DNA of 64,000 bases from Oceanococcus sp. HetDA_MAG_MS8 (GTDB lineage Bacteria; Pseudomonadota; Gammaproteobacteria; Nevskiales; Oceanococcaceae): assembly GCA_019192445.1 (NCBI GenBank), contig JAHCMK010000002.1:434001-498000 (forward strand), written 5' to 3'. The notes beneath the pieces were generated by a model. That model had not been told where the DNA came from and ran no database searches. It was given only the letters and a program-made list of their open reading frames with translations. A program made the translations under genes and the position numbers. The first letter of the stretch is position 1. The number at the start of each line of letters is the position of its first letter. Below, piece after piece: positions 1 to 64,000 of the stretch.

Positions 1-1162
1 GCAGATCCGCCACGCGCTCCACGGCCAGCTCACCGCGGAGCTGCTCCAGAATGGTCAGCGCATCCTGCCCAAACACCAACACCTTACGGAGCTTGTTTTT
101 GAGCGGCGCGACCAGAGGTGCGAAATCGCCCCCTTTGGCCTGCCCACCCAGGAGTAACAGTAATGGGCCATCCAAGCCATCAACCGCGGCGGCCACTGCG
201 CCCACATTGGTGCCCTTGGAATCGTTAATCCAGGTCACACCCTGGTGGGTGGCAACCCACTCGCAACGATGCTCCAAGCCTTGGAATTGCTCCAGGCCAC
301 GCAGACTGGCGCTGCGGTCCCAGCCCAGAGCATCAGCAATAGCGACAGCCGCCAGGGCATTGAGGTGGTTGTGCCGACCCACCAAGCGCAGCTGTGCGGT
401 CGCGCAGACGGGCTGCGCGCCCTGCCAAAGCTGTCCATCATGCAAGCTGTAATCAGCACTGGGCTCAACCGCGAAATGGACTGTGCGCTCAGCGCCATGC
501 ATTGCGCGAACCCAGTCATCATCACTGCGCAGCACACCCACCGTCGCAGCCGCCAGGATGCGCGCCTTGGCGGCGGCATAAGCCTGCATGCTGCCATGCC
601 GATCCAGATGGTCGGGGCTGAGATTGAGAACAGCGCCTACCGCCAAGGGCAATGCACCACTGTGCTCCAATTGAAAGCTGGATAGCTCCAGCAGGTAGCA
701 ATCCGCAGCAGGGTCCAAAATATCCAGCGCAGGAGGCGCCAAATTGCCTCCAGCAGGGGCATTCAGACCGGCGGCTCTGGCCATGGCAGCCAGCGCCGTG
801 ACGACTGTGCTCTTGCCGTTGGAGCCGGTGACCCCGACGATGGGCGCCTGGGCGGCTCGGGCGAACACATCAATATCGCTCAGGATGGGTTTACCTTGCC
901 TGCGCGCTTCAAGCAGTAGCGGTAGATCCTGGGGTAGCCCAGGCGATACCAATACCCAGTCGCAGTGGCTCAGCAAATCTGCATAGCTGTCCAGAGCAAA
1001 GTGGCATTGGCCCAGGGCAGCCAGCTCCGCGGTAACGGGGGGCTGCTTACGACTATCCCAAAGGTGCAGCTCGTAACCGCCCTGAGCATGCAGCCAACGC
1101 AGCGCACTTTGCCCGGTTTCGCCCAGGCCGCAGATCAGAACGCGAGCACCCAGATCTTGCAT
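1..1162 (-). CDS. murD: UDP-N-acetylmuramoyl-L-alanine:D-glutamate ligase (MurD), 3' end off window
   Basis: Cytoplasmic Mur ligase that adds D-glutamate to UDP-MurNAc-L-alanine using ATP. Reading the minus strand from the ATG at 1162 gives an uninterrupted frame of about 387 codons to the window edge, starting [17 protein letters not shown] (Rossmann-like N-terminal domain). The ATP-binding loop GVTGSNGKSTV is at about residues 110-120 and the NxSPDHLDRH motif follows. The family is usually about 440-450 residues, so roughly 60 C-terminal residues are missing beyond base 1. The start codon overlaps the mraY stop by one base (TGATG), indicating translational coupling in the dcw operon. Confidence 0.95.
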   Translation of the reverse strand, partial: MQDLGARVLICGLGETGQSALRWLHAQGGYELHLWDSRKQPPVTAELAALGQCHFALDSYADLLSHCDWVLVSPGLPQDLPLLLEARRQGKPILSDIDVFARAAQAPIVGVTGSNGKSTVVTALAAMARAAGLNAPAGGNLAPPALDILDPAADCYLLELSSFQLEHSGALPLAVGAVLNLSPDHLDRHGSMQAYAAAKARILAAATVGVLRSDDDWVRAMHGAERTVHFAVEPSADYSLHDGQLWQGAQPVCATAQLRLVGRHNHLNALAAVAIADALGWDRSASLRGLEQFQGLEHRCEWVATHQGVTWINDSKGTNVGAVAAAVDGLDGPLLLLLGGQAKGGDFAPLVAPLKNKLRKVLVFGQDALTILEQLRGELAVERVADL

Positions 1163-2244
1163 CAGCGCACCTTCAGGGTCGCCAGACCAATGAGCACCAG
1201 CACCAGCGTCACAATCCAGAAGCGCACGATGATCTTGGGCTCGGCCCAACCGGCCAGTTCAAAATGATGGTGTAGCGGCGCCATGCGGAAAATGCGCTTG
1301 CCGCGCAGCTTGAAACTGCCTACCTGCAGGATGACCGACAGGGTTTCGGCCACAAAAACGCCGCCCATGACAAACAGCACGAGTTCTTGGCGCACAAGTA
1401 CGGCCACCACGCCCAAGGCCGCGCCCAAGGCCAGGGCGCCGACATCGCCCATAAACATTTGGGCGGGGTAGGCGTTAAACCACAAAAAGCCGAGGCCAGC
1501 ACCGCAAATAGCAGCGCAGAAAATGGTGAGTTCGCCCACTCCCGGAACCGCGGGAATACCGAGGTAGCTAGCAAAGTTGGCATGGCCCGAGGCATAGGCA
1601 AACACAGCCAAGGCTGCAGCAACCATCACGCAAGGCATGATCGCCAGGCCATCCAGACCATCCGTGAGGTTCACCGCATTGCTGGAGCCGACAATGACCA
1701 GATAGGCCAGCACGGCAAAACCAAAGCCTAAGGGGATGGCAACATCCTTAAACACCGGCACGAACAAAGTCGTACTGACCTCACTTGGCGCGGTGAGCAT
1801 GATTGCGACGGCGGCCACAGCCGCGGCCAAAGATTGGCCAGCGTACTTTTGTTTAGCGCTCAAGCCATCCGAGCTACGCCGCTTGAGCTTTAGCCAGTCA
1901 TCGGCAAAACCGACGACCGCAAACGCCACAGTGCAAAGCAAAGCAATCCAAATGGCGGCATTGGTCCAATCTGCCCACAACAAGGTGGAGGCAGCCACCG
2001 CCGCCACAATCAGAGTACCGCCCATGGTGGGCGTGCCCGCTTTGGACTGATGACTTTGGGGCCCCAGCTCTCGAATTGGTTGGCCCACGCGCTGGTAGAC
2101 CAGCCAGGAAATAAATCGAGGACCGAGCAACAACGACACCGCAAAGGCGGTGAGGGCCGCCAGGATGGCGCGCAAGGTAATGTATTGAAGCGCACGCAAC
2201 GGGGACCATTCGGCGGACAGCCATTCGGCCAAATGACTAATCAC
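1162..2244 (-). CDS. mraY: Phospho-N-acetylmuramoyl-pentapeptide-transferase (MraY)
   Basis: Integral membrane enzyme that transfers phospho-MurNAc-pentapeptide to undecaprenyl phosphate, forming lipid I on the inner face of the inner membrane. 360 residues, the normal length, with about ten hydrophobic segments. The conserved acidic loops DGLDGLA and [11 protein letters not shown] and the C-terminal HHH-containing loop ([13 protein letters not shown]) are present; these form the metal and nucleotide site in the family. The start is GTG at 2244, inside the end of murF (8-base overlap). It lies between murF and murD in the standard dcw order. Confidence 0.97.
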
Positions 2245-3586
2245 AAGAGTTCTCCTGACTCAGGGCGCTCACGGCGGCGTCCATGCCAGCGCTGCGCGAG
2301 CCTTTGATCAGAATGGTTTGATAATCCTGAGCCTCGTTGCGCAAGGCCTGGATGAGCTGGGCACGGTCGGCAAAATGGCGGGCGATATCACCGGCTGCGT
2401 CTGCGCTGGCGGCCGCAGCTTCGCCGCAGGTCCAGAGCGCGCTCAAGCCTGCCTTGGCCGCAGCCGCCCCGACACGCGCATGTTGTTGGGCACTATCGGC
2501 GCCTAACTCCGCCATACCGCCTAGACAAAGCAATTGCGGTCCAGGCTCTCCGGCAAGCACCGCAATCGCAGCAAGTACGGAACCGGGGTTAGCATTGTAG
2601 CTATCGTCGATGAGGCAGCGGCCAGGGCCCAAGGGCAGGCGGCGCAGCCGGCCGGCTACAGGGGCAAAGCTCTGCAAGCCATCCACGATTTGACGGAGGG
2701 GCAGCCCTAAACTCAACGCGCCCGCGCTGGCGGCCAGGGCATTCATCACATTGTGTTCGCCACTGGCCGGCAGCTGCACAGCAGCCTGCCCTTGCGGCGT
2801 GTGCAGCTCGAAGTCGCTGGCTGCACCATGGACGCGGATATCGGTTGCGTAGACATCCCCGCCAGGCCCAAACAGCATCCGTGGGCGCGGTCCGGCCTGA
2901 GCTATCCAGAAGTCGGTGTAGCGATCATTAGCGTTAATGATGGCCATGCCATCCAGTGGCAAGGAGGAGAACATCTCGCCCTTGCCCTGAGCGACGCCGT
3001 CTAAACTGCCAAAACCATCCAAATGAGCCTCAGCGGCCAGGGTCACGATGCCCAAATCGGGCTCGGCAATGCGGCAGAGGTTTGCAATATCCCCAACGTG
3101 GTTTGCACCCATCTCAATGATGCCCACCGAGGCTTCGTCGTTAAGCTGCAACAGGGTCAGAGGAACGCCAAGATGGTTATTGAGATTCCCTTGGGTGACC
3201 ACAGCGCCCGTATGCTGTCCCACGATGCTAGCCAGCATTTCCTTGACCGTCGTTTTGCCGTTGGAGCCGGTGAGCGCTAGCAGGCGCCCAGACCACTGAC
3301 GACGCCAGGCCAGCGCCAGTTGCGCAAGGGCGTACTCCACAAAAGGCACCACCAATTGCGGCAGCGGGTCATTTTGGGGATAGCTAACCAGCGCCGCCGC
3401 CGCACCATTAAGGCGGGCCTGCTCTACGAAAGCATGGCCATGCGCCTTGGAGCCGGGCAAGGCCACAAAAATATCGCCTGGCGTGATCTGGCGCGCGTCA
3501 ATGCACCATTGGCCTTGGAGCTGCTCGGGCCAGTCGCCCACCCAAACAGCGCGGGGGAGTACTTCGGCCATCCATGCGCGACGCAT
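2237..3586 (-). CDS. murF: UDP-MurNAc-tripeptide:D-alanyl-D-alanine ligase (MurF)
   Basis: Cytoplasmic ligase that attaches D-Ala-D-Ala to UDP-MurNAc-tripeptide, completing the pentapeptide precursor. 449 residues. It has the N-terminal substrate domain (residues 1-90), then the Mur ligase P-loop [14 protein letters not shown] at about 104-117, and a C-terminal domain with [10 protein letters not shown] (about 317-326). The start overlaps the murE stop by one base and the end overlaps mraY by 8 bases. An in-frame ATG six codons in ([10 protein letters not shown]) is an alternative start. Confidence 0.96.
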
Positions 3587-5046
3587 CAGGCTTCCCCTCC
3601 GCCCAAGGCAGCGCGAATGACAGCTTGATCCGAGAAGGGCTGCCGCTGCCCGTTTAGATCTTGATAGTCTTCATGGCCCTTACCGGCGACCAGCACAATG
3701 TCGGCCTCGTGGGCCTGCTCCAGCGCGTGTTGAATGGCCTGGGCGCGGTCATGTTCCCAGGATCCAGCGCGCGGGTTCTTCAGGCCCTGACGCATATCCG
3801 CAAAAATTTGCTCGGGATCTTCGCGGCGCGGGTTGTCGTCGGTGACCCACCAACGGTCGGCTAATTCTTCTACTGCAGCAGCCATTAATGGGCGCTTACC
3901 GCGATCACGCTCGCCACCGCAGCCAAACACACAGACCAGCTCGCGCGGTCTGTGCAGCCGCAACGCGCTTAGGACAGAGCGGAGCGCGTCCGGGGTGTGG
4001 GCATAGTCCACCACGGCTGTAGGCTGACCCGCAGCGCCAATCACTTCCATGCGCCCGCACACGGGACGCAAGCGGGGCAAGGCCTGGAGGATGTCCTCAA
4101 CCGGCGCTCCGGCCGCCTCAGCCAAGGCTGCCGCTGCCATGGCATTGCCGGCATTAAACCCGCCCAACAGTTTGAGCTGAATACGCTGCTTAAGCTCGCC
4201 AACCGCCAGCTCCAGGCCCAGACCGCTGGAGTCCGCCGTCACGGAAAGCAAGCGCCAACGCGCCTCTGTTGCCGCCCCATAGAAGCGGACGCGCGCTGCC
4301 TGCTCTACCTGTTTGGCCGCGCGTCGCACCATGGCATCGTCGCCGTTGAGGTGCACGGTTTGAACACCAGGCCAGTTCAGTAGCCGTTTCTTCGCCGCAT
4401 GATAAGCCGCCACCGAACCATGAAAATCTAGGTGATCCCGGCCGAGGGTGGTTAAGGCCACATGCGCAAAGGGAAGCCCAGCCACCCGCCCCTGTGCCAA
4501 GGCATGTGACGAGACCTCCATAGCCACGGCCTGCATGCCAGCATCGCGCGCCCGCCCCAGAAGCGCTTGCAAACGCAAGGGATCAGGCGTGGTCAGACTG
4601 GCGTCCTCGGCTCCCTCACCAAGGTCCAAGCCCAAAGTCCCCAAAGTGGCACATGGAATAGCGCTGGCCCGTAGCAGCTGGGCGCAATAATGAACCACGG
4701 AGCTTTTGCCATCGGTGCCGGTCACCCCCACGAGAGTGAGCTGCTCTGCAGGATGCCCGTGCAGACGCGCCCCCAGCTCGGGCAATTTCTCGGCCAGCCC
4801 CTGCACAGCAATATGCGGCACAGCAGAGTCCGCAACAGCCGGCGCGCCCTGGGGGTCGTAGAGCACGGCTGCAGCACCCTTATCTACGGCATCAGGAGCA
4901 AATGTCAGCCCGTGATGATGCAGCCCCGGCACAGCGCAAAAGACCGAGCCAGGCTGCACATCTAAGCTGTTGAGCGTGAGGTGAGACACGGGAATTGTGG
5001 CCACGTCGCTGGCCCAGCCCTGAAGCAGTTCTGGCAGCGCCATCAT
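3586..5046 (-). CDS. murE: UDP-MurNAc-L-Ala-D-Glu:meso-diaminopimelate ligase (MurE)
   Basis: Adds the third stem-peptide residue to the murein precursor in the cytoplasm. 486 residues with the P-loop GVTGTDGKSSVVH (about residues 108-120). The motif DDNPRREDP contains DNPR, the signature associated with meso-diaminopimelate rather than lysine specificity, so Gram-negative type DAP peptidoglycan is expected. The gene overlaps the ftsI stop by four bases and the murF start by one base. Two ATG codons are adjacent at the start; the first is used here. Confidence 0.97.
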   Translation of the reverse strand: MMALPELLQGWASDVATIPVSHLTLNSLDVQPGSVFCAVPGLHHHGLTFAPDAVDKGAAAVLYDPQGAPAVADSAVPHIAVQGLAEKLPELGARLHGHPAEQLTLVGVTGTDGKSSVVHYCAQLLRASAIPCATLGTLGLDLGEGAEDASLTTPDPLRLQALLGRARDAGMQAVAMEVSSHALAQGRVAGLPFAHVALTTLGRDHLDFHGSVAAYHAAKKRLLNWPGVQTVHLNGDDAMVRRAAKQVEQAARVRFYGAATEARWRLLSVTADSSGLGLELAVGELKQRIQLKLLGGFNAGNAMAAAALAEAAGAPVEDILQALPRLRPVCGRMEVIGAAGQPTAVVDYAHTPDALRSVLSALRLHRPRELVCVFGCGGERDRGKRPLMAAAVEELADRWWVTDDNPRREDPEQIFADMRQGLKNPRAGSWEHDRAQAIQHALEQAHEADIVLVAGKGHEDYQDLNGQRQPFSDQAVIRAALGGGEA

Positions 5047-6722
5047 GAGGCACCACCTTCGGCCTGAGCCAGAGCCGGGCGACGCACCGGCGCCACACCC
5101 AAGCGGCGCAGCGCATGGCCAGCCACATCGGCAAACACTGGCGCCGCCAATTGGCCACCGTAATAGCGGTCGCCGCCGGGGTCATCCAACATAATCAGGC
5201 CCAAGACGCGCGGTTGATGTGCAGGAACCATCCCGACGAAGAAGGCTTGGTGGCGCTCACTGTCATAACGACCGTTAACCACTTTACGCACGGTGCCGGT
5301 TTTCCCTGCGACTTGCCAACCTGGTATCGCCGCCTGTGTCGCCGTGCCCCCAGGCGCCACCACAGCAATCAACATTTCGCGCACGGCTGCGGCGGTAGCC
5401 GGACTAAAGGCCGGCTCGTGTGCAGGCAAGACCTCATCAGCGAAAAAGCGCAGCGAACGCGGACGTCCATCGGCGGCCAAAGCCATCCAGGCCTGGGCCA
5501 GCTGCAGCATGGTCACGTTAAAGCCATACCCATAGGCGGCCACAGTGGAGCCCAGCTCCAAAGGCCCCGGAAGATAACCACTGGCCTCCTCACCACTCAG
5601 CGCCCCGGTCAAATAGCCAAAACCCAAGCCCTGGTAGGCGTGAAATAAGGCCTCAGGACCCAAGCGTAAGCCCAGCTTCACCGCGCCCACATTGCTGGAC
5701 TTGGCTAAAACACGACCCAAGCTCAAGTCGCCGTAGCCATGCAGGTCCCGAATATCCTGACCATTGACGCGCAAATAGCCATTGCCCGTGGCGATGGTGG
5801 CATCGGCGTCCACCACACCTTGATCCAGAGCGGCAGCCACCACGAAGGGCTTGACGGTGGAGCCTGGCTCGAACACATCCATGGCAATGCGGTTCCGCAG
5901 ACCTTGGCGCAGAGCAACCGCATCCGAGCGATCATTCGGGTTGACGCCCGGCCAGCTCGCAGCAGCGAGTACGCTGGCATCAGCCACATCGACGAACAAG
6001 GCCTGACCCGACTGGGCTTGCGCGCGCTCGGCAACGGCTTTCAATGCGGAGTAAGCCGCATGCTGCAGACGCGAATCTAAGGTGAGCTGCACGTCCTGCC
6101 CTGGGCGTGCCGGCACATAATCGGAGAGATCTTCCACCACCCGTCCCAGGCTGTCCTGGATCACCCGACGGCGACCAGGCTCACCGCGCAATTGGGCATC
6201 CAAACTGCGCTCCAAGCCCTCCTGACCCTGGCCGTCAATATCGGTCAGCCCGACGAGGCTGGCTGCAATTTCGCCACCGGGATAGAAGCGGCGATACTCG
6301 CGCTGCAGAAATACTCCGCGCGCACCCAAGGCCATGATGCGGCGAGCGGCGGCTGGGGCCTGCTGACGCGCCAGGTAGTAAAACTGTCGGCCGGCGCGAG
6401 CCTCTAGCTCGGCTCTGAGCTGGTCCTCACTGCGCCCCAGCAAACCGGCCAGATGCGGAATCTTCTCGGCGTCCTCGAGCAAGGCAGCAGGTACGACCCA
6501 GATGGACTCACTCGGCGCACTCAAGGCCAGCACTTCACCATGCCGATCCCGAATAGCGCCTCGCTCGGCAGGCTCCACCAAAACTCGCACATGGCGACGC
6601 TCGCCCTCGGCGCGCAGGAAGTCCTGCTTATGCACCTGCAACTCGAAACTGCGTCCGGCACACACCACCAGTAGCAGCAGCAAACCGCTCGCGACCAAGC
6701 GCATACGCCATAGCCGGTTCAT
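5043..6722 (-). CDS. ftsI: Septal peptidoglycan transpeptidase FtsI (PBP3)
   Basis: Monofunctional class B penicillin-binding protein that cross-links septal murein in the periplasm as part of the divisome. 559 residues: short cytoplasmic N-terminus, one membrane anchor (about residues 8-24), a pedestal domain, then the transpeptidase domain. All three active-site motifs are visible: GSTVK (nucleophile Ser288, Lys291), SSN (342-344) and KTGT (474-477). Start and stop overlap ftsL and murE by four bases each, so it is translated as part of the dcw operon. Confidence 0.97.
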   Translation of the reverse strand: MNRLWRMRLVASGLLLLLVVCAGRSFELQVHKQDFLRAEGERRHVRVLVEPAERGAIRDRHGEVLALSAPSESIWVVPAALLEDAEKIPHLAGLLGRSEDQLRAELEARAGRQFYYLARQQAPAAARRIMALGARGVFLQREYRRFYPGGEIAASLVGLTDIDGQGQEGLERSLDAQLRGEPGRRRVIQDSLGRVVEDLSDYVPARPGQDVQLTLDSRLQHAAYSALKAVAERAQAQSGQALFVDVADASVLAAASWPGVNPNDRSDAVALRQGLRNRIAMDVFEPGSTVKPFVVAAALDQGVVDADATIATGNGYLRVNGQDIRDLHGYGDLSLGRVLAKSSNVGAVKLGLRLGPEALFHAYQGLGFGYLTGALSGEEASGYLPGPLELGSTVAAYGYGFNVTMLQLAQAWMALAADGRPRSLRFFADEVLPAHEPAFSPATAAAVREMLIAVVAPGGTATQAAIPGWQVAGKTGTVRKVVNGRYDSERHQAFFVGMVPAHQPRVLGLIMLDDPGGDRYYGGQLAAPVFADVAGHALRRLGVAPVRRPALAQAEGGAS

Positions 6723-6997
6723 GGCTTAGCCTCCAAGGGCACTACCTGATTCAGCTGCGGGCGGCGCATATTTAACTGCTCGCGAGCACGCGCTTCGATG
6801 ACGGCTGGAGCCGCCAGAGCGGCTCGCTCCAGCTCTAGCTGACGCGCTTCAGCCGACAAGTCTCGCGCGGTGGATTGCGCCTCCTGCAATGCCGCCTGGG
6901 CAGACCGGGCCTCGTGACGCATGCGCACAACCGCCAAGGCCGACAAGGCCACCGCGGCATAAACCAAGGTCAGGCTCAGCATGTTGCGCCAGTCCAT
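6719..6997 (-). CDS. ftsL: Cell division protein FtsL
   Basis: Small bitopic divisome protein that forms a periplasmic complex with FtsB and FtsQ. 92 residues: a short N-terminus, one transmembrane helix at about 6-24 (LSLTLVYAAVALSALAVV), then an Ala/Glu/Arg-rich predicted coiled coil with heptad-like leucines. Sequence identity in this family is low, so the call rests on size, topology and position between rsmH and ftsI. It overlaps the rsmH 3' end by 22 bases and ftsI by four. Confidence 0.9.
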   Translation of the reverse strand: MDWRNMLSLTLVYAAVALSALAVVRMRHEARSAQAALQEAQSTARDLSAEARQLELERAALAAPAVIEARAREQLNMRRPQLNQVVPLEAKP

Positions 6998-7905
6998 GTC
7001 TGCCCCCAGCGCAATGTGGCGCTACGCGCACGTGGGTTACGAGCTGCCTCCAGCTCGGAGCAACGAACCCGACCGATAGCCGACCACAAAGGTGTGGGGT
7101 CGGGGAGCGCCGGGTGGGCGGCCTTTGGCCTTGCTCCAGCCTGCAACATCCGTTTGACCGCACGGTCTTCGAGGGAGTGAAAACTCACCACGACCAGTCG
7201 TCCGCCAGGCTTCAGCCAGTCATGCACCTGGTCCAGCAGGGCCTGCAGAACCTCCAGCTCGCGGTTGACCTGCATGCGAATGGCTTGAAAGGTGCGCGTC
7301 GCAGGGTGGGTACGGCGCCCCCGGCGGCCACCAACTGCGCCCTCCACGATGTTGGCCAGCTGTTGCGTGGTGGTAATGGGCTCAGCCTCGCGGGCCCGCG
7401 CAATAGCCAGCCCAATCCGCCGCGCCTGCGGGTCTTCACCCAGGCGCTGCAGAACGCGAATCAGCTCGTGGGTGGGCACTTCGGCCAGCCACTGCGCTGC
7501 AGACTGGCCCGCTGCGGGGTTCATGCGCATATCCAGCGGGCCATCCAAGCGAAAAGAAAAGCCACGCTCGGCGCGATCCAATTGCGGGCTAGACACCCCT
7601 AAATCGGCAACGATGCCGTCAAAAGGAGCCGCTTGAATCACGGCGCTATGCGCCAGCTCGCCAAAGTTAGCGGCCACGGGCGTCACTCTAGAGTCCTGCT
7701 CGGCCAGCGCATTTGCCACTGCAATTGCGTCTGGGTCTTGGTCGCATACCACCAGCTCACCGCCCTGCATGCGCTCGAGCATGGCCCGGGCATAGCCTCC
7801 ACGACCAAAGGTGAGGTCCAGGTAGCGCCCATCAGGCACGAACTCCAGTTGCTGAAGGACGTCCGTCAGCATCACTGGAGTGTGCGCGGTGGTGTCCGCG
7901 ACCAC
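6976..7905 (-). CDS. rsmH: 16S rRNA (cytosine(1402)-N4)-methyltransferase RsmH
   Basis: SAM-dependent methyltransferase acting on C1402 of 16S rRNA in the ribosomal P site. The protein shows HTPVML near its start, the SAM-binding segment YLDLTFGRGGYARAML, the DLGVSSPQLD motif, and FHSLEDRAVKRML near the C-terminus. The frame is open upstream, but the homology begins at the GTG at 7905 (309 residues). A TTG at 7908 is an equally possible start; a GGAG lies 7 bases before the TTG and 10 before the GTG. The gene starts just after the mraZ stop and overlaps ftsL. Confidence 0.96.
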   Translation of the reverse strand: MVADTTAHTPVMLTDVLQQLEFVPDGRYLDLTFGRGGYARAMLERMQGGELVVCDQDPDAIAVANALAEQDSRVTPVAANFGELAHSAVIQAAPFDGIVADLGVSSPQLDRAERGFSFRLDGPLDMRMNPAAGQSAAQWLAEVPTHELIRVLQRLGEDPQARRIGLAIARAREAEPITTTQQLANIVEGAVGGRRGRRTHPATRTFQAIRMQVNRELEVLQALLDQVHDWLKPGGRLVVVSFHSLEDRAVKRMLQAGARPKAAHPALPDPTPLWSAIGRVRCSELEAARNPRARSATLRWGQTWTGATC

Positions 7906-7909
7906 CAAC

Positions 7910-8341
7910 TCAGATCTCCAGGTCGGCAAGAAGCTCGCCATCAATGGGTGCTTCATCCATTTGCGATTCCCAAGCCTGGGCTGCCCACAGCTCAAACTTG
8001 GTGCCCTGACCCGCGAGCACCGCCTGCCTTTGCAGATCCGCTTGCGCGCGCAGCGCGGGAGTTAGCAAGACCCGCCCCTGGCGATCCATCTCCACCTCCT
8101 CGGCATGACCGAGAAAATGACGACGCACGCGCTTAGCACGGGGATCAAACTCATTCAGCGCCATCAATCGATCGGCAAACTGCTTCCAGGTATCGGCGGG
8201 ATAGATCAACAAGCAGGGCTCCACATCGACCGTAATCACCAGCCGGCCGGCACATTGCTCCAAAAGCGATGGGCGATAGCGAGCCGGGATCGCCAGGCGC
8301 CCCTTATCGTCCAATGTCAACTCGCTCTTGCCGCTATACAT
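7910..8341 (-). CDS. mraZ: Transcriptional regulator MraZ
   Basis: DNA-binding SpoVT/AbrB-like protein that regulates its own dcw operon. Two MraZ half-domains are visible: one beginning MYSGKSELTLDDKGRLAIPA and a second around VEMDRQGRVLLTPALR. The start is placed at the ATG at 8341 (143 residues), because the conserved protein begins there. The longer open frame to 8431 would run through the operator and promoter described below. It is the first gene of the division and cell wall operon and is followed almost directly by rsmH. Confidence 0.95.
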   Translation of the reverse strand: MYSGKSELTLDDKGRLAIPARYRPSLLEQCAGRLVITVDVEPCLLIYPADTWKQFADRLMALNEFDPRAKRVRRHFLGHAEEVEMDRQGRVLLTPALRAQADLQRQAVLAGQGTKFELWAAQAWESQMDEAPIDGELLADLEI

Positions 8342-8364
8342 CCCAGCCCCTGCAGTCAGGTGAA

Positions 8365-8404
8365 GTCCTACCCCTTCACTCCACTTCACACCATTTCGCC
8401 CCAC
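8365..8404 (-). promoter_or_regulatory. MraZ operator: four 10-bp direct boxes
   Basis: On the minus strand four consecutive decamers follow each other with exact 10-bp phasing: GTGGGGCGAA (8404-8395), ATGGTGTGAA (8394-8385), GTGGAGTGAA (8384-8375) and GGGGTAGGAC (8374-8365). Regularly spaced TGGG-type repeats upstream of mraZ are the known MraZ binding sites in other bacteria. Here they begin inside the -10 hexamer and end 23 bases before the mraZ start codon, which suits autorepression. Confidence 0.75.
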
Positions 8405-8431
8405 TATAGGCCTAGAGATGCGTATGGTCAA
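8403..8431 (-). promoter_or_regulatory. Predicted sigma70-type promoter of the mraZ/dcw operon
   Basis: Minus strand TTGACC (8431-8426), a 17-base spacer, then TATAGT (8408-8403). The spacing is ideal and both hexamers differ from consensus at only one or two positions. The first MraZ box overlaps the end of the -10 element. The 5' leader would be about 55-60 bases. The call is sequence-based only. Confidence 0.65.
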
Positions 8432-8524
8432 GCGGTTTTTTGCAGATAAAACAGTAGCTTAGAGCCGCTTTTGCTGGGATTTTGACACCCTCAAACACCC
8501 TGTAGAAACAACAACTTGGAAACC

Positions 8525-8546
8525 CTTCTTAAGGCAAGTTAAGAAG
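8525..8546. other. Inverted repeat in the 365-bp rnpB-mraZ intergenic region
   Basis: CTTCTTAA (8525-8532) and TTAAGAAG (8539-8546) form a perfect 8-bp inverted repeat with a 6-base centre. It lies upstream of the mraZ promoter, in the gap between rnpB (ends 8707) and mraZ. It could be an additional operator or a weak hairpin downstream of rnpB. No convincing U-tract terminator for rnpB was seen, and no gene was recognised in 8432-8706. Confidence 0.35.
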
Positions 8547-8706
8547 CTTTATCGCGGTTTGGGGGAGTAAAGTGGGAGAAGCCAAGCTTAGCCACGACCT
8601 AATCCTGACCTCAGCGGCGAAGGCTTGACGCCCATGTCGTACAAGCCCTTTTAATCACCGCTGATGCGGGCCTGGCCTGGAGCCCACTGCGTCACCGAAT
8701 ACAGTG

Positions 8707-9058
<352 letters not shown>

Positions 9059-9170
9059 CGCGGGCAGTGTAGCTTGCGCTCGCCGCCAACGCCCAAGAAT
9101 TCGCGGGCCTGGGCATCATCCGATCCCAGCTTGTGGGCCTGGAGTGCAGCGTCGTCGCCCAGCACTGCGC

Positions 9171-10028
9171 TTAACCCTGACCGCCAGCATCCAGGCTCAG
9201 CAGGTAGTCGTAGACCTCAGCAGTCGGGCAGTCAGCAAACCGTGCGAGCGCCTTGGCCAGCCTCCGCGGCGGCATGGAACCGTGCAGGCTCATCGCCAGC
9301 TCGCGCAGCTCAGCGCTCATGCCGACGGCTTTTGCAGCGGGCGCCGGCGCGAACAACACCACAAACTCACCGCGTCGATCTGGGCCATCACCGGCGGCCC
9401 AGGCTGCCATGTCCTCTAAGCGACCGGAGTACACCGACTCATAGCGTTTAGTCAGTTCACGCACTAAGCAAGTCTGCCGCTCTGCGCCCCACTGCGCCTG
9501 GGCATCAGCCAGCATGGCAGCCAGCCGATGCGGGGCCTCATAGAACACCAGAGTCCGAGTCTCCTGCGCCAAACTTGCCAAACGCGTTTGCCTGGCCTTG
9601 CTTTTGGCGGGAAGAAAACCCTCGAAGCTAAACCGCTCGGTGGGCAGGCCAGACACGCTGAGGGCCGCAATGAGTGCACAAGGACCGGGGATGGGCGTGA
9701 CCTTAATCCCAGCCGCGCGGCAAGCCTCAACCAGCCCATACCCAGGATCAGAGATCAAAGGTGTCCCGGCATCTGAAATCAACGCGATATTCTCACCGGA
9801 CTGAAGGCGCTCCAGCACCATTTGCAGCTGCGAATTTTCGTTATGCGCGTGCCAGCTGCGCAAAGGGCTACGGATGTTGAAGTGCTTGAATAAGGACCCG
9901 CTGTGCCGAGTATCTTCAGCGAGTACCAAATCCGCGCGCTGCAGCACCTCCACGGCCCGGGGACTCATGTCCGCCAAATTCCCAATGGGCGTCGCCACAA
10001 TAAAAAGCTGCCCTACCTGTAGCGCCAA
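9171..10028 (-). CDS. rsmI: 16S rRNA (cytidine(1402)-2'-O)-methyltransferase RsmI
   Basis: Tetrapyrrole-methylase-fold enzyme that 2'-O-methylates C1402 of 16S rRNA, the same nucleotide modified by RsmH encoded 1.3 kb away. Motifs: LFIVATPIGNLAD, LAEDTRHSG, ISDAGTPLISDPG and GFLPAKSK. The frame opens with a TTG at 10061 that lacks a ribosome site. The TTG at 10028 has GAGG 8 bases upstream, lies closer to the conserved start, and gives 285 residues, matching the family length, so it is preferred. It diverges from lpoA. Confidence 0.93.
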   Translation of the reverse strand: MALQVGQLFIVATPIGNLADMSPRAVEVLQRADLVLAEDTRHSGSLFKHFNIRSPLRSWHAHNENSQLQMVLERLQSGENIALISDAGTPLISDPGYGLVEACRAAGIKVTPIPGPCALIAALSVSGLPTERFSFEGFLPAKSKARQTRLASLAQETRTLVFYEAPHRLAAMLADAQAQWGAERQTCLVRELTKRYESVYSGRLEDMAAWAAGDGPDRRGEFVVLFAPAPAAKAVGMSAELRELAMSLHGSMPPRRLAKALARFADCPTAEVYDYLLSLDAGGQG

Positions 10029-10079
10029 AACCGATACCTCAGTGCCAAGATCGTCGACCAAATAGGCATACTACGTGGC

Positions 10080-11933
10080 ATGAACACACTCTGGCATCGA
10101 TTGTTCTGCGCTGGTCTTTTGCTGCTCCTACTGGGCTGTAGCAATCTACCGGCCAGATCTGGCAGCGTCACGAGCCCCACACAGAGCACCGCGCCGGCCA
10201 CGGGCGAGCTAACGCCGGAGCAGCAACGCCAACGGGCCAAGGAGCTAGAGTCGGCGGCAGAGCTCGCCACCGAGGCGCAGGAGCGCTTCAACAACTTGGT
10301 CGAAGCAGGCTGGCTCTATGGGCAAGCCGCAGCAGCGGACGATCTTCTCCGCATTCTAGACCGCCTGGGCGCCATCACTGCGGTAAGCAGCAGCGAGATG
10401 CAGTGGCAAATTCGGGTGCTGCAAGCACGCTGGCATATCTTGCGTCGCGAACCACTCCTGGCCTTAAGTCGCATCCAAAGCGCCGCTCCCGCCATTGATG
10501 TGCGTTGGCGGTTTTATACCGCTTTGACCCGCGCGCTAGCCCTAGAGCAGCTCCAAGATGGTGTGTCTGCCATCCAAGCTTTGGTGGCGGCCGCCCAACC
10601 TCCATTGTCAGCACCACTGGAAGCGCAGCGCGTCGCGCGCATTCATCAACTCCTGCAAAGTACGGATTTGTATTGGTTGGAGCCGACTCGTGGCCTCAAC
10701 CCAACTGTGCGCGGCTGGCTGGACTTAGGTGAAATTGGCCGCAAGTTATGGCCCGACTCGCAAAGCCTAGAACAAGCGCTCAATGGCTGGAAGCGTAGTT
10801 ACCCCCGGCATCCTGGCATGGATCTGATCGATGACCTGGGCCAGCAAGCTCAGGCACTGCTCGCCGACGCGCCCAGCCACATTGGTCTGCTCTTACCACT
10901 CAGCGGACGCTTGGCGGAACCCGCTGCAGCCATCCGGGACGGCTTCATGGCGGCGTATTTCAATCGCGGCGAAAACCGATTACGGGTGGATGTCTTCGAT
11001 ACCCACGCCCGCGGCGCTAAGGCCGCCTTTGATGAGGCGGTTGCGGCAGGCGTCGATTTGATTGTTGGCCCCCTACAACGAGACTCAGTGCAGCAAACGC
11101 TGCAACACAATGCCTTCCAGCTTCCGCAACTGGCCTTGAATGCGGCGCCACAGGGCTACGCGCAGCGGCCCTGGTTGCTGAGCTTAGCCCTCCCCCCAGA
11201 AGACGATGCCGCCAGCGCCGCGCGTCTTGCCCTGGCCCAAGGACATACTCGCTTGGTGGCCTTGCGTGCAGACTCAGACTGGGCCGCGAGAGCGGTACAA
11301 GCCTTGGAGGACAGTCTGCTATTGGAAGGAGGCAGTCTCCTGGATAGCATGCGTTTCGAGTCCACCAGCGAAAGCTACCCGCAGGCCATCCAAGCCGTGC
11401 TGCAGCTAGAACGTAGCCGGGATCGTGCGCAGCGCGTACAGCGCACCCTCGGCCGTGATATCGAGTTTGAAACCATCCGCCGCCAGGACGCCGATGCCCT
11501 GTTTTTAGCAGCCGGCCTGGACGACGCCCGGCAAATACGGCCGCAAATCAAGTTCTACCAAGCCGCAGATCTTCCCATCTACGCCAGTGGTCGGCTTTTT
11601 GATGGTCAGGTTGATGAGGCGGAACGCGACCTCAACGGTGTGTACTTCTGCTCTAGCCCCTGGCTGCTAGGCTCTAATGAAAACTGGCGGGCCCAGCGTC
11701 AGCAGTTTCAGGAATGGGATGCCGCTGCGGACAGCCGCTGGGCTCGATTTCATGCCCTGGGGCACGATGCGTACTTGCTGGCCACGCAGGCCCGAGCAGG
11801 ACGTTGGCCCAGCAATGTGGTTGTCAGTGGCGCCAGTGGCGATTTCCACTTGCTAGGACGCGCTAGGCCAGAGCGGCGACTCCCATGCGCCGTTTTTCGG
11901 GAAGGTCGCCCGGAGGTGGTCGCCCAGCCGTGA
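10080..11933 (+). CDS. lpoA: Penicillin-binding protein activator lipoprotein LpoA
   Basis: Outer-membrane lipoprotein that reaches through the periplasm to stimulate PBP1A. 617 residues. The lipoprotein signal ends in the lipobox LLGC with lipidated Cys20. A helical TPR-like N-terminal half (about 40-260) is followed by a periplasmic-binding-protein-like domain beginning IGLLLPLSGRLAEPA (about 264) with VGPLQRDSV further on. The neighbourhood (rsmI divergent, yraN downstream) matches other gammaproteobacteria. Its 3' end overlaps yraN by 49 bases. Confidence 0.92.
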   Translation: MNTLWHRLFCAGLLLLLLGCSNLPARSGSVTSPTQSTAPATGELTPEQQRQRAKELESAAELATEAQERFNNLVEAGWLYGQAAAADDLLRILDRLGAITAVSSSEMQWQIRVLQARWHILRREPLLALSRIQSAAPAIDVRWRFYTALTRALALEQLQDGVSAIQALVAAAQPPLSAPLEAQRVARIHQLLQSTDLYWLEPTRGLNPTVRGWLDLGEIGRKLWPDSQSLEQALNGWKRSYPRHPGMDLIDDLGQQAQALLADAPSHIGLLLPLSGRLAEPAAAIRDGFMAAYFNRGENRLRVDVFDTHARGAKAAFDEAVAAGVDLIVGPLQRDSVQQTLQHNAFQLPQLALNAAPQGYAQRPWLLSLALPPEDDAASAARLALAQGHTRLVALRADSDWAARAVQALEDSLLLEGGSLLDSMRFESTSESYPQAIQAVLQLERSRDRAQRVQRTLGRDIEFETIRRQDADALFLAAGLDDARQIRPQIKFYQAADLPIYASGRLFDGQVDEAERDLNGVYFCSSPWLLGSNENWRAQRQQFQEWDAAADSRWARFHALGHDAYLLATQARAGRWPSNVVVSGASGDFHLLGRARPERRLPCAVFREGRPEVVAQP

Positions 11934-12271
11934 TCTGCGGCGCCGCAGCCGAACAGGAGGCCCTCAGCTGGCTCCGTCAGCGGGGCTTGGTACTGGTGCA
12001 ACAAAACTATCACTGCCGCGGCGGCGAAATCGATCTCATCATGCGCGACCAGCAGACCCTGGTCTTTGTTGAAGTTCGCGCGCGGGCAGCTGGGAGTATG
12101 GTCCGGGCTGAGGACAGCATCGACGCGCGCAAGCAGCTGCGCATAGGCCGGGCCGTGCGCCACTACTTAGCGCAGCACCCCGCTGCGGCTGATCAATATC
12201 TGCGCGTGGACGTGCTGGCTCATAACGGGCAGCAATGGCGTTGGCTTAAGCATGTTATGGAGTTTGCATGA
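11885..12271 (+). CDS. yraN: YraN/UPF0102 family endonuclease-like protein
   Basis: Small protein of the UPF0102 family, which has a Holliday-junction-resolvase-like PD-(D/E)XK fold; its cellular role is not settled. 128 residues. The signature GGEIDLIMRDQQTLVFVEVR (about 41-60) holds the acidic pair and the E-x-R/K element. The ATG at 11885 lies inside lpoA (49-base overlap); the conserved region begins near AAEQEALSWL, so a slightly later start cannot be excluded. Its stop overlaps the next gene's ATG by four bases. Confidence 0.88.
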   Translation: MRRFSGRSPGGGRPAVICGAAAEQEALSWLRQRGLVLVQQNYHCRGGEIDLIMRDQQTLVFVEVRARAAGSMVRAEDSIDARKQLRIGRAVRHYLAQHPAAADQYLRVDVLAHNGQQWRWLKHVMEFA

Positions 12272-13638
12272 GCGAGTGGGCAGACCTGGAAGCAAGCTTG
12301 CAGGGTGATGTGTTGACTGATCCGGCGGATTGCTTGGCCTATGGTTTTGACAATTCCCGCCGTGAGCAAAATCCTGCCGCGGTGGTAATAGCCAATCATG
12401 CCCAAGATGTGCAAGCCGCCGTTCGCTGGTGTGCACGGCATCAGCGGCCACTGACGGTACGCGGCCGCGGCACCAACACGGTCGGTGCCAGCGTGCCCCT
12501 CGCACGTGGGCTGGTCTTGAGTATGGAGCGCATGGACCGGGTCATCGACTATCAGCCTGCGGACCGCTACATCGAGGTGGAAGCCGGAATAGTTAACCAA
12601 GCCGTCCAGGACCACGTGGCCCCTGACGGCCTGTTCTGGGCCCCAGACCCCACAAGCGCCCCTTATTCCAGTGTTGGCGGCAACCTGGGTTGTAATGCCG
12701 GTGGCCCCAAGGCCGTACGGTATGGAACCTGCCGGGATAACGTGTTGGGCCTGAGCGCAGTGATTGGCAATGGCGAGCTCATTCGCGTGGGTGCGAGGAC
12801 CACCAAAGCCGTGGTGGGGTTGGATTTGACCCGCTTACTGGTGGGGTCAGAGGGCACCTTGGGCATTATCACCTCGGCAGTGCTGCGCCTCACTCCGCGG
12901 CCGGCGGCCAGGCGAGCAGCGCGCATCGAGTTTGCGTCTGTGGCCGCCGCTGCGCAGGGCGTCGCTACGCTGCTCAGCCAGCCCGTAGGTCCGTCGGTGT
13001 GCGAGTTTTTAGATGATCGCGCCGTTGGGCTGATCCGCGACGATGTGGCCTTGGACGATGACACCCAGGCGGTACTACTGGTGGAGTGTCATGCCGATCA
13101 CGCCCAATTGCACAGCATCACCCAAGCCTGGAAGCAGACTTTGGGATCGTCTTTTTGCGCCTGGGAGGACAGCGACGACCCCTCCGAGATGCTGGCCTTA
13201 TGGGCTGCGCGTAAAGCGCTATCGCCGCGGCTTCGTCGCCTGGCCCCCAACAAAACCAACGAAGATGTCGTGGTGCCGGTATCCAAAATCCCCCAGCTGG
13301 TCGCCACGGTCGCCGGGCTTTCAGAGCGGCATGGCATCCCTATTGTGTGTTTTGGCCATGCCGGCAATGGCAACTTGCATGTCAATTTGATGTACGACAA
13401 AAACAACCCGGCGCAACTGGCCGAACATGACCAATGCTTGGAAGGCGTGTTCAGAGCAGCGCTAGAGTGCGGCGGCAGCCTCTCGGGCGAGCATGGAGTG
13501 GGCCTGGCCAAACGCGACTTTGTGCATTGGGAGTTGGACCCAGCAACTTTGGCTGCAATGCGTAGCGTCAAACATGCGCTGGACCCGCACGGCATTCTCA
13601 ACCCCGATAAAGGTCTGCCGCCAGTCGCTCCTGACTAA
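12268..13638 (+). CDS. FAD-binding oxidoreductase, GlcD / D-lactate dehydrogenase family
   Basis: Flavoprotein of the VAO/PCMH superfamily, likely oxidising a 2-hydroxy acid such as D-lactate or glycolate. 456 residues. The N-terminal FAD domain contains PLTVRGRGTNTVGA, SVGGNLGCNAGG and LVGSEGTLGIIT. The C-terminal cap carries CFGHAGNGNLHVN and LSGEHGVGLAKR, conserved in GlcD/Dld-type enzymes. The substrate cannot be set from sequence. The start ATG overlaps yraN by four bases. No GlcE/GlcF partner is adjacent, so it may act as a single-subunit enzyme. Confidence 0.85.
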   Translation: MSEWADLEASLQGDVLTDPADCLAYGFDNSRREQNPAAVVIANHAQDVQAAVRWCARHQRPLTVRGRGTNTVGASVPLARGLVLSMERMDRVIDYQPADRYIEVEAGIVNQAVQDHVAPDGLFWAPDPTSAPYSSVGGNLGCNAGGPKAVRYGTCRDNVLGLSAVIGNGELIRVGARTTKAVVGLDLTRLLVGSEGTLGIITSAVLRLTPRPAARRAARIEFASVAAAAQGVATLLSQPVGPSVCEFLDDRAVGLIRDDVALDDDTQAVLLVECHADHAQLHSITQAWKQTLGSSFCAWEDSDDPSEMLALWAARKALSPRLRRLAPNKTNEDVVVPVSKIPQLVATVAGLSERHGIPIVCFGHAGNGNLHVNLMYDKNNPAQLAEHDQCLEGVFRAALECGGSLSGEHGVGLAKRDFVHWELDPATLAAMRSVKHALDPHGILNPDKGLPPVAPD

Positions 13639-13784
13639 CTCATTCGGGTGCTTTGGCTTTTCGCCTCATGTCAGCCACTGACACCGCACGAAGACCTGCC
13701 ACGTCAGCTTCTAGCGGCCGCTCGCGGCGCGTCGTGGCTGCTAATGATTGCGTGCGCGCTTGGCAGCTCGTTGATCGCTGGCAG

Positions 13785-14195
13785 CTACTTGACCACTTTG
13801 AGATGACTGCCGCGTGGCGGCGGTGGAGCATCCGGTGGGGGCTCATCCGGGGCCTCAGTGGATTGCGCCTCGGCCTTCAGTTCAGGCGGGAAAATCATAC
13901 CCTCGCCGCTCTCGCGCACGACAAAGGCCTCAATGCTATCCAGGGGCAGTTGCAGGCGAAAAATCTCACCAGAGAACCGGGCCAGCGCGCGCACACCCCA
14001 GGCCGATATATCGCGCTCACGCGTCGCTCGCTGACTAATGTTCAGGCTGATTTTGCCGTCTTCAACCCCGCTGGGTGGCACTTGCACCCCGGCATGTTCA
14101 GCGTTGACTAACACCATCGGCGTCCAGCCATTGTCCTCGGCCCAGTCGCATAGGGCTCGCAGCAAATAGGGTTTGCGAGGAATTGTCTCGCTCAT
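13785..14195 (-). CDS. sspB: ClpXP protease specificity-enhancing factor SspB
   Basis: Adaptor that binds ssrA-tagged proteins and delivers them to ClpXP. 136 residues: a folded substrate-binding domain (about 1-110), a Pro/Glu-rich flexible linker (APDEPPPDAPPPP) and the C-terminal ClpX-docking tail ending HLKVVK, which resembles the LRVVK end of E. coli SspB. The gene directly follows sspA with no gap, as in other gammaproteobacteria, and is convergent with the flavoprotein gene. Confidence 0.93.
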   Translation of the reverse strand: MSETIPRKPYLLRALCDWAEDNGWTPMVLVNAEHAGVQVPPSGVEDGKISLNISQRATRERDISAWGVRALARFSGEIFRLQLPLDSIEAFVVRESGEGMIFPPELKAEAQSTEAPDEPPPDAPPPPRGSHLKVVK

Positions 14196-14801
14196 TTATA
14201 CGGCTCCTAGCGCGCGTTCGGCCCGCGTTAAGCTGGTTTGAAACGCTGGTCGCTGGCTCATGCGCTGCGCATAAGCACGTAGCGTTGCGCAGCTTGCAGG
14301 CCAGCTGTATGCGTAAGTTTTCAAGCGCCACAACATAGGCATCAAGTAAATGTCGGCCAAGCTGAGACTGGTTCCTAACAAGAATTTACGCTGACCTAGC
14401 AGGCTGTCGAAGCCTACCAGCGCCGCAGCGATGGTCTTCTTGCTGGCCCCGCCCTCCAGAGGGTCTTCCAAGTCGTCGCGTAAGATTCGCGCGGTCATCC
14501 GCAAACGTGCGCGACCGGCGGGATCACTGGGCATCATCGGCGGGAAGGGATAGCGCTCGTCCAGGTACTCGGCAATGATGTCGATCCCGGCGACGACCAG
14601 ATTCCGCTCGACCAGGGTGGGCAAGTCATGCCGTGCATTGAGGACCAATAAATCCTCATTTTGGTCGCCAGCCTCGACAGCAATCAAATGCATAGCTTCG
14701 ATGCCCTTCTCCGCAATCATCCAGCGCAAGCGCTGGCTGTCGAGGTCCTCTGGACAATGAAACAAGCTGAGCCCGTTTTGTGAAGTACGACTTCGCCCCA
14801 T
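14196..14801 (-). CDS. sspA: Stringent starvation protein A (SspA)
   Basis: Glutathione-S-transferase-fold protein that binds RNA polymerase and modulates stationary-phase and stress transcription. About 201 residues: a thioredoxin-like N-terminal domain (LSLFHCPEDLDSQRLRW; DLPTLVERNLVVAGIDIIAEYLDERYP) and an all-helical C-terminal domain. A GTG at 14804 precedes the ATG at 14801; the ATG is preferred. It is followed by sspB in the usual operon and separated from petABC by an intrinsic terminator. Confidence 0.92.
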   Translation of the reverse strand: MGRSRTSQNGLSLFHCPEDLDSQRLRWMIAEKGIEAMHLIAVEAGDQNEDLLVLNARHDLPTLVERNLVVAGIDIIAEYLDERYPFPPMMPSDPAGRARLRMTARILRDDLEDPLEGGASKKTIAAALVGFDSLLGQRKFLLGTSLSLADIYLMPMLWRLKTYAYSWPASCATLRAYAQRMSQRPAFQTSLTRAERALGAV

Positions 14802-14867
14802 CACACCAGTTTAGCCCGCATAGCCTACAAACTCAGTGAATTGCTGCCGCTGAAGCCTGTAGCACCA

Positions 14868-14900
14868 TAAAAAAAGCGGGCGCTCAATGAGCCGCCCGCT
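14868..14900 (-). terminator. Rho-independent terminator after petABC
   Basis: On the minus strand, AGCGGGCG and CGCCCGCT arms (14900-14875) form a GC-rich stem, with an inner CTC/GAG extension and a short loop. A run of seven T follows (14875-14869). It lies 66 bases downstream of the petC stop and upstream of sspA, so it separates the two transcription units. Confidence 0.85.
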
Positions 14901-14966
14901 GAATAATACTGGCTGCTACACCAGCAATGGCCCGCTTTATGTCATAGAGGGGCCTGATGCAATGCC

Positions 14967-15719
14967 TCAGTGCACGTCTTTCCAGAACTCGCGCTTGATC
15001 ATGTAGGTCAGCGGGATGAGCAGGAAGATGTACAACAAAGCCCACTTACCGCGCGAGTGCATGGTTTCTTTACCAGGCTCTGCAGCGTAGCTCAGGAAGT
15101 TGGTGATATCGCCCACGAAGCGGTCGTATTCCGCAGGGCTGAGCAAACCAGCTTGAACGATCTCAAACTTGGGCCCGCTGTGACCACCATGACCGCCATG
15201 GCCATGGTCCTCTTCTTCCCCATGCGACTCCACAGGCACCTTGTAACCTTCTAATTGACCCAGCACGTGGGGCATAGATGCACCAGCCAACTGCTTGTTG
15301 TTCACGCCCGTAGGCTTGCTGGGGTCTAAGTAAAAGGTCTTCAGGAAGCTGTAAATCCAGTCGGCTCCGCGAGCACGAGCTGTCAGACTCAAGTCCGGCG
15401 GTACCTGGCCAAACCAATTGGCGGCAGCTTCCGAGGGCATGGCGCTCTTGATCGGCTCACCAGGCTTAGTGGAGGTGAACATCAAGTTTTCTTTGAGCAG
15501 CCCTTCAGGAATCTCATTGTCTTCCGCCATACGCCCATAGCGCAGGTACTTCAACGAATGACAGCCGCTGCAGTAGTTCATGAAGTTCGCAGCGCCCCGT
15601 TGTACCGAGGCTTTATTGCTCGTATCCACTTCGTAATGAAGCAGCGCACCACCACCCGCAGCGTGTGCGGCACCGGTCAGGCACAGGATGAGTGTGAGAA
15701 ATAAACCTTGCTTGCTCAT
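14967..15719 (-). CDS. petC: Ubiquinol-cytochrome c reductase, cytochrome c1 subunit
   Basis: Haem c subunit of the bc1 complex, passing electrons from the Rieske protein to soluble cytochrome c in the periplasm. 250 residues. Signal peptide about 1-20 (ends GAAHA). Covalent haem motif CSGCH at 50-54, axial-type Met in ASMPHVL at about 149, and a C-terminal membrane anchor (about 227-242) followed by KREFWKDVH. An unusual His/Glu/Gly-rich stretch lies at about 165-181. The 5' end overlaps petB by four bases. Confidence 0.96.
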   Translation of the reverse strand: MSKQGLFLTLILCLTGAAHAAGGGALLHYEVDTSNKASVQRGAANFMNYCSGCHSLKYLRYGRMAEDNEIPEGLLKENLMFTSTKPGEPIKSAMPSEAAANWFGQVPPDLSLTARARGADWIYSFLKTFYLDPSKPTGVNNKQLAGASMPHVLGQLEGYKVPVESHGEEEDHGHGGHGGHSGPKFEIVQAGLLSPAEYDRFVGDITNFLSYAAEPGKETMHSRGKWALLYIFLLIPLTYMIKREFWKDVH

Positions 15720-16954
15720 GAGGTCACCCGCGACGGCTCTGGCTTGGTGCTATCGATCTTGGAGTAGATCGGCATTAGCAGGAAGAACAGGAAGTAAATC
15801 ACGGTGCCGATGCGCGCCATCAACGTCTTGGTTTCCGACGGCGCTTCAACGCCCAGCCAGCCCAGGACAACGAAGGTCACCGCAAATACGCCCAAGGCGA
15901 TTTTGGTCAGCAGGCCTTTGTAGCGGATGGAGCGCACATTCGAGCGATCCAACCAGGGCAGTGCGAACAAGATGCCAATGGCGGAGAACATCACGATCAC
16001 GCCACCGAGTTTGTCGGGCACGGCGCGCAGCATGGCGTAGTAGGGGGTGAAGTACCACACCGGAGCAATGTGCTCTGGAGTCACTGCCGGGTTCGCCTCG
16101 ACAAAGTTCGGCTTCTCCAGGAAGTAACCACCCATCTCCGGGGCAAAGAAGACAATGGCGAAGAAAAAGGCCAGGAAGACGGCCACACCGAAGATGTCTT
16201 TCACCGTGTAGTAGGGGTGGAAGGCAATCCCATCCAAAGGCACGCCGTTTTCGTCTTTGTTTTTCTTGATATCGATGCCGTCAGGGTTGTTGGAACCCAC
16301 TTCATGCAAGGCCATCAAGTGCGCCACAACCAGCCCGACCAAGACGAAGGGCAGGGCCACAACGTGCAAGGAGAAGAGGCGGTTCAGCGTAGCGTCCGAG
16401 GGCACGTAGTCGCCCTGAACCCAAATCACCAAGTCTTGACCAATGACCGGGATGGCACCGAACAGCGAGATGATCACCTGGGCGCCCCAGTAGCTCATCT
16501 GGCCCCAGGGCAATACATAACCCGCGAAGGCTTCGGCACACAGCACCAAGTAGATCAAACAGCCAAAGATCCAGATCAGCTCCCGCGGTTTACGATAAGA
16601 CCCGTAAAGCAAGGCACGGAACATATGCAGATACACCACAATGAAGAAGGCTGAGGCCCCTGTGGAGTGCAAATAACGGATCAAATCGCCAAAGGGCACA
16701 TCACGCATGATGTACTCCACCGAAGCGAAGGCCTCAGCTGCCGATGGCTTGTAGTGCATGGCCAGGAAAATCCCGGTCAGCAGCTGGTTCACCAAAACCA
16801 AGGTGGCCAGCGATCCGAAGTAGTACCAGAAATTAAAGTTCTTCGGTGCGTAGTACTCGGAGATGTGATCTTTCCAGATCTTGGTCAGCGGGAAGCGATC
16901 ATCGATCCAGCCGACGACACCTGTAGTGCCATGAGGGTTGACTTGAATACCCAT
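15716..16954 (-). CDS. petB: Ubiquinol-cytochrome c reductase, cytochrome b subunit
   Basis: Core membrane subunit of the bc1 complex, carrying two b haems and the quinol oxidation and quinone reduction sites. 412 residues with about eight transmembrane helices. The family motifs are present: haem-ligand His pairs in helices B and D (LHSTGASAFFIVVYLHMFR; LFSLHVVALPFVLVGLVVAH), GYVLPWGQMSYWGA (cd1 region), and PEH-A-PVWYFTPYYA (ef loop). It is encoded between petA and petC with a two-base gap and a four-base overlap. Confidence 0.97.
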   Translation of the reverse strand: MGIQVNPHGTTGVVGWIDDRFPLTKIWKDHISEYYAPKNFNFWYYFGSLATLVLVNQLLTGIFLAMHYKPSAAEAFASVEYIMRDVPFGDLIRYLHSTGASAFFIVVYLHMFRALLYGSYRKPRELIWIFGCLIYLVLCAEAFAGYVLPWGQMSYWGAQVIISLFGAIPVIGQDLVIWVQGDYVPSDATLNRLFSLHVVALPFVLVGLVVAHLMALHEVGSNNPDGIDIKKNKDENGVPLDGIAFHPYYTVKDIFGVAVFLAFFFAIVFFAPEMGGYFLEKPNFVEANPAVTPEHIAPVWYFTPYYAMLRAVPDKLGGVIVMFSAIGILFALPWLDRSNVRSIRYKGLLTKIALGVFAVTFVVLGWLGVEAPSETKTLMARIGTVIYFLFFLLMPIYSKIDSTKPEPSRVTS

Positions 16955-16956
16955 TG

Positions 16957-17550
16957 TTAAGCTACCTCCGTATCTTCACCGACAACAATGGTGTTGTCGT
17001 CTACGTAACGGTACGGGGGAATGGGCATGTTTAGAGGCGCAGGAACGCCCTTGTAAACCCGTCCCGCGAGGTCAAACTTGGAACCGTGGCAGGGGCAGAA
17101 AAAGCCGCCTAGCCAATCTTTACCCAAATCTTCAGCTGGGTAATCCGGGCGGAAAGTCGGCGAGCAGCCCAAGTGCGTACAACGACCCACCATCACCAGA
17201 ACTTCGGGCCTTAGAGCCCGCGACTGGTTTTGGGCGTATTCCGGCTGTTGGTCTTGCTCGGAGGCCGGATCGCTGAGTTTGGGCTCGATCTTGTCGAGGT
17301 TACTCAACATTTCCGGCGTACGGCGAACCACCCACACTGGGCTTCCGCGCCAAGTGGTGATCAGCAGCTGGCCTTCTTCCAGCTTGGAAATGTCGACCGT
17401 CACCGGAGCCCCAAGCGCTTTGGCGCGTTCACTGGGTGCCATAGACGCCAAGAATGGACGCGCGGCTGCCACCACACCTACACCACCCACGGCGACTCCG
17501 GTCAGGGTTAAGAAGCGACGCTTGCTATCGTCGACGCCTGCTGTGCTCAT
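16957..17550 (-). CDS. petA: Ubiquinol-cytochrome c reductase, Rieske iron-sulfur subunit
   Basis: Rieske [2Fe-2S] protein that takes the first electron from ubiquinol. 197 residues. The N-terminus KRRFLTLTGVAVGGVGVVA is a twin-arginine-like membrane anchor/signal. The cluster motifs are CTHLGC (124-129) and CPCHGS (152-157); Cys124, His126, Cys152 and His155 are the expected ligands and the other two cysteines the disulfide. First gene of petABC. The 172-bp gap before hisC should hold its promoter; only a weak extended -10 candidate (TGCTAAAAT at 17665-17657) was noticed. Confidence 0.97.
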   Translation of the reverse strand: MSTAGVDDSKRRFLTLTGVAVGGVGVVAAARPFLASMAPSERAKALGAPVTVDISKLEEGQLLITTWRGSPVWVVRRTPEMLSNLDKIEPKLSDPASEQDQQPEYAQNQSRALRPEVLVMVGRCTHLGCSPTFRPDYPAEDLGKDWLGGFFCPCHGSKFDLAGRVYKGVPAPLNMPIPPYRYVDDNTIVVGEDTEVA

Positions 17551-17723
17551 TCACGCACTCCCGGTACAAACCCATACGGGCCTGTTCATCGTTTCGTTTA
17601 AGGATTGGATGCGGAGCGTCCACGGACCCAAGCCGCAATCCCCGCAAAGCCGCGTGATTTTAGCACGCACTGCAGCACGGAGCATGGCGCGGCCCTGAGG
17701 CAGGCTCGCATCAGGCTAGAGGG

Positions 17724-18773
17724 CTAGGTCAGCTTGGCCCAAGCCGCAGCCAGAGCGCGATTTTCCTCCGGCGTGCCCACGCTAACGCGTAAACAATGCT
17801 CGAGCTGAGGATGGCCCCCATGCAGACACTTGACCAAAATGCGATCTGCATCTCGCAGCTGTGCATGCCAAGCGGGCGCATCCGGTACACGCAGCAGCAG
17901 GAAGTTCGCGGCGCTGGGAAACACCGTCACATCTGGCCTAGCCAGCGCTTGAGCCAACCAGGAGCGCTGCTCTTTCAGCACCTCAACCTGCGCCGCAAAG
18001 GCTTGCGCATGCTGCAGGCAGAGCAGACCGAGCTCCTGGCTCAACACATTGGTGTTGTAGGGCGGCCGCACTTTCTCGAGTTGCTCGCAGACCGCAGGCG
18101 CTGCCTGCACGAAGCCTAAGCGCAGCCCGGCAAGGCCCCACTTCGACAGGGTTCGCAGCAACACCACATTAGGCGCTTGGCTTGCAATCGCCGCTCCGTC
18201 CTGGTCCGCGTAGGGAATGTAGGCCTGATCCAAGACAAACAAGCCCGGACAGGCTGCCGCTAAGCGCAGAATATCCGCTTCGGAATAGAGGTTGCCCGTA
18301 GGGTTATTCGGGCTGGCCAGGAAAAACAGCGCTGGCTGCTCGCGCTCAATAGCGGCCAAAGTGGCGTCCATATCCAGGCTAAAATCAGGCTGCAGGGGCA
18401 CAGCTTGATAGTTGAGCCCTAAGGCCTGCGCGCTATGGCGGTACATCACAAAGCAGGGCTCCGGCGCCAACACACAGGCACCGGGGCGCAGCACAGCCGT
18501 CATCAGCAAGCTGATTAATTCATCCGAGCCATTGCCCAACACACAGGCATAGCCTGGCGGCGCTGGGAATTCCGCCGCCAGAGCCTCCTTTAAAGCCTGA
18601 CCCGCAGCATCGGGGTAGCGATTGGTTGGCAAAGCCGCCACACGCTGAGCAAAGGCCTGCACCACCTCTGGCGGCAAGCCAAAGGGGTTTTCCATGGCGT
18701 CCAGCTTGATCAAGCCCGTACTGGACGGCACCTGATAGGGCTGCATCTGCTCTAGGGCCGGATTCCACTGCAT
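17724..18773 (-). CDS. hisC: Histidinol-phosphate aminotransferase (HisC)
   Basis: PLP enzyme converting imidazole-acetol phosphate plus glutamate to histidinol phosphate. About 349 residues. Fold type I aminotransferase motifs: NPFGLPPEV, LGNGSDELI, LASPNNPTGN, and the PLP lysine in LRTLSKWGLAGLRLG. The frame opens at a GTG at 18779; the ATG at 18773 is preferred because AAGG lies 7 bases before it. Last gene of the murA-hisG-hisD-hisC run, 7-13 bases after hisD. Confidence 0.95.
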   Translation of the reverse strand: MQWNPALEQMQPYQVPSSTGLIKLDAMENPFGLPPEVVQAFAQRVAALPTNRYPDAAGQALKEALAAEFPAPPGYACVLGNGSDELISLLMTAVLRPGACVLAPEPCFVMYRHSAQALGLNYQAVPLQPDFSLDMDATLAAIEREQPALFFLASPNNPTGNLYSEADILRLAAACPGLFVLDQAYIPYADQDGAAIASQAPNVVLLRTLSKWGLAGLRLGFVQAAPAVCEQLEKVRPPYNTNVLSQELGLLCLQHAQAFAAQVEVLKEQRSWLAQALARPDVTVFPSAANFLLLRVPDAPAWHAQLRDADRILVKCLHGGHPQLEHCLRVSVGTPEENRALAAAWAKLT

Positions 18774-18786
18774 CGCCACGCCTTAG

Positions 18787-20097
18787 TTACTCCTGTGAGC
18801 CGCGCTGAGCGGCCGACTCCGCATGCGCATGCAAGCCCTCGCTGCGGGCCATGACGGCGCTGGTCTGCGCCAACTCTGCGGCGCTGGCAGCGTCGCGCAC
18901 CTGTAGCAGGCTACTGCGCTTGAGAAAGTCAGTAACCCCCAAGGGCGAGGCAAAACGGGCGGTGCCGGCCGTGGGCAACACATGGTTAGGCCCGGCGCAA
19001 TAATCCCCAAAGCTTTCCGGACACCATGCGCCCAAGAAAATCGCGCCAGCATGGCGCAGTTTGGGCAGCAGTGCCTCAGGGTCGGCGGTGGCCACCTCCA
19101 GGTGCTCTGGTGCCAGCAGATTAGACAAAGCGCAGGCCGCGTCTAAGTCCGGCACCTGAATCAGCGCGCCACGATCACGAATGGCCGTAGCAATGACTTC
19201 GGCGCGTGGCTGCTGCTCTAGCAAAGCCTGCATGTGCTCGGCCACCGCATCCAAGTAGTTGGAGTCTGGGCACAGCAGCAAGGACTGCGCCTGCTCATCA
19301 TGCTCGGCCTGAGCGAACAAATCCCAGGCCATCCACTCCGCGGGCGCACTGCCATCGGCAATGATTAACACCTCGGAAGGCCCGGCAATCATGTCGATGC
19401 CCACCTTGCCGAAGACTTGGCGCTTGGCCGCCGCCACCCAGGCGTTACCTGGGCCGACAATTTTGTCCACAGCAGGAACCGTATCGGTTCCGTAGGCCAG
19501 CGCAGCCACAGCTTGCGCCCCCCCCACCTGAAATAAGCGGTCGACACCGGCCAGTTCAGCGCAGGCGAGCACCACCGGATTCAAAGCCCCGCTGGGAGCC
19601 GGCGCGGTCATGATGATGTCTTCCACGCCCGCCACTTTGGCTGGGATCACGTTCATCAATACCGACGAGGGGTAACTGGCTTTGCCACCAGGCACGTACA
19701 CGCCCGCTCGGTCGATGGGCGTAAAGCGCTGACCGAAACGATTGCCGGCTTGGTCTTCAATCCAGACATCATCGGGTTTGGTGGCCTGCGCGTAGTTGCG
19801 AATGCGCTGTGCAGCCAGCTCTAGAGCCGCCCGTAGTTCTGGGTCCAAACCCGCAAGCGCCGCCTGCCACTGCGCACGCGGCACTTCCAAACCAGCAGCC
19901 GACTCGGCTTGGGCGCCGTCGAAACGCTGGGCGTAGTCCAATAAGGCCGCGTCGCCACCATCGCGTACGGCCTGAATAATCTCCGCCACACGCGCCATAT
20001 GTGCAGGGTCGGCAACAGGCTCTGTGGCTCGCAAGGCATCTAAAGCTGCACCGAAGTTGGCGTCGGTACTATTCAGGCGGCGAATCCACTCGCTCAT
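18787..20097 (-). CDS. hisD: Histidinol dehydrogenase (HisD)
   Basis: Zn-dependent enzyme catalysing the last two NAD-linked oxidations from histidinol to histidine in the cytoplasm. 436 residues, normal length. Conserved segments: [21 protein letters not shown] without interruption, [36 protein letters not shown] and the GPNHVLPT segment. The start overlaps the hisG stop by four bases, so the two are translationally coupled. Confidence 0.97.
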
Positions 20098-20723
20098 GCG
20101 CGAACCTCTTCCAGCGCTTGAATCAGATTACGAATGGCAGTGCTTTGCTGCTTCAAAGCCGCCTTATTCACGATGAGGCGACTGCTGACCTGGTCGATGT
20201 CTTCAATGGCCTCTAGGCCGTTGGCCTTGAGGGTGTTGCCGGTATCTACCAAGTCCACAATTAAATCGGCCAAGCCCACCAGCGGTGCCAACTCCATAGA
20301 ACCGTAGAGCTTGATGATTTCCACCTGCTGACCACGTTGCGCAAAGTAATCACGGGCTTGCTGCACATATTTGGTGGCGACGCGCCAGCGGCGATTCGCC
20401 GGCGGCGTCCAGCCCACCGGCGCCGCCAAGCAAAGCCGACAGCGGGCAATGTTCAGGTCCAAAGGCTCATACAGCGTTTGGCTGCCAAACTCGCGCAGCA
20501 CATCTTTGCCCGCGATACCCAATTGGGCCGCACCATGCTCCACATAAGTAGGAACATCGCTGGAACGCACGATGAGCAAGCTGTCCACCGGGCCGTCTGC
20601 GGCGATGCGCAGTTCCCGTGTGCGCCCTAAATCTTGGCGTGGGCGAATGCCCACCCGCTCCAATAAGGGGAGGGTGTCTTCGAGGATGCGCCCTTTGGCC
20701 AGGGCCATGGTTAATCCGCTCAT
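20094..20723 (-). CDS. hisG: ATP phosphoribosyltransferase, short form (HisG)
   Basis: First enzyme of histidine synthesis: condenses ATP with PRPP. 209 residues, the short HisG type that lacks the C-terminal regulatory domain and needs HisZ as partner; no hisZ is in this window. Motifs: [23 protein letters not shown], and the PRPP-binding-like [18 protein letters not shown]. It overlaps murA and hisD by four bases each, so histidine genes are cotranslated with a murein gene, an arrangement also known from pseudomonads. Confidence 0.96.
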
Positions 20724-21976
20724 TGCACTCGCTTCACAGTGGCGCCTAAGGCCGCCAGTTTGTCCTCAATATGTTCATAGCCACGGTCCAGGTGGTAAAT
20801 CCTGTTCACCGTGGTCACGCCTTCAGCCGCCAAAGCCGCAATGACCAAACTGGCCGAGGCGCGTAAATCCGTGGCCATAACCGGGGCTGCGCCCAGCTGC
20901 GGCTTGCCATGAATCACCGCAGTGTGGTTTTCGATACGGATGTCCGCCTGCATGCGGATGAGCTCCAGCAAATGCTGGAAGCGATTCTCGAACACCGTCT
21001 CGGTGACGGTGCCCACACCCTCTGCCACCGCATTCAAAGCACAAAACTGAGCCTGCATATCGGTAGGAAATGCCGGGTGAGGCGCGGTATGAATGTTGAC
21101 CGCACGAGGCCGACGCCCCTGCATATCTAAGCTGATCCAGTCTGGCCCGGTGGCCAAGGTGGCGCCAGCTTGCATTAATTTCAGCAGAACCGCGTCTAGC
21201 AAATCAGGGCGGGTGTGGGTGATCCGAATCTGCCCTCGACTGAGCGCCGCCGCCGCCAAAAAAGTTCCGGTTTCAATGCGGTCTGGGAGGATGTGATGCG
21301 TTGCACCGTGCAGTTTTGCGACGCCATCCACCACAATCGTCGAGGTTCCATCACCTTGAATGCGTGCGCCCATCTTTCGTAGGCAGTCAGCCAGATCAAC
21401 GATCTCGGGCTCGCGCGCCGCGTTCTCTAAGATGGTTTGGCCTTCGGCCAGGGCCGCGGCCATCAGCACCACTTCAGTGCCGGTCACCGACACCACTTCC
21501 ATCATCACCCGCGCGCCTTTAAGGCGTTTGGCCTTAGCGCGCACATAACCATCTTCAACGGTGATTTCCGCGCCCAGCGCGGCCAGGCCATCCAGGTGCA
21601 CCTGCACCGGGCGGGCACCAATGGCGCAACCACCGGGGAGCGATACCTCTGCCTCTCCATGTTTGGCCAGCAAAGGCCCCAACACCAAAATGGAGGCGCG
21701 CATGGTGCGTACCAGCTCGTAATCGGCGTGGCAGTGGCGTAGCTGGTTCGCCTGCAGGCTCAGCTGCCCTGGTGTGCTGGCATCAACCGCGCAGCCCAAG
21801 TCGGCCAGCAGCCGCGTTAAGGTGCGGACATCTGCCAGATCGGGCACGCGCTCCAGATGCAGCGGCTCATCACTGAGTAAGGCTGCGGCCATCAATGGCA
21901 GCGCGGCATTCTTAGCCCCGGAGGCGGCCACTTCACCCTTGAGGGTGCATGGCCCGGTAATTTGCAGGCGGTCCAT
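20720..21976 (-). CDS. murA: UDP-N-acetylglucosamine 1-carboxyvinyltransferase (MurA)
   Basis: Transfers enolpyruvate from PEP to UDP-GlcNAc, the first committed step of peptidoglycan synthesis. 418 residues. Lys22 in SGAKNAALP and the catalytic, fosfomycin-reactive cysteine in [11 protein letters not shown] (Cys117) are both present. [15 protein letters not shown] near the C-terminus is also typical. It lies between ibaG and hisG, with 5 bases to ibaG and a four-base overlap with hisG. Confidence 0.97.
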
Positions 21977-21981
21977 GCGGG

Positions 21982-22218
21982 TTAAGCGCTCGCTTCTTCC
22001 GGCGTTAAGGTTTTGAGGGCCAAGGCGTGAATTTCACGCCCCATGCGCGGGCCTAGGGCGGCATAAACCTTGCGGTGGCGTGCCACCGTGTTCAAGCCGC
22101 TGAATTCGGCACAGACAACCACGGCCTCGAAGTGGGCACCGTCGTCACCTTTGACTTGAATTTGAGCTTCGGGAAGGCCGGCTTGAATCCAGCCAGCGAT
22201 GTCTTGAGCTTGAGTCAT
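21982..22218 (-). CDS. ibaG: BolA-family protein IbaG
   Basis: Small BolA/IbaG protein, a partner of monothiol glutaredoxins in iron-sulfur handling and linked to envelope stress. 78 residues, complete for the family. The helix-turn-helix-like BolA core is visible ([22 protein letters not shown], then [29 protein letters not shown]), including the conserved His in the C-terminal part. Immediately upstream of murA, as in many gammaproteobacteria. Confidence 0.93.
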
Positions 22219-22244
22219 GGGGGATTACCTCAGGTTCGCTGAAA

Positions 22245-23006
22245 TTAAGGGCGCAGACGAGTACCGCGCGCGAGCAGGCTGAGTGCCAGCGTCGACAACG
22301 CCACTAGCAGCCCTCCCACGACGGCCAAACTGCGCCATGCACTGGCGTCCGACACGCCAAAAAAGCCGTGGCGCAGCCCGTCGATCATGTAAAAAACCGG
22401 ATTGTACAGGGAGGCCTGGGCCCAAAAGTCGGGCAGGCTGTTAATGGAATAGAACACGCCCGACAAAAACGACAAGGGCATGATCAAATAATTCTGAAAG
22501 GCCGCCATGTGCTCGAACTTCTCGGCAAAAATTCCTGCAATCAGCCCGGTCACTGCCAAACAGCCCGCCGAAAGCACCACCATGGTGATGGCCAGCAGGG
22601 CATTGTTGAGGGGGAGCGGCACAAAGAACCAGCCCACGATGTACAAGCACAGGCCCACCAGTAACGCTCTGGCCACAGCCGCCAGCACGTAGGCGGCAAA
22701 AATTTCCACCGTGGACAGCGGCGGCAACAAAATAAAGACCAAGTTACCGTTGATTTTGGATTGGGTCAGGCTGGACGCGCTGTTGGCAAAGGCATTTTGC
22801 ATGGCGCTCATCATGATTAGCCCCGGCACCAAAAAGGCGGTGTAACTCACACCGTCATAGACCTGCACCCGGTCGGCGAGCACCTGCTGAAACACCAGTA
22901 AATACAGCAGCGAGGTAATCACCGGTGAGGTCACCGTCTGGCCTGCCACCTTCATAAAGCGGCGGACTTCCTTAGCCAGTAGTGTTCTAAAGCCTAGGGT
23001 GTTCAT
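22245..23006 (-). CDS. yadH: ABC-2 type transporter permease, YadH-like
   Basis: Inner-membrane permease of an ABC-2 exporter; substrate unknown. 253 residues with about six transmembrane segments and the ABC-2 pattern FLVPGLIMMSAMQNAFANSAS and LIMPLSFLSGVFYS. It overlaps the ATPase gene by four bases, forming a two-gene exporter. In Pseudomonas-type genomes the same place upstream of ibaG-murA is held by mla (ttg2) lipid transport genes; this pair belongs to a different ABC class. Confidence 0.87.
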   Translation of the reverse strand: MNTLGFRTLLAKEVRRFMKVAGQTVTSPVITSLLYLLVFQQVLADRVQVYDGVSYTAFLVPGLIMMSAMQNAFANSASSLTQSKINGNLVFILLPPLSTVEIFAAYVLAAVARALLVGLCLYIVGWFFVPLPLNNALLAITMVVLSAGCLAVTGLIAGIFAEKFEHMAAFQNYLIMPLSFLSGVFYSINSLPDFWAQASLYNPVFYMIDGLRHGFFGVSDASAWRSLAVVGGLLVALSTLALSLLARGTRLRP

Positions 23007-23917
23007 GCGCGCTTCTCCCGGCTGGTCAGCTCTACAAACACATCTTCTAGGCGGGCATCACGCGTGCGCACATCACGGATACCTCCAGCTTGGGTATTTA
23101 AAGTGTCGAGCACGGCGCCCATATCATCGCGGTTTTTGTCCAAACGCAGCTCCCACTCCCCATCAGTACCAGCCACCAGCAAGGGCTTGAGCGACTCGGG
23201 CAGCTCAGCCGCGGCGGTTTGCACATGTAAGAAGCGATAGGGATGGCGGGCGAGCAACTCCTGGGTGGATTCGCGCACCTGCACTTGGCCACGATCCAAA
23301 ATGGCAATGTTGCGGCACAGTCCTTCGGCTTCTTCCAAGTAGTGTGTGGTGAGCACAATGGTGTGGCCTTCGCTGTGCAAACGCTGCGTGAACTCCCACA
23401 ACGTGCGGCGGAGTTCAACATCAACACCGGCCGTGGGCTCATCCAAGATCACCACCGGGGGCCGATGCACCAAGGCCTGGGCGATGAGCACCCGGCGCTT
23501 CATACCACCCGACAATGCGCGCATGGTGGAGTCGCGCTTATCGTCTAAATCTAGGGCGCGAATGAGTTCGTCGATCCACCCCCAGCTCTCTTTGCCACAG
23601 CCAAAATACCCGGCCTGTATGCGCAGCATGTTCTGCACAGTGAAGAAGGGGTCATACACCAGCTCTTGGGGCACCACCCCCAAGTTGCGTCGCGCTTGGC
23701 GATACTCGGCCACGGTGTCATAACCCATCACCGCAACTTGTCCACTGCTCTTGCGTAGCAGACCTGCGATAATTCCAATGAGGGTTGATTTACCGGCGCC
23801 GTTGGGCCCTAGCAAGCCAAAAAAATCACCTTGCGCGATATCGAGGCTGACATCTTGAAGGGCTTGCAAGTCGCCATAGGACTTGCTCACGTTGCGTATT
23901 GCGAGTGCGGCGGTCAT
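23003..23917 (-). CDS. yadG: ABC transporter ATP-binding protein, YadG-like
   Basis: ATPase of the exporter encoded with the YadH-like permease. About 304 residues. Walker A GPNGAGKST, the Q-loop VPQE, signature LSGGMKRR, Walker B VVILDEPTAGVD and the H-loop TTHYLEEAE are all present. The frame is open to an ATG at 23962, which has AGGG ahead of it; the ATG at 23917 (MTAALAIRNVSKSYGDL) matches where homologues begin and is preferred. Divergent from yrbG across about 180-230 bases. Confidence 0.92.
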   Translation of the reverse strand: MTAALAIRNVSKSYGDLQALQDVSLDIAQGDFFGLLGPNGAGKSTLIGIIAGLLRKSSGQVAVMGYDTVAEYRQARRNLGVVPQELVYDPFFTVQNMLRIQAGYFGCGKESWGWIDELIRALDLDDKRDSTMRALSGGMKRRVLIAQALVHRPPVVILDEPTAGVDVELRRTLWEFTQRLHSEGHTIVLTTHYLEEAEGLCRNIAILDRGQVQVRESTQELLARHPYRFLHVQTAAAELPESLKPLLVAGTDGEWELRLDKNRDDMGAVLDTLNTQAGGIRDVRTRDARLEDVFVELTSREKRA

Positions 23918-24144
23918 TCCGGACGATCGTGCAAAGCCCGTCAGTATACCTGCCACATTCATTTACCCTGGCCCTAGCAATCCTTGAGTCACCGTCCCCA
24001 CCACCACAGTGCTGCGTTTTCGCGCCCCCGCAAAGCTCAACATTGCCAGCTAGGCGGCTTCGCCGCGGAGCGGTTTGACCCAGCGCAGTAATGGCCTCAG
24101 CCGGCGCCACGCCAAAACGATGAACCAAGGATGATGGACTAAGC

Positions 24145-25092
24145 ATGCTATTCGACATCTTGTTACTCGTTGCTGGCCTGGCCCTGCTGACGTGGTCGGC
24201 CGACCGGTTTATCGCAGCAGCCGCCAGCTTGGTGCGGCACTGGGGCGTGAGTCCCATGCTGGTGGGCGTATTCGTCTTGGGCGTAGGCACCTCTGCGCCA
24301 GAGATTGCGGTATCTATCAATGCCAGCCTGCGCGGCGTTCCCGATATTGCCTTGGGCAATGCCTTGGGCTCCAACATCACCAACATTGGCTTGGTGCTCG
24401 CTATTTGCGCCCTGGTCCGCCCCCTGCCGGTGTTATCCACAGCCCTGCGCGGCGAGTTCCCCGCTGTATTGGGGGTAGGCCTGTTAGTGCTTGCCATCGT
24501 TTGGGATGGCCAATTTGTCCGCTGGGAAGGCCTAGGCCTGCTCGGCCTGTTTTTGCTGGTCATGGGCTGGCTGGCTTGGCGCAGCTTGCGCGGCCCTGCC
24601 GATGATCCTTTGCTGGCCGAAATTCAAGCGCATAGCGAGCCCGAAATGGCGCTGCGCCCAGCCCTACTCTGGCTGCTCGTGGGGCTGATTGGCTTGCCAT
24701 TGTCGGCCGATATATTCGTGCAGGGCGCCAGCGGCATTGCCCGCAGCCTGGGTGTGAGCGAGCTGGTCATTGGGCTCACCATCGTGGCTTTTGGCACCAG
24801 CCTGCCGGAACTCGCAGCCTCCTTAGGCAGCGCGCTCCGCGGCGAAACAGAAATGGCCTTGGGCAACATTTTAGGCTCCAACCTGTTTAATGCCCTGATT
24901 GTGTTTGGCGTTCCTGGAGCCCTAGCGCCCGGCGCCGTCGATGCTGCGCTACTCACGCGGGATGTGCCCCTGATGTTGGCGCTCACCGTGTTTTTGTATG
25001 CCGTCTCCATCTGGCGCAAGCAGGTCGGCCGTGTGAGCGGAGCGCTGATGTTAAGCAGCTTCGCGGGCTACCTTTTTATACTGGCCACTTAA
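24145..25092 (+). CDS. yrbG: Sodium/calcium exchanger family protein, YrbG-like
   Basis: Inner-membrane antiporter of the CaCA superfamily. 315 residues, about ten transmembrane helices in two inverted halves. The alpha repeats are clear: GVGTSAPEIAVSINA with ALGNALGSNITNIG in the first half, and AFGTSLPELAASLGSAL with ALGNILGSNLFNAL in the second. The ion specificity is inferred from family. It precedes kdsD by 19 bases, as yrbG does in many gammaproteobacteria. Confidence 0.92.
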   Translation: MLFDILLLVAGLALLTWSADRFIAAAASLVRHWGVSPMLVGVFVLGVGTSAPEIAVSINASLRGVPDIALGNALGSNITNIGLVLAICALVRPLPVLSTALRGEFPAVLGVGLLVLAIVWDGQFVRWEGLGLLGLFLLVMGWLAWRSLRGPADDPLLAEIQAHSEPEMALRPALLWLLVGLIGLPLSADIFVQGASGIARSLGVSELVIGLTIVAFGTSLPELAASLGSALRGETEMALGNILGSNLFNALIVFGVPGALAPGAVDAALLTRDVPLMLALTVFLYAVSIWRKQVGRVSGALMLSSFAGYLFILAT

Positions 25093-25111
25093 ACGCAGCA
25101 CCCCAAAGCAC

Positions 25112-26083
25112 ATGACAGACGCCACCTTACTGGCGATGGGCCGCGCGGTCCTCGACACCGAAGCTCAGGCCTTGCTGGATCTGAAGCAGCGTATTGATGC
25201 GCCTTTTGTGCAGGCCTGCCAGATTCTGCTGGGGTGCGAAGGCCGCATTGTTGTCACCGGCATGGGCAAATCCGGGCATATCGGCGGCAAGATCGCTGCC
25301 ACCCTGGCAAGTACGGGCAGCCCCGCCTTCTTCGTTCACCCCGGCGAAGCCAGCCATGGCGATCTGGGCATGATTACCCGCCAAGACGTCATCATCGCGC
25401 TGTCGTATTCGGGCGAAACCGCCGAGCTGGCCACGCTACTGCCGATTATCAAACGCCAAGGCGTACCGCTGGTTGCGCTCACGGGCCGCCCAGAGTCCAC
25501 GCTGGCCCAAGCCGCAGATGTGCATCTGGATGTGAGCGTAGCCAAAGAGGCCTGCCCCTTGAACCTGGCACCCACCGCCAGCTCCACCGCCACCTTGGCC
25601 ATGGGCGATGCTCTGGCGGTGGCCATGCTGGATGCGCGCGGGTTTACCGCCGAAGACTTTGCCCGCTCGCACCCAGGCGGCAGCTTGGGTCGGCGGCTGC
25701 TGGTGCATGTGAATGACATTATGCGCAGCGGCGACAAACTCCCGCAGGTCGGTCCCGAAACGCGCCTATCGGAAGCCTTGTTGGAGATCACGTCCAAAGG
25801 CATGGGCATGACCGCCGTGGTCACCGACGGCGGCATCATCGCCGGCATCTACACCGATGGTGACCTGCGCCGGAGTTTTGAAGCGGGGGTGGATGTGCAC
25901 AGCACTCTGGTCCGCGAGGTGATGTCACCGCGACCGCAAACCATTAGCTCGCAGGCGCTGGCTGCTGAGGCGCTGAGCATCATGCAAGAGCGCAAAATTA
26001 ACGCTCTCTTGGTCTCTGATGATGGCAACCAGCTCAGCGGCGCACTCAACATGCATGACCTGCTCATGGCCGGGGTGGTATGA
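25112..26083 (+). CDS. kdsD: D-arabinose 5-phosphate isomerase KdsD
   Basis: Converts ribulose 5-phosphate to arabinose 5-phosphate, the first step toward Kdo for LPS. 323 residues: an N-terminal SIS sugar-isomerase domain (TGMGKSGHIGGKIAATLAS; HPGEASHGDLGM; ALSYSGET) and two C-terminal CBS domains (about 205-320). The start ATG lies shortly after yrbG; the stop overlaps kdsC by four bases. Confidence 0.96.
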   Translation: MTDATLLAMGRAVLDTEAQALLDLKQRIDAPFVQACQILLGCEGRIVVTGMGKSGHIGGKIAATLASTGSPAFFVHPGEASHGDLGMITRQDVIIALSYSGETAELATLLPIIKRQGVPLVALTGRPESTLAQAADVHLDVSVAKEACPLNLAPTASSTATLAMGDALAVAMLDARGFTAEDFARSHPGGSLGRRLLVHVNDIMRSGDKLPQVGPETRLSEALLEITSKGMGMTAVVTDGGIIAGIYTDGDLRRSFEAGVDVHSTLVREVMSPRPQTISSQALAAEALSIMQERKINALLVSDDGNQLSGALNMHDLLMAGVV

Positions 26084-26550
26084 GCAAGATTCGCCTACTC
26101 GTATTGGATGTGGATGGCGTGCTCACTGACGGCAAGCTCTACCACGGCCCAGATGGTCAGGAATGGCGCAGCACTCATGTGCGCGACGGCCTGGGCCTAA
26201 AAAAGCTGCGTCAACATGGCATTCAACCCATGGTGATTAGTGGCCGCGGCCCCGGCGGGCTAGACGCCAGGCTGGAAAACTTAGGCGTAGAGCCCCGTTA
26301 CTGGGGCGAAGATGACAAATGGCCGGTGCTGAAGGCCTATTTGGACGACTGCGGCATCGCCCCTGCAGAAGTAGCCATGATGGGCGATGACGAGCCCGAC
26401 CTAGCCCTGATGCACAAGGTTGGAATGGCGCTTGCGCCGGCAGATGCGCTGCCTGCCGTACGCGCCTATGCCCATTTCGTCAGCCCTAGTCATGGTGGTC
26501 AGGGCGCTGTACGCGAGGCCATAGAGTGGCTGCTGGAGCAACAACCATGA
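26080..26550 (+). CDS. kdsC: 3-deoxy-D-manno-octulosonate 8-phosphate phosphatase KdsC
   Basis: HAD-family phosphatase releasing Kdo from Kdo 8-phosphate. 156 residues, the short cap-less C0 type. Motif I LDVDGVLTDG near residue 9, motif II VISGRG, and motif III/IV MMGDDEPDLALM. Encoded between kdsD and lptC with four-base ATGA overlaps on both sides, so LPS sugar synthesis and LPS transport are translated together. Confidence 0.96.
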   Translation: MSKIRLLVLDVDGVLTDGKLYHGPDGQEWRSTHVRDGLGLKKLRQHGIQPMVISGRGPGGLDARLENLGVEPRYWGEDDKWPVLKAYLDDCGIAPAEVAMMGDDEPDLALMHKVGMALAPADALPAVRAYAHFVSPSHGGQGAVREAIEWLLEQQP

Positions 26551-27113
26551 GCCGCCTGTTGGAATGGCGCAACGTGCTGGTGCTGGGCTTGGCTGTGGCC
26601 ATCCTGATCACCATTAGCGTGGTGCGTCAGAGCTGGCAGCCACGTCCGGCAACGCCGGTCACCCCGCTGAGTGATACTGGGCGCCAGGTGGATTCCTTTT
26701 TGCAGCAAACGCAAATTCGCAGCTTCGACGCCGAAGGCGAGCTCATCCAGGCCATGGAGGCGGATGAGGTCACCCATTACAGCGACAACTCCTGGCGCTT
26801 GAAAACAGTGCGCCTCACCCGTCTGCCCGGACCCTGGACCCTGCGCGCTAATGAGGGTTATGCCCCGCCGGGGCTGGGCGAACTGGAACTGCGTGGCGAG
26901 GTGGTGGTCAACACCGTTATCGATTTGGAAACTCCGGCCACCCTGTTCACTGATGCCATGCGTGTTCACCTCGATCAGCGTTGGCTGGAATCTTTAGCCC
27001 CGGTGCGGGTGGAATCAGCGCGCGCCGCAGCCCAAGCCGACCTGCTCAAGGCCAGCCTGGAAAGCGCCGATATAGAGCTGGAAGGCAATGTGCAGGTGCG
27101 CCATGAGCCCTAG
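26547..27113 (+). CDS. lptC: LPS export protein LptC
   Basis: Bitopic inner-membrane protein that takes LPS from the LptBFG transporter and passes it to LptA. 188 residues from the ATG at 26547: one N-terminal membrane helix (about 8-24) followed by a periplasmic beta-jellyroll domain with the DSFLQQTQIRSFDAEGELIQAM-type start broken by no stops. It overlaps kdsC by four bases and lptA by 11. Conservation in this family is low, so the call leans on length, topology and position. Confidence 0.92.
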   Translation: MSRLLEWRNVLVLGLAVAILITISVVRQSWQPRPATPVTPLSDTGRQVDSFLQQTQIRSFDAEGELIQAMEADEVTHYSDNSWRLKTVRLTRLPGPWTLRANEGYAPPGLGELELRGEVVVNTVIDLETPATLFTDAMRVHLDQRWLESLAPVRVESARAAAQADLLKASLESADIELEGNVQVRHEP

Positions 27114-27636
27114 TCTACGTGCCACCATAACGGGGCTGATGCTACTGGCAGCCAGCCTGGGTAGCACCGCCGTAGTGGCTCAGGATCGCCCGGCATTCCT
27201 GGACCCCAACCTAGCCATCTCCGTCGAGGCCGACAGCGCTGAACTGTCTCAAGAGCGCAATGTATCGGTCTACAGGGGCAATGTGCGGCTAGAGCGCGGC
27301 CCGCTGGTGTTAACCGGCGACCGCCTGGTGATTAACCGCGACCCCGAGACCAACCGCATTCGCGCCACACTCAGTGGCAGCCCTGCGCGCGCCGACTACC
27401 AAGACCCGAATGCCGAGGGCCAACCCGTCGTGGCGACCGCGAGGCGCATTGCCTATGTCACCGGCCAGGAGCTGCTAGAGCTGGAGGGCGCTGCCCAAAT
27501 TCAACGGGGAGAAGATTCGCTCAAGGGCGAGTCCGTACGCTACGAAATACCGCTGGCCCGTATTCAGGCCGAAGGCGATGCCGACGACCGCGTGCGGATT
27601 ACCATTCAGGCCCCCAACGACACCCCCACCCCATGA
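27103..27636 (+). CDS. lptA: Periplasmic LPS transport protein LptA
   Basis: Periplasmic bridge protein carrying LPS from LptC to the outer-membrane LptD/E. 177 residues from the ATG at 27103, with a signal peptide ending near STAVVAQ. The OstA-like domain is recognisable: [36 protein letters not shown] and [19 protein letters not shown]. Overlaps lptC by 11 bases and lptB by four. Confidence 0.94.
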
Positions 27637-28355
27637 AACTGCGCGCGCATGATTTGCGGAAAACCTACAAGGGACGCACGGTTGTCAACGGCGTCAGCCT
27701 GGAACTGGAGGCCGGAGAAACCGTTGGCCTGCTAGGGCCCAATGGGGCCGGCAAAACCACCAGCTTTTATATGATTGTAGGCTTGGTGGCTGCCGATGAA
27801 GGTGAGATTACCTTGGGTGAGCACACCATCACCGAGCTGCCACTGTATGCGCGGGCGCGCATGGGCGTGGGCTACTTACCGCAGGAAGCCTCGATCTTTC
27901 GCAAGCTCACCGTAGCGCAGAATATCCAGGCCATCTTAGAGCTGCGCAAAGACCTCAGCCGCAAAGACATGTTGGCCGAGCTTGAGAGCCTGCTGGAAGA
28001 ACTCCACATCACGCATATCCGCGATACCGTGGGTATGGCCTTGTCCGGCGGTGAACGACGCCGCGCTGAAATTGCCCGCGCGCTAGCGGCCAAGCCGCAG
28101 TTCATCTTGCTAGATGAACCCTTTGCAGGCGTAGACCCCATTGCCGTTGGCGATATTCAGCAAATCGTCGCCCATTTGCGCCAACGCGGAATTGGGGTGC
28201 TGATTACCGACCACAACGTGCGCGAAACCCTGGGCATTTGCTCCCGCGCCTATATTTTGAGCGAAGGCCGGGTGATTGCCGAAGGCCAGCCCCAAGCCAT
28301 TTTGGATAATGCCGAAGTGCGCCGGGTGTATTTGGGCGAAGACTTCCGCATGTAA
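27633..28355 (+). CDS. lptB: LPS export ABC transporter ATP-binding protein LptB
   Basis: ATPase that powers LPS extraction from the inner membrane with LptF/LptG (not encoded here). 240 residues. Walker [10 protein letters not shown], signature LSGGERRR, Walker [14 protein letters not shown] and switch histidine in [11 protein letters not shown]. It is the last gene of the yrbG-lptB run. The usual gammaproteobacterial follower rpoN is absent: gpsA lies 55 bases away on the opposite strand. Confidence 0.97.
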
Positions 28356-28410
28356 GGCCCACGCTGCGAGCCGCTGCGCGCCCGGAGCCTGCACCCCAAG
28401 CCCTAGAGAA

Positions 28411-29403
28411 TTATTCCGAGCGCTGCGGCCTGGATGCCAAACGCCAAAAGGCTTCCCGCACCGGCACCCCTTCGTGGAGCACCTTATACACCTCTTCCGC
28501 CAAGGGCATATCGACCCCATGGCGCTGGGCCAAGGCGTGCACTTCCACCGCGTTGCGCTTGCCTTCTACCACCTGGCCAATGGCTGCCTCGGCCGCGGCC
28601 AAGTCATCCCCCGAGCCCAAGGCCTTGCCGAAGCGCCGGTTGCGGGATTGGTCATCGGTACAGGTCAGCACCAAATCGCCCATGCCGGCCAGCCCCATGA
28701 GCGTATCTTTTTCACCGCCCAAGGCGGTGCTGAGGCGCATCATTTCCGACAGCCCCCGCGTAATCAGCAATGCCCGGGTGTTGGCGCCCAGCCCCAGGCC
28801 ATCGGCTGCGCCTACGGCAATGGCGACAACGTTTTTCACCCCGCCACCAACGGCCACACCAATAACATCGGTGCTGGTGTAGGCCCGCATACCAGGGCCA
28901 TGTAGCTGTTCTGCCACCTCACGGGCCAAGGCCTCATCGGGGGAAGCAATGGTTACCGCCGAGGGCACGCCGCGACCCACCTCAGCGGCAAAGGTAGGGC
29001 CAGAAATAGCCACAAAGGCCGCGCCGGGCATGTGCTGCTGCACAATCTCGTGGGGCATTTGCGCGGTGTGGGGCACAAAGCCCTTGGCCGCACTCAACAC
29101 TTGCGTGTTTGCCTTGCGCAGTGGTGCCAGCTTGGCCAGCAATGCATCTAGCGCATGGCTGGGCACCGCCACAAGCCAACGCGGCGCCGCTGCGGCCACC
29201 GCCAAGTCGGCGGTGGGCTGTACCCGATCTGGCAGAGGACAATCCGGCAAATAGCGGCTGTTCACGCCGCTGTCGCGCATGCCGGCTATAACGGCCTCAT
29301 CGCGTCCCCACAAAGCCACCGCCTGCCCATTACGAGCCAGCTGAATGGCCAGTGCGGTGCCATAGGAGCCCGCACCGAAGACGCTGATCACCGGATTGTC
29401 CAT
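28411..29403 (-). CDS. gpsA: Glycerol-3-phosphate dehydrogenase [NAD(P)+] (GpsA)
   Basis: Makes sn-glycerol 3-phosphate from dihydroxyacetone phosphate for phospholipid synthesis. 330 residues from the ATG at 29403; the open frame continues to 29496, but the family begins at MDNPVISVFGAGSYGTALA. Rossmann motif GAGSYG, SAAKGF, ISGPTFAAEVGRGVPSA, and the catalytic-lysine region GGGVKNVVAIAVG are present. It follows secB by 10 bases, an order shared with E. coli. Confidence 0.96.
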   Translation of the reverse strand: MDNPVISVFGAGSYGTALAIQLARNGQAVALWGRDEAVIAGMRDSGVNSRYLPDCPLPDRVQPTADLAVAAAAPRWLVAVPSHALDALLAKLAPLRKANTQVLSAAKGFVPHTAQMPHEIVQQHMPGAAFVAISGPTFAAEVGRGVPSAVTIASPDEALAREVAEQLHGPGMRAYTSTDVIGVAVGGGVKNVVAIAVGAADGLGLGANTRALLITRGLSEMMRLSTALGGEKDTLMGLAGMGDLVLTCTDDQSRNRRFGKALGSGDDLAAAEAAIGQVVEGKRNAVEVHALAQRHGVDMPLAEEVYKVLHEGVPVREAFWRLASRPQRSE

Positions 29404-29413
29404 TGCGCGCGGC

Positions 29414-29926
29414 TTAGTGCGGCTGAGCCGGTGTGCCGGCGCCGGGCTGCGCGGCCGTTTGGTTCTTTTGCAGATGCTCGCGCAGGGCGGCATCAAAATT
29501 CACTGGCTGCAGCAAGAAAGGCGGGAAGCCTGCTTTTTGCACCAGATCGTTCACCGCTTCACGCAGGAAGGGGAAGATGTTGTTAGGTGCCCAAGCGCCC
29601 AGAATAGCTTGCCGCTCAACATCGCTGCGCACGTCTTGCACGGCCAAAATGCCGGCCATCTGCAGCTCGACCAGGTAGGCCACTTCATCTTCATGCTTAG
29701 CGGTCACCGTCACGGCCAGTAACACCTGGTGGGTGTCCTTGCCCAAGGGGCTCACCTCAGTGTTGAGGTTCACATCAATCTTCGGCTGGAAGGCCTTGGT
29801 GAAAATTTGCGGTGCGCTGGGCACCTCTACCGACGCATCTTTGAGATAAACCTTTTGCAATTGGATGCGTGGGCCTGCTGGTGCGGCGCCATTGTCGGCG
29901 GCTGCGCTGTTGGTATCTGTACTCAT
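29414..29926 (-). CDS. secB: Protein-export chaperone SecB
   Basis: Tetrameric cytoplasmic chaperone that delivers unfolded precursors to SecA. 170 residues. Conserved segments: IQLQKVYLKDASVEVPSAPQIF, VTAKHEDEVAYLVELQMAGI, and the PNNIFPFLREAVNDLVQKAGFP segment with FLLQPVNFDAL. The start overlaps the stop of the rhodanese-like gene (ATGA). The C-terminal tail is Ala/Pro/Gly-rich. Confidence 0.96.
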   Translation of the reverse strand: MSTDTNSAAADNGAAPAGPRIQLQKVYLKDASVEVPSAPQIFTKAFQPKIDVNLNTEVSPLGKDTHQVLLAVTVTAKHEDEVAYLVELQMAGILAVQDVRSDVERQAILGAWAPNNIFPFLREAVNDLVQKAGFPPFLLQPVNFDAALREHLQKNQTAAQPGAGTPAQPH

Positions 29927-30378
29927 GAGGAACGTTTCTTCGCTTTGCTATTCGTTGCTTGTGTGGTGAGCGGCATGCCCGCCCCTTCCCAGGCGTTCAA
30001 GCCCCCTGCCAAGGGGAACACCGCTGCATGCCCGGCGCTGCGTAGCTTACGTGCAGCACTGGCCGCATGCGCGCCCAGCGCATCAACCAGCAGCAACGGT
30101 TTGTCGGGAGATTTGGCCAACTCCTCCTGCACCTGAGCCCACTTGGCGGGCGGCACATTGTCGGAGCCCATAATGTGGCCACGTTTGAAGTCGGCCGCAC
30201 TGCGCAAGTCCACAATGCGCGTGGGCTTGTCGTTAATCATGCGCACGGCGGCGGCGGGGCTGAGCCGGGGGCCACTGCGACTGGAGAGCAGCCATTCGTT
30301 CACAATGAGCGCCACAATCAAGGCCACGCCCACAGCGACTAGCACGCCCTGGCTGGCCAGAAATTCCATCAGGTTCAT
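29923..30378 (-). CDS. yibN: Rhodanese-like membrane protein, YibN-type
   Basis: Single-span inner-membrane protein with a cytoplasmic rhodanese domain. 151 residues from the ATG at 30378: transmembrane helix about 9-28, then the rhodanese fold (RIVDLRSAADFKRGHIMGSDN; FPLAGGLNAWEGAGMPL). At the active-site loop, where rhodaneses carry Cys and E. coli YibN has SGMQC, this protein reads DALGAHAASAARK without any cysteine, so sulfurtransfer is unlikely. The gene precedes secB as in E. coli. Its start codon overlaps that of envC on the other strand. Confidence 0.87.
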   Translation of the reverse strand: MNLMEFLASQGVLVAVGVALIVALIVNEWLLSSRSGPRLSPAAAVRMINDKPTRIVDLRSAADFKRGHIMGSDNVPPAKWAQVQEELAKSPDKPLLLVDALGAHAASAARKLRSAGHAAVFPLAGGLNAWEGAGMPLTTQATNSKAKKRSS

Positions 30379-31555
30379 GGTGATATTCGTCGAATTAAGA
30401 CCTTCATTATCGCAAGGCCGGAGCAGTTGGCGCAGCCTGCTCGGTGCCTTGCTGCTGTGGGCCTTGCTATGGCCGGCACAGGGCCTGGCCGCCAATGAAG
30501 CCGAGCTGGCTCGCCAGCGCCAGGCGCAACTGCGCCAACAGCTCGAGCGGCTGGCCGATGAGCATGCGCGCAGTAGCGCCGCCTACGGCCACGAACAAGA
30601 ACAGTTGCAACGTCTGCTGGGTAAGCAAGCTCAGGCCCGCCGCCGTTTGCAAAGCACCCGCGAAGATCTGGAGAACACCGCTCAGCGGCTGGACGAGCTG
30701 GAGCAAAACCGCGCTGCCTTGGAGCAGGCGCAGGCCCGCACCCTGGAGCGCCTCCGCCAGGTGTCCAGCCTGTTTCAAATCGCCCGCCAGAACCAAGACC
30801 CGGCCACCGACCCCTTAGAGAACGCCCGCCGGCAAGCCTGGTTGCAATATCTCGGGCGCAGCCGGGCCGAGCTGTTACAACAACTGGGGCATGATGCCGA
30901 GGAGCTCGCGGCGCTGCAGCGCACCGTGGATGCAACGCTGAAGACGCAGCAAGCACAAAAAGCCCAGCGCGAGAAGCAGCTGGCCAGCCTGGAAGGCCTG
31001 GCCGCCGAACACAGCGCCATGATTCGTGACCTGGAGCGCCAGCTAGCCCGCGACCAACGCCAACAAAACGCCCTGGAAGAGCAGCTGGCCGCGGTAGATG
31101 CCCTGCTTCAGCGCCTGGAGCAAGCCCGCACCTGGGCCGGCAAACAGCCCAAGGGCTTAGCGCCCTCGCGTGGGCAACTAGTCTTTCCCGTGCAGGGCAA
31201 AGTGCGCCGGGCGTATGGGCAGCGCACTGGCAGCGGCCAACGCAGCCGAGGCGTAGTCATCGACCTGCCAGGCGGCCAGCCGGTGGGTGCTATCGCGCCT
31301 GGCGTGGCGGTATGGGTGGGCTGGCTATCGCGTTTAGGGCTGACCATGATCGTGGATCATGGCGCCGACTACTTCAGTATTTACGCCCATGCCCAGCAAG
31401 CCTTAGTCGGAGTGGGCGATGCCGTAGGCAGTGGGCAGCCCCTCATCCTCAGCGGCCAAACCGGCGGTTTAAGCCAACCTGGGCTTTACTTGGAAATTCG
31501 CCGAGGGCGCCGCGCCTTAAACCCCAAAGATTGGTTTAAGAATCCACCAAGCTGA
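30377..31555 (+). CDS. envC: EnvC-like murein hydrolase activator
   Basis: Periplasmic activator of N-acetylmuramoyl-L-alanine amidases at the septum. About 392 residues from the ATG at 30377 (a GTG directly follows). Signal peptide ends near PAQGLA (about 38), followed by a long Ala/Gln/Arg/Leu-rich coiled coil (about 40-260) and a C-terminal LytM/M23 domain (from about 270). The metalloprotease ligands are lost: RGVVIDLPGG replaces HxGxD and LYLEIRRG replaces LHFEIR, the expected degenerate site of EnvC-type activators. Divergent from yibN, followed by ctpA. Confidence 0.9.
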   Translation: MVIFVELRPSLSQGRSSWRSLLGALLLWALLWPAQGLAANEAELARQRQAQLRQQLERLADEHARSSAAYGHEQEQLQRLLGKQAQARRRLQSTREDLENTAQRLDELEQNRAALEQAQARTLERLRQVSSLFQIARQNQDPATDPLENARRQAWLQYLGRSRAELLQQLGHDAEELAALQRTVDATLKTQQAQKAQREKQLASLEGLAAEHSAMIRDLERQLARDQRQQNALEEQLAAVDALLQRLEQARTWAGKQPKGLAPSRGQLVFPVQGKVRRAYGQRTGSGQRSRGVVIDLPGGQPVGAIAPGVAVWVGWLSRLGLTMIVDHGADYFSIYAHAQQALVGVGDAVGSGQPLILSGQTGGLSQPGLYLEIRRGRRALNPKDWFKNPPS

Positions 31556-31794
31556 TCGCCACGTACTAACAAGCGTTGGTATGGGTAGCGACAAAGCTCA
31601 CTTGAATGTGTAGCCATCGTCGACACATGTATGACATGGCTGAGCGACTTCCACTCTTGCATAAGCAAGCCCAAAAACCGCTGAGCAAAGCCCACGACAA
31701 CGGCAACTGGTGCTAAAGGCCAGAAAATTGCAACTGCTGTGCTAATGTCAGCGACGAATGGCTGTCTAAAGCGGCATAACTGCTGGAATTCTTG

Positions 31795-33138
31795 ATGATG
31801 AAATTTTCCCCTCGCGCATTTGGACTGGTTGCTACTGGCGCCCTGGTCGGCATTTTGCTGGCCCTAGGCCAAGGAGCAACCGCAAATCGTGCGCACGACA
31901 TGCTGGACGTCCCTCTAGACGACCTCCAGGCCTTTGCCGAGATCCTGAACCAGGTGAAATCGTCTTATGTAGAAGACATAGATGACTCGGAGCTCATCGA
32001 AAATGCCATCCGCGGCATGCTCAGCGGCCTAGACCCGCACTCAGCCTACCTCGACCCCGACGACTTCAAAGACATGCAGGTGTCCACCTCCGGCAAGTTC
32101 GGCGGCCTGGGCATTGAAGTGCAGATGGCCGACGGCTTTGTGCGCGTGGTGGCCCCCATCGACGACACCCCCGCCAGCCGCGCCGGCATGCAGCCCGGCG
32201 ACCTGATCATTCGTATCGACGACAAGCCGGTTAAAGGCATGACCCTCACCGATGCCGTGAAAATGATGCGCGGCAAGCCCGGTACCGACATCAAATTGCT
32301 GGTGATGCGCGAAGGCGAGCGCAAACCCCTGGATATTGAGCTCACCCGCGACATCATCCGCGTGGCCAGCGTGCGCACCCGCACCTTGGATGAGCAATAT
32401 GGCTACATTCGCGTATCCACCTTCACCGGCTCCACCGGCAGCGCGCTCAGCGATGAGCTGCGCAAACTGCAAAAAGAGCAAAAGAACCTCAAAGGCTACG
32501 TGCTGGATTTACGCAACAACCCCGGCGGCGTACTCACCGCTGCGGTAGAAGTGGCCGATGCCTTCTTGCAAGACGGCAACATTGTTTCCATTCGTGGCCG
32601 CGAAGCCGGTGAAGAACGCGAGTTCACGGCCCGCCCAGGCGACAGCGTGAACCAGCGCCCCGTGGTTGTACTGGTGAATGCCGGCTCGGCCTCGGCTTCG
32701 GAAATTGTCGCGGGCGCCCTGCAGGACCAAGGCCGCGCCGTCATTGTTGGCGAGCGCACCTTCGGTAAAGGCTCGGTGCAAACCATTGTGCCCATCCGCA
32801 ACAATGCCGCCATCAAGCTCACCACCGCCCGCTACTACACCCCCAGCGGACGCAGCATTCAGGCCGAAGGCATTAAGCCCGACATTGAAATTGCGGCCCT
32901 GAACGTGACCGAGCGTGAACGCGCCTTCACCCCCGTCACCGAAGCCGACTTGGATAACCGCCTGGATAACGACACCGCCGAGGACGACGACACTGCCGGT
33001 GCCGACCCCTCCAAAGCGCAAAGCACCGTAGAGCTGGCACAAACCGACTTCGCCCTGTACGAAGCCCTTAACGTGCTCAAAGGCTTGGTGATTGCCGACG
33101 CTGCGCGCAACCCCGAGCGCAACCTCGTCCAGCGTTAA
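31795..33138 (+). CDS. ctpA: C-terminal processing peptidase, S41 family (CtpA)
   Basis: Serine protease of the Prc/CtpA type acting in the periplasm. About 447 residues: N-terminal signal or membrane anchor (about 8-30), a PDZ domain (about 95-180, with GGLGIEVQMADGFVRVV and PGDLIIRIDD), then the S41 protease core with VLDLRNNPGGVL, NAGSASASEIVAGAL (serine) and GERTFGKGSVQ (lysine), the Ser/Lys dyad. An acidic Asp/Glu-rich insert lies near 393-408. TTG 31792 and ATGs at 31795 and 31798 compete as start. Follows envC as in many gammaproteobacteria. Confidence 0.94.
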   Translation: MMKFSPRAFGLVATGALVGILLALGQGATANRAHDMLDVPLDDLQAFAEILNQVKSSYVEDIDDSELIENAIRGMLSGLDPHSAYLDPDDFKDMQVSTSGKFGGLGIEVQMADGFVRVVAPIDDTPASRAGMQPGDLIIRIDDKPVKGMTLTDAVKMMRGKPGTDIKLLVMREGERKPLDIELTRDIIRVASVRTRTLDEQYGYIRVSTFTGSTGSALSDELRKLQKEQKNLKGYVLDLRNNPGGVLTAAVEVADAFLQDGNIVSIRGREAGEEREFTARPGDSVNQRPVVVLVNAGSASASEIVAGALQDQGRAVIVGERTFGKGSVQTIVPIRNNAAIKLTTARYYTPSGRSIQAEGIKPDIEIAALNVTERERAFTPVTEADLDNRLDNDTAEDDDTAGADPSKAQSTVELAQTDFALYEALNVLKGLVIADAARNPERNLVQR

Positions 33139-33148
33139 ACCATACTGC

Positions 33149-33172
33149 CGCTCCCGGCCACCGCCGGGAGCG
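33149..33172 (+). terminator. Strong hairpin after ctpA
   Basis: CGCTCCCGGC (33149-33158) and GCCGGGAGCG (33163-33172) form a perfect 10-bp stem with a CACC loop, beginning 10 bases after the ctpA stop. No T-run follows, so it may act as an RNA 3' end stabiliser or an imperfect terminator rather than a classical one. Confidence 0.5.
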
Positions 33173-33283
33173 CGCCTTGCCCCAAGCGGTCAACAAGGTG
33201 CACAAAGCCGCAAGCAGGCTCGCCATCAAGCACCCAGCAGGGCACACTGCAGCACTGACCTCGCTGCCTAAAGCACCAGCCCC

Positions 33284-33667
33284 ATGTCTACAACGACAAC
33301 TCGCGGAATTCGTATAGTCGCTCAGCCCCGCTTCCTTGAGGCCGAGTCCAAACCCGAAGCTAACCGCTACGTATTCGCCTACGACATCACCATTACCAAT
33401 GTCGGCACCACCGGCGCCAAACTCGACTCCCGCCACTGGATCATCACCAACGCCAACGGCGATGCCGAAAACGTGCGCGGCCCAGGCGTAGTCGGCGAAC
33501 AACCCTACCTCGCCCCCGGCGAAAGCTTTGAATACACCAGCTTTTGCCCCCTAGACACCCCCGTAGGCACCATGGAAGGCAGCTTCCAAATGGTTGACGA
33601 CACCGGCGAACATTTCGATGCCGAAATTGCCCCGTTTCGCTTATCCCTGCCGGGCGCCGTCAACTAA
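33284..33667 (+). CDS. apaG: ApaG protein
   Basis: ApaG/DUF525 protein with a fibronectin-III-like fold; function not firmly known. 127 residues, complete. Conserved segments: YVFAYDITITNVG, LDSRHWIITNANG, VRGPGVVGEQPYLAPGESFEYTS without the last residues changed, and the MEGSFQMVDDTGEHFDAEI region. It stands alone here; the usual neighbours ksgA and apaH are not in the window. It marks the left border of the accessory island. Confidence 0.95.
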   Translation: MSTTTTRGIRIVAQPRFLEAESKPEANRYVFAYDITITNVGTTGAKLDSRHWIITNANGDAENVRGPGVVGEQPYLAPGESFEYTSFCPLDTPVGTMEGSFQMVDDTGEHFDAEIAPFRLSLPGAVN

Positions 33668-34070
33668 GCCCCGCCTGCCGCGATAATCACTCTTTCCCGG
33701 ACCAATCGCCCACTCGGTTATCTACGCCCTAGCTCCCAGACCAAAATAGTGCTTTAATCCTCAGCAGACCAATCAAGCACGTATAGCCGTGCATTATTTG
33801 CGGTTTGTGGGAGGGGAGCTTGACCTGCTTTTTCCAACGTGACGCACACACCGAGAGCCTGAACGACCACTCGCCTGCGTTTAGTCGGCCTAAGGATGCA
33901 AGGTATACAGACATTCGCCGCCTAATTCCCTCGGCACGCCCTGTATGTCCAAGCGGCACCAAAACTCCCCCTGCATTATCGAGCAGACTGCTGTGATTAG
34001 ATTGGTTCGCTTCAGGCAACTAAAGGGCCGTCCTTCCTCCAACAGTAGCTGGGCACATAGGTAATTGCTA
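33668..34070. other. 403-bp non-coding gap at the left edge of the accessory island
   Basis: Between apaG and the HEPN-like gene no gene with recognisable features is visible. A minus-strand frame at 33729-34019 shows no family resemblance and no convincing ribosome site. No tRNA, integrase or inverted repeat that would mark an insertion point was found. Base composition becomes more A+T rich through this stretch. Confidence 0.5.
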
Positions 34071-34583
34071 ATGGCAGAATACAGCATAGGGTTCGCTGAG
34101 AAGCTTATCGAGGCAGCTCAATCAATCACGCTAGGCTGCGAGCAATCCATAGATGCGGGGCGTACTGTGCTCTACCTAAGTCTCCTTTCGTCGGAGATTT
34201 CGCTGAAGGCACTTCTCGAGCATGCAGGCAAGCCAATTCCAGACATCATTCGATGTCAGCATCGATTGGCAGACTTACTGAAAGAAACCGATAAGTGTTT
34301 CGTTCATACCGTTATTGTCGCTGGTGGAACCCAGCGCCGTTGGATTCCCGCTACAAGCATACGTGCGCTGACCTTTGAAGATAGAGGTGCAAAATCTACG
34401 GTTGGAGCATTCCTCAACTCAGAAAATCGGGGCGCCTCGAAATATCCCAACGAAGTCAGGTACGGCGACCGTCTTATGCACTTTCCCCCCACTGCGGCCT
34501 TAAGCGCTGCAACGCTGATCGTAGATTGGGCTCGTCGGCACTGGGAGCACTTTCGCCTCGCTCCCTTGATGGAGAGCCCGTGA
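34071..34583 (+). CDS. HEPN-like domain protein, uncharacterised
   Basis: Not assigned to a named family. 170 residues from the ATG at 34071 (AGG 9 bases upstream). The N-terminal half is helical and follows the HEPN pattern: an amphipathic first helix (about 3-24), then RTVLYLSLLSSEISLKALLEHAGKPI, and HRLADLLKE after a short loop, comparable to the K-ALL...G...H-L-LL pattern of HEPN proteins. The canonical RNase motif RxxxxH is not clear: only Arg61 and His64 are near each other. The C-terminal half (about 80-170) is unlike anything recognised. First gene of a three-gene cassette, 79 bases before the next. Codon and base use are more A+T rich than in flanking genes. Confidence 0.55.
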   Translation: MAEYSIGFAEKLIEAAQSITLGCEQSIDAGRTVLYLSLLSSEISLKALLEHAGKPIPDIIRCQHRLADLLKETDKCFVHTVIVAGGTQRRWIPATSIRALTFEDRGAKSTVGAFLNSENRGASKYPNEVRYGDRLMHFPPTAALSAATLIVDWARRHWEHFRLAPLMESP

Positions 34584-34662
34584 GGTTGCGCCCAACGATG
34601 CGCTGCTCGCACCCTTGCAAGCAGGCTCCACTGAGGTAGGGTAGACGGCGTCAAGAAACCCC

Positions 34663-35463
34663 ATGGATAAACGCATCCCCAGAAAGAAAAGAATGAGGGC
34701 CAGCGATAGCCCGTTAGCGAGCAAGTTCGAGGCGGAACTATTGCGTGTAATGGCAGAGTTTAAGGAGACCCACGAGTTTCGACACGCTCAAACTAAAGGC
34801 AATGAGCGCGAAAAGCCCGTTAGAAGATTATTTGAAAGACTCCTGCCTGAACCATACACAGCCGTCGGCGCGGAAATTATTGACGTAAGTGGCGCGCGGA
34901 GTCACCAGCACGATGTTGTTATCTTTAATTCCCACAAAAATCCTGCATTTATTGATGGGGAATCGGCGCTGCTCCCAGCAGAAGCTGCACTTATCGTCGT
35001 GGAGGTGAAGTCGACGCTAACCTCAGAAGAACTGAGAAAATCTTTCGTTTCTGCAAACCAATTGAAACGATTGAGGCCATTAGGCAGGCCTGTGGAACGC
35101 AAGCTTATCCTCCGTGGCAATGACCCAAAGGGCTTCAGGTACTTCTATAGTGTTTTTGGATTCGGTTCCGATCTAACTGCGGATAGATGGCTGGAAAAGG
35201 AGTACCAACGTATTGAGAGAATTCGAACTGCCAATAGGTATAAGAGCCATCCTATAGATCGCGTATACGTTGCTGACCGAGGCGTAATCATGCCTGGGGA
35301 AGCTCGAGGTCGAGCAGAAACAGACTGTTCTGGGGGCGCATTAATGGATTTCGTAATCCATTCGATTAACTTCTGTTTGCGCGAAGACACCCGGCGCCCT
35401 CCAGTTGACTATGTGAATTACACAAAGGCCAGTAGAGGCGCGTGGCGAGACCTCTCATCGTGA
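34663..35463 (+). CDS. DUF6602-like protein with a PD-(D/E)XK nuclease-like core
   Basis: 266 residues. The central part has the order expected for a restriction-endonuclease-like fold: Glu-rich helix NEREKPVRRLFERLLP (48-62), strand AEIIDVSG, then HQHDVVIFNS with Asp84, and after a loop ALIVVEVKSTLT with Glu114-x-Lys116. This resembles DUF6602 proteins; nuclease activity is inferred. The N-terminus is Lys/Arg-rich (KRIPRKKRMR); an ATG at 34693 is an alternative start. C-terminal part (180-266) has no recognised motif. Middle gene of the cassette, 67 bases before the RelA/SpoT gene. Confidence 0.6.
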   Translation: MDKRIPRKKRMRASDSPLASKFEAELLRVMAEFKETHEFRHAQTKGNEREKPVRRLFERLLPEPYTAVGAEIIDVSGARSHQHDVVIFNSHKNPAFIDGESALLPAEAALIVVEVKSTLTSEELRKSFVSANQLKRLRPLGRPVERKLILRGNDPKGFRYFYSVFGFGSDLTADRWLEKEYQRIERIRTANRYKSHPIDRVYVADRGVIMPGEARGRAETDCSGGALMDFVIHSINFCLREDTRRPPVDYVNYTKASRGAWRDLSS

Positions 35464-35530
35464 AGACAGTGCCATCGGCGCCGAACAAGCCGTCGCAGGT
35501 GCGTTTGACCCGAATCCCAAGGGGAATGTC

Positions 35531-36679
35531 GTGATCAAAACTTACTCCGGTAAGCAAATTTCCCGTGCAGGAGATGTGCTTCGCTGTGGATACTTCAACG
35601 ATGGCGATGAGCAGCTGTCACAAGCAATGGATGTCCTGTCGTTCTGGCGGCTGTGCCATGAAAAGCCGCTCGAGAAGGCTTTTAGGATCGTTCAGAAGGT
35701 TGCAAAGAAGCGTGATAAGAATGCACTCTTTGCGAAAAGATTGAAACGGTACGTATCCATATCGCGGAAGCTGCAACGGTTCGACCGTATGAGCCTAAAG
35801 AATATGCAAGACATCGGAGGGTGTCGTGCGATCGTTGCAACTGAAAAAAAACTTGACCAAACCGTTCGGGATTTACGAAAACAACCTGAGTTTAAAACCG
35901 CATTGGGTACCGTTCGTTCAAAGGATTACGTCTCCAAGCCTAAACCTGATGGATATCGAAGTTATCATCTTATTGGGCGTTTCCCAGACGAACATGGAAT
36001 TGAGAGGAACATTGAGGTCCAGATAAGGACTCGAATCCAACACTACTGGGCTACAGCGCTTGAAATTGTCGACCTCTTCACGAATCAGGCTTTGAAATCG
36101 AACCAAGGTGACGAAGACTGGAAGTTGTTTTTTGTGAACGTGAGTCGCCAGTTCCACCTGATGGAGCAGGTGCCACTGTTTGACCAGATGAGCCCTGACG
36201 AGAAGTTCAGAGCGTACTGCACAAGGCTACATTCGAAGAGAGAGGCATACCTTGAGTCTTGCAGGGAGGCACAAATATATCTAGATGCCCTGCAAGTTCA
36301 CGAGCGATTGCGGGCTTACGCTGAGTCGCTTAAGGTTATTGAGCAAGGGCTACGTGAGTTCGAGGGATCCGGGTACGCCTTGCTTGAGGTTGATACGCTC
36401 AAGGGAGAGCTGAAGTGGACCCTCTTCACCAACGACAATAATCAAGGAGCTGAGGAGGCTTACATCAAGGCGGAAAAAAAAGCTTTGGAGCAACCCGGTA
36501 TGGTGGTGGCACTTGTCTCTGCAGCGGCGGCTGGTGGCATTAAAGAGGCCTATCCAAACTTCTTCGCGGACTCTAATATGTTCGTAAATCACGTTACTTT
36601 AATCGCTAAGGCTCCATTAGATATCCGTCCGAATATGCTTGAGCGTGCGTTGGCAAGTGCGGGCTTTAGAGGTGGCTAG
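35531..36679 (+). CDS. RelA/SpoT-domain nucleotide pyrophosphokinase without hydrolase domain
   Basis: Predicted alarmone-type synthetase, or a toxin of the toxSAS kind that transfers pyrophosphate. 382 residues. The synthetase core is complete: basic nucleotide-binding segment KRLKRYVSISRKLQRF (69-84), MQDIGGCRA (92-100, Asp94 for metal), SKPKPDGYRSYHL (135-147, G-loop Tyr142) and EVQIRTRIQHYWA (162-174, catalytic Glu162). No HD hydrolase domain, TGS or ACT domain is present. The C-terminal 200 residues are helical and unrecognised, without a CxxC zinc-finger pattern. The start is GTG at 35531 with AGGGGA just upstream. Third gene of the cassette; A+T-rich. Confidence 0.75.
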   Translation: MIKTYSGKQISRAGDVLRCGYFNDGDEQLSQAMDVLSFWRLCHEKPLEKAFRIVQKVAKKRDKNALFAKRLKRYVSISRKLQRFDRMSLKNMQDIGGCRAIVATEKKLDQTVRDLRKQPEFKTALGTVRSKDYVSKPKPDGYRSYHLIGRFPDEHGIERNIEVQIRTRIQHYWATALEIVDLFTNQALKSNQGDEDWKLFFVNVSRQFHLMEQVPLFDQMSPDEKFRAYCTRLHSKREAYLESCREAQIYLDALQVHERLRAYAESLKVIEQGLREFEGSGYALLEVDTLKGELKWTLFTNDNNQGAEEAYIKAEKKALEQPGMVVALVSAAAAGGIKEAYPNFFADSNMFVNHVTLIAKAPLDIRPNMLERALASAGFRGG

Positions 36680-36723
36680 GGCGTAGCCACTGTTTCTGAC
36701 ACACCCCAACGCGCTGCAAACGG

Positions 36724-36870
36724 AGCAACCGGGGACGAAGCAGCTCGGGACGTTCCCCTTTTTACCCAGCCACCCGCAAGCGCCGCTAATCTCGGGTGTT
36801 AGGCGCCAAGCGCGTTGTCGAGCTTGTCCAGCACCTCTAAACCTTTGCGCGCAGAGCCTTTGGCTGCCAT
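36724..36870. repeat. 147-bp direct repeat, copy 1, carrying a truncated RHH antitoxin end
   Basis: Identical to 37890-38036 except for one base (G at the GCGC[G/A]CAG position), at a constant offset of 1166. On the minus strand it contains the last 24 codons of the RHH antitoxin gene (MAAKGSARKGLEVLDKLDN...), so copy 1 is a fragment of that gene plus its downstream 74 bases. The two copies bracket the AbrB/PIN module. Confidence 0.92.
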
Positions 36871-36890
36871 AACAAATGGGGACGGGTAAC

Positions 36891-36911
36891 AAATGGGGAC
36901 GTATCCCATTT
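36891..36911. repeat. REP-like palindromic motif (one of several)
   Basis: ATGGGGACGTATCCCAT here is a near-perfect palindrome. Related GGGnACGTnnCCC motifs occur at 36746-36762 and 37912-37928 (within the two 147-bp repeats), 36957-36971, and 38218-38240, all between the RelA/SpoT gene and the EamA gene. Motifs of this form are often mobilised by REP-associated transposases; none is encoded in this window. Confidence 0.5.
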
Positions 36912-37167
36912 CCTCTTGGTAAGGAGGGGCGAAATGCTGACCGCAGAGTAGCAACCTGGAACGTACCCCTTTCTACTCCCCTCAGCGAGGTCGAATGCGA
37001 TGCCCGTTGATCATTGATGTCCGCCGCTAGGGCCGAAACCGCATGTGCTGGGACAGCAAACCCAACGTGAAGGCAGAAGAGCCGGAAGCCTAAAAAAGTG
37101 GCCAGAACTGCCAAGGCAAGCCCAAAGAGAAAAGCCTTGCGGTTCATTGGCATCGAAAGCGACAGAC

Positions 37168-37216
37168 TTGAGCGCTCGTTGGGCTTTGGATATTCTCCTC
37201 CTTACCATGGTAAGGA
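37168..37216 (+). promoter_or_regulatory. Promoter and 18-bp palindromic operator of the AbrB/PIN module
   Basis: TTGAGC (37168-37173), a 17-base spacer and TATTCT (37191-37196) form a sigma70-like promoter. Directly downstream, over the expected transcription start, lies a perfect palindrome of 18 bases, TCCTTACCATGGTAAGGA (37199-37216), ending 11 bases before the antitoxin ATG. This is the layout expected for autorepression by the antitoxin or the antitoxin-toxin complex. Confidence 0.6.
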
Positions 37217-37227
37217 AAAGGCGTGTC

Positions 37228-37488
37228 ATGGACTCTGTAGAATCCAAAATTACCTCAAAAGGGCAGATTTCCGTGCCAGCGGCAGTTCGTCGGCATCTTG
37301 CTTTGGAGCCAGGAGCTCGAATCGAGTGGGTTGAGAAGGATGGTGAGATTGTGGTGCGGCGTGCATCGCGGTTTACATCACAAGAGATCCATAATGCGGT
37401 TTTTGGCCACGAGCCAGCCGCCGTCACCGTCCCCGATATGGACGTAGGGATTCGGGCGCACCTGAAGAAAAAGCATGCGGGCCGTTGA
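37228..37488 (+). CDS. AbrB/MazE-type antitoxin (SpoVT-AbrB domain)
   Basis: 86 residues from the ATG at 37228, preceded by AAGGAAAAGG. The swapped-hairpin AbrB DNA-binding domain is clear: SKITSKGQISVPAAVRRHLAL, then PGARIEWVEKDGEIVVRR (about 5-46). The C-terminal half would wrap the toxin. It overlaps the PIN toxin gene by 14 bases, a standard antitoxin-toxin arrangement. A GTG/ATG further upstream is open but would cover the operator palindrome. Confidence 0.88.
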   Translation: MDSVESKITSKGQISVPAAVRRHLALEPGARIEWVEKDGEIVVRRASRFTSQEIHNAVFGHEPAAVTVPDMDVGIRAHLKKKHAGR

Positions 37489-37855
37489 TACAAATGTCGT
37501 TGTTCGGCTGATTGCAAGAGACGATCCTAGGCAAACCCGAGAGGCTGAAGAGTTCATCTCCGAAGGTGCGTGGGTTTCCAATCTGGTGTTGGCCGAAAGT
37601 GTCTGGGTTCTTGAGTCTGTCTATGAACTGACAAGGGCTCAGGTTCGTACAGCCATATCCATGTTGCTTGAGCATCGGCAGCTGGTCCTACAGGAAGCCG
37701 ATACAGTTCGTGAGGCCTTGGCGGACTTCTCTGCCAAAAGAGGAGTTGGATTCACCGACTGCCTTGTGGTCGCCATTGCTAGAAAAAATGGCTATGTCCC
37801 CATCGGAACCTTTGACAAGAAGTTGTCGAAACTTAGCGACGCTCAGGCGTTATAG
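37475..37855 (+). CDS. vapC: PIN-domain ribonuclease toxin (VapC-like)
   Basis: 126 residues, a complete PIN domain. Acidic catalytic residues are in their usual places: Asp5 in AVDTNVVVRL, Glu41 in LAESVWVLE, Asp94 in GFTDCLVVAIA and Asp114 in GTFDKKL. Such toxins cleave tRNA, rRNA or mRNA; the target cannot be read from sequence. Its ATG lies inside the antitoxin gene. The module is enclosed by the 147-bp direct repeats. Confidence 0.9.
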   Translation: MRAVDTNVVVRLIARDDPRQTREAEEFISEGAWVSNLVLAESVWVLESVYELTRAQVRTAISMLLEHRQLVLQEADTVREALADFSAKRGVGFTDCLVVAIARKNGYVPIGTFDKKLSKLSDAQAL

Positions 37856-37889
37856 CGGTGTTCGTGGTACGCGCACTAGAGAACTGCGT

Positions 37890-38036
37890 AGCAACCGGGG
37901 ACGAAGCAGCTCGGGACGTTCCCCTTTTTACCCAGCCACCCGCAAGCGCCGCTAATCTCGGGTGTTAGGCGCCAAGCGCGTTGTCGAGCTTGTCCAGCAC
38001 CTCTAAACCTTTGCGCACAGAGCCTTTGGCTGCCAT
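37890..38036. repeat. 147-bp direct repeat, copy 2
   Basis: Second copy of the repeat at 36724-36870 with a single difference. It starts 34 bases after the PIN toxin stop. Bases 37965-38036 are the 3' end of the intact RHH antitoxin gene, showing that this copy is the parental one and copy 1 a fragment. Confidence 0.92.
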
Positions 38037-38186
38037 TGCTCGGAATCGAGTCTCGGCATCAAATTCCGCAATTGCCTGAGTTGAGAGCTCTTCCATCAGT
38101 TCATTCACGCTTACGTTTTTTCGTTCAGCCAGTGCCTTAAGCCGAGCGTGCTTATCATCAGGGAGTCGTACAGTTAAGGTTGCCAT
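37965..38186 (-). CDS. Ribbon-helix-helix antitoxin-like protein, no toxin partner
   Basis: 73 residues from the ATG at 38186, which has AGGAG 7 bases upstream. MATLTVRLPDDKHARLKALAERKNV is a typical RHH (CopG/MetJ-type) strand and first helix, followed by SVNELMEEL. The C-terminus (EFDAETRFRAMAAKGS, then KGLEVLDKLD) resembles RHH antitoxins normally followed by a PIN toxin gene. No toxin follows: downstream is the 147-bp repeat and then the opposite-strand PIN gene. It may be an orphan that lost its partner. Confidence 0.8.
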   Translation of the reverse strand: MATLTVRLPDDKHARLKALAERKNVSVNELMEELSTQAIAEFDAETRFRAMAAKGSVRKGLEVLDKLDNALGA

Positions 38187-38330
38187 ATCAGTGCTCCTGC
38201 AAAAGTTGATCCGGCGGAAAAATGGGAACGTATCCCTTTTCACTGCAGGCGTTGTAACGGTACTCCTAGTGCGCCCACCAGGAAACTAGAGCTGAGGCGA
38301 GGGCCAAGTCAGTTAGGTCCATGTATCGCC

Positions 38331-39206
38331 TCAGCGCCCAGCTCCACGCGAAGCCCAATACGTGAGCCCCAGCAACATCACTACACCCGCATAGAAGCCA
38401 GGCTGTAAGGCCTCGCCTTCGCCGAGCAGCAAGGCGGCGAGGATGATGGCGTAGACCGGCTCGAGGTTGACGATGAGTTGGGCGCTCCAGGCCGATAAGG
38501 TGCGCAGGGCGACGAAGGCCATGGCGAAGGGGGCCAGCGTGCAGCCGGCGCTGAGGATGATGAGCCAGAGCCAGTCTTGGGGGGTGGGCCAGAGATGATC
38601 CGGGCGGAGGATGAGCAGGCCCAGTAGCAGAATGCCCAGGCCGGCGGTGAATTCGACGGCGGTGAGGGCGAAGGGCGGAGCTTCGCGGGCCAGGGTTTTG
38701 TTCAGGGCGGCGAAGATGGCTACGAGCAGGGCCGAGAGAATGCCCACGGCAATGCCCAGGTTCATGCTGGGCGGGGTGCCGCCCATGACCAGCCAGACGG
38801 CGGGTACGGCGGCCACGCCCAGGAGCAGTTCGCGGCGGGCGAAGGGGCGGCGCACAATCAGCGGCTCCAGCCAGGACACAAACACGGGGGTGGTGGCCAA
38901 ACAGGCGACGGTGACCGAGGCACTGCTGAGTTTGATGGAGGCGTAAAAGGTCCACCAATGCAGGGCCACGAATACCCCAGCCAATGCGGCGCGCCAGCGC
39001 AGCGCCGGGCGCATGGCTTGCAGGCCGCGCCAGGTAGCTGGCCAAAGGGCCAGCAGGAGTAACACGATGCTCAGCCGCCAGGCCACCAATACCAGAGCGG
39101 GCAGGCTGATCAAGGCGCCCAGAATCGCGGTGACGCCCCACAGCAGCACGCACACATGCATGATGGCGTAGGCGCGAGGGGTGGAGACAGCTTGCTGGGA
39201 ACTCAT
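38331..39206 (-). CDS. EamA/DMT family transporter
   Basis: Inner-membrane drug/metabolite transporter-superfamily protein; substrate unknown. 291 residues, ten predicted transmembrane helices in two EamA repeats (about 12-135 and 150-285), with the second repeat ending NLEPVYAIILAALLLGE, a typical EamA motif. ATG start at 39206. It borders the accessory island on the right and is 90 bases from ubiB. Base composition returns to the G+C-rich style of the core genome. Confidence 0.88.
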   Translation of the reverse strand: MSSQQAVSTPRAYAIMHVCVLLWGVTAILGALISLPALVLVAWRLSIVLLLLALWPATWRGLQAMRPALRWRAALAGVFVALHWWTFYASIKLSSASVTVACLATTPVFVSWLEPLIVRRPFARRELLLGVAAVPAVWLVMGGTPPSMNLGIAVGILSALLVAIFAALNKTLAREAPPFALTAVEFTAGLGILLLGLLILRPDHLWPTPQDWLWLIILSAGCTLAPFAMAFVALRTLSAWSAQLIVNLEPVYAIILAALLLGEGEALQPGFYAGVVMLLGLTYWASRGAGR

Positions 39207-39295
39207 GAGGGTTAAAGCGGCAATGCTTTTGGGCAGGGGGAGGCGCTGCTGGCCTCAAACATCGCAGAGGGCCTAGGCAGGCTTGGCGGCGTTGG

Positions 39296-40927
39296 CTACT
39301 TACGCTGCGGCCGAGCCCGCCACAAGCCCCAGACGCCCATGCCGCCGAAGATCCAAGCCGCAGCGGGCCAGCCAGCCCAGCGCTCTGGGGCGACGTTATC
39401 CAAACCTAGGCTGATAGCCGCGGCGATGAGGCCGGCACAGCCCAGCATCCACCAGCGGTTGCGTTGCTGTTCGCGGCGCCAGTCGGCCGGGAGCGAGCCA
39501 GCGCCGGATTGGTCATCCGCCGTTTGCTGGCTAGCCATCGCCGGGTATTGCGCCAGGCGCGTGGCGAGGTTAGGCAGGGCATCAAACAAGGCCGGAATTT
39601 GGGGCCGCAGGCGCTCGAAGGCATAACGCGGCGACAGCCGCTCGCGCATCCAGCGTTCCAGAATGGGTTTGGCGGTTTTCATCAGATCCAGCTCGGGGTA
39701 GAGCTGGCGGCCAAGGCCTTCGATGTTGAGCAGGGTTTTCTGCAGCAGCACCAGTTGGGGCTGCACGCGCATGTCGTAACGGCGGGCCACGGCAAACAGC
39801 CGCATCAGCACCAGGCCGAAGGAAATGTCTTTGAGCGGCTTGTCGAAAATGGGCTCGCAGACGGAGCGAATGGCACCCTCAAACTCATCCAGGCGGGTAT
39901 GCGCGGGCACCCAGCCCGACTGAATATGCAGCTCGGCCACGCGCTTGTAATCCTGGTTGAAAAAGGCCAGGAAGTTTTCGGCCAAGTAGCGCTGGTCGTC
40001 GGGGGTGAGCGAGCCCACAATGCCGAAATCCAGAGCCAGGTAGCGAGGGTGCTCGGGATTGGAGGGGTCCACATACACATTGCCGGGGTGCATGTCGGCG
40101 TGGAAGAAGTTGTGCACAAAGGTTTGGGTGAAGAAAATCTCCACGCCGTGCTCGGCCAGCACTTCAAAGTTCACGCCCTTGTCGCGCAGGGTTTGCACCT
40201 CGTCCACGGGCAGGCCATAGAGCCGCTCCATCACGAACACTGAAGGCCGGGTGAGCTCCCAGACCACCAGCGGGTGGTAAATCAGTTCGGAGCCCAACCA
40301 GTTGCGCCGTAGCTGGCTGGCATTGGCAGCTTCCCGCACCAGGTCTAGCTCGTCGGTGATGACCTTTTCGTATTCGCTAACCACCTCGCGGGGGCGCAGG
40401 CGTTGAGCCAGGTCGCCCAGAACGCGCTCGGCGATGGCCGCTAGAAAGTGCAGCAGAGCCACATCGCGGGCCACGCGCTCATGAATGCCGGGGCGCAACA
40501 CTTTGACCACCACATCCATGCCGGGCTGGCCATCATCGCCATACAACTTGGCGGTATGCACCTGCGCCACTGAGGCCGCAGCCATGGGCTCGGGATCGAA
40601 CTCGGCAAACAGCTCAGTGATGGGCTTGCCCAGCTCTTTCTCCACTAACTCCACCGCGGCCTCGCCCGCAAAAGGCGTGACGGCGTCCTGGAGTTTGGCC
40701 AGCTCCGAGGCCAACTCGGGCGGGAGCAGGTCAGGCCGGGTAGACAGCGCCTGGCCAAACTTAATGAACACTGGGCCGAGTTCTTCCAGAGCCACACGCA
40801 AGCGAGCACCTAGAGGCTGCTCAAAAGCTTTGCCTTCGCGCCAGCCCCAGAGTTGGTCCAGGCCATGACGGCGAATGACGCGCCAAATGCGCCATAAGCG
40901 CCAGCTTTGGCTGAGTGCTTTGCTCAT
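39296..40927 (-). CDS. ubiB: Ubiquinone biosynthesis protein UbiB
   Basis: Atypical ABC1/ADCK-family kinase-like protein required for ubiquinone biosynthesis. 543 residues. The N-terminal KxGQ extension motif FIKFGQALSTRPDLLP, the Ala-rich loop AAASVAQVH, the VVVKVLRPG lysine, the HADMHPGNV catalytic loop and LDFGIVGSL are present. Two hydrophobic C-terminal segments anchor it in the membrane (about 494-512 and 518-536). The start codon abuts the ubiJ stop. Confidence 0.96.
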   Translation of the reverse strand: MSKALSQSWRLWRIWRVIRRHGLDQLWGWREGKAFEQPLGARLRVALEELGPVFIKFGQALSTRPDLLPPELASELAKLQDAVTPFAGEAAVELVEKELGKPITELFAEFDPEPMAAASVAQVHTAKLYGDDGQPGMDVVVKVLRPGIHERVARDVALLHFLAAIAERVLGDLAQRLRPREVVSEYEKVITDELDLVREAANASQLRRNWLGSELIYHPLVVWELTRPSVFVMERLYGLPVDEVQTLRDKGVNFEVLAEHGVEIFFTQTFVHNFFHADMHPGNVYVDPSNPEHPRYLALDFGIVGSLTPDDQRYLAENFLAFFNQDYKRVAELHIQSGWVPAHTRLDEFEGAIRSVCEPIFDKPLKDISFGLVLMRLFAVARRYDMRVQPQLVLLQKTLLNIEGLGRQLYPELDLMKTAKPILERWMRERLSPRYAFERLRPQIPALFDALPNLATRLAQYPAMASQQTADDQSGAGSLPADWRREQQRNRWWMLGCAGLIAAAISLGLDNVAPERWAGWPAAAWIFGGMGVWGLWRARPQRK

Positions 40928-41518
40928 TTAGCGGCGCTCCAGTCGTTGCAAGCGCGCCTGCAGGCGGTCCACATCCATGGCCAGGTCATCCACTTGCTGC
41001 ATCCAGTCCTCGAGTTCCAACAGGGGCACCACATCACGAGATTCCTCGGATAAGAACTCCACTGTTTGCGTTTCCAGTTGCTGCAGACCGCGCTTTACGA
41101 AGGCGCCCAAACGCTGCAAACCCACGGCGGCCGGCGCCGCACTGGTACCCAGCCAGGGCTCTAGTAAACCCGCAAGATCTAGTTCTAATCCCTGCACGAT
41201 ATCGGCTATTTCCTGCAAGAAGCCGGCATCTCCCTCGATTTGCATACCGGCCACAGCGCGCCCGGCACTGGGGTTGCGCAGCAAGGCCATGATGGCCTGG
41301 TTACTCAGCGACACTTTGGCTCTGGGAGCCTCTTCAGGCTCACTCAGAAGCAGGCCTTGCGCCACCGGAATCACACCCAGCTCCCAACCCCAGTCGCTGT
41401 GGCGCAAATGCAAAGAGCCGCGCAAGGCGGCCAGCCGCCGCAGGCTATGGGGGTCGGCTGCCAAAGCCCGATTGAGCATTTGCTCGGCGGCGCCAAGCAG
41501 CACAGCCGGGGGCGTCAC
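40928..41518 (-). CDS. ubiJ: Ubiquinone biosynthesis accessory factor UbiJ
   Basis: Lipid-binding accessory subunit of the Ubi complex, with an N-terminal SCP2 domain (about 15-115: [21 protein letters not shown] broken after 20; [19 protein letters not shown]) and a C-terminal coiled coil ([19 protein letters not shown]). 196 residues, GTG start at 41518. Sequence conservation is modest, but the ubiE-ubiJ-ubiB order is diagnostic. Four-base overlap with ubiE. Confidence 0.9.
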
Positions 41519-42261
41519 AACTTAAAGCCTCGATGCAGGGCTACGATGCCGCCGCTGAGGTTGTAGACCTGGTTACGGACAAAGCCGGCCTCGGCGAACA
41601 TCTTTTTGAGCGTGTCTTGGTCGGGGTGTTTGCGAATGGATTCCGCCAGGTATTGGTAGCTTTCGGCATCGTTGGCCACCAACTCACCCATGCGCGGCAA
41701 TACATTGAAGGAATAGAGGTCGTAGAGCTTGTTCAGCCAGCCAAAGCGGGGCTTGGAAAACTCCAGCACCAACAGCCGCCCGCCTGGGCGCAGCACGCGG
41801 AAGATGGAGCGCAGGGCCGCATCTTTATCGCGCACATTGCGCAGACCAAAAGAAATGGTGACCAAATCAAAACTGTTGTCGGCAAAGGGCAAGCATTCGG
41901 CGTCGCCTTGGGCGCATACGCTGCGGGTATGGCCCGCATCTAGCATGCGGTCCCGGCCCAGGCTGAGCATGCTGCCGTTGTAGTCCGACATCACCAATCG
42001 GCCCTGGGGACCAAGTTTGGGCGCCATGGCCAGGGCCAAATCGCCAGTGCCGCAGGCCAAGTCCAGCACCGAGTCGGTGGGTTGCACGGCGGCCAAGTCA
42101 ATGGCAAACCGCTTCCAGGCCCGGTGAATCCCCATAGACATGAGGTCGTTCATCACGTCATACCGGCTGGCCACCGAGTGGAAGACTTTTTCCACCTTCT
42201 TGGGCTTGTCCTCCCAGGACACATCTTGATACCCGAAGTGGGTGGTCTTACGTTCGCTCAT
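41515..42261 (-). CDS. ubiE: Ubiquinone/menaquinone C-methyltransferase UbiE
   Basis: SAM-dependent methyltransferase for ubiquinone (and menaquinone where present). 248 residues. Family motifs: [23 protein letters not shown] with the [14 protein letters not shown] segment, SAM motif [14 protein letters not shown], and [15 protein letters not shown]. First gene of the ubiE-ubiJ-ubiB operon. Confidence 0.97.
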
Positions 42262-42283
42262 CGCAGCAACCTCTAGGCGGCCA

Positions 42284-42859
42284 TTACAGCTGGGTTGGAG
42301 AGGGCCGAGCCACTCGTGGACGAATCATCAGGGCCAGCACTATGGCGCCCAACAGCCAAGCCACAATCTCATAGGTGAATTGGGTACTGGCGTAGCTCCA
42401 GGGTTGATACCACCATACCGGCTCGCCCAGGCGCGAGAACACGCTACCGGCCACACCGGCGCCGAAGGCCACGATGAAGCGGGCGGCAAAACCTTGGGAG
42501 CTCACACTGAGCACCAGCACCAAGGCCATGACCAGCATGGATACAAAGCCATGAATCCAGCCGCGCAAGAGCACTCCGGGCGCCATGGGCTCAGCCCCGG
42601 CCTTGCGGAAGTGCACCAAAGCCAAAGGGCCTTGGCTATGGGCCTTGTGATAAGCCGTATCGGAATCGGGGTTATCGCTAAACGGCACCACATAGCTGCC
42701 AGATTCGGGCAGCAGCTGATCCAAAGACTGCTGCAGGGCTGTGCCATTGGGTGCGCCGCGCACCGCAGACTCACCTATGGGCAGCACTGCCCAGTACAAA
42801 AATCCCCAAACAAAAACCGCAGTAGCCGCAATCGCGGCTGCGAGCAATGTACGCAACAT
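42284..42859 (-). CDS. Conserved membrane protein of unknown function
   Basis: 191 residues, not recognised. One N-terminal transmembrane helix (about 5-25), a periplasmic-looking loop (about 30-95) containing [13 protein letters not shown] and [16 protein letters not shown], then three further helices (about 102-120, 124-143, 165-182). The pattern of one span, a small soluble domain and three spans is regular, and codon use fits the surrounding core genes, so it is probably real. It sits 22 bases upstream of ubiE and could share its transcript. Confidence 0.7.
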
Positions 42860-42931
42860 GCAACAGATTTCCTTCAGCCGGCACTCTGGCGCATAAGCGC
42901 CGCAGGCCCTCAGTCTAACGCGCCTCGGTGG

Positions 42932-44485
42932 CTAAGGCGGTGATTCGCTTGTGCTGTCGGGGGCATCCCATTGCAAAGACCAGCCCGCTTTTAGCCAGCG
43001 CTCGGCCTCGGCTTCTAGGTCGGCGGCCACTAATGGGTGGGTGCGCAACCAATGCGGGCTCAGGCGCAGGTGCACTTGCTGCTCTTGCGCCATTAACTTC
43101 ACGTCCTCAGGGCCGGGAGCATCTTGGCGCGCGCGGCAGAGCAACACCGCTAGGCGGAGCAGTACGGCCAGTTTCAGTAGGCGCTGGTCCCAGGGGGGCG
43201 GTAAATCCGCAGTAACCTCCCGCGCCAACCGGCCCCGGTGTAGCCGCACCAAGGATGCCAATAGCCATTGGTCACGCCGGGAAAAACCATGCATGTCGGC
43301 CTTGGCCAACACGTACGCGCCATGCTTATGAAAGCCCGCATGGGAAATCGCAAGACCCAGCTCGTGCAGGCTAGACGCCCAGCGCAGGTAGAGCAGGTCG
43401 CGGGTGGCATCTAAATCCCAATCCGGCGCTGCGGCTGCAAACAGGTGCTGAACCACTCCCCACACGCGGCCCGCTTGAGCGGCACCAACGGTAAACCGCT
43501 CACAGAGCTGACGCACCGACTGCTCGCGCACATCGTCATCACTCAGGCGGCCGAGCAAGTCGTAGATGATGCCCTCACGCAGGGCCCGATCCGATATTTC
43601 CAGCTGCTCCAGGCCTAGGGCATCAAATAACCCAGCCAACACCGCAAAAGAGCCTGCGAAGACCGCCCGTCGATCTTCGCGCAAACCTTCATAGCGGATT
43701 TTGTCGATGTGTTTGACCTTGGCTAACTCCGCGGCCACCGCCTCCAAGCCTTCGCGGCTGAGGTGGTCTTGGCTGAAGCCCAGTTCACTGGCCACCCGCC
43801 ATACCGAACGCACGCTGCCGGAGGCGCCCATAGCCACATCCCAGCCGGCTTGGCGATAAACCCCTTCCAAAAACTCTACCTCGGCGGCGGCGGCCAGTCG
43901 GGCGCGCTGCAAGCGGCGGGGACTGATTTTGCCGTCGGCAAAATACTTTTGGGTGAAAGACACGCAGCCCATGTGCACGCTTTCCATCAGCTGCGGCCGG
44001 CTTCCGGTGCCCACAATCAGCTCGGTGCTGCCACCACCAATATCCATCACCAACCGGCGTTCGTCGGGGCTACCCAGCCCATGCGTCACGCCGCCGTAGA
44101 TCAGGCGGGCTTCCTCCACTCCGGAAATCACTTCTAAGGGACGGCCCAAAGCCGCTTCGGCTTCGCGCAAAAACTTCGACGATGAGCCCAATCTGCGCAG
44201 GGTATTTGTGCCCAGCACGCGGCTTTGTTCCAGAGGAATTCCGCGCAGCACACTGCCAAAACGGCGCAAACACTCCAGGGCGCGCTCGCGAGTCTCAGAG
44301 GTTAATGATTTATCGGAGCGCAGTCCTGCGGCGAGACGCACAGGCTCGCGCACGCGATCCACCACCTGTAGCCCCGCATCAGATTGGCGCATGACCACCA
44401 TGTGAAAAGAGTTTGAGCCCAGATCCACGGCGGCTAAGGTCAATGGCGAACCCTCTGGGCGCGCACTCGCTGTGTTGTCTTGCAT
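42932..44485 (-). CDS. ppx: Exopolyphosphatase (Ppx/GppA family)
   Basis: Hydrolyses terminal phosphate from polyphosphate, or pppGpp in the GppA branch. 517 residues from the ATG at 44485; the open frame extends upstream to 44575, but the conserved protein begins near LAAVDLGSNSFHMVV. Further motifs: the catalytic-Glu segment around ISGVEEARLIYGGV and the second phosphate-binding loop LVMDIGGGSTELIV. A C-terminal HD-like helical domain follows (from about 320). Divergent from the cytochrome c genes. Confidence 0.93.
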   Translation of the reverse strand: MQDNTASARPEGSPLTLAAVDLGSNSFHMVVMRQSDAGLQVVDRVREPVRLAAGLRSDKSLTSETRERALECLRRFGSVLRGIPLEQSRVLGTNTLRRLGSSSKFLREAEAALGRPLEVISGVEEARLIYGGVTHGLGSPDERRLVMDIGGGSTELIVGTGSRPQLMESVHMGCVSFTQKYFADGKISPRRLQRARLAAAAEVEFLEGVYRQAGWDVAMGASGSVRSVWRVASELGFSQDHLSREGLEAVAAELAKVKHIDKIRYEGLREDRRAVFAGSFAVLAGLFDALGLEQLEISDRALREGIIYDLLGRLSDDDVREQSVRQLCERFTVGAAQAGRVWGVVQHLFAAAAPDWDLDATRDLLYLRWASSLHELGLAISHAGFHKHGAYVLAKADMHGFSRRDQWLLASLVRLHRGRLAREVTADLPPPWDQRLLKLAVLLRLAVLLCRARQDAPGPEDVKLMAQEQQVHLRLSPHWLRTHPLVAADLEAEAERWLKAGWSLQWDAPDSTSESPP

Positions 44486-44589
44486 GGGCGGAATATAACG
44501 ACCTTGGTCCATACAAGAACACCCCGCGTTGACGAGATTGGCCCAAGGTTGCGAAAATTCTAGGGATTTTCCCAATACAGGCTGTACAG

Positions 44590-44907
44590 ATGCGAGCTGC
44601 TGCTCTCGTTTTGATGGCGAGCTGCGCCATCACCCCTGCTTTCGCCGGCGACGCCGAAGCAGGCAAAGTGAAGTTTGATACCTGCATGGGCTGCCATGGC
44701 ATCCCGAGCTACTCCAACGCTTATCCGACCTACGATGTGCCCAAACTCGGCGGTCAACATGCGGCGTACTTGGAGGCGGCGCTGAAGGCGTACCGCAGCG
44801 GCGAGCGCAGTCACCCCACCATGCGTGCCTTGGCCGGCAGCCTGACCGATGAAGACATCGCCGACCTGGCTGCCTACATCAGCCAAGCCCCGCGCCCCGC
44901 GCAATAA
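44590..44907 (+). CDS. Small periplasmic cytochrome c (c4/c5-like)
   Basis: Monohaem electron carrier. 105 residues: signal peptide ending ITPAFA (about 19), haem attachment motif CMGCH at about 32-36, and a methionine ligand candidate in [15 protein letters not shown]. The C-terminus [11 protein letters not shown] is the usual last helix of class I cytochromes c. It is followed after 17 bases by a related cytochrome, forming a pair, and shares the downstream terminator. Confidence 0.88.
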
Positions 44908-44924
44908 TTACTGGAGCTGATTGG

Positions 44925-45260
44925 ATGAAACTCTTTGCCCAACTGCTAGTCGTTGCCGCAATGGCCCCCATGTCGGCTCTGGCCGCTGGTGATGCCGAAG
45001 CTGGAAAAGCCAAATCGGCAACCTGCGCGGCTTGCCATGGCGCCGAAGGCGTGAGCATGACCCCGACCTTCCCCAACCTGGCAGGGCAGCACTACACCTA
45101 CTTGGTGCAAGCGCTGAAGCAATACCGGGAAGGCGGTCGTAAGAACGCCATCATGAGCGGCCAAGCGGCCAACTTAAGCGACCAGGACATCAAAGACCTC
45201 GCCGCTTATTACGCAGGCCAAGACGGCCCGCTGTACGTTCCGGAATACAACGCCGAATAA
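44925..45260 (+). CDS. Small periplasmic cytochrome c, second of a pair
   Basis: 111 residues: signal peptide ending SALAA (about 21), haem motif CAACH at about 35-39 followed by GAEGVS, then [19 protein letters not shown] and the Met-containing [23 protein letters not shown], the standard cytochrome c553/c4-type layout. Together with the preceding gene it resembles a di-haem cytochrome c4 split into two single-domain proteins. A strong terminator follows. Confidence 0.9.
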
Positions 45261-45289
45261 GATTTGGTCCCAGGGACTGATTGATATCA

Positions 45290-45324
45290 CGCGGGCGGCG
45301 CCACTGGGGCCGCCCGCGTTTTTT
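45290..45324 (+). terminator. Rho-independent terminator after the cytochrome c pair
   Basis: CGCGGGCGGC (45290-45299) and GCCGCCCGCG (45309-45318) form a perfect 10-bp stem with a 9-base loop, followed by six T (45319-45324). It is 29 bases past the second cytochrome gene. Confidence 0.92.
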
Positions 45325-45399
45325 GTGCACGCTGCGAAAGCCAGCCTGGCCTACGCCACAGCCTCTGCGGGAACTTTCGCGCGCCATTTGGGTCGACAA

Positions 45400-45415
45400 C
45401 GCTATCTTTATAGCG
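45400..45415. promoter_or_regulatory. Short dyad upstream of the RND pump operon
   Basis: CGCTAT and ATAGCG arms around CTTT, 68 bases before the RND start codon. The TTTATAGCG part overlaps a possible -10. It could be an operator, but no regulator gene is adjacent, so the role is open. Confidence 0.3.
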
Positions 45416-45482
45416 CGGATTTACCGCGCTGCAAGCTATTTACGTGGCCGGCGACCTGGGGCCGGGACGGGGGAGCACAGTC

Positions 45483-48400
45483 ATGAATTTTACTCGGCTG
45501 GCCTTTGCCAACCCTGCCGCCACCGTGGTGCTTACACTGTTGTTGCTGGTCGCAGGTGGCGTCAGCCTGTTGCAGCTGCCCATCCAGCTGTTGCCGCCCA
45601 TCGAAGAGCCAGAAATTGGGGTGTGGACCAACTGGCGCGGGGCCGCTCCCGCCGACATGGAGTCGGTCATCATCGAGCAGCAGGAACGTGTGCTAGCCAC
45701 CATTCCTGGCCTGGAGCGCATTCAAAGCAATATTCGCCAAGGCAATGGCGGGCTCAACCTGCAATTTGCCATGGGCGCCGATATGCAACGCGCCTACCTA
45801 GATGTGATTAACCGCCTGCAACAGGTGCCACCGCTGCCCGACGACGCGGAAGGGCCTTGGGTGCGCATGGGTGGCGATGACTTCTCCGGCGGTAACGCGG
45901 CCTCCTTGCTCATTCGCACGCTCGATGCCGATGACGCCCGTGACCCGGCCGACTTTCACCCCATGATTGAACGCGAGGTAGAGCCGCTTCTGGCGCGGAT
46001 TCCTGGAGTCGCTCAGGTGCGCCTGGAAAGCGAGCGACCGGAAGAAGTGGATGTACGGCTGGATAGCCTGCGCACCGCGGCCCTGGGCATTCCCCTAGAC
46101 CAAGTGGTTGCTGCCGTAAATTCTGCGGTGGATGTCTCCGGCGGCTTTGCCGATGTGGGCCGGCGCCAATACACCGTGCGCATGTTGGGGCAAGTCAGTG
46201 TGGAGCAGCTGGGTGAGCTGGTGGTGGCCTACCGCGAGGGCCGCGCCATTCGGCTGGGCGATATTGCCCGCATCAGTATCCAACGCCAGGAGGCGCAGGG
46301 TTTCACACTGCGCAATGGCTTTCCCGCTTATTACCTCACCCTGGCACGAGAAAGCGGCTCCAACACCATCGCCATTTTGGACGAGGTGAATAAGGTCATT
46401 GATGAGATCAATGCCGGGCCTTTGGCGCAGGAGGGTTTGGCCATTGAGCTGAGCTACGACGCCTCCATTCATATCCGCAGGGCCATCAATCTGGTGCAAG
46501 GCAACCTCGTGCTGGGCAGTCTGCTCGCCACCCTGGTTTTGTTCGCCTTTTTGCGCCATTGGCGGGCGACCGTCTTGGTCGGTTTGGCCATTCCAGTGTG
46601 CTTATTCAGCGCCTTCATTGCCCTACAAGTCACCGGGCGCAGCCTGAATGTGATTTCTCTGGCGGGGCTGGCCTTTGCCGTAGGCCTGGTTTTGGATGCG
46701 GCGATTATCGTGCTGGAGAACATTGTGCGCCTGCGCCAGGGCGGCGCCGATTGGACTACCGCCGCGCGCGATGGCGCCACCGAAGTGGCCCCTGCACTGC
46801 TGGCCTCCACGGCTACCAGTATTGCAATCTTCCTCCCCATCTTGTTTATGACCGGGCCCGAAGGCCAACTCTTCGCCGACTTAGCCTTAACCCTGTCGGT
46901 CGCCGTGGTGGCCTCTTTACTTACGGCTTTGGGCTTACTGCCGGTGATGGCGCACTGGGCACTGCGCGAAAAAGGCGAGGTGGTCGACCGCTTGGCTCCG
47001 CTGTGGGACCGGCTGACCGAACTCACCATGCGCCTCACGGCGAACCCACGTACCCGGCTGGGCATTATTGGCGCGTGCACCGTGGGCGCTGCGGGACTGG
47101 CCTGGGCCTTACTGCCCTCGGCCGACTACCTGCCCCAAGCCCGTTCAGACAATGTATGGGCGAATTTTTCCTTGCCCCCTGGCGCCTCCAAAGCCGCCGT
47201 CCGCGAAGATTTAGCCAACATCGTGGTGGAGCGCCTTAAGCCCTATATGAGCGGCGAGAAAACGCCGAAAGTGGCGTACTACAACCTCTCTTCGTGGAAC
47301 CGGGCCTGGACCGGTATGGCCTTGTACCCGGCCGATCCTCAGGAGGCCGATGCCATGATGCAGGCCATGCGTGAGGATATTTTGGTGGGCCTTCCTGACA
47401 CCCGCGCCTTTGTGGTGCCCGGCTCATTACTCAACTTCAGCGGGGGTGGCAATCGCCAGATTGAACTGGCTATTCAAGGTGCCGACCTGGACACCCTTAT
47501 TGCTGCCGCCCGCGTAGCCCAGGCCAAACTGCAGGAGGTACTACCCGGTGTGCCCGTGCAGCCGAGGCCGGAGCTAGACCTGGCCGAGCCGGAACTTCGC
47601 ATCATTCCCGATGCTATGCGCCTGGCACAGGCAGGTTTAAGCCGGCGCGCTCTAGGCAATGCTGTGCGCGCTTATACCGATGGTTTGTATGTGGGCGAAT
47701 ACTTCGACGGCAGTCGGCGTATGAATATTTGGTTGCGCGGTGAAACCTGGCCAGACCCGGAAACACTGGCTGCCATGCCCATCGCCACGCCTGGCGCGGG
47801 CGTGCAACAACTCGGCGCCCTGGCCAGCTTAGAACGCAGTGTTGGCCCCAGCGAGCTGCTGCGGGTTGATGGGGAGCGCACCCTCAGCCTGCGCATCTTC
47901 CCGCCCGAAGACCGCACCTTGGAAGATTTGATTGCCCTGCTGCGTAGCGAGGTGGAGCCGGCCGTGCTGGAGGTCTTAGACGGCACAGGCCGCGTACGCT
48001 ACCAAGGCAGCGCGGATGGACTAGATGAGGCTTTGCGCGCCATGGGCATGAACCTGCTCTGGGCTTTGATGATTTTGCTGCTGATCCTCACCGCCATGTA
48101 TCGCTCTTTGCGCGACGCTCTCATGGTGGTGTCGGTGATGCCTTTGGCCTGTGCCGGCGGTGTTGTCGCCCTGAGCCTATTCAACCTCTTCAGCTATCAG
48201 TCCATGGATTTGCTGACCATGAGCGGCTTTGTGATTTTGCTGGGCTTGGTGGTGAACAACGCCATCTTATTGGTCGACCGCACGCGCACTGGTGAACTGG
48301 CTGGACTGGCACGCACAGATGCGGTTCGTCAGGCGGTGCGAGAGCGAGCTCGCCCCATTTTCATGAGCACCACTACCAGCTTGTTCGGCATGTTGCCCCT

Positions 48401-48575
48401 GATGCTCATGCCCGGTACTGGCGCGGAGATTTATCGGGGCTTGGCCACCATTATTGTGGGCGGGCTGTTCGTCTCGGCCTTGTTCACCTTGCTACTACTT
48501 CCCAGCCTGCTGCGGCTTGGAGCCGCTCAGGCCCATGTCGCCACCGGCGCCCAGCTTAAGCCGGAAGGAGCCTAG
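45483..48575 (+). CDS. RND-family efflux transporter, inner-membrane pump
   Basis: Proton-driven exporter subunit. 1030 residues from the ATG at 45483 (GGGGGAG 8 bases upstream): FTRLAFANPAATVVLTLLLL is TM1, a first periplasmic domain (about 35-330), TM2-6, second periplasmic domain (about 550-850), TM8-12. The TM4 region AVGLVLDAAIIVLEN has one Asp followed by Ala, where AcrB-type pumps have Asp-Asp. This Asp-Ala form is seen in other RND branches. The substrate is unknown. The gene order pump then fusion protein is the reverse of acrAB. No outer-membrane channel gene is adjacent. Confidence 0.93.
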   Translation: MNFTRLAFANPAATVVLTLLLLVAGGVSLLQLPIQLLPPIEEPEIGVWTNWRGAAPADMESVIIEQQERVLATIPGLERIQSNIRQGNGGLNLQFAMGADMQRAYLDVINRLQQVPPLPDDAEGPWVRMGGDDFSGGNAASLLIRTLDADDARDPADFHPMIEREVEPLLARIPGVAQVRLESERPEEVDVRLDSLRTAALGIPLDQVVAAVNSAVDVSGGFADVGRRQYTVRMLGQVSVEQLGELVVAYREGRAIRLGDIARISIQRQEAQGFTLRNGFPAYYLTLARESGSNTIAILDEVNKVIDEINAGPLAQEGLAIELSYDASIHIRRAINLVQGNLVLGSLLATLVLFAFLRHWRATVLVGLAIPVCLFSAFIALQVTGRSLNVISLAGLAFAVGLVLDAAIIVLENIVRLRQGGADWTTAARDGATEVAPALLASTATSIAIFLPILFMTGPEGQLFADLALTLSVAVVASLLTALGLLPVMAHWALREKGEVVDRLAPLWDRLTELTMRLTANPRTRLGIIGACTVGAAGLAWALLPSADYLPQARSDNVWANFSLPPGASKAAVREDLANIVVERLKPYMSGEKTPKVAYYNLSSWNRAWTGMALYPADPQEADAMMQAMREDILVGLPDTRAFVVPGSLLNFSGGGNRQIELAIQGADLDTLIAAARVAQAKLQEVLPGVPVQPRPELDLAEPELRIIPDAMRLAQAGLSRRALGNAVRAYTDGLYVGEYFDGSRRMNIWLRGETWPDPETLAAMPIATPGAGVQQLGALASLERSVGPSELLRVDGERTLSLRIFPPEDRTLEDLIALLRSEVEPAVLEVLDGTGRVRYQGSADGLDEALRAMGMNLLWALMILLLILTAMYRSLRDALMVVSVMPLACAGGVVALSLFNLFSYQSMDLLTMSGFVILLGLVVNNAILLVDRTRTGELAGLARTDAVRQAVRERARPIFMSTTTSLFGMLPLMLMPGTGAEIYRGLATIIVGGLFVSALFTLLLLPSLLRLGAAQAHVATGAQLKPEGA

Positions 48576-48577
48576 GC

Positions 48578-49669
48578 TTGAAATACTCTTTGATTGCGCT
48601 TGGTGTTTCGGCACTACTGGCATTTTCCGCCGCGGCACAACCCGGCGCGGCCCCTGTGGTGGTCGATGCGGTGCGTGCGGCCCAGGATCAAACCACACCG
48701 CGGAACCAATCGGGCTACATCCAGCCTCGCAATAGCCTGCGCCTGACTGCCGCACAGGGCGGACAAGTGCTGTCCATTGCCGAGCCTGGCAGTCGGGTAG
48801 CCGCGGGTGAGCTGTTGGTAGAGCTGGATGCCACGCCATTGCAGTTAGACCGCCAAGAACTCGAGGCTAGGCTTCGCCGCAATGCGGTCAGCGTGCAGCA
48901 AGCGGAGCGGCGGATAGAGCGCATACAAGCCCTGCAGGGGCGCGACTTGGTGTCGTTAACAGAGCTGGATGACTTACGGGAGCAGCGTGATTTGGCGCGC
49001 GCCGACCAGGCCATTACCCGCGCCCAGATTGCGCAGCTGGATGACCGCATCGCGCGAATGCGCATTGCCGCTCCCTATGCCGGCGTGATGAGTACGCGTT
49101 TGGTGCAGCAGGGCGAAGAAGTGCAGGCCGGAACGGCACTGGGCGACTTCATTGGCACCGAGCAGTGGGAACTGCGCGCCCTGTTGCCGTTGAGCTGGAT
49201 GGCCGCTCTGCGCAGCGGAGATCAGTTACAAGTCCACAGTCTCAACAAGCAAAGCCCCGCTATTGTGCGGGCCTTAATTCCCAGTGCAGACCGCGAATCT
49301 CAAACATTCACCCTGCTGGCGGACATTCCCGCGCAGCCCGCTCAGCGCTGGGCTGCCCAAGAACTGGTGACGGTGGTCCTTCCGGCCCAAGCTCAGCAAA
49401 CACGCCTGCTGGTGCCTCGTGATGCCGTAGTGCTGCGTCGGGAGGGCCACCGCGTGGTCCGAATCAACGCTGAGAGCCAGGCCGAATGGGTTAGTGTGCG
49501 TATCGGCCAAGGGCGTGGCGATTGGCTGGAGGTTGAAGGACAACTGAAGGCGGGTCAGCGGGTCGCGACTCGCGGCGTGGAGCGCTTACAACCCGGCCAG
49601 GAGGTCAGCATTCTGCGCGATCTGGCCGCCGAAAGACTAAGCCAAACTCGCGGCGCAGACGCTGGCTAA
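48578..49669 (+). CDS. RND efflux periplasmic adaptor (membrane fusion protein)
   Basis: Links the RND pump to an outer-membrane channel. 363 residues, TTG start at 48578, two bases after the pump stop. Signal peptide ending FSAAA (about 20), a biotinyl-lipoyl half (LRLTAAQGGQVLSIAEPGS), a short alpha-hairpin (about 88-150), then the second lipoyl half DRIARMRIAAPYAGVMSTR and beta-barrel and membrane-proximal domains. Somewhat short hairpin compared with AcrA. Confidence 0.9.
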   Translation: MKYSLIALGVSALLAFSAAAQPGAAPVVVDAVRAAQDQTTPRNQSGYIQPRNSLRLTAAQGGQVLSIAEPGSRVAAGELLVELDATPLQLDRQELEARLRRNAVSVQQAERRIERIQALQGRDLVSLTELDDLREQRDLARADQAITRAQIAQLDDRIARMRIAAPYAGVMSTRLVQQGEEVQAGTALGDFIGTEQWELRALLPLSWMAALRSGDQLQVHSLNKQSPAIVRALIPSADRESQTFTLLADIPAQPAQRWAAQELVTVVLPAQAQQTRLLVPRDAVVLRREGHRVVRINAESQAEWVSVRIGQGRGDWLEVEGQLKAGQRVATRGVERLQPGQEVSILRDLAAERLSQTRGADAG

Positions 49670-49672
49670 GCC

Positions 49673-49722
49673 TGGGCTCAGGCAAGGGGCCGGCGCATGC
49701 GCAGCCTGCTTACCTGAGCCCA
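49673..49722. other. Long inverted repeat between convergent genes
   Basis: TGGGCTCAGG (49673-49682) and CCTGAGCCCA (49713-49722) are perfect 10-bp arms around a 30-base interior that itself holds the palindrome GCGCATGCGC (49693-49702). It lies between the convergent adaptor and rubredoxin-reductase genes and could act as a shared transcription barrier, although no T-run is seen on either side. Confidence 0.45.
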
Positions 49723-49735
49723 TTGCAGCGCTTGC

Positions 49736-50887
49736 TTAGCTCAGCTCCAAAGGCTGTGTTTCAGCAGCCAGTTTGCCGCGCTCTTTGGTGGCGGTGCCGG
49801 TAAGCACAAAGCCTAAGGTTTCGCCACTTTGGGCCTTGTACCGCGCAACCCGGTTGGGCGCCTCGCCTTCCAATTCCCAGTCGCCCTCGGCATCTCGCGG
49901 GGGTGCACACACAATGGTGGGCAGAACCGGCGTCTTGACGATGACCGGCATCACCGGCCAGCTCACGGGAGTGGCTTCGCCGGCCAAAGTTTTGGCCAAG
50001 GCGCGTGCGCACTGGGTGATCGGCAAGATATACGGCAGTACATGGCCGCACACTTCAGCCACATCACCGAGTGCGTAGATATCGTTGGCTGAGGTTTGCA
50101 GCATGCGGTTCACGCGAATACCGCGTCCACAGTCCAGGCCTGCGGCTTGCGCGGGAGCCGTGTTGGGCACCAAGCCCACGGCCGAAAGCACCAGATCGGT
50201 ATGCAGCTCTTGGCCATTATCCAAACGCACGGTGAAGCCGTCATCGTCGCGCGACACGCTCGCCACGGTGCGCCCAAAATGAAAGCGGGCTCCGGCCTTT
50301 TCCAGGGCCGCTTGTAGATCTTGCGCGGGCTGCTCGGGGAGCAAGGTGCCCAGCGGATGCTGGAGCGGGTCGATCAAAGTCACCCGATGGCTGCTCGCCA
50401 GCAAATCGTTGGCGTACTCGCAGCCAATGAGCCCGGCGCCAATAATTAGCACATGTCCGCCGCCGGGAAGCTGCTCACGAAAGCGGGCGTAGTCCAGGCG
50501 GTTGTTGACGTGCAGCACGGCGTCTACAGCATCACCCTCTAGAGGCAGTTCGCGGCAGGATGCACCATTGGCCAAGACCAATTGGCTGTAAGACAACTCG
50601 GAGCCATCATCCAAAAACAGCGTGTGCGCAGCCGGGTCGATGCTGCGGATACGCACCTGGGTACGCAGCGTGGCTTGGTAATCCGCGGCGACCTTGTCTG
50701 GCGCCGCCATCACCAACTCATCGGCCGACTTATTCGCGGTGAGCGACTTTGACAGGTTGGGCTTATAGTAGGCCGCACCGTCGTCCGCTGTAATGAGGGT
50801 GAGCGGCGTGTCGGCGTCTAGTTTGCGCCACTCACGTGCCAGCGTGAGGCCAGCATGGCCGGTGCCGACAATGACCAGGCCGCTCAA
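49736..50887 (-). CDS. rubB: Rubredoxin-NAD(+) reductase family FAD protein
   Basis: Pyridine nucleotide-disulfide-type flavoprotein that would pass electrons from NADH to the rubredoxin encoded four bases upstream. 383 residues: FAD motif VIVGTGHAGLTLA at the N-terminus, NAD-binding HVLIIGAGLIGCEYA (about 146-160), and the second FAD motif NDIYALGDVAEVCG. In alkane-oxidising bacteria this pair serves AlkB monooxygenases; no alkB is in this window, so the terminal acceptor is unknown. Confidence 0.88.
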   Translation of the reverse strand: MSGLVIVGTGHAGLTLAREWRKLDADTPLTLITADDGAAYYKPNLSKSLTANKSADELVMAAPDKVAADYQATLRTQVRIRSIDPAAHTLFLDDGSELSYSQLVLANGASCRELPLEGDAVDAVLHVNNRLDYARFREQLPGGGHVLIIGAGLIGCEYANDLLASSHRVTLIDPLQHPLGTLLPEQPAQDLQAALEKAGARFHFGRTVASVSRDDDGFTVRLDNGQELHTDLVLSAVGLVPNTAPAQAAGLDCGRGIRVNRMLQTSANDIYALGDVAEVCGHVLPYILPITQCARALAKTLAGEATPVSWPVMPVIVKTPVLPTIVCAPPRDAEGDWELEGEAPNRVARYKAQSGETLGFVLTGTATKERGKLAAETQPLELS

Positions 50888-51057
50888 ATCTCAACCATTT
50901 CAAAGTCGGACTTCGGAGCGCCACAATCGGGGCAGGTCCAATCATCGGGAACGTCGTCCCATGCTGTACCCGGCGGAATACCTTCGTCTGGCATACCCAG
51001 GGCTTCTTCGTAAACGAAGTCACAGACCAAACAACGCCACTTGCGCTGACCACTCAT
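50884..51057 (-). CDS. rubA: Rubredoxin
   Basis: Small iron protein with one Fe bound by four Cys. 57 residues from the ATG at 51057 (GGAG-like AAAGGAGC just upstream). The two knuckles are CLVCDFVYEE and CPDCGAPKSDFE, with the rubredoxin signature GIPPGTAWDDVPDDW between them. The frame continues upstream but homology starts here. Overlaps rubB by four bases. Confidence 0.95.
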   Translation of the reverse strand: MSGQRKWRCLVCDFVYEEALGMPDEGIPPGTAWDDVPDDWTCPDCGAPKSDFEMVEI

Positions 51058-51186
51058 GATGCGCTCCTTTATAGGGAGGGGAATTGATTTGCAGCATGGC
51101 CGAGATGGAAGGCATTGAGCAACCATGTCATCAGCCGCTGGCAAAGTATAGCCGGAGCACCTGCGGAGTGTTCTCACACAAGGTAT

Positions 51187-51212
51187 CATCCGCATATCCG
51201 GATACACGGATG
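51187..51212. promoter_or_regulatory. 26-bp dyad operator upstream of metH
   Basis: A core palindrome TATCCGGATA (51195-51204) is flanked symmetrically by CATCCG (51187-51192) and CGGATG (51207-51212); 11 of 13 base pairs of the dyad match. It ends 11 bases before the metH start codon and touches the GGAG ribosome site. Such a site fits a dimeric repressor; ArsR-family SahR, which controls methionine-cycle genes in several Proteobacteria, is a candidate by analogy only. No regulator gene is adjacent. Confidence 0.55.
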
Positions 51213-51223
51213 GAGTCCGTCAT

Positions 51224-52258
51224 ATGTCCCTCAACGAAACCCTCGCGCAACGCATTTTGATACTGGATGGGGCCATGGGCACCCAAATTCAGGAGCACAA
51301 CCTGAGCGAGGCCGATTATCGCGGCAAGGAGTTTGCCGACTGGCCTTCCGACCTCAAGGGCAACAACGATCTGCTGTCCTTAACGCAGCCAGACCTCATC
51401 CGCGATATTCACACCACCTACCTGCAGGCGGGTGCGGACATTGTGGAGACTAACACCTTTAACTCCACCTCCATTGCTCAGGCGGATTACGCTATGGAGG
51501 AGCAGGTGACCGCGCTGAATGAGGCCTCAGCGCGGCTGGCGCGTGAAGCCTGCGATGCCGTGGCGACCCCGGACAAGCCGCGCTTCGTGGCTGGCGTGCT
51601 CGGCCCTACCAACCGCACCGCATCGATTTCACCAGACGTGAACGACCCCGGTAAGCGCAATGTGAGCTTTGCCGAGCTGGTGCAAAGCTACACCGAGGCT
51701 TTAGCCGGGCTGATCAAGGGCGGCGCGGACCTGATTCTCATCGAAACCATTTTCGACACGCTCAACGCTAAAGCCGCCGTCTATGCGGTGGAGGATTACT
51801 TCGGCAGTCATGCACGTCTGCCGGTGATGATCTCCGGCACCATCACCGATGACTCGGGGCGCACCCTCACTGGGCAAACCACGGAAGCCTTTTATAACTC
51901 GCTGCGTCATGCAAAGCCGCTGAGCTTCGGCCTGAACTGTGCTTTGGGGCCAGATAAGCTGCGCGCTTATGTGTCCGAGCTGTCGCGGATTTCCGAAGCC
52001 TATGTCTCAGCGCACCCCAATGCCGGACTGCCGAATGAGTTCGGCGAGTACGACCTTGGCCCCGAGGAAATGGCGGCCCAGATCCGCGAATGGGCCCAAG
52101 CCGGCCTGCTGAACATCGTGGGCGGGTGCTGCGGCACCTCGCCAGACCATATCCGCGCCATCGCCGCTGCCGTCGCCGACTGCCCTCCCCGCCAACGCCC
52201 CCAGCTCCCTCCAGCCATGCGCCTGTCCGGCCTTGAGCCCTTTGTCGTAGCTGCCTAG
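51224..52258 (+). CDS. metH: Methionine synthase, homocysteine-binding module (split MetH, N-terminal part)
   Basis: Zn-dependent homocysteine methyltransferase barrel, normally residues 1-350 of MetH. 344 residues, ATG with GGAG 8 bases upstream. Motifs: [35 protein letters not shown], and the zinc cysteines in GLNCALGP and [10 protein letters not shown]. The protein stops at [11 protein letters not shown], exactly in the linker that joins this barrel to the folate barrel in E. coli MetH. The remaining domains are encoded 699 bases downstream after a GxxExxY element. Confidence 0.95.
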
Positions 52259-52271
52259 AGCGAAGATGAGC

Positions 52272-52892
52272 CGCAGATTGACGCAGATTGGCGCAGATTG
52301 GGGTAGAGAAAGTCCGCTACTCCACCCAGATGCCGTAGCTCTGCTGCATGAGCAAGCCACACAAAGACTGGCAGACCCATGCAGTGATTGGCGCGGCTAT
52401 GGAAGTGCATCGCCAGCTCGGAGGCGGTCTTTTGGAACGGGTGTACCAACAAGCCCTAGCCGTCGAATGCGAAATGCGCGATATCCCCTTTCGCACCGAA
52501 GTCCCGCTCAGAGTGCATTACAAAGGGCGTCCGCTTCCTGCTCAGTATCGAGCGGATCTGCTTTGCTTTGGTCGGGTGATCGTCGAGTGCAAAGCCAAAC
52601 AGGCCATTCTGGCCGAACACATCGCACAGGCACTGCATTATCTGCATCTCACGCGGATGCCCATCGCGCTCGTACTCAACTTTGGCACTCGCTCCCTCGA
52701 GTGGCAGAGAGTTGTGCTCTCGAGCCAGCGCTAAGCGCAAGCGCGGGGTTTCATCAGTCACTGCGGGTATCAGGCTCTGCAAAAAGGGCCTTCGTGATTC
52801 GAGTCCCCATCAAAGGCTTTGATCAGGCTGGTCCCCATGGCTTCGCGCTGCAACGCCACGCCCTAATCTGCGGAAATCTGCGCCAATCTGCG
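52272..52892. mobile_element. GxxExxY cassette bounded by inverted triple iterons
   Basis: Left end: three copies of GCAGATTG with exact 10-bp spacing (52273, 52283, 52293). Right end: three copies of AATCTGC, the complement, also 10 bp apart (52865, 52875, 52885). Between them lies only the GxxExxY gene. The whole unit of about 620 bp sits in the linker between the two halves of metH. Mobility is inferred from the inverted ends and the position; no transposase is encoded. Confidence 0.5.
52348..52734 (+). CDS. GxxExxY family protein
   Basis: 128-residue member of the GxxExxY family, small proteins with a PD-(D/E)XK-like core and unknown function. The naming motif appears as GLLERVY (about 28-34), preceded by HAVIGAAMEVHRQLGGG. 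The nuclease-like strand pair follows as YRADLLCFGRVIVECKA (about 67-83, Asp and Glu-x-Lys). Flanked by inverted iterons and placed between the two metH genes in the same direction. Confidence 0.9.
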   Translation: MSKPHKDWQTHAVIGAAMEVHRQLGGGLLERVYQQALAVECEMRDIPFRTEVPLRVHYKGRPLPAQYRADLLCFGRVIVECKAKQAILAEHIAQALHYLHLTRMPIALVLNFGTRSLEWQRVVLSSQR

Positions 52893-52957
52893 GCCCCTGC
52901 TTTCCGCTGTCTTGAGGAACAGCCCTTCTGCGCATCCTCGCACCCACCCCACAAAGT

Positions 52958-55612
52958 ATGTCTGTTATGAGCCAAACACCTATCCAATTCGTCAATGTTG
53001 GTGAGCGGACCAATGTCACGGGCTCGGCGCGTTTTCGGCGGCTGATCAAGGATGGTGATTACGACACCGCTTTGGAGGTGGCCAAGCAGCAGGTGGAAGC
53101 CGGTGCTCAGGTGATTGACGTGAACATGGACGAGGGCATGCTTGATGCCAAGGCGGCCATGGTGCGCTTTTTGAACCTGGTGGCGGCGGAGCCGGATATA
53201 TCCCGCGTGCCCATCATGATTGACTCCTCCAAGTGGGAGGTGATCGAAGCCGGGCTGCAGTGCATCCAGGGCAAGGGCATCGTCAACTCCATTTCGCTCA
53301 AAGAAGGCGAAGAGCAGTTTTTAGAGCACGCCCGCAAAATCCGCCTGTATGGCGCCGCCGTGGTGGTGATGGCTTTTGACGAAGACGGCCAGGCCGATAC
53401 CTGCGCCCGCAAGGTGGAGATTTGCCAGCGTAGCTACAAGCTGCTTACCGAAAAAGCCGATTTCCCGGCGGAAGACATCATCTTTGACCCGAATATCTTC
53501 GCTATTGCCACCGGCATCGAAGAACACAACAACTACGCCGTGGACTTTATTGAGGCCACCAAGGAAATCCGCGCTACCTGCCCTGGCTGCCATATCTCCG
53601 GCGGCGTCTCCAATGTGAGCTTCTCCTTCCGGGGTAACGAGCCCGTCCGCCAGGCCATCCACTCGGTGTTTCTGTACCACGCGGTGCGTGCGGGTATGGA
53701 CATGGGCATCGTCAATGCCGGGCAGCTGGCTGTGTATGACGACCTGGATGCCGAGCTGCGGGAGCGTGTGGAGGATGTGGTGCTCAACCGCCGCGACGAC
53801 GCCACCGAACGCCTGCTGGAAACCGCCGAGCAATACCGCGGCCAGGCCGCTACCGAGAAAACGGTAGACAACATGGCCTGGCGGGAAAAGCCCGTTGCTG
53901 AGCGCATTACCCATGCGCTGGTCAAAGGTATTGATCAGTTCATCGTGGATGACACTGAAGAGATTCGCCTAGAGATCGCGGCCCGTGATGGCAAGCCCCT
54001 AGAGGTGATCGAAGGCCCCCTCATGGACGGCATGAACGTGGTGGGCGATCTGTTTGGCGCCGGCAAAATGTTCTTGCCACAGGTGGTGAAGTCGGCACGG
54101 GTGATGAAAAAGGCGGTGGGTCATCTCATCCCCTTCATTGAGGCCGAGAAATCGGGCGACGCCCAAAGCAACGGCAAGATTTTGATGGCCACCGTCAAAG
54201 GCGATGTACATGACATCGGCAAAAACATTGTGGGCGTGGTGCTCCAATGCAATAACTTCGAAGTGATCGACCTGGGCGTGATGGTGCCGGCCGACAAAAT
54301 CATCAGTGCCGCCCAAGAACACAATGTGGACATCATCGGTTTGTCTGGACTGATTACGCCCTCACTGGACGAAATGGTGTTCTTGGCCAGCGAAATGGAA
54401 CGCCTTGGCATGGACATCCCGCTGCTCATTGGTGGTGCCACTACCTCTAGAGCCCATACCGCGGTGAAGATTGACCCGGCTTACTCCGGCCCCGTGGTTT
54501 GGGTGAAAGATGCCTCCCGCTCGGTGCCTGTAGCCGCCAATCTGCTCTCGAAAACTGGTCGGGCCAAGCTCATGGACCAAACCCAGTTGGAATATGACGG
54601 CATTCGCGAGCGCCATGCGGCTAAGCGGGGACGCGAGAAGTTTGTGAGCTTGCTGCAGGCCCGCGCCAACGCCGATGCTTTGGACCATGCGCGTATTCCC
54701 CAGGCTCCGGCCACCTTAGAGCGCCAGATTCTCAAGCCTTATCCCATTGCCGAGCTGCGCCAGACCATCGACTGGACGCCATTTTTTATTACCTGGGAGA
54801 TGAAAGGCCGTTACCCCGACATTCTGAACAACCCCAACTATGGTCCGGAGGCGCGCAAGCTATTCGCCGATGCCCAAGCCATGCTGGATCAGATTGAGGC
54901 CGAAAACTGGCTGGAAGCGCGCGCCGTATGCCAAATGTTCCCGGCCCAGCGCCAGGGCACCGACGACATCCAGATTCAGACCGCAGACGGGCCGGTGGTG
55001 TTGCATAACCTGCGCCAGCAATCCGAGCACCGCCCCGGTGTACCGCACCATTGTCTGGCCGATTACATCGCCCCTTCCGATGGCACGCCAAAGGACCACA
55101 TGGGCGCCTTTGCGGTGGGCATTTTCGGCGCCGCCGAACGTTCCAGGGCCTACAAAGAGGCCGGAGACGATTACAACGCCATCATGATCGAAGCCTTGGC
55201 CGACCGTCTGGCTGAAGCCTTTGCCGAGCATCTGCACCAAAAGGTGCGCCAGGAAATTTGGGGTTATGTCCCTAATGAAGGCCTGGATAATGCCGAGCTG
55301 ATCGCCGAGAAGTACCAGGGAATTCGCCCCGCACCCGGCTACCCCGCCTGCCCTGAACACACGGAAAAAGACACCTTGTGGCAGGTGCTGGATGTAGAAG
55401 GCAGCATTGGTATGCAGCTCACCGATTCCTACGCCATGTGGCCTGCGGCAGCGGTGAGCGGCTGGTATTTCGCGCATCCACAGTCGCAATACTTCGTGCT
55501 GGGCCGCATTGATAAAGACCAAGTCGAAGACTATGCCCAGCGTAAAGGTTGGACTCTGGAAACCGCCGAGCGCTGGCTGGCTCCGTATCTGGGCTACGAC
55601 CCCGAAGACTAA
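52958..55612 (+). CDS. metH: Methionine synthase, folate/cobalamin/activation modules (split MetH, C-terminal part)
   Basis: 884 residues corresponding to E. coli MetH from about residue 355 on. Order: pterin-binding barrel ([28 protein letters not shown]-like [13 protein letters not shown]; about 8-290), cobalamin cap, Rossmann B12 domain with the DxHxxG motif in [14 protein letters not shown] (about 413-426) and [13 protein letters not shown], and the SAM activation domain (about 570-884; [15 protein letters not shown] near 790). The start is ATG 52958 or 52967; neither has a clear ribosome site. It must work with the separate homocysteine module. Confidence 0.95.
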
Positions 55613-55712
55613 CCCGGCTCTGCACCGTCGCCGTGTTGGTTAATGTGGCGGTAGATGCGGTGAGGCGGCGCAGTCGTAATACACTGGGCCGGGTTTCACG
55701 CACGCCAGCAGC

Positions 55713-55949
55713 ATGGATTTCGGGCCAATTGCCAACTACTTGCCCCATCGGGTGATCAAGCGTCGTATTCGTGCGGCCGCTGTGCGCCGGGTCCGCAAAG
55801 ACTTAGTTCTGGCCGGGCGCAAGGAAGAAGATCTGCCTAGCCAAGACTTGGAATACCTCTTGGCCGATGCGGAAAAAGATGTGATTGCCGAGCTCCAACG
55901 CACCGGCTTGCTGGGCGCGCTGGCCCTGCTTGGCATTAACCTTTTTTAA
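55713..55949 (+). CDS. Small conserved-looking protein of unknown function
   Basis: 78 residues, not recognised. Begins MDFGPIANYLPHRVIKRRIRAA; the middle is highly charged (VRKDLVLAGRKEEDLPSQDLE) and the C-terminus hydrophobic (RTGLLGALALLGINLF), as in small membrane-associated proteins. Codon use fits the neighbours. It is 100 bases after metH and 6 bases before the next gene, so the two probably form an operon. Confidence 0.6.
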   Translation: MDFGPIANYLPHRVIKRRIRAAAVRRVRKDLVLAGRKEEDLPSQDLEYLLADAEKDVIAELQRTGLLGALALLGINLF

Positions 55950-55955
55950 ACGGTT

Positions 55956-56390
55956 ATGTCTTGGTATCGCCTAGCACGGGCAACGGTGCTGCTACAGCTG
56001 GGGCGCAAGTACCGCCGTCGCCTGCTACGGATGATGTTTGCCCTGGGCTTGGCACTGACCACCAGTTGGGCCTACCCCGATGTAGCAGCCTTACTGGCCG
56101 CCCAAGCGCCGCAGTGGGCGGTAGCCGCTTTGGTGGTAAAGACGGCGGTGATCTTCGGCGGCTTCGTCGCGGTTTTCTGGGAGCTGAGCCAAATACTCGC
56201 AGGCCGTGACGGCCAACCGCTGGCAAAACCCAAGCCGGAGGAGTCTGACGCACCCGCTAAAAATGCTAGGCTGCACAGCGCTGCCACGCTTGGCAATAAG
56301 GGCGAGACTCAAGCCCCGCGCCCCTTAGATGCGCTGGCGAAGAAACCTAGGCTACGTTCGCGGCGAGAGAAGATTTTGCAGCGCGACTAA
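55956..56390 (+). CDS. Small membrane protein of unknown function
   Basis: 144 residues, not recognised. A basic N-terminus (KYRRRLLRMMF) is followed by two predicted transmembrane helices (about 26-48 and 54-75) and a Lys/Pro/Glu-rich cytoplasmic tail ending KKPRLRSRREKILQRD. It follows the 78-residue gene by 6 bases. Its last 44 bases overlap the 3' end of the convergent PqiA-like gene. Confidence 0.6.
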   Translation: MSWYRLARATVLLQLGRKYRRRLLRMMFALGLALTTSWAYPDVAALLAAQAPQWAVAALVVKTAVIFGGFVAVFWELSQILAGRDGQPLAKPKPEESDAPAKNARLHSAATLGNKGETQAPRPLDALAKKPRLRSRREKILQRD

Positions 56391-57696
56391 GGCGGCGCTC
56401 AAGCAAGGTCGATGACCACAACCCAGCCATGCAAAAGGCAAAGAACAGCAAGAACCCTGGCTGCAGTTCCGTCCCGTTGGTTGTAAGCACTTCGGCACCG
56501 CTCATCGGTTGATTCAACCGCCCCAGCTGACTGTCCATAAGGCCATCAAAACCTAGGTAGGCCATGATGATGGCCACCACCATCACATCCGCCATGGACC
56601 ATTTGGCGGACTTCAAGGCAAAGAAGCGCCGCACCGGGGCATGCGCTGGCGGCTGCGGCCCTAGCAAACTCAGCGCGGCGAGGAGTTTTGTGAGGGGGAA
56701 CAGAACGCTGAAGGTCATCACCGCCACGCCGACCAGCGCCGCACCCAGGTCACCGTCTTGCAGCATCAGCCACACAATATCCAGCACGCTTTTGCTCTGG
56801 AAGTACAAGACCTGGTCGCTGAAGACGATGCGCTCACCCAGCAGCTCCAGCTTGAGCTCACTAATTCGGGCTTCTACATTCAGCATCGGGCAGAGCACCC
56901 CCGCAGCCATCACTGCGGAAATCCCCAATAAGGTCAGCGCCCAGCCCAGGCGCCCCTGATCTAGGCCCTGCCAAATCCCCTGCCGGCTGGCCAGCGTCAT
57001 CTGCAACAGCATCACAAAAAGAGCGCCTAGCAGTACCGCCATCTGCCATTGGGCATGCTGCTGATGCTGCTTCACTTTGGCCAGCAGAACACCGCGGCAA
57101 TAGGCCCACTCTACGCAGTCGTGCTCCAGCTCAATGGCCTCGATGCGCGTACGGTCTACTGCAGTGAAGGTAGATTGCGAGACATCCTCCAGAGCGGTGC
57201 GCAAGAAGGCGCTGAGCTCAGCCCTGGCCTCAGGCTTATCCAGCTCAATTAAGATTTGCTCTGCGTAGTAGGGCGCTTTGTCGCGAATATCTTCAAAGTC
57301 GACCAACAAGTCTTGCAAGCCCTGGCGGAACTTGCCCTGGACGCGTTGCCACCAGTCCCCCTGGGCGTTGCGCTGCCGAATATAGCTATCAATTTCGCGC
57401 AATAGGGTGTCCAACACCCGGCTGAAACTGGCCTTAATGGCGGCGCGGTTTTCTGGCCCTAAATCCAAGGTTTGCACCTTGTGCTCGAGGATGCGGCTAA
57501 TTTCGTCCACCCAGACGCTGGCATCCAAAAGGCCGTATTGAATGTTCTCCAGTTCTGCCTTCTGCTCGCGCAGATGCTGAGCGGCGCGCAGACTGTGAAC
57601 GACCTCATAGGTGCTGAGCAGCACCACCAGGAGCAGCAAGGCCTGAACCACCACTGGCCATAGTGGCGGCTTCGACGCTACTGAAGCCTCAGGCAT
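56347..57696 (-). CDS. PqiA-domain membrane protein with large N-terminal extension
   Basis: 449 residues. An N-terminal transmembrane helix (about 14-32), a long helical periplasmic domain (about 35-210) rich in Glu, Asp and Arg, then four membrane spans (about 217-235, 245-270, 318-345, 368-385 and a last near 415-430). The region FPLTKLLAALSLLG, then AKWSMADVMVVAIIMAYLG is the PqiA-type signature. PqiA proteins belong to MCE lipid-transport systems, but no pqiB/MCE gene is adjacent. The extracytoplasmic helical domain is not part of standard PqiA. Confidence 0.7.
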   Translation of the reverse strand: MPEASVASKPPLWPVVVQALLLLVVLLSTYEVVHSLRAAQHLREQKAELENIQYGLLDASVWVDEISRILEHKVQTLDLGPENRAAIKASFSRVLDTLLREIDSYIRQRNAQGDWWQRVQGKFRQGLQDLLVDFEDIRDKAPYYAEQILIELDKPEARAELSAFLRTALEDVSQSTFTAVDRTRIEAIELEHDCVEWAYCRGVLLAKVKQHQQHAQWQMAVLLGALFVMLLQMTLASRQGIWQGLDQGRLGWALTLLGISAVMAAGVLCPMLNVEARISELKLELLGERIVFSDQVLYFQSKSVLDIVWLMLQDGDLGAALVGVAVMTFSVLFPLTKLLAALSLLGPQPPAHAPVRRFFALKSAKWSMADVMVVAIIMAYLGFDGLMDSQLGRLNQPMSGAEVLTTNGTELQPGFLLFFAFCMAGLWSSTLLERRLSRAAKSSLAANVA

Positions 57697-57784
57697 GCCG
57701 CACCATTAATGCCCACCACCACCGCCGCATGATGCAGCCATCGCGATTGAGGTCCGGGTGCTCCCGAGCGGGCAGCGGTGCGCT

Positions 57785-58585
57785 TTAAAATCGCGAGTCA
57801 TCAAAATCCGGTAGAGTTTTGGTGAGCGCGGCTTTAGCTGCTTCCTGTTGGTTTTTACTGCCTAGCAACTTCAGTTGCAGCTCTTGCTCTCGCGCCAATA
57901 CCGTGGAGGCATCTGGCTCATTCCAGTTGGCATCTAAGAGCTGTTTTCCTAAGCGCAGGGCTTCCGGGTTCTTCTGGCACAGGTCTGCCGCATAAGCACG
58001 TGCTGCCGCCAAAGGGTCGGTTTCAAGGCGGGTCACCAGACCTAGGGTCAGGGCCTCTTCGCCGCTGACAATGCGTCCGCTGTAAGTGAGGTCTTTGGCA
58101 ACATCTAAACGTACCAGCTCGCGCAGGGTCGCCGTTCCCGTCACATCCGGAATCAACCCCCATTTAATTTCCATGACTGATAAACGCGCATCAGGCGTAG
58201 CAAAACGCAGGTCGGCCGCGAGCGCGATTTGAATACCGCCGCCAAAGCAGGCTCCATGGATGGCACACAGCACCGGCACCGGCATCTGCTTCCACACCCA
58301 GGCGGCCTCCTGCACAAAATTGGCCTGCGCACCTTCAGCCCGAGAAAAGCCCTGCTTAAAGGCATCTGGCTGCTGCATCATCGCCGGATAATCTAGGCCC
58401 GAGCAAAAGCTGGGCCCATCGCCACATAGCACCACAGCGCGCAGGCTGCGGTCGGCCGCAAGCTCGCGCCCGGTATGTACCAAGGCCTCAAACAGGGGCC
58501 AATCCAGGGCATTGTGTTTGTCTGGCCGGTGCAAGTGCACTTCAGCCACAGCGCCATCACGCTGGACCACTAAAGGCTCGCTCAA
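57785..58585 (-). CDS. Enoyl-CoA hydratase/isomerase (crotonase) family protein
   Basis: Acyl-CoA enzyme of the crotonase superfamily. 266 residues from the TTG at 58585, chosen because GGAG lies 7 bases upstream; the frame is open to a TTG at 58624 without a ribosome site. N-terminal HRPDKHNALDWPLF; oxyanion-hole segments GPSFCSGLDY and HGACFGGGIQIALAADLRF; then MEIKWGLIPDVTGTATL. The exact reaction is not determined. Divergent from the KAS III gene across 95 bases. Confidence 0.88.
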   Translation of the reverse strand: MSEPLVVQRDGAVAEVHLHRPDKHNALDWPLFEALVHTGRELAADRSLRAVVLCGDGPSFCSGLDYPAMMQQPDAFKQGFSRAEGAQANFVQEAAWVWKQMPVPVLCAIHGACFGGGIQIALAADLRFATPDARLSVMEIKWGLIPDVTGTATLRELVRLDVAKDLTYSGRIVSGEEALTLGLVTRLETDPLAAARAYAADLCQKNPEALRLGKQLLDANWNEPDASTVLAREQELQLKLLGSKNQQEAAKAALTKTLPDFDDSRF

Positions 58586-58680
58586 AGGGCTATCTCCGCA
58601 AGGTCTTTGGTCGCAGTATGCCAAGGTTTTAGGGCCGGGCGATGTAACATGACACTCTGGGATAAATCTGGAATGTTGTA

Positions 58681-59685
58681 ATGAGTCTGCAAGCAGCCTG
58701 CATCAAGGGCTTAGGCACCTATGTGCCACCTAAGGTCGTCACCAACCACGACTTAGAAAAGTTCATGGAAACCAGCCATGACTGGATTGTGGAACGCTCC
58801 GGCATCGAACAACGGCATTGGGTTGAGGGCGGTGTGCAGGGCAATTACGACCTGGCGCTGGAAGCGGCACGGGCTGCACTCAACGATGCACAGATGCAAG
58901 CCAGCGACATTGACTGCATCATCTACGCCACACTTTCTCCTGATCACTATTTCCCTGGCAGCGGCGTGTTCCTGGGCCGTGAGCTCGGCATTATCGGCGT
59001 GCCCGCCTACGACATTCGCCAACAATGCTCTGGGTTTGTCTACGGACTAGAAATGGCCAACGCGCTGGTTGCCAGTGGGCAATATCAGAACATTCTGTTG
59101 GTAGGCTCAGAAACCCACTCGCCAGGCCTGGATAAAACCACCCGCGGCCGCACCATTTCCGTATTGTTTGGCGATGGTGCCGGCGCCGCCATCATTGGCC
59201 GCGCCACCGATGACCAACATAAAATTTTGGCCAGCGAAGTCCATGCCGATGGCTCTGGCGCGGAAGATTTGTGGATGCCTTATCCCACTTTCCGCAAGCC
59301 CGAAATCATGACCCATGAAGACCTGGACGCAGGTCGCCAGTACCCCACCATGGAAGGGCAAAAGGTGTTTAAAAACGCCGTCAAACGTATGCCCGAAGTG
59401 GTGCATTCCGTGCTCAGCAAGGCTGGCTACACCCTGGATGATCTGGACATGCTCATCCCCCACCAAGCCAACCTGCGCATTAACGAAATGGTGGCCAAGC
59501 TACTGCGTCTGCCCCCCGAAAAGGTGCATAACAACATCCAGAAATACGGCAACACCACTGCCGCCACCATCCCCATCTGCCTCAACGAAGCCCGCGAAAT
59601 GGGCAAGGTCAAGTCCGGCGACTTGGTCTGCTGCGTCGCCTTTGGCGCCGGCTTCACCTGGGGTGCGGTGCTGCTGAGACTGTAG
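58681..59685 (+). CDS. 3-oxoacyl-ACP synthase III family protein (FabH-like)
   Basis: Condensing enzyme of the KAS III family. 334 residues. The catalytic triad is visible: Cys in DIRQQCSGFVYGL, His in LIPHQANLRI and Asn in KYGNTTAATIP. The C-terminal AFGAGFTWGAVLL is typical of the family. Whether it primes fatty acid synthesis or makes a special acyl product is not clear, since no other fab genes are adjacent. Its last 200 residues share the strict FabH pattern. Confidence 0.88.
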   Translation: MSLQAACIKGLGTYVPPKVVTNHDLEKFMETSHDWIVERSGIEQRHWVEGGVQGNYDLALEAARAALNDAQMQASDIDCIIYATLSPDHYFPGSGVFLGRELGIIGVPAYDIRQQCSGFVYGLEMANALVASGQYQNILLVGSETHSPGLDKTTRGRTISVLFGDGAGAAIIGRATDDQHKILASEVHADGSGAEDLWMPYPTFRKPEIMTHEDLDAGRQYPTMEGQKVFKNAVKRMPEVVHSVLSKAGYTLDDLDMLIPHQANLRINEMVAKLLRLPPEKVHNNIQKYGNTTAATIPICLNEAREMGKVKSGDLVCCVAFGAGFTWGAVLLRL

Positions 59686-59813
59686 AGCAGTCCTGCGAGG
59701 CTGCTGTCCATGCAGGCCAGCACCAGAGCCATCTCGATCACGACCTTCCTCCAGGCGAGGCATGAGGCCTCGTCCACCTTACGCCGTGGCGAAGAATTCG
59801 CCTGAGAAAGCTG

Positions 59814-60746
59814 ATGAAACATTGGACCGTGGCAGACATACCCGATCAAAGCGGCAAAACAGCGATTGTCACTGGCGCCAACATCGGCTTGGGTTTCGAA
59901 ACTGCCAAAGCCCTCGCGGATAAGGGCGCCAAAGTCATTCTGGCCTGCCGCAACCAAGACAAAGCCCTAGCCGCAGCCAACCAAATCGCAGGGGCAACGG
60001 AGGTTCGTCAGCTCGATGTGTCCGACCTAGAGTCGGTGCGCCACTTTGCCGCTGAGCTTCAGCAGGACTACCCGCATATCGATCTGCTCATCAACAATGC
60101 CGGCGTGATGGCCTGCCCACAGGCTGAGTCAGCTCAAGGCTTCGAACTGCAGTGGGCCACGAACCATTTGGGCCACTTTCTGTTGACGGGCTTACTGTTG
60201 GATCAACTGGAAGCCGCTCCTGCAGCGCGGGTTGTGGCCTTGGCGAGCATCGCCCATCGCGACGGGCGCTTTCATTGGCAGGACTTGCAGCATCGCGACA
60301 ACTACAAAGCCATGCGGGTTTATTGTCAGAGCAAGCTTGCAAACTTGGTCTTCGCGTTAGAACTGGACCGACGGCTAAAAGCCAAAGGCAGTTCGGTGAT
60401 CTCGGTGGCGGCCCACCCAGGCGTCGCCAATACCAACCTGGGATATGCCGGCCCAGGTTTCGCCCAAAGCCTGCCCGGCAAAGCGTTGGTGTGGATGGTT
60501 GGACATTTGCTGCACAGTGCAGCCCAAGGCGCACTACCCAGCCTGATGGCCGCCACCATACCGGAAGTTCATGGCGGCGAGTATTTTGGTCCGCAAAACA
60601 ACGGACCACGCGGCGTCAAAGACAAGGAATGGAAGGGCCCTCCTGGCCCAGCCGTGATCAGCCAACATGCTCTCAATGCAGAGGACGGGCAGCGCTTGTG
60701 GCGTGAGTCCGAAGCCATGGCGGGCATCCAATACTTGAGTAATTAA
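59814..60746 (+). CDS. Short-chain dehydrogenase/reductase, retinol-dehydrogenase-like
   Basis: NAD(P)-dependent oxidoreductase of the classical SDR family. 310 residues: cofactor motif TGANIGLGFETAK, LDVSDLESV, NNAGVM, the catalytic Ser region VVALASIAHRDG, and YxxxK as YCQSK. The extended C-terminus (EYFGPQNNGPRGVKDK) is found in the RDH11/WWOX-like branch. Substrate unknown. 128 bases after the KAS III gene, same direction. Confidence 0.9.
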   Translation: MKHWTVADIPDQSGKTAIVTGANIGLGFETAKALADKGAKVILACRNQDKALAAANQIAGATEVRQLDVSDLESVRHFAAELQQDYPHIDLLINNAGVMACPQAESAQGFELQWATNHLGHFLLTGLLLDQLEAAPAARVVALASIAHRDGRFHWQDLQHRDNYKAMRVYCQSKLANLVFALELDRRLKAKGSSVISVAAHPGVANTNLGYAGPGFAQSLPGKALVWMVGHLLHSAAQGALPSLMAATIPEVHGGEYFGPQNNGPRGVKDKEWKGPPGPAVISQHALNAEDGQRLWRESEAMAGIQYLSN

Positions 60747-60777
60747 GCCACTTTCAAGCGCCCCCGAACCCTAGTCA

Positions 60778-60912
60778 ATGACCCTAAGACCTCTGCTTTT
60801 ACTTTCGGCTGCATTGGGCCTGGGCCTCATTGGCCTAGGCTACTAGATCGCACCGCAAGTGATGTATGGCCTCTACGGCATAGGCCTTGAGACGGTGAAC
60901 GAGGCCAACTAA
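60778..60912 (+). pseudogene. Truncated DUF4345-like membrane protein remnant with in-frame amber codon
   Basis: From the ATG at 60778 the frame reads MTLRPLLLLSAALGLGLIGL, GY, then TAG at 60844, and continues in the same frame IAPQVMYGLYGIGLETVNEAN to TAA at 60912. Together the halves look like the first 45 residues of a DUF4345-type protein (hydrophobic helix, IAP, LYGI...). The rest of the family, about 80 residues, is absent. Either a decayed gene or an unusual short peptide; decay is more likely. Confidence 0.5.
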
Positions 60913-60954
60913 ACGCGGCATGATGGCGACAGCAACGAAAATGGGCAGCCAACC

Positions 60955-60975
60955 CTCCGTTATTGATCAACGGAG
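60955..60975. other. Inverted repeat after the DUF4345 remnant
   Basis: CTCCGTT (60955-60961) and AACGGAG (60969-60975) form a perfect 7-bp inverted repeat with a 7-base loop and no T-run. Otherwise bases 60913-61071 show nothing recognisable. Confidence 0.35.
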
Positions 60976-61071
60976 TGTGGAACAGCTGAGCTGCCCAGCA
61001 TGGTCCGTTTGGGGCGCAGAGCCGACGTTTCTGAAACTAGGCGAGGTGTCAGGTCAGCAGACATTAGGCAA

Positions 61072-61114
61072 CATCCTTGCATATCAGGAACAGTGATCCA
61101 TAATTGCAAGGATG
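61072..61114 (+). promoter_or_regulatory. Stem that includes the start codon of the ATPase gene
   Basis: CATCCTTGCA (61072-61081) is the exact complement of TGCAAGGATG (61105-61114), which contains the AAGG ribosome site and the ATG of the downstream gene. In RNA this 10-bp stem with a 23-base loop would hide the start; as DNA it could equally be an operator. Confidence 0.5.
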
Positions 61115-62296
61115 ATTGAACGCAATCTACGACAACAAATTGACGTCGCGTTGAGCGAGTCACCAGCGGTAGCAATCTTGGGGCCTCGACAGGTGGGCAA
61201 GACCACTCTCGCTCGCCGCATTGCGGAGAGCCGAGATTCGATCTACTTGGATCTTGAATCCGAGCGCGACCTCGCCAAGCTTACTGATCCTGAATCATAC
61301 CTTCGTAATCACTCTGAAAAATTGGTGATCATTGATGAGATTCAGAGATCGCCAGGCTTGTTTCAGTGCCTTCGCGGTTTGATTGATGAATCAAGAGCAC
61401 GGGGCAGAAAGTCTGGCCTGTACTTACTGCTGGGTTCCGCCTCCATGGAGCTCCTGCGGCAGTCGGGAGAATCTCTCGCTGGCCGTATCAGATACCTTGA
61501 ACTACCAATCCTTCATGCCGGCGAGGTGCAACCTGAACAGCAAGATTTGCTGTGGGTCAGAGGTGGATTTCCGGACAGTTTGCTTGCTTCTTCCGACGGC
61601 GCAAGCCTGCGCTGGAGACAGGACTTTATACGTACATATCTGGAACGAGATATTCCGCAACTCGGGCCGCGCATTCCCGCCGAATCACTGCGACGCCTTT
61701 GGACTATGCTCGCACATCAGCAAGGAGGCCTTTTGAATGCGGCTTCTCTCGCACGGTCATTGGCTGTTGATGGCAAGACCGTGGCTTCCTACATCGACCT
61801 ACTTGTAGATCTTTTGCTCGTTCGCAGACTGGAGCCGTGGCATGCCAACGTGAAGAAAAGGCTCGTGAAATCGCCAAAAGTCTACGTAAGAGATTGTGGC
61901 CTCACCCACGCGCTGCTTGGCATACGGGACCAAGAGGCCTTATTGGGTCACCCCATAGCGGGCGATAGTTGGGAAGGGCATGTGATCGAATCTATCTTGG
62001 CAGCTTCACCATATGACACCAGAGCGTACTTTTATCGAACTGCTGCTGGCGCAGAACTGGATTTGATACTCCAGGTTCCGAATGAACAGGAGCCTTGGGC
62101 TGTGGAGATAAAAAGATCCAGCGCTCCAAGCCTCGGCAAAGGCTTTCACAACGCTCGCGAGGACGTAAAGCCAAGCCGTAGCATTGTGGTGTACGGAGGG
62201 TGCGAGACATATTCAATAGGCAATGGCATCGAAGCCATGTCGCTTAAAGCCCTGTGTAGCGAGTTGATGACCCTGACAGAATCTCAGTTGGTTTGA
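61112..62296 (+). CDS. AAA family ATPase with DUF4143 domain
   Basis: 394 residues. Walker A GPRQVGKTTLARR (24-36), Walker B KLVIIDEIQRSP, sensor-like LYLLLGSASMELL, then the DUF4143 part with YLERDIPQLG, DLLLVRRLEPWHANVKKRLVK broken after 20, and a PD-(D/E)XK-like end (YFYRTAAGAELDLIL; WAVEIKRS). Such proteins are common accessory genes of unknown role. It is more A+T rich than the SDR gene before it, suggesting acquisition. The start codon is locked in an inverted repeat. Confidence 0.9.
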   Translation: MIERNLRQQIDVALSESPAVAILGPRQVGKTTLARRIAESRDSIYLDLESERDLAKLTDPESYLRNHSEKLVIIDEIQRSPGLFQCLRGLIDESRARGRKSGLYLLLGSASMELLRQSGESLAGRIRYLELPILHAGEVQPEQQDLLWVRGGFPDSLLASSDGASLRWRQDFIRTYLERDIPQLGPRIPAESLRRLWTMLAHQQGGLLNAASLARSLAVDGKTVASYIDLLVDLLLVRRLEPWHANVKKRLVKSPKVYVRDCGLTHALLGIRDQEALLGHPIAGDSWEGHVIESILAASPYDTRAYFYRTAAGAELDLILQVPNEQEPWAVEIKRSSAPSLGKGFHNAREDVKPSRSIVVYGGCETYSIGNGIEAMSLKALCSELMTLTESQLV

Positions 62297-62460
62297 ACTT
62301 CCTCTTTATGAAGGCCCTGACTGACCGCTGCAGGCACTGTTTAGCCGGTGGCTAGAAACGCTCACTCTACGTTGCTATAACTGGTCAAATGCGGCGATGG
62401 GGTATCCAATTTCAATGCTGTCGCCAGCGTGATCGCCACGGCAGAAACAATGGCCATGGA
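62297..62460. other. Gap before the duplicated repeat, no supported gene
   Basis: Nothing firm. A minus-strand frame ending at 62375 carries the tail GDSIEIGYPIAAFDQL, which faintly recalls the end of a PIN-type protein, but the rest of the frame lies in the repeat and has no motif. Confidence 0.3.
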
Positions 62461-62626
62461 TTGATCTGCGAGCGATGAGAGGTGAGTCGCCGCCGCAGCA
62501 CAGAAGCCGCAACATATTCGATATATGTGAGGACTCCGACAAATCGGCAGGACAGCCGATTTGGACGGCGCAGCCGTCGCCGGAGGCGATGCGGTACACG
62601 GATGTACCGCATCAATACCGCCGGCG
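62461..62626. repeat. 166-bp interspersed repeat, copy A
   Basis: Aligns base for base with 62679-62844 at an offset of 218. The last 100 bases (62527-62626) differ at only two positions, the first 66 are diverged. It contains two perfect hairpins: AAATCGGC/GCCGATTT around a six-base loop, and GCGGTACA/TGTACCGC around CGGA. It lies downstream of the ATPase gene and upstream (3' side) of the convergent acyl-CoA dehydrogenase gene. Confidence 0.85.
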
Positions 62627-62678
62627 GCTCAGATCTCGAATGCAGCTACTTGACCCAACTAGACGTGCCGGCGCTGAG

Positions 62679-62844
62679 TTGATCTGCGAGCGAAGCAAGG
62701 TGGGGGGCCGCCGAAACGCAGAGGCCGCAGCGCTCTCAATGTACGTGAGGACTCCGACAAATCGGCAGGACAGCCGATTTGGACGGCGTAGCCGTCGCCG
62801 AAGGCGATGCGGTACACGGATGTACCGCATCAATACCGCCGGCG
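62679..62844. repeat. 166-bp interspersed repeat, copy B
   Basis: Second copy, same hairpins. The 52 bases between the copies are unique. Copy B ends 40 bases before the stop codon of the acyl-CoA dehydrogenase gene, so read-through from either convergent gene would pass both hairpin pairs. Confidence 0.85.
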
Positions 62845-62883
62845 CCCCAGATTGCAAGCGCAGCAATCAAGTCGGTGCTTTCA

Positions 62884-64000
62884 TTAAGCGCAGAGTGCGT
62901 CTAGGGACAACTCCATCATCTCCCCAGCACCCACATCCACGCGCTCCAGCAGGCCTTTGACCTCCGGCAGAATACGCGCCGCGAAGAACTTGGCGGTGGC
63001 GAGCTTGGCAGCCTTGAAGTCGGCATCAGGGTGGTTTTCAGCCGCGTCCAAGATGCGTAGCCAGTAATAACCAATGGCCGTCAAAGAGAAGGCCCGCTGG
63101 AATTCCACAGCGCCAGCACCGGCGTCGTTGGGGTCGGAGTTAAAGCGTTCCCGCAGTTGCTGGGTGGAGGTTTTCAGCGCAGCTAAGGCGGCTTTGAGCG
63201 GCTCGCTCAGGAAGGCTTGTGCAGGTTTGGCAGCAGCAACGGCAGCTTCCACACGGTTGAAGAAGGTATCGGCCATAGCGCCGCCCTTGAGTTGCAGCTT
63301 ACGGCGAACCAAATCCATGGCCTGAATGCCGTTGGTGCCCTCATAGAGGCACAGGATCTTAGAGTCGCGCACCACCTGCTCCACGCCATGCTCGGCAATG
63401 AAGCCGTGACCACCGTATACCTGGACCGCTTCCAAGCCGTTTTCTACGGCCAGGTCCGTGCAGAAGGACTTCACCACAGGAGTGAACAAATCCACCCAGT
63501 CGGTGGCTTCTTCGCGGACTTTGGCATCTGGGTGTGCGGCGGCTAAATCGACGTGGATAGCGGTGTCGTAAGCCATGGCCCGCGAGCCTTCGGTTAATGC
63601 GCGCATCTTCAGCAGCATGCGGCGCACATCTGGGTGATCGGCGATAGGGCCGCCACCGCCGGTAAGGGTTTTGCCCTGAACCCGATCCTTGGCGTAGGAG
63701 AGGGCGCTTTGCAGAGCAAAGTCGGCCTGACCCAGGCCTTGGAAGCCCACCATGATGCGCGCTAGGTTCATCATGGTGAACATGTTCATGATGCCGCGGT
63801 TTTGCTCGCCTACCAGGTAGCCTTCGGCCTCTTCAAACACCATCACGCAGGTGCATGAGCCATGCATACCCATTTTGTGTTCGATGGCTTGGCAGTGAAC
63901 GGGGTTGCGTTCACCCAAAGAGCCGTCGGCATTCACCTTGTACTTGGGCACGATGAAGGTGGATAAGCCTTTGACGCCATCTGGGCTATCGGTGCAGCGG
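62884..64000 (-). CDS. Acyl-CoA dehydrogenase, C-terminal part (5' end off window)
   Basis: FAD enzyme of fatty acyl-CoA beta-oxidation. 371 C-terminal residues are visible; the frame continues past base 64000 (RCTDSPDGVKGLSTFIVPKY), so the GTG-like codon near 63951 is internal. Motifs: HKMGMHGSCTCVMVF, MMNLARIMVGFQGLG, QVYGGHGFIAEHGVEQ, and the catalytic-Glu segment LYEGTNGIQAMDL. The extended C-terminal helical domain (about 100 residues after that motif) points to the long, about 600-residue type of acyl-CoA dehydrogenase. Confidence 0.93.
   Translation of the reverse strand, partial: RCTDSPDGVKGLSTFIVPKYKVNADGSLGERNPVHCQAIEHKMGMHGSCTCVMVFEEAEGYLVGEQNRGIMNMFTMMNLARIMVGFQGLGQADFALQSALSYAKDRVQGKTLTGGGGPIADHPDVRRMLLKMRALTEGSRAMAYDTAIHVDLAAAHPDAKVREEATDWVDLFTPVVKSFCTDLAVENGLEAVQVYGGHGFIAEHGVEQVVRDSKILCLYEGTNGIQAMDLVRRKLQLKGGAMADTFFNRVEAAVAAAKPAQAFLSEPLKAALAALKTSTQQLRERFNSDPNDAGAGAVEFQRAFSLTAIGYYWLRILDAAENHPDADFKAAKLATAKFFAARILPEVKGLLERVDVGAGEMMELSLDALCA

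Follow-up and report, generated by a model that had tools for sequence, protein, structure and literature searches.

The metH gene of Oceanococcus sp. HetDA_MAG_MS8 is divided in two, and a small gene of the GxxExxY family lies in the gap. The question raised by this locus, and posed as a choice in an initial annotation of the 64,000-nucleotide stretch of DNA analysed here (the window), is whether the inserted element caused the split or made use of a gap that already existed. GxxExxY is a named yet unexplained family, and the word is scarce in the literature that we searched. We consider it likely that the 699-nt insert is the autonomous copy of a REPIN/RAYT-like family of miniature elements built around a PD-(D/E)XK nuclease, and that it reused an existing junction. 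The scattered twins of its repeats suggest an undescribed family of mobile DNA and not a one-off split gene.

Results

Two genes jointly encode MetH

The annotated cut at the linker between the homocysteine and pterin modules is real, with PF02574 in the upstream gene and the remaining domains in the downstream gene (Table 1). Together the two carry the complete MetH domain set, and metH2 matched TIGR02082 with 1198 bits over model positions 342-1180. The gap between them (52259-52957, 699 nt) holds GxxExxY as its sole gene, as had been annotated and as the PF13366 and TIGR04256 matches make clear. It had also been remarked that the downstream half lacks an obvious ribosome site, and inspection by eye likewise revealed no purine-rich site 5' of the metH2 ATG. 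No Rfam family matched positions 50000-56500, so neither a riboswitch nor any other known RNA was detected around the split.

Table 1. Positions of the metH genes and of the inserted cassette in the window
Feature	Position	Strand	Description
metH1	51224..52258	+	344 aa; homocysteine-binding module; PF02574 340.9 bits; TIGR02082 519 bits, model positions 2-337
Whole cassette (arm, gene, arm)	52270..52894	.	fills most of the gap; relatives have the same layout
Left arm	52270..52303	+	three 10-nt CGCAGATT units (GCCGCAGATTGACGCAGATTGGCGCAGATTGGGG); inverted repeat I1
GxxExxY gene	52348..52734	+	128 aa; PF13366 125.8 bits, 1.4e-36; TIGR04256 134.8 bits, 1.7e-39
Right arm	52861..52894	-	inverted copy of the three-unit array; repeats I1 and I3
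metH2	52958..55612	+	884 aa; pterin, B12-binding and activation modules; PF00809, PF02607, PF02310, PF02965

The initial annotation had allowed for a working metE elsewhere or for lost MetH function at this locus, and neither found support. The only PF01717 signals in the genome of origin (G000) were two weak partial matches on contig 17 (best E 4.8e-5), and the domains of MetH are all present. Judged by its domains, MetH looks functional; since no full-length MetE was found in G000 or in its relative G001, activity of the two-gene form is likely.

The inserted gene encodes a predicted nuclease

The GxxExxY protein scored above the cut-offs of both family models (35 bits for TIGR04256 and 22 bits for PF13366) and is a clear family member; its gene is the only PF13366 match in its own genome. 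By sequence it is a member of the PD-(D/E)XK nuclease superfamily and a predicted nuclease. The catalytic residues D70 and E80-x-K82 are present, and in a 12-row alignment (A1) E80 is invariant while D70 and K82 occur in at least 90% of rows. Deviations were found in G043 (N for D) and in G031 and G041 (R for K, giving E-x-R). The GxxExxY sequences used start at the first aligned residue instead of the start codon. A structure predicted from 2 sequences reached a pLDDT of 38, and a sequence comparison gave no convincing relative in the PDB.

Cognate inverted arms bound the gene

The suggestion in the initial annotation that a mobile-type unit sits at the split gains substance from the repeats that bracket the gene. 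The arms form a 34-nt inverted repeat that is 88% complementary, and 18 nt of the right arm (repeat I3) are 100% complementary. At up to two mismatches the window contains 4 occurrences of the arm motif CGCAGATTNNCGCAGATT, compared with 0.03 expected, and every one lies within the arms. Elsewhere, the flanks of 49 of 62 GxxExxY genes contained inverted repeats above all 100 shuffles, compared with 1 of 54 control windows; the other 13 genes had no significant arms. This test skipped two G008 cassettes whose flanks end at contigs, and six loci that had been fetched (L216, L220, L222, L230, L236 and L240) were left out of it. Across cassettes, the arm unit varies with the GxxExxY subfamily; other subfamilies have arm motifs of the CGCAAAG, CGCAAAT and CACAGAG types. 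The G031 and G041 cassettes, the pair with E-x-R, lack a clear left arm, and dispersed matches are scarce in both genomes (2 and 12, respectively).

Arms of the same type are scattered through the genome without the gene

With at most one mismatch, the arm motif matched 61 times in the genome of origin, 4 times in the metH cassette and 57 times elsewhere, and a reversed-pattern control gave 0 matches. We read the dispersed arms in three genomes, using 11 stretches that cover the motif clusters outside metH in G000, 13 stretches in G005 and 7 in G044. In all three the spacing of the arm units is that of the resident cassette (10,10 in 39/65 arms of G000; 9,9 in 20/30 of G005; 9,10 in 8/16 of G044), and of the dispersed-arm profiles, the one from its own genome gave each of the three cassettes its best score. 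The outer bases resemble those of the resident cassette in G005 (ATCC, 27/30) and in half of the G044 arms (AACC, 8/16); in G000 they agree in part only (GGCC or AGCC, 28/65; TTCC, 24/65).

The arms occur in these genomes as extragenic inverted-repeat doublets that are predicted to form hairpins and occupy many unrelated gaps. As many as 90 of 111 arms lie outside open reading frames of at least 150 aa, although such frames make up 66-88% of the loci, and all 10 doublets that were folded had z <= -5 relative to single-base shuffles. Doublet lengths were 76-299 nt (36 measured). Longer ones of 600-710 nt also occur in G044, and a search of these by eye for cargo turned up only repeat-like frames. 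The bodies of the 36 doublets resemble neither one another nor the GxxExxY gene. The doublets are therefore not simple deletion derivatives, and an origin from deleted GxxExxY copies found no support. A search for target-site duplications in 15 doublets, taken from G005 and G044, detected none (mean match 2.73 vs 2.64 for permuted flanks).

Abundance of the arm motif tracks the gene subfamily

We counted the motif CAGATKN{1,2}CRCAGATK in 85 genomes of the order and called it abundant at 12 or more matches. It was abundant in 12/13 genomes with this GxxExxY subfamily vs 2/72 without it (Fisher p = 9e-12, kinship ignored). Near relatives differ in the same way: G000 and G001 have 57 and 55 matches vs 1 each in G002 and G003, G044 has 51 vs 0 in G061, and G012 has 117 vs 0-24 in ten congeners. 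In the 15 genomes whose GxxExxY genes all belong to other subfamilies or are unplaced, the count never exceeded 3; G076, G079 and G072 were included among these without a tree placement (the gene tree left out the fragments G076 and G079 and a short extra, G437, and G072 was not entered). There are exceptions. G037 and G022 have many matches (54 and 24) and lack the gene, G031 has the subfamily with only 2 matches, and G043 has 26 matches despite the N at its catalytic D.

The metH junction appears to have been occupied repeatedly

Of the 25 genomes of the order in which metH is split, 11 have a cassette in the gap, as does one MAG from a different order (G121), and in all 12 it is co-oriented with metH. 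Splits without a cassette are common, the gap being 3 nt long, short and non-coding, or occupied by a toxin-antitoxin-like pair (DinJ/YafQ-like, in G037) or a channel-like gene (MscS-like, in G010; names by eye). The comparison of relatives with and without the cassette that had been proposed also uncovered 15 Alteromonadales-type loci split at the same linker, with gaps of at most 88 nt and no GxxExxY hit. In the f2 family MetH is fused; the open frame that contains the metH1 match reaches at least 1000 aa in 48 of 54 cases and is shorter in the other 6.

Among close relatives with occupied gaps (G011/G043 and G008/G031/G041), the MetH1 proteins are 96-97% identical while their GxxExxY proteins share only 55-58%, save for G031/G041 at 91%. 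The cassettes do not follow the host topology, and vertical descent is rejected (AU p = 2e-8, with G008 represented by its second copy only). Present-day cassettes thus look like the product of repeated occupation and replacement at an existing gene junction. Pointing the other way, monophyly of the metH-linked cassettes is not rejected by the AU test (p = 0.093), and G031 and G041 have kept one cassette, whose grouping with either G008 copy was not rejected (p = 0.18 and 0.13). That this very copy caused the split is unsupported, since cassettes at this site depart from the host tree.

Discussion

On the choice between causing the split and using a gap, our data speak for repeated use of an existing junction, but a reading in which cassettes only ever used the gap is countered by their distribution. 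Cassette holders occur in split families f1, f3 and f6, and a shared split with G121 was not rejected, so an ancestral insertion as the cause is possible. In that scenario metH was still fused in an ancestor when a cassette entered and split it, and later replacement and loss of the cassette left the two genes; we consider this somewhat unlikely. The split families f1, f3, f4 and f6 group together on MetH (bootstrap 82; f1+f3 99, f4+f6 100), and G121 (locus L150), from another order, is both split and occupied, its grouping with the split clade giving the highest AU value of four trees (p = 0.69, vs p = 0.32 outside the order). In G002 and G003, moreover, metH1 and metH2 are in frame with each other, and the metH2 ATG is preceded by a stop and a single codon. 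By eye, G019 and G021 seem to hold arm-like scars in the gap and G014 a decayed gene. Set against an ancestral insertion are the differing histories of cassette and host, which also make ancestral presence unreadable from today's genes, and the gap sequence read for G002, G003 and f4 (a family with no cassette holder), in which no arm relic was seen. The Alteromonadales-type splits and G007, split 5' of LSGLEP and rejected as a member of the split clade (p = 7e-4), likewise argue against it.

Freestanding homing endonucleases are encoded by small nuclease genes, sit at conserved gene junctions and replace one another at a site. GxxExxY could be such an enzyme aimed at the metH junction, with the arms secondary. 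This would fit the 11 of 13 subfamily carriers in the order whose cassette lies in the metH gap, the highly conserved coding sequence on either side of it, and the different cassettes at the same point in sister species. We think it improbable, however, as in two genomes of the fused-MetH family f2 (G044 and G012) a gene of this subfamily is flanked by a sufB-like and a sufC-like gene, further copies adjoin hsdM-like or ABC-transporter-like genes, and gene-less arms lie in many unrelated gaps. Equally hard to credit is the idea that the arms are hairpins serving RNA processing or regulation, which set the inserted gene apart from the transcript of the operon as in rRNA intervening sequences, the nuclease being cargo and the dispersal due to another agent. 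The strong folding of the doublets and the uniform orientation of the cassettes with metH would suit it. Yet the region has no Rfam match, and cargo status predicts none of the three regularities observed, namely that the arm unit follows the subfamily, the spacing follows the resident cassette and the dispersal follows the gene. That a small hypothetical gene landed here by chance beside unrelated repeats, as the other genes found in metH gaps might suggest, is very hard to reconcile with the arm and gene co-occurrence in 85 genomes, the excess of the motif in the window, the shuffle test and the matched spacing.

We therefore return to the miniature element family. Its nuclease gene lies between inverted arms, each made up of three 9-10-nt units, and the enzyme would recognise its own arm variant, with the arms folding as a hairpin or acting as paired sites. 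Cutting or nicking would then lead to arm-bounded DNA being copied into short intergenic gaps, and so to the scattered gene-less doublets, while recombination at occupied sites would swap one cassette for another. In the metH operon the host would lose nothing essential, because the flanking genes jointly supply MetH and the cassette is read in the same direction. Transposition, excision and cutting are all steps that we infer, and the arms could instead be sites of a co-travelling regulator. Also weighing against the element are the lack of a target-site duplication, the motif-rich genomes without the gene, the poor match count of G031, the changed catalytic residue of G043, the armless genes and the unrelated doublet bodies.

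A wider generalization is that GxxExxY genes with cognate multi-unit arms constitute widespread undescribed mobile DNA. A PD-(D/E)XK nuclease of 120 aa, with no transposase, would disperse short arm-bounded elements into intergenic gaps, each subfamily would use an arm code of its own, and insertions would have contributed to the splitting or shaping of operons, metH among them. We put this forward tentatively, as a proposal that may well not hold in full. Tying GxxExxY to cognate arms and genome-wide copies gives the family a testable role, and the metH site offers a natural experiment on mobile DNA entering, or making, joints in essential multi-domain genes.

How does this compare with known systems? 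The TIGR04256 and PF13366 library entries name the motif and the fold superfamily; the arms and dispersed partners found here are absent from them. There is precedent for split MetH, as an excerpt of one study mentions a two-part metH with MetH functions on separate genes (PMC7857596), but here a mobile-type cassette fills the split. MetH-like domains occur as single proteins in Phaeobacter, according to part of another report (PMC12366255), unlike the cassette-bearing split described here. Homing endonucleases differ in that here cognate inverted arms bound the gene and gene-less copies are dispersed. Classical insertion sequences and transposons duplicate their target, which the 15 doublets did not show. 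The intervening sequence of Coxiella 23S rRNA, in the portion of the source consulted, is likewise small and selfish and carries a single short ORF (PMC4990558), but our insert lies at a protein-gene junction, encodes another protein family and has dispersed gene-less copies. The closest likeness is to REPINs and RAYTs, for which the part of the account consulted (PMC3116915) describes a resident gene, extragenic inverted-repeat doublets, hairpins, dispersal within the same genome and a repeat variant matched to the gene. The differences are that each arm here consists of three tandem 9-10-nt units, that doublet bodies are unrelated between loci, and that a PD-(D/E)XK superfamily protein (PF13366 only) stands between the arms in place of the RAYT tyrosine transposase. 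The GxxExxY elements would thus be a second system of the REPIN kind, one whose enzyme is unrelated.

Results

Methionine synthase in the 3.5-Mb genome of Oceanococcus sp. HetDA_MAG_MS8 (G000), whose contig 2 includes the window, is divided between metH1 (homocysteine module) and metH2 (pterin, B12-binding and activation modules), which jointly cover TIGR02082 positions 2-1180 with a break at 337/342. The initial annotation was right in its coordinates, in placing the split at the linker and, on reading of the sequence, in finding no obvious ribosome site for metH2. It had named a working metE elsewhere as evidence against its proposal; because we found no full-length MetE in G000 (two weak partial PF01717 matches) or its congener G001 (no PF01717 matches), the split MetH of G000 is probably the working methionine synthase. 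PF02574 has a single match genome-wide in G000. The 699-nt metH1-metH2 gap holds a cassette: a GxxExxY gene (PF13366/TIGR04256) and arms, each of three CGCAGATT units at 10-nt spacing.

Features of the metH and sufB-like/sufC-like loci
Feature	Position	Remarks
metH1	window 51224-52258	one of two MetH genes; co-directional with metH2
Left arm	window 52270-52303	34-nt inverted repeat, partner 52861-52894; brackets GxxExxY gene
GxxExxY gene	window 52348-52734	inside metH1-metH2 gap
Right arm	window 52861-52894	34-nt inverted repeat, partner 52270-52303; brackets GxxExxY gene
metH2	window 52958-55612	one of two MetH genes; co-directional with metH1
metH gap, G010	L048 3112-4086	MscS-like channel gene (by eye)
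metH gap, G037	L034 732-1331	DinJ/YafQ-like toxin-antitoxin pair replaces cassette (by eye)
MetH split, G007 (family f5)	L051 ~4421-4544	5' of LSGLEP, which is thus at metH2 start
sufB-like/sufC-like joint cassettes	L101 1444-1854; L099 1426-1848	with arms; f2 genomes G044, G012

The two-unit arm motif matched 61 times in the whole of G000 (at most 1 mismatch), and 57 of these matches lie outside the metH cassette, in eleven stretches that mostly hold several arms in alternating orientation; the reversed pattern, used as a control, gave 0 matches. Despite these many dispersed arms the genome has only one PF13366 gene, and none of the eleven stretches (L265-L275) contains a GxxExxY hit. The stretches lie on contigs C1-C6 with CGCAGATT-type arms, often alternating, and some include locally duplicated doublets (gene-less pairs of arms) of up to 93% identity.

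The metH-subfamily gene, i.e. the GxxExxY type of the metH gap, and dispersed arms co-occur. Counting CAGATKN{1,2}CRCAGATK in 85 genomes of the order, we found 12-220 matches in 12 of 13 genomes with this gene (the exception, G031, has only 2) and 0-8 in 70 of 72 without it, the exceptions being G037 (54) and G022 (24); Fisher p = 9e-12, with shared ancestry not corrected. The contrast holds among near relatives: (i) 57 and 55 matches with the gene versus 1 and 1 without in family f1; (ii) 51 versus 0 in genus g18; (iii) 117 versus 0 to 24 in genus g10; and (iv) 12-220 versus 1-3 in genus g7, apart from G031 and G037. No count exceeds 3 in the 15 genomes whose GxxExxY genes all belong to other subfamilies or are unplaced.

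In the three genomes whose dispersed arms were read in detail (G000, G005 and G044), these arms mostly share their unit spacing with the cassette resident in that genome; agreement in the outer bases is good in G005, covers half of G044 and is only partial in G000. These arms are mostly extragenic (90/111 outside ORFs of at least 150 aa). Strong hairpins were predicted in all ten doublets folded, relative to single-base shuffles. Doublet bodies are unrelated from locus to locus and lack similarity to the GxxExxY gene, and no target-site duplication was found at 15 doublets of G005 and G044. By eye, the bodies of three G044 doublets (L289, L293 and L294; 604-710 nt) resemble another dispersed repeat family.

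Inverted arms belong to GxxExxY genes generally: flanking inverted repeats exceeded all 100 shuffles for 49 of 62 such genes from the order, the class and the phylum, versus 1 of 54 control windows. Among the 13 misses, G237 has an arm on each side according to the unit scan, and the C-terminal residues of its GxxExxY protein read as its right arm. Within the order, arm units differ by subfamily, for example CAGATT or CAGATG in the metH subfamily, CGCAAAT in the G027b type and CGCAAAGG in the G054 type. Another subfamily (L213, L238, L239 and L241) has arms of CACGGAAA, CGCGAAA or CACGAAA type; the L213 gene adjoins, by eye, a DNA methyltransferase-like gene.

Split MetH occurs in 25 genomes of the order (families f1, f3, f4, f5 and f6), 11 of which have a GxxExxY gene in the gap (G000, G001, G005, G008, G011, G027, G029, G031, G039, G041 and G043). 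Outside the order, G121 has both split and cassette. In 12/12 genomes found with a cassette in the metH gap, it reads in the direction of metH. The G008 gap is broken across two contigs with a GxxExxY gene at the edge of each, so there appear to be two copies. These genes (L196 and L197) are nearly identical in their 5' part but differ downstream of it (overall protein identity 63%); they seem to be either mosaic cassettes or a mixed assembly. By eye, G014 retains a decayed gene and right arm, and G019 and G021 arm-like scars. G037 retains its 54 arm-motif matches though its metH gap is without a cassette. In G002 and G003 the gap is 3 nt, in one frame, and the other split genomes of the order have short gaps with no GxxExxY hit. 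Since the G007 MetH nests among fused relatives, its split is probably an independent event. Among named metH loci, 17/80 are split, counting L164 and L175, whose halves overlap; 15 are Alteromonadales-type (by title), with gaps of at most 88 nt, overlaps included, and no GxxExxY hit, and the others are L150, evidently from G121 (same sequence), and L172, evidently G010.

A second operon joint, sufB-like/sufC-like (by eye), is occupied by the cassette in G044 and G012, of the fused-MetH family f2. By eye, the metH-subfamily gene lies between hsdM-like and another gene in G237 and between ABC-transporter-like and ligase-like genes in G167; at all four non-metH sites it is co-oriented with its neighbours.

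In the MetH tree f1, f3, f4 and f6 form one group (bootstrap 82) beside f2, where frames of at least 1000 aa contain 48 of the 54 metH1 matches. The MetH topology was rejected for 12 cassettes (AU p = 2e-8; two smaller sets gave p = 0.010 and 0.014). G011 and G043 are 97% identical in MetH1 versus 58% in GxxExxY, and G008 and G031 96% versus 56-57%; in contrast, G031 and G041 have kept one cassette (91% identity). Arm type is likewise discordant with the host tree, CAGATG at 10-nt spacing being found in G011, G027 and G043 and CAGATT at 9-nt spacing in G029 and G039. In the gene tree G011 and G027 are sisters (94/95) and the placement of G043 is unsupported. Given this discordance of cassettes and arm types, gene and arms appear to move jointly, replacing one another at one site. 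Not rejected were the union of all metH-linked cassettes in a single clade (p = 0.093), grouping of G031/G041 with the G008 cassettes, one split common to G121 and the split clade, and G121 outside the order.

Discussion

We favor a scenario of a GxxExxY nuclease acting, with a putative cutting step, on the arm variant that belongs to it and dispersing arm-bounded DNA to intergenic gaps. The metH gap may be a safe joint, each half being a complete enzyme part and the cassette lying in the reading direction. The lack of target-site duplications argues against a standard cut-and-paste transposase. G031 and G041 have lost the catalytic lysine, lack a clear left arm and have few dispersed copies; in G043 N replaces the catalytic D, yet there are 26 arm-pattern matches.

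The literature searched, mostly outside subscription journals, describes neither arms nor dispersed repeats for GxxExxY genes and does not mention TIGR04256. The name GxxExxY appears in two papers and PF13366 in one; in one passage of a reverse-transcriptase paper GxxExxY is named only as a neighbour domain. The closest likeness may be to REPIN/RAYT, REPIN being taken as defined in PMC3116915: nuclease and own arm variant would be partners, with GxxExxY as the counterpart of RAYT.
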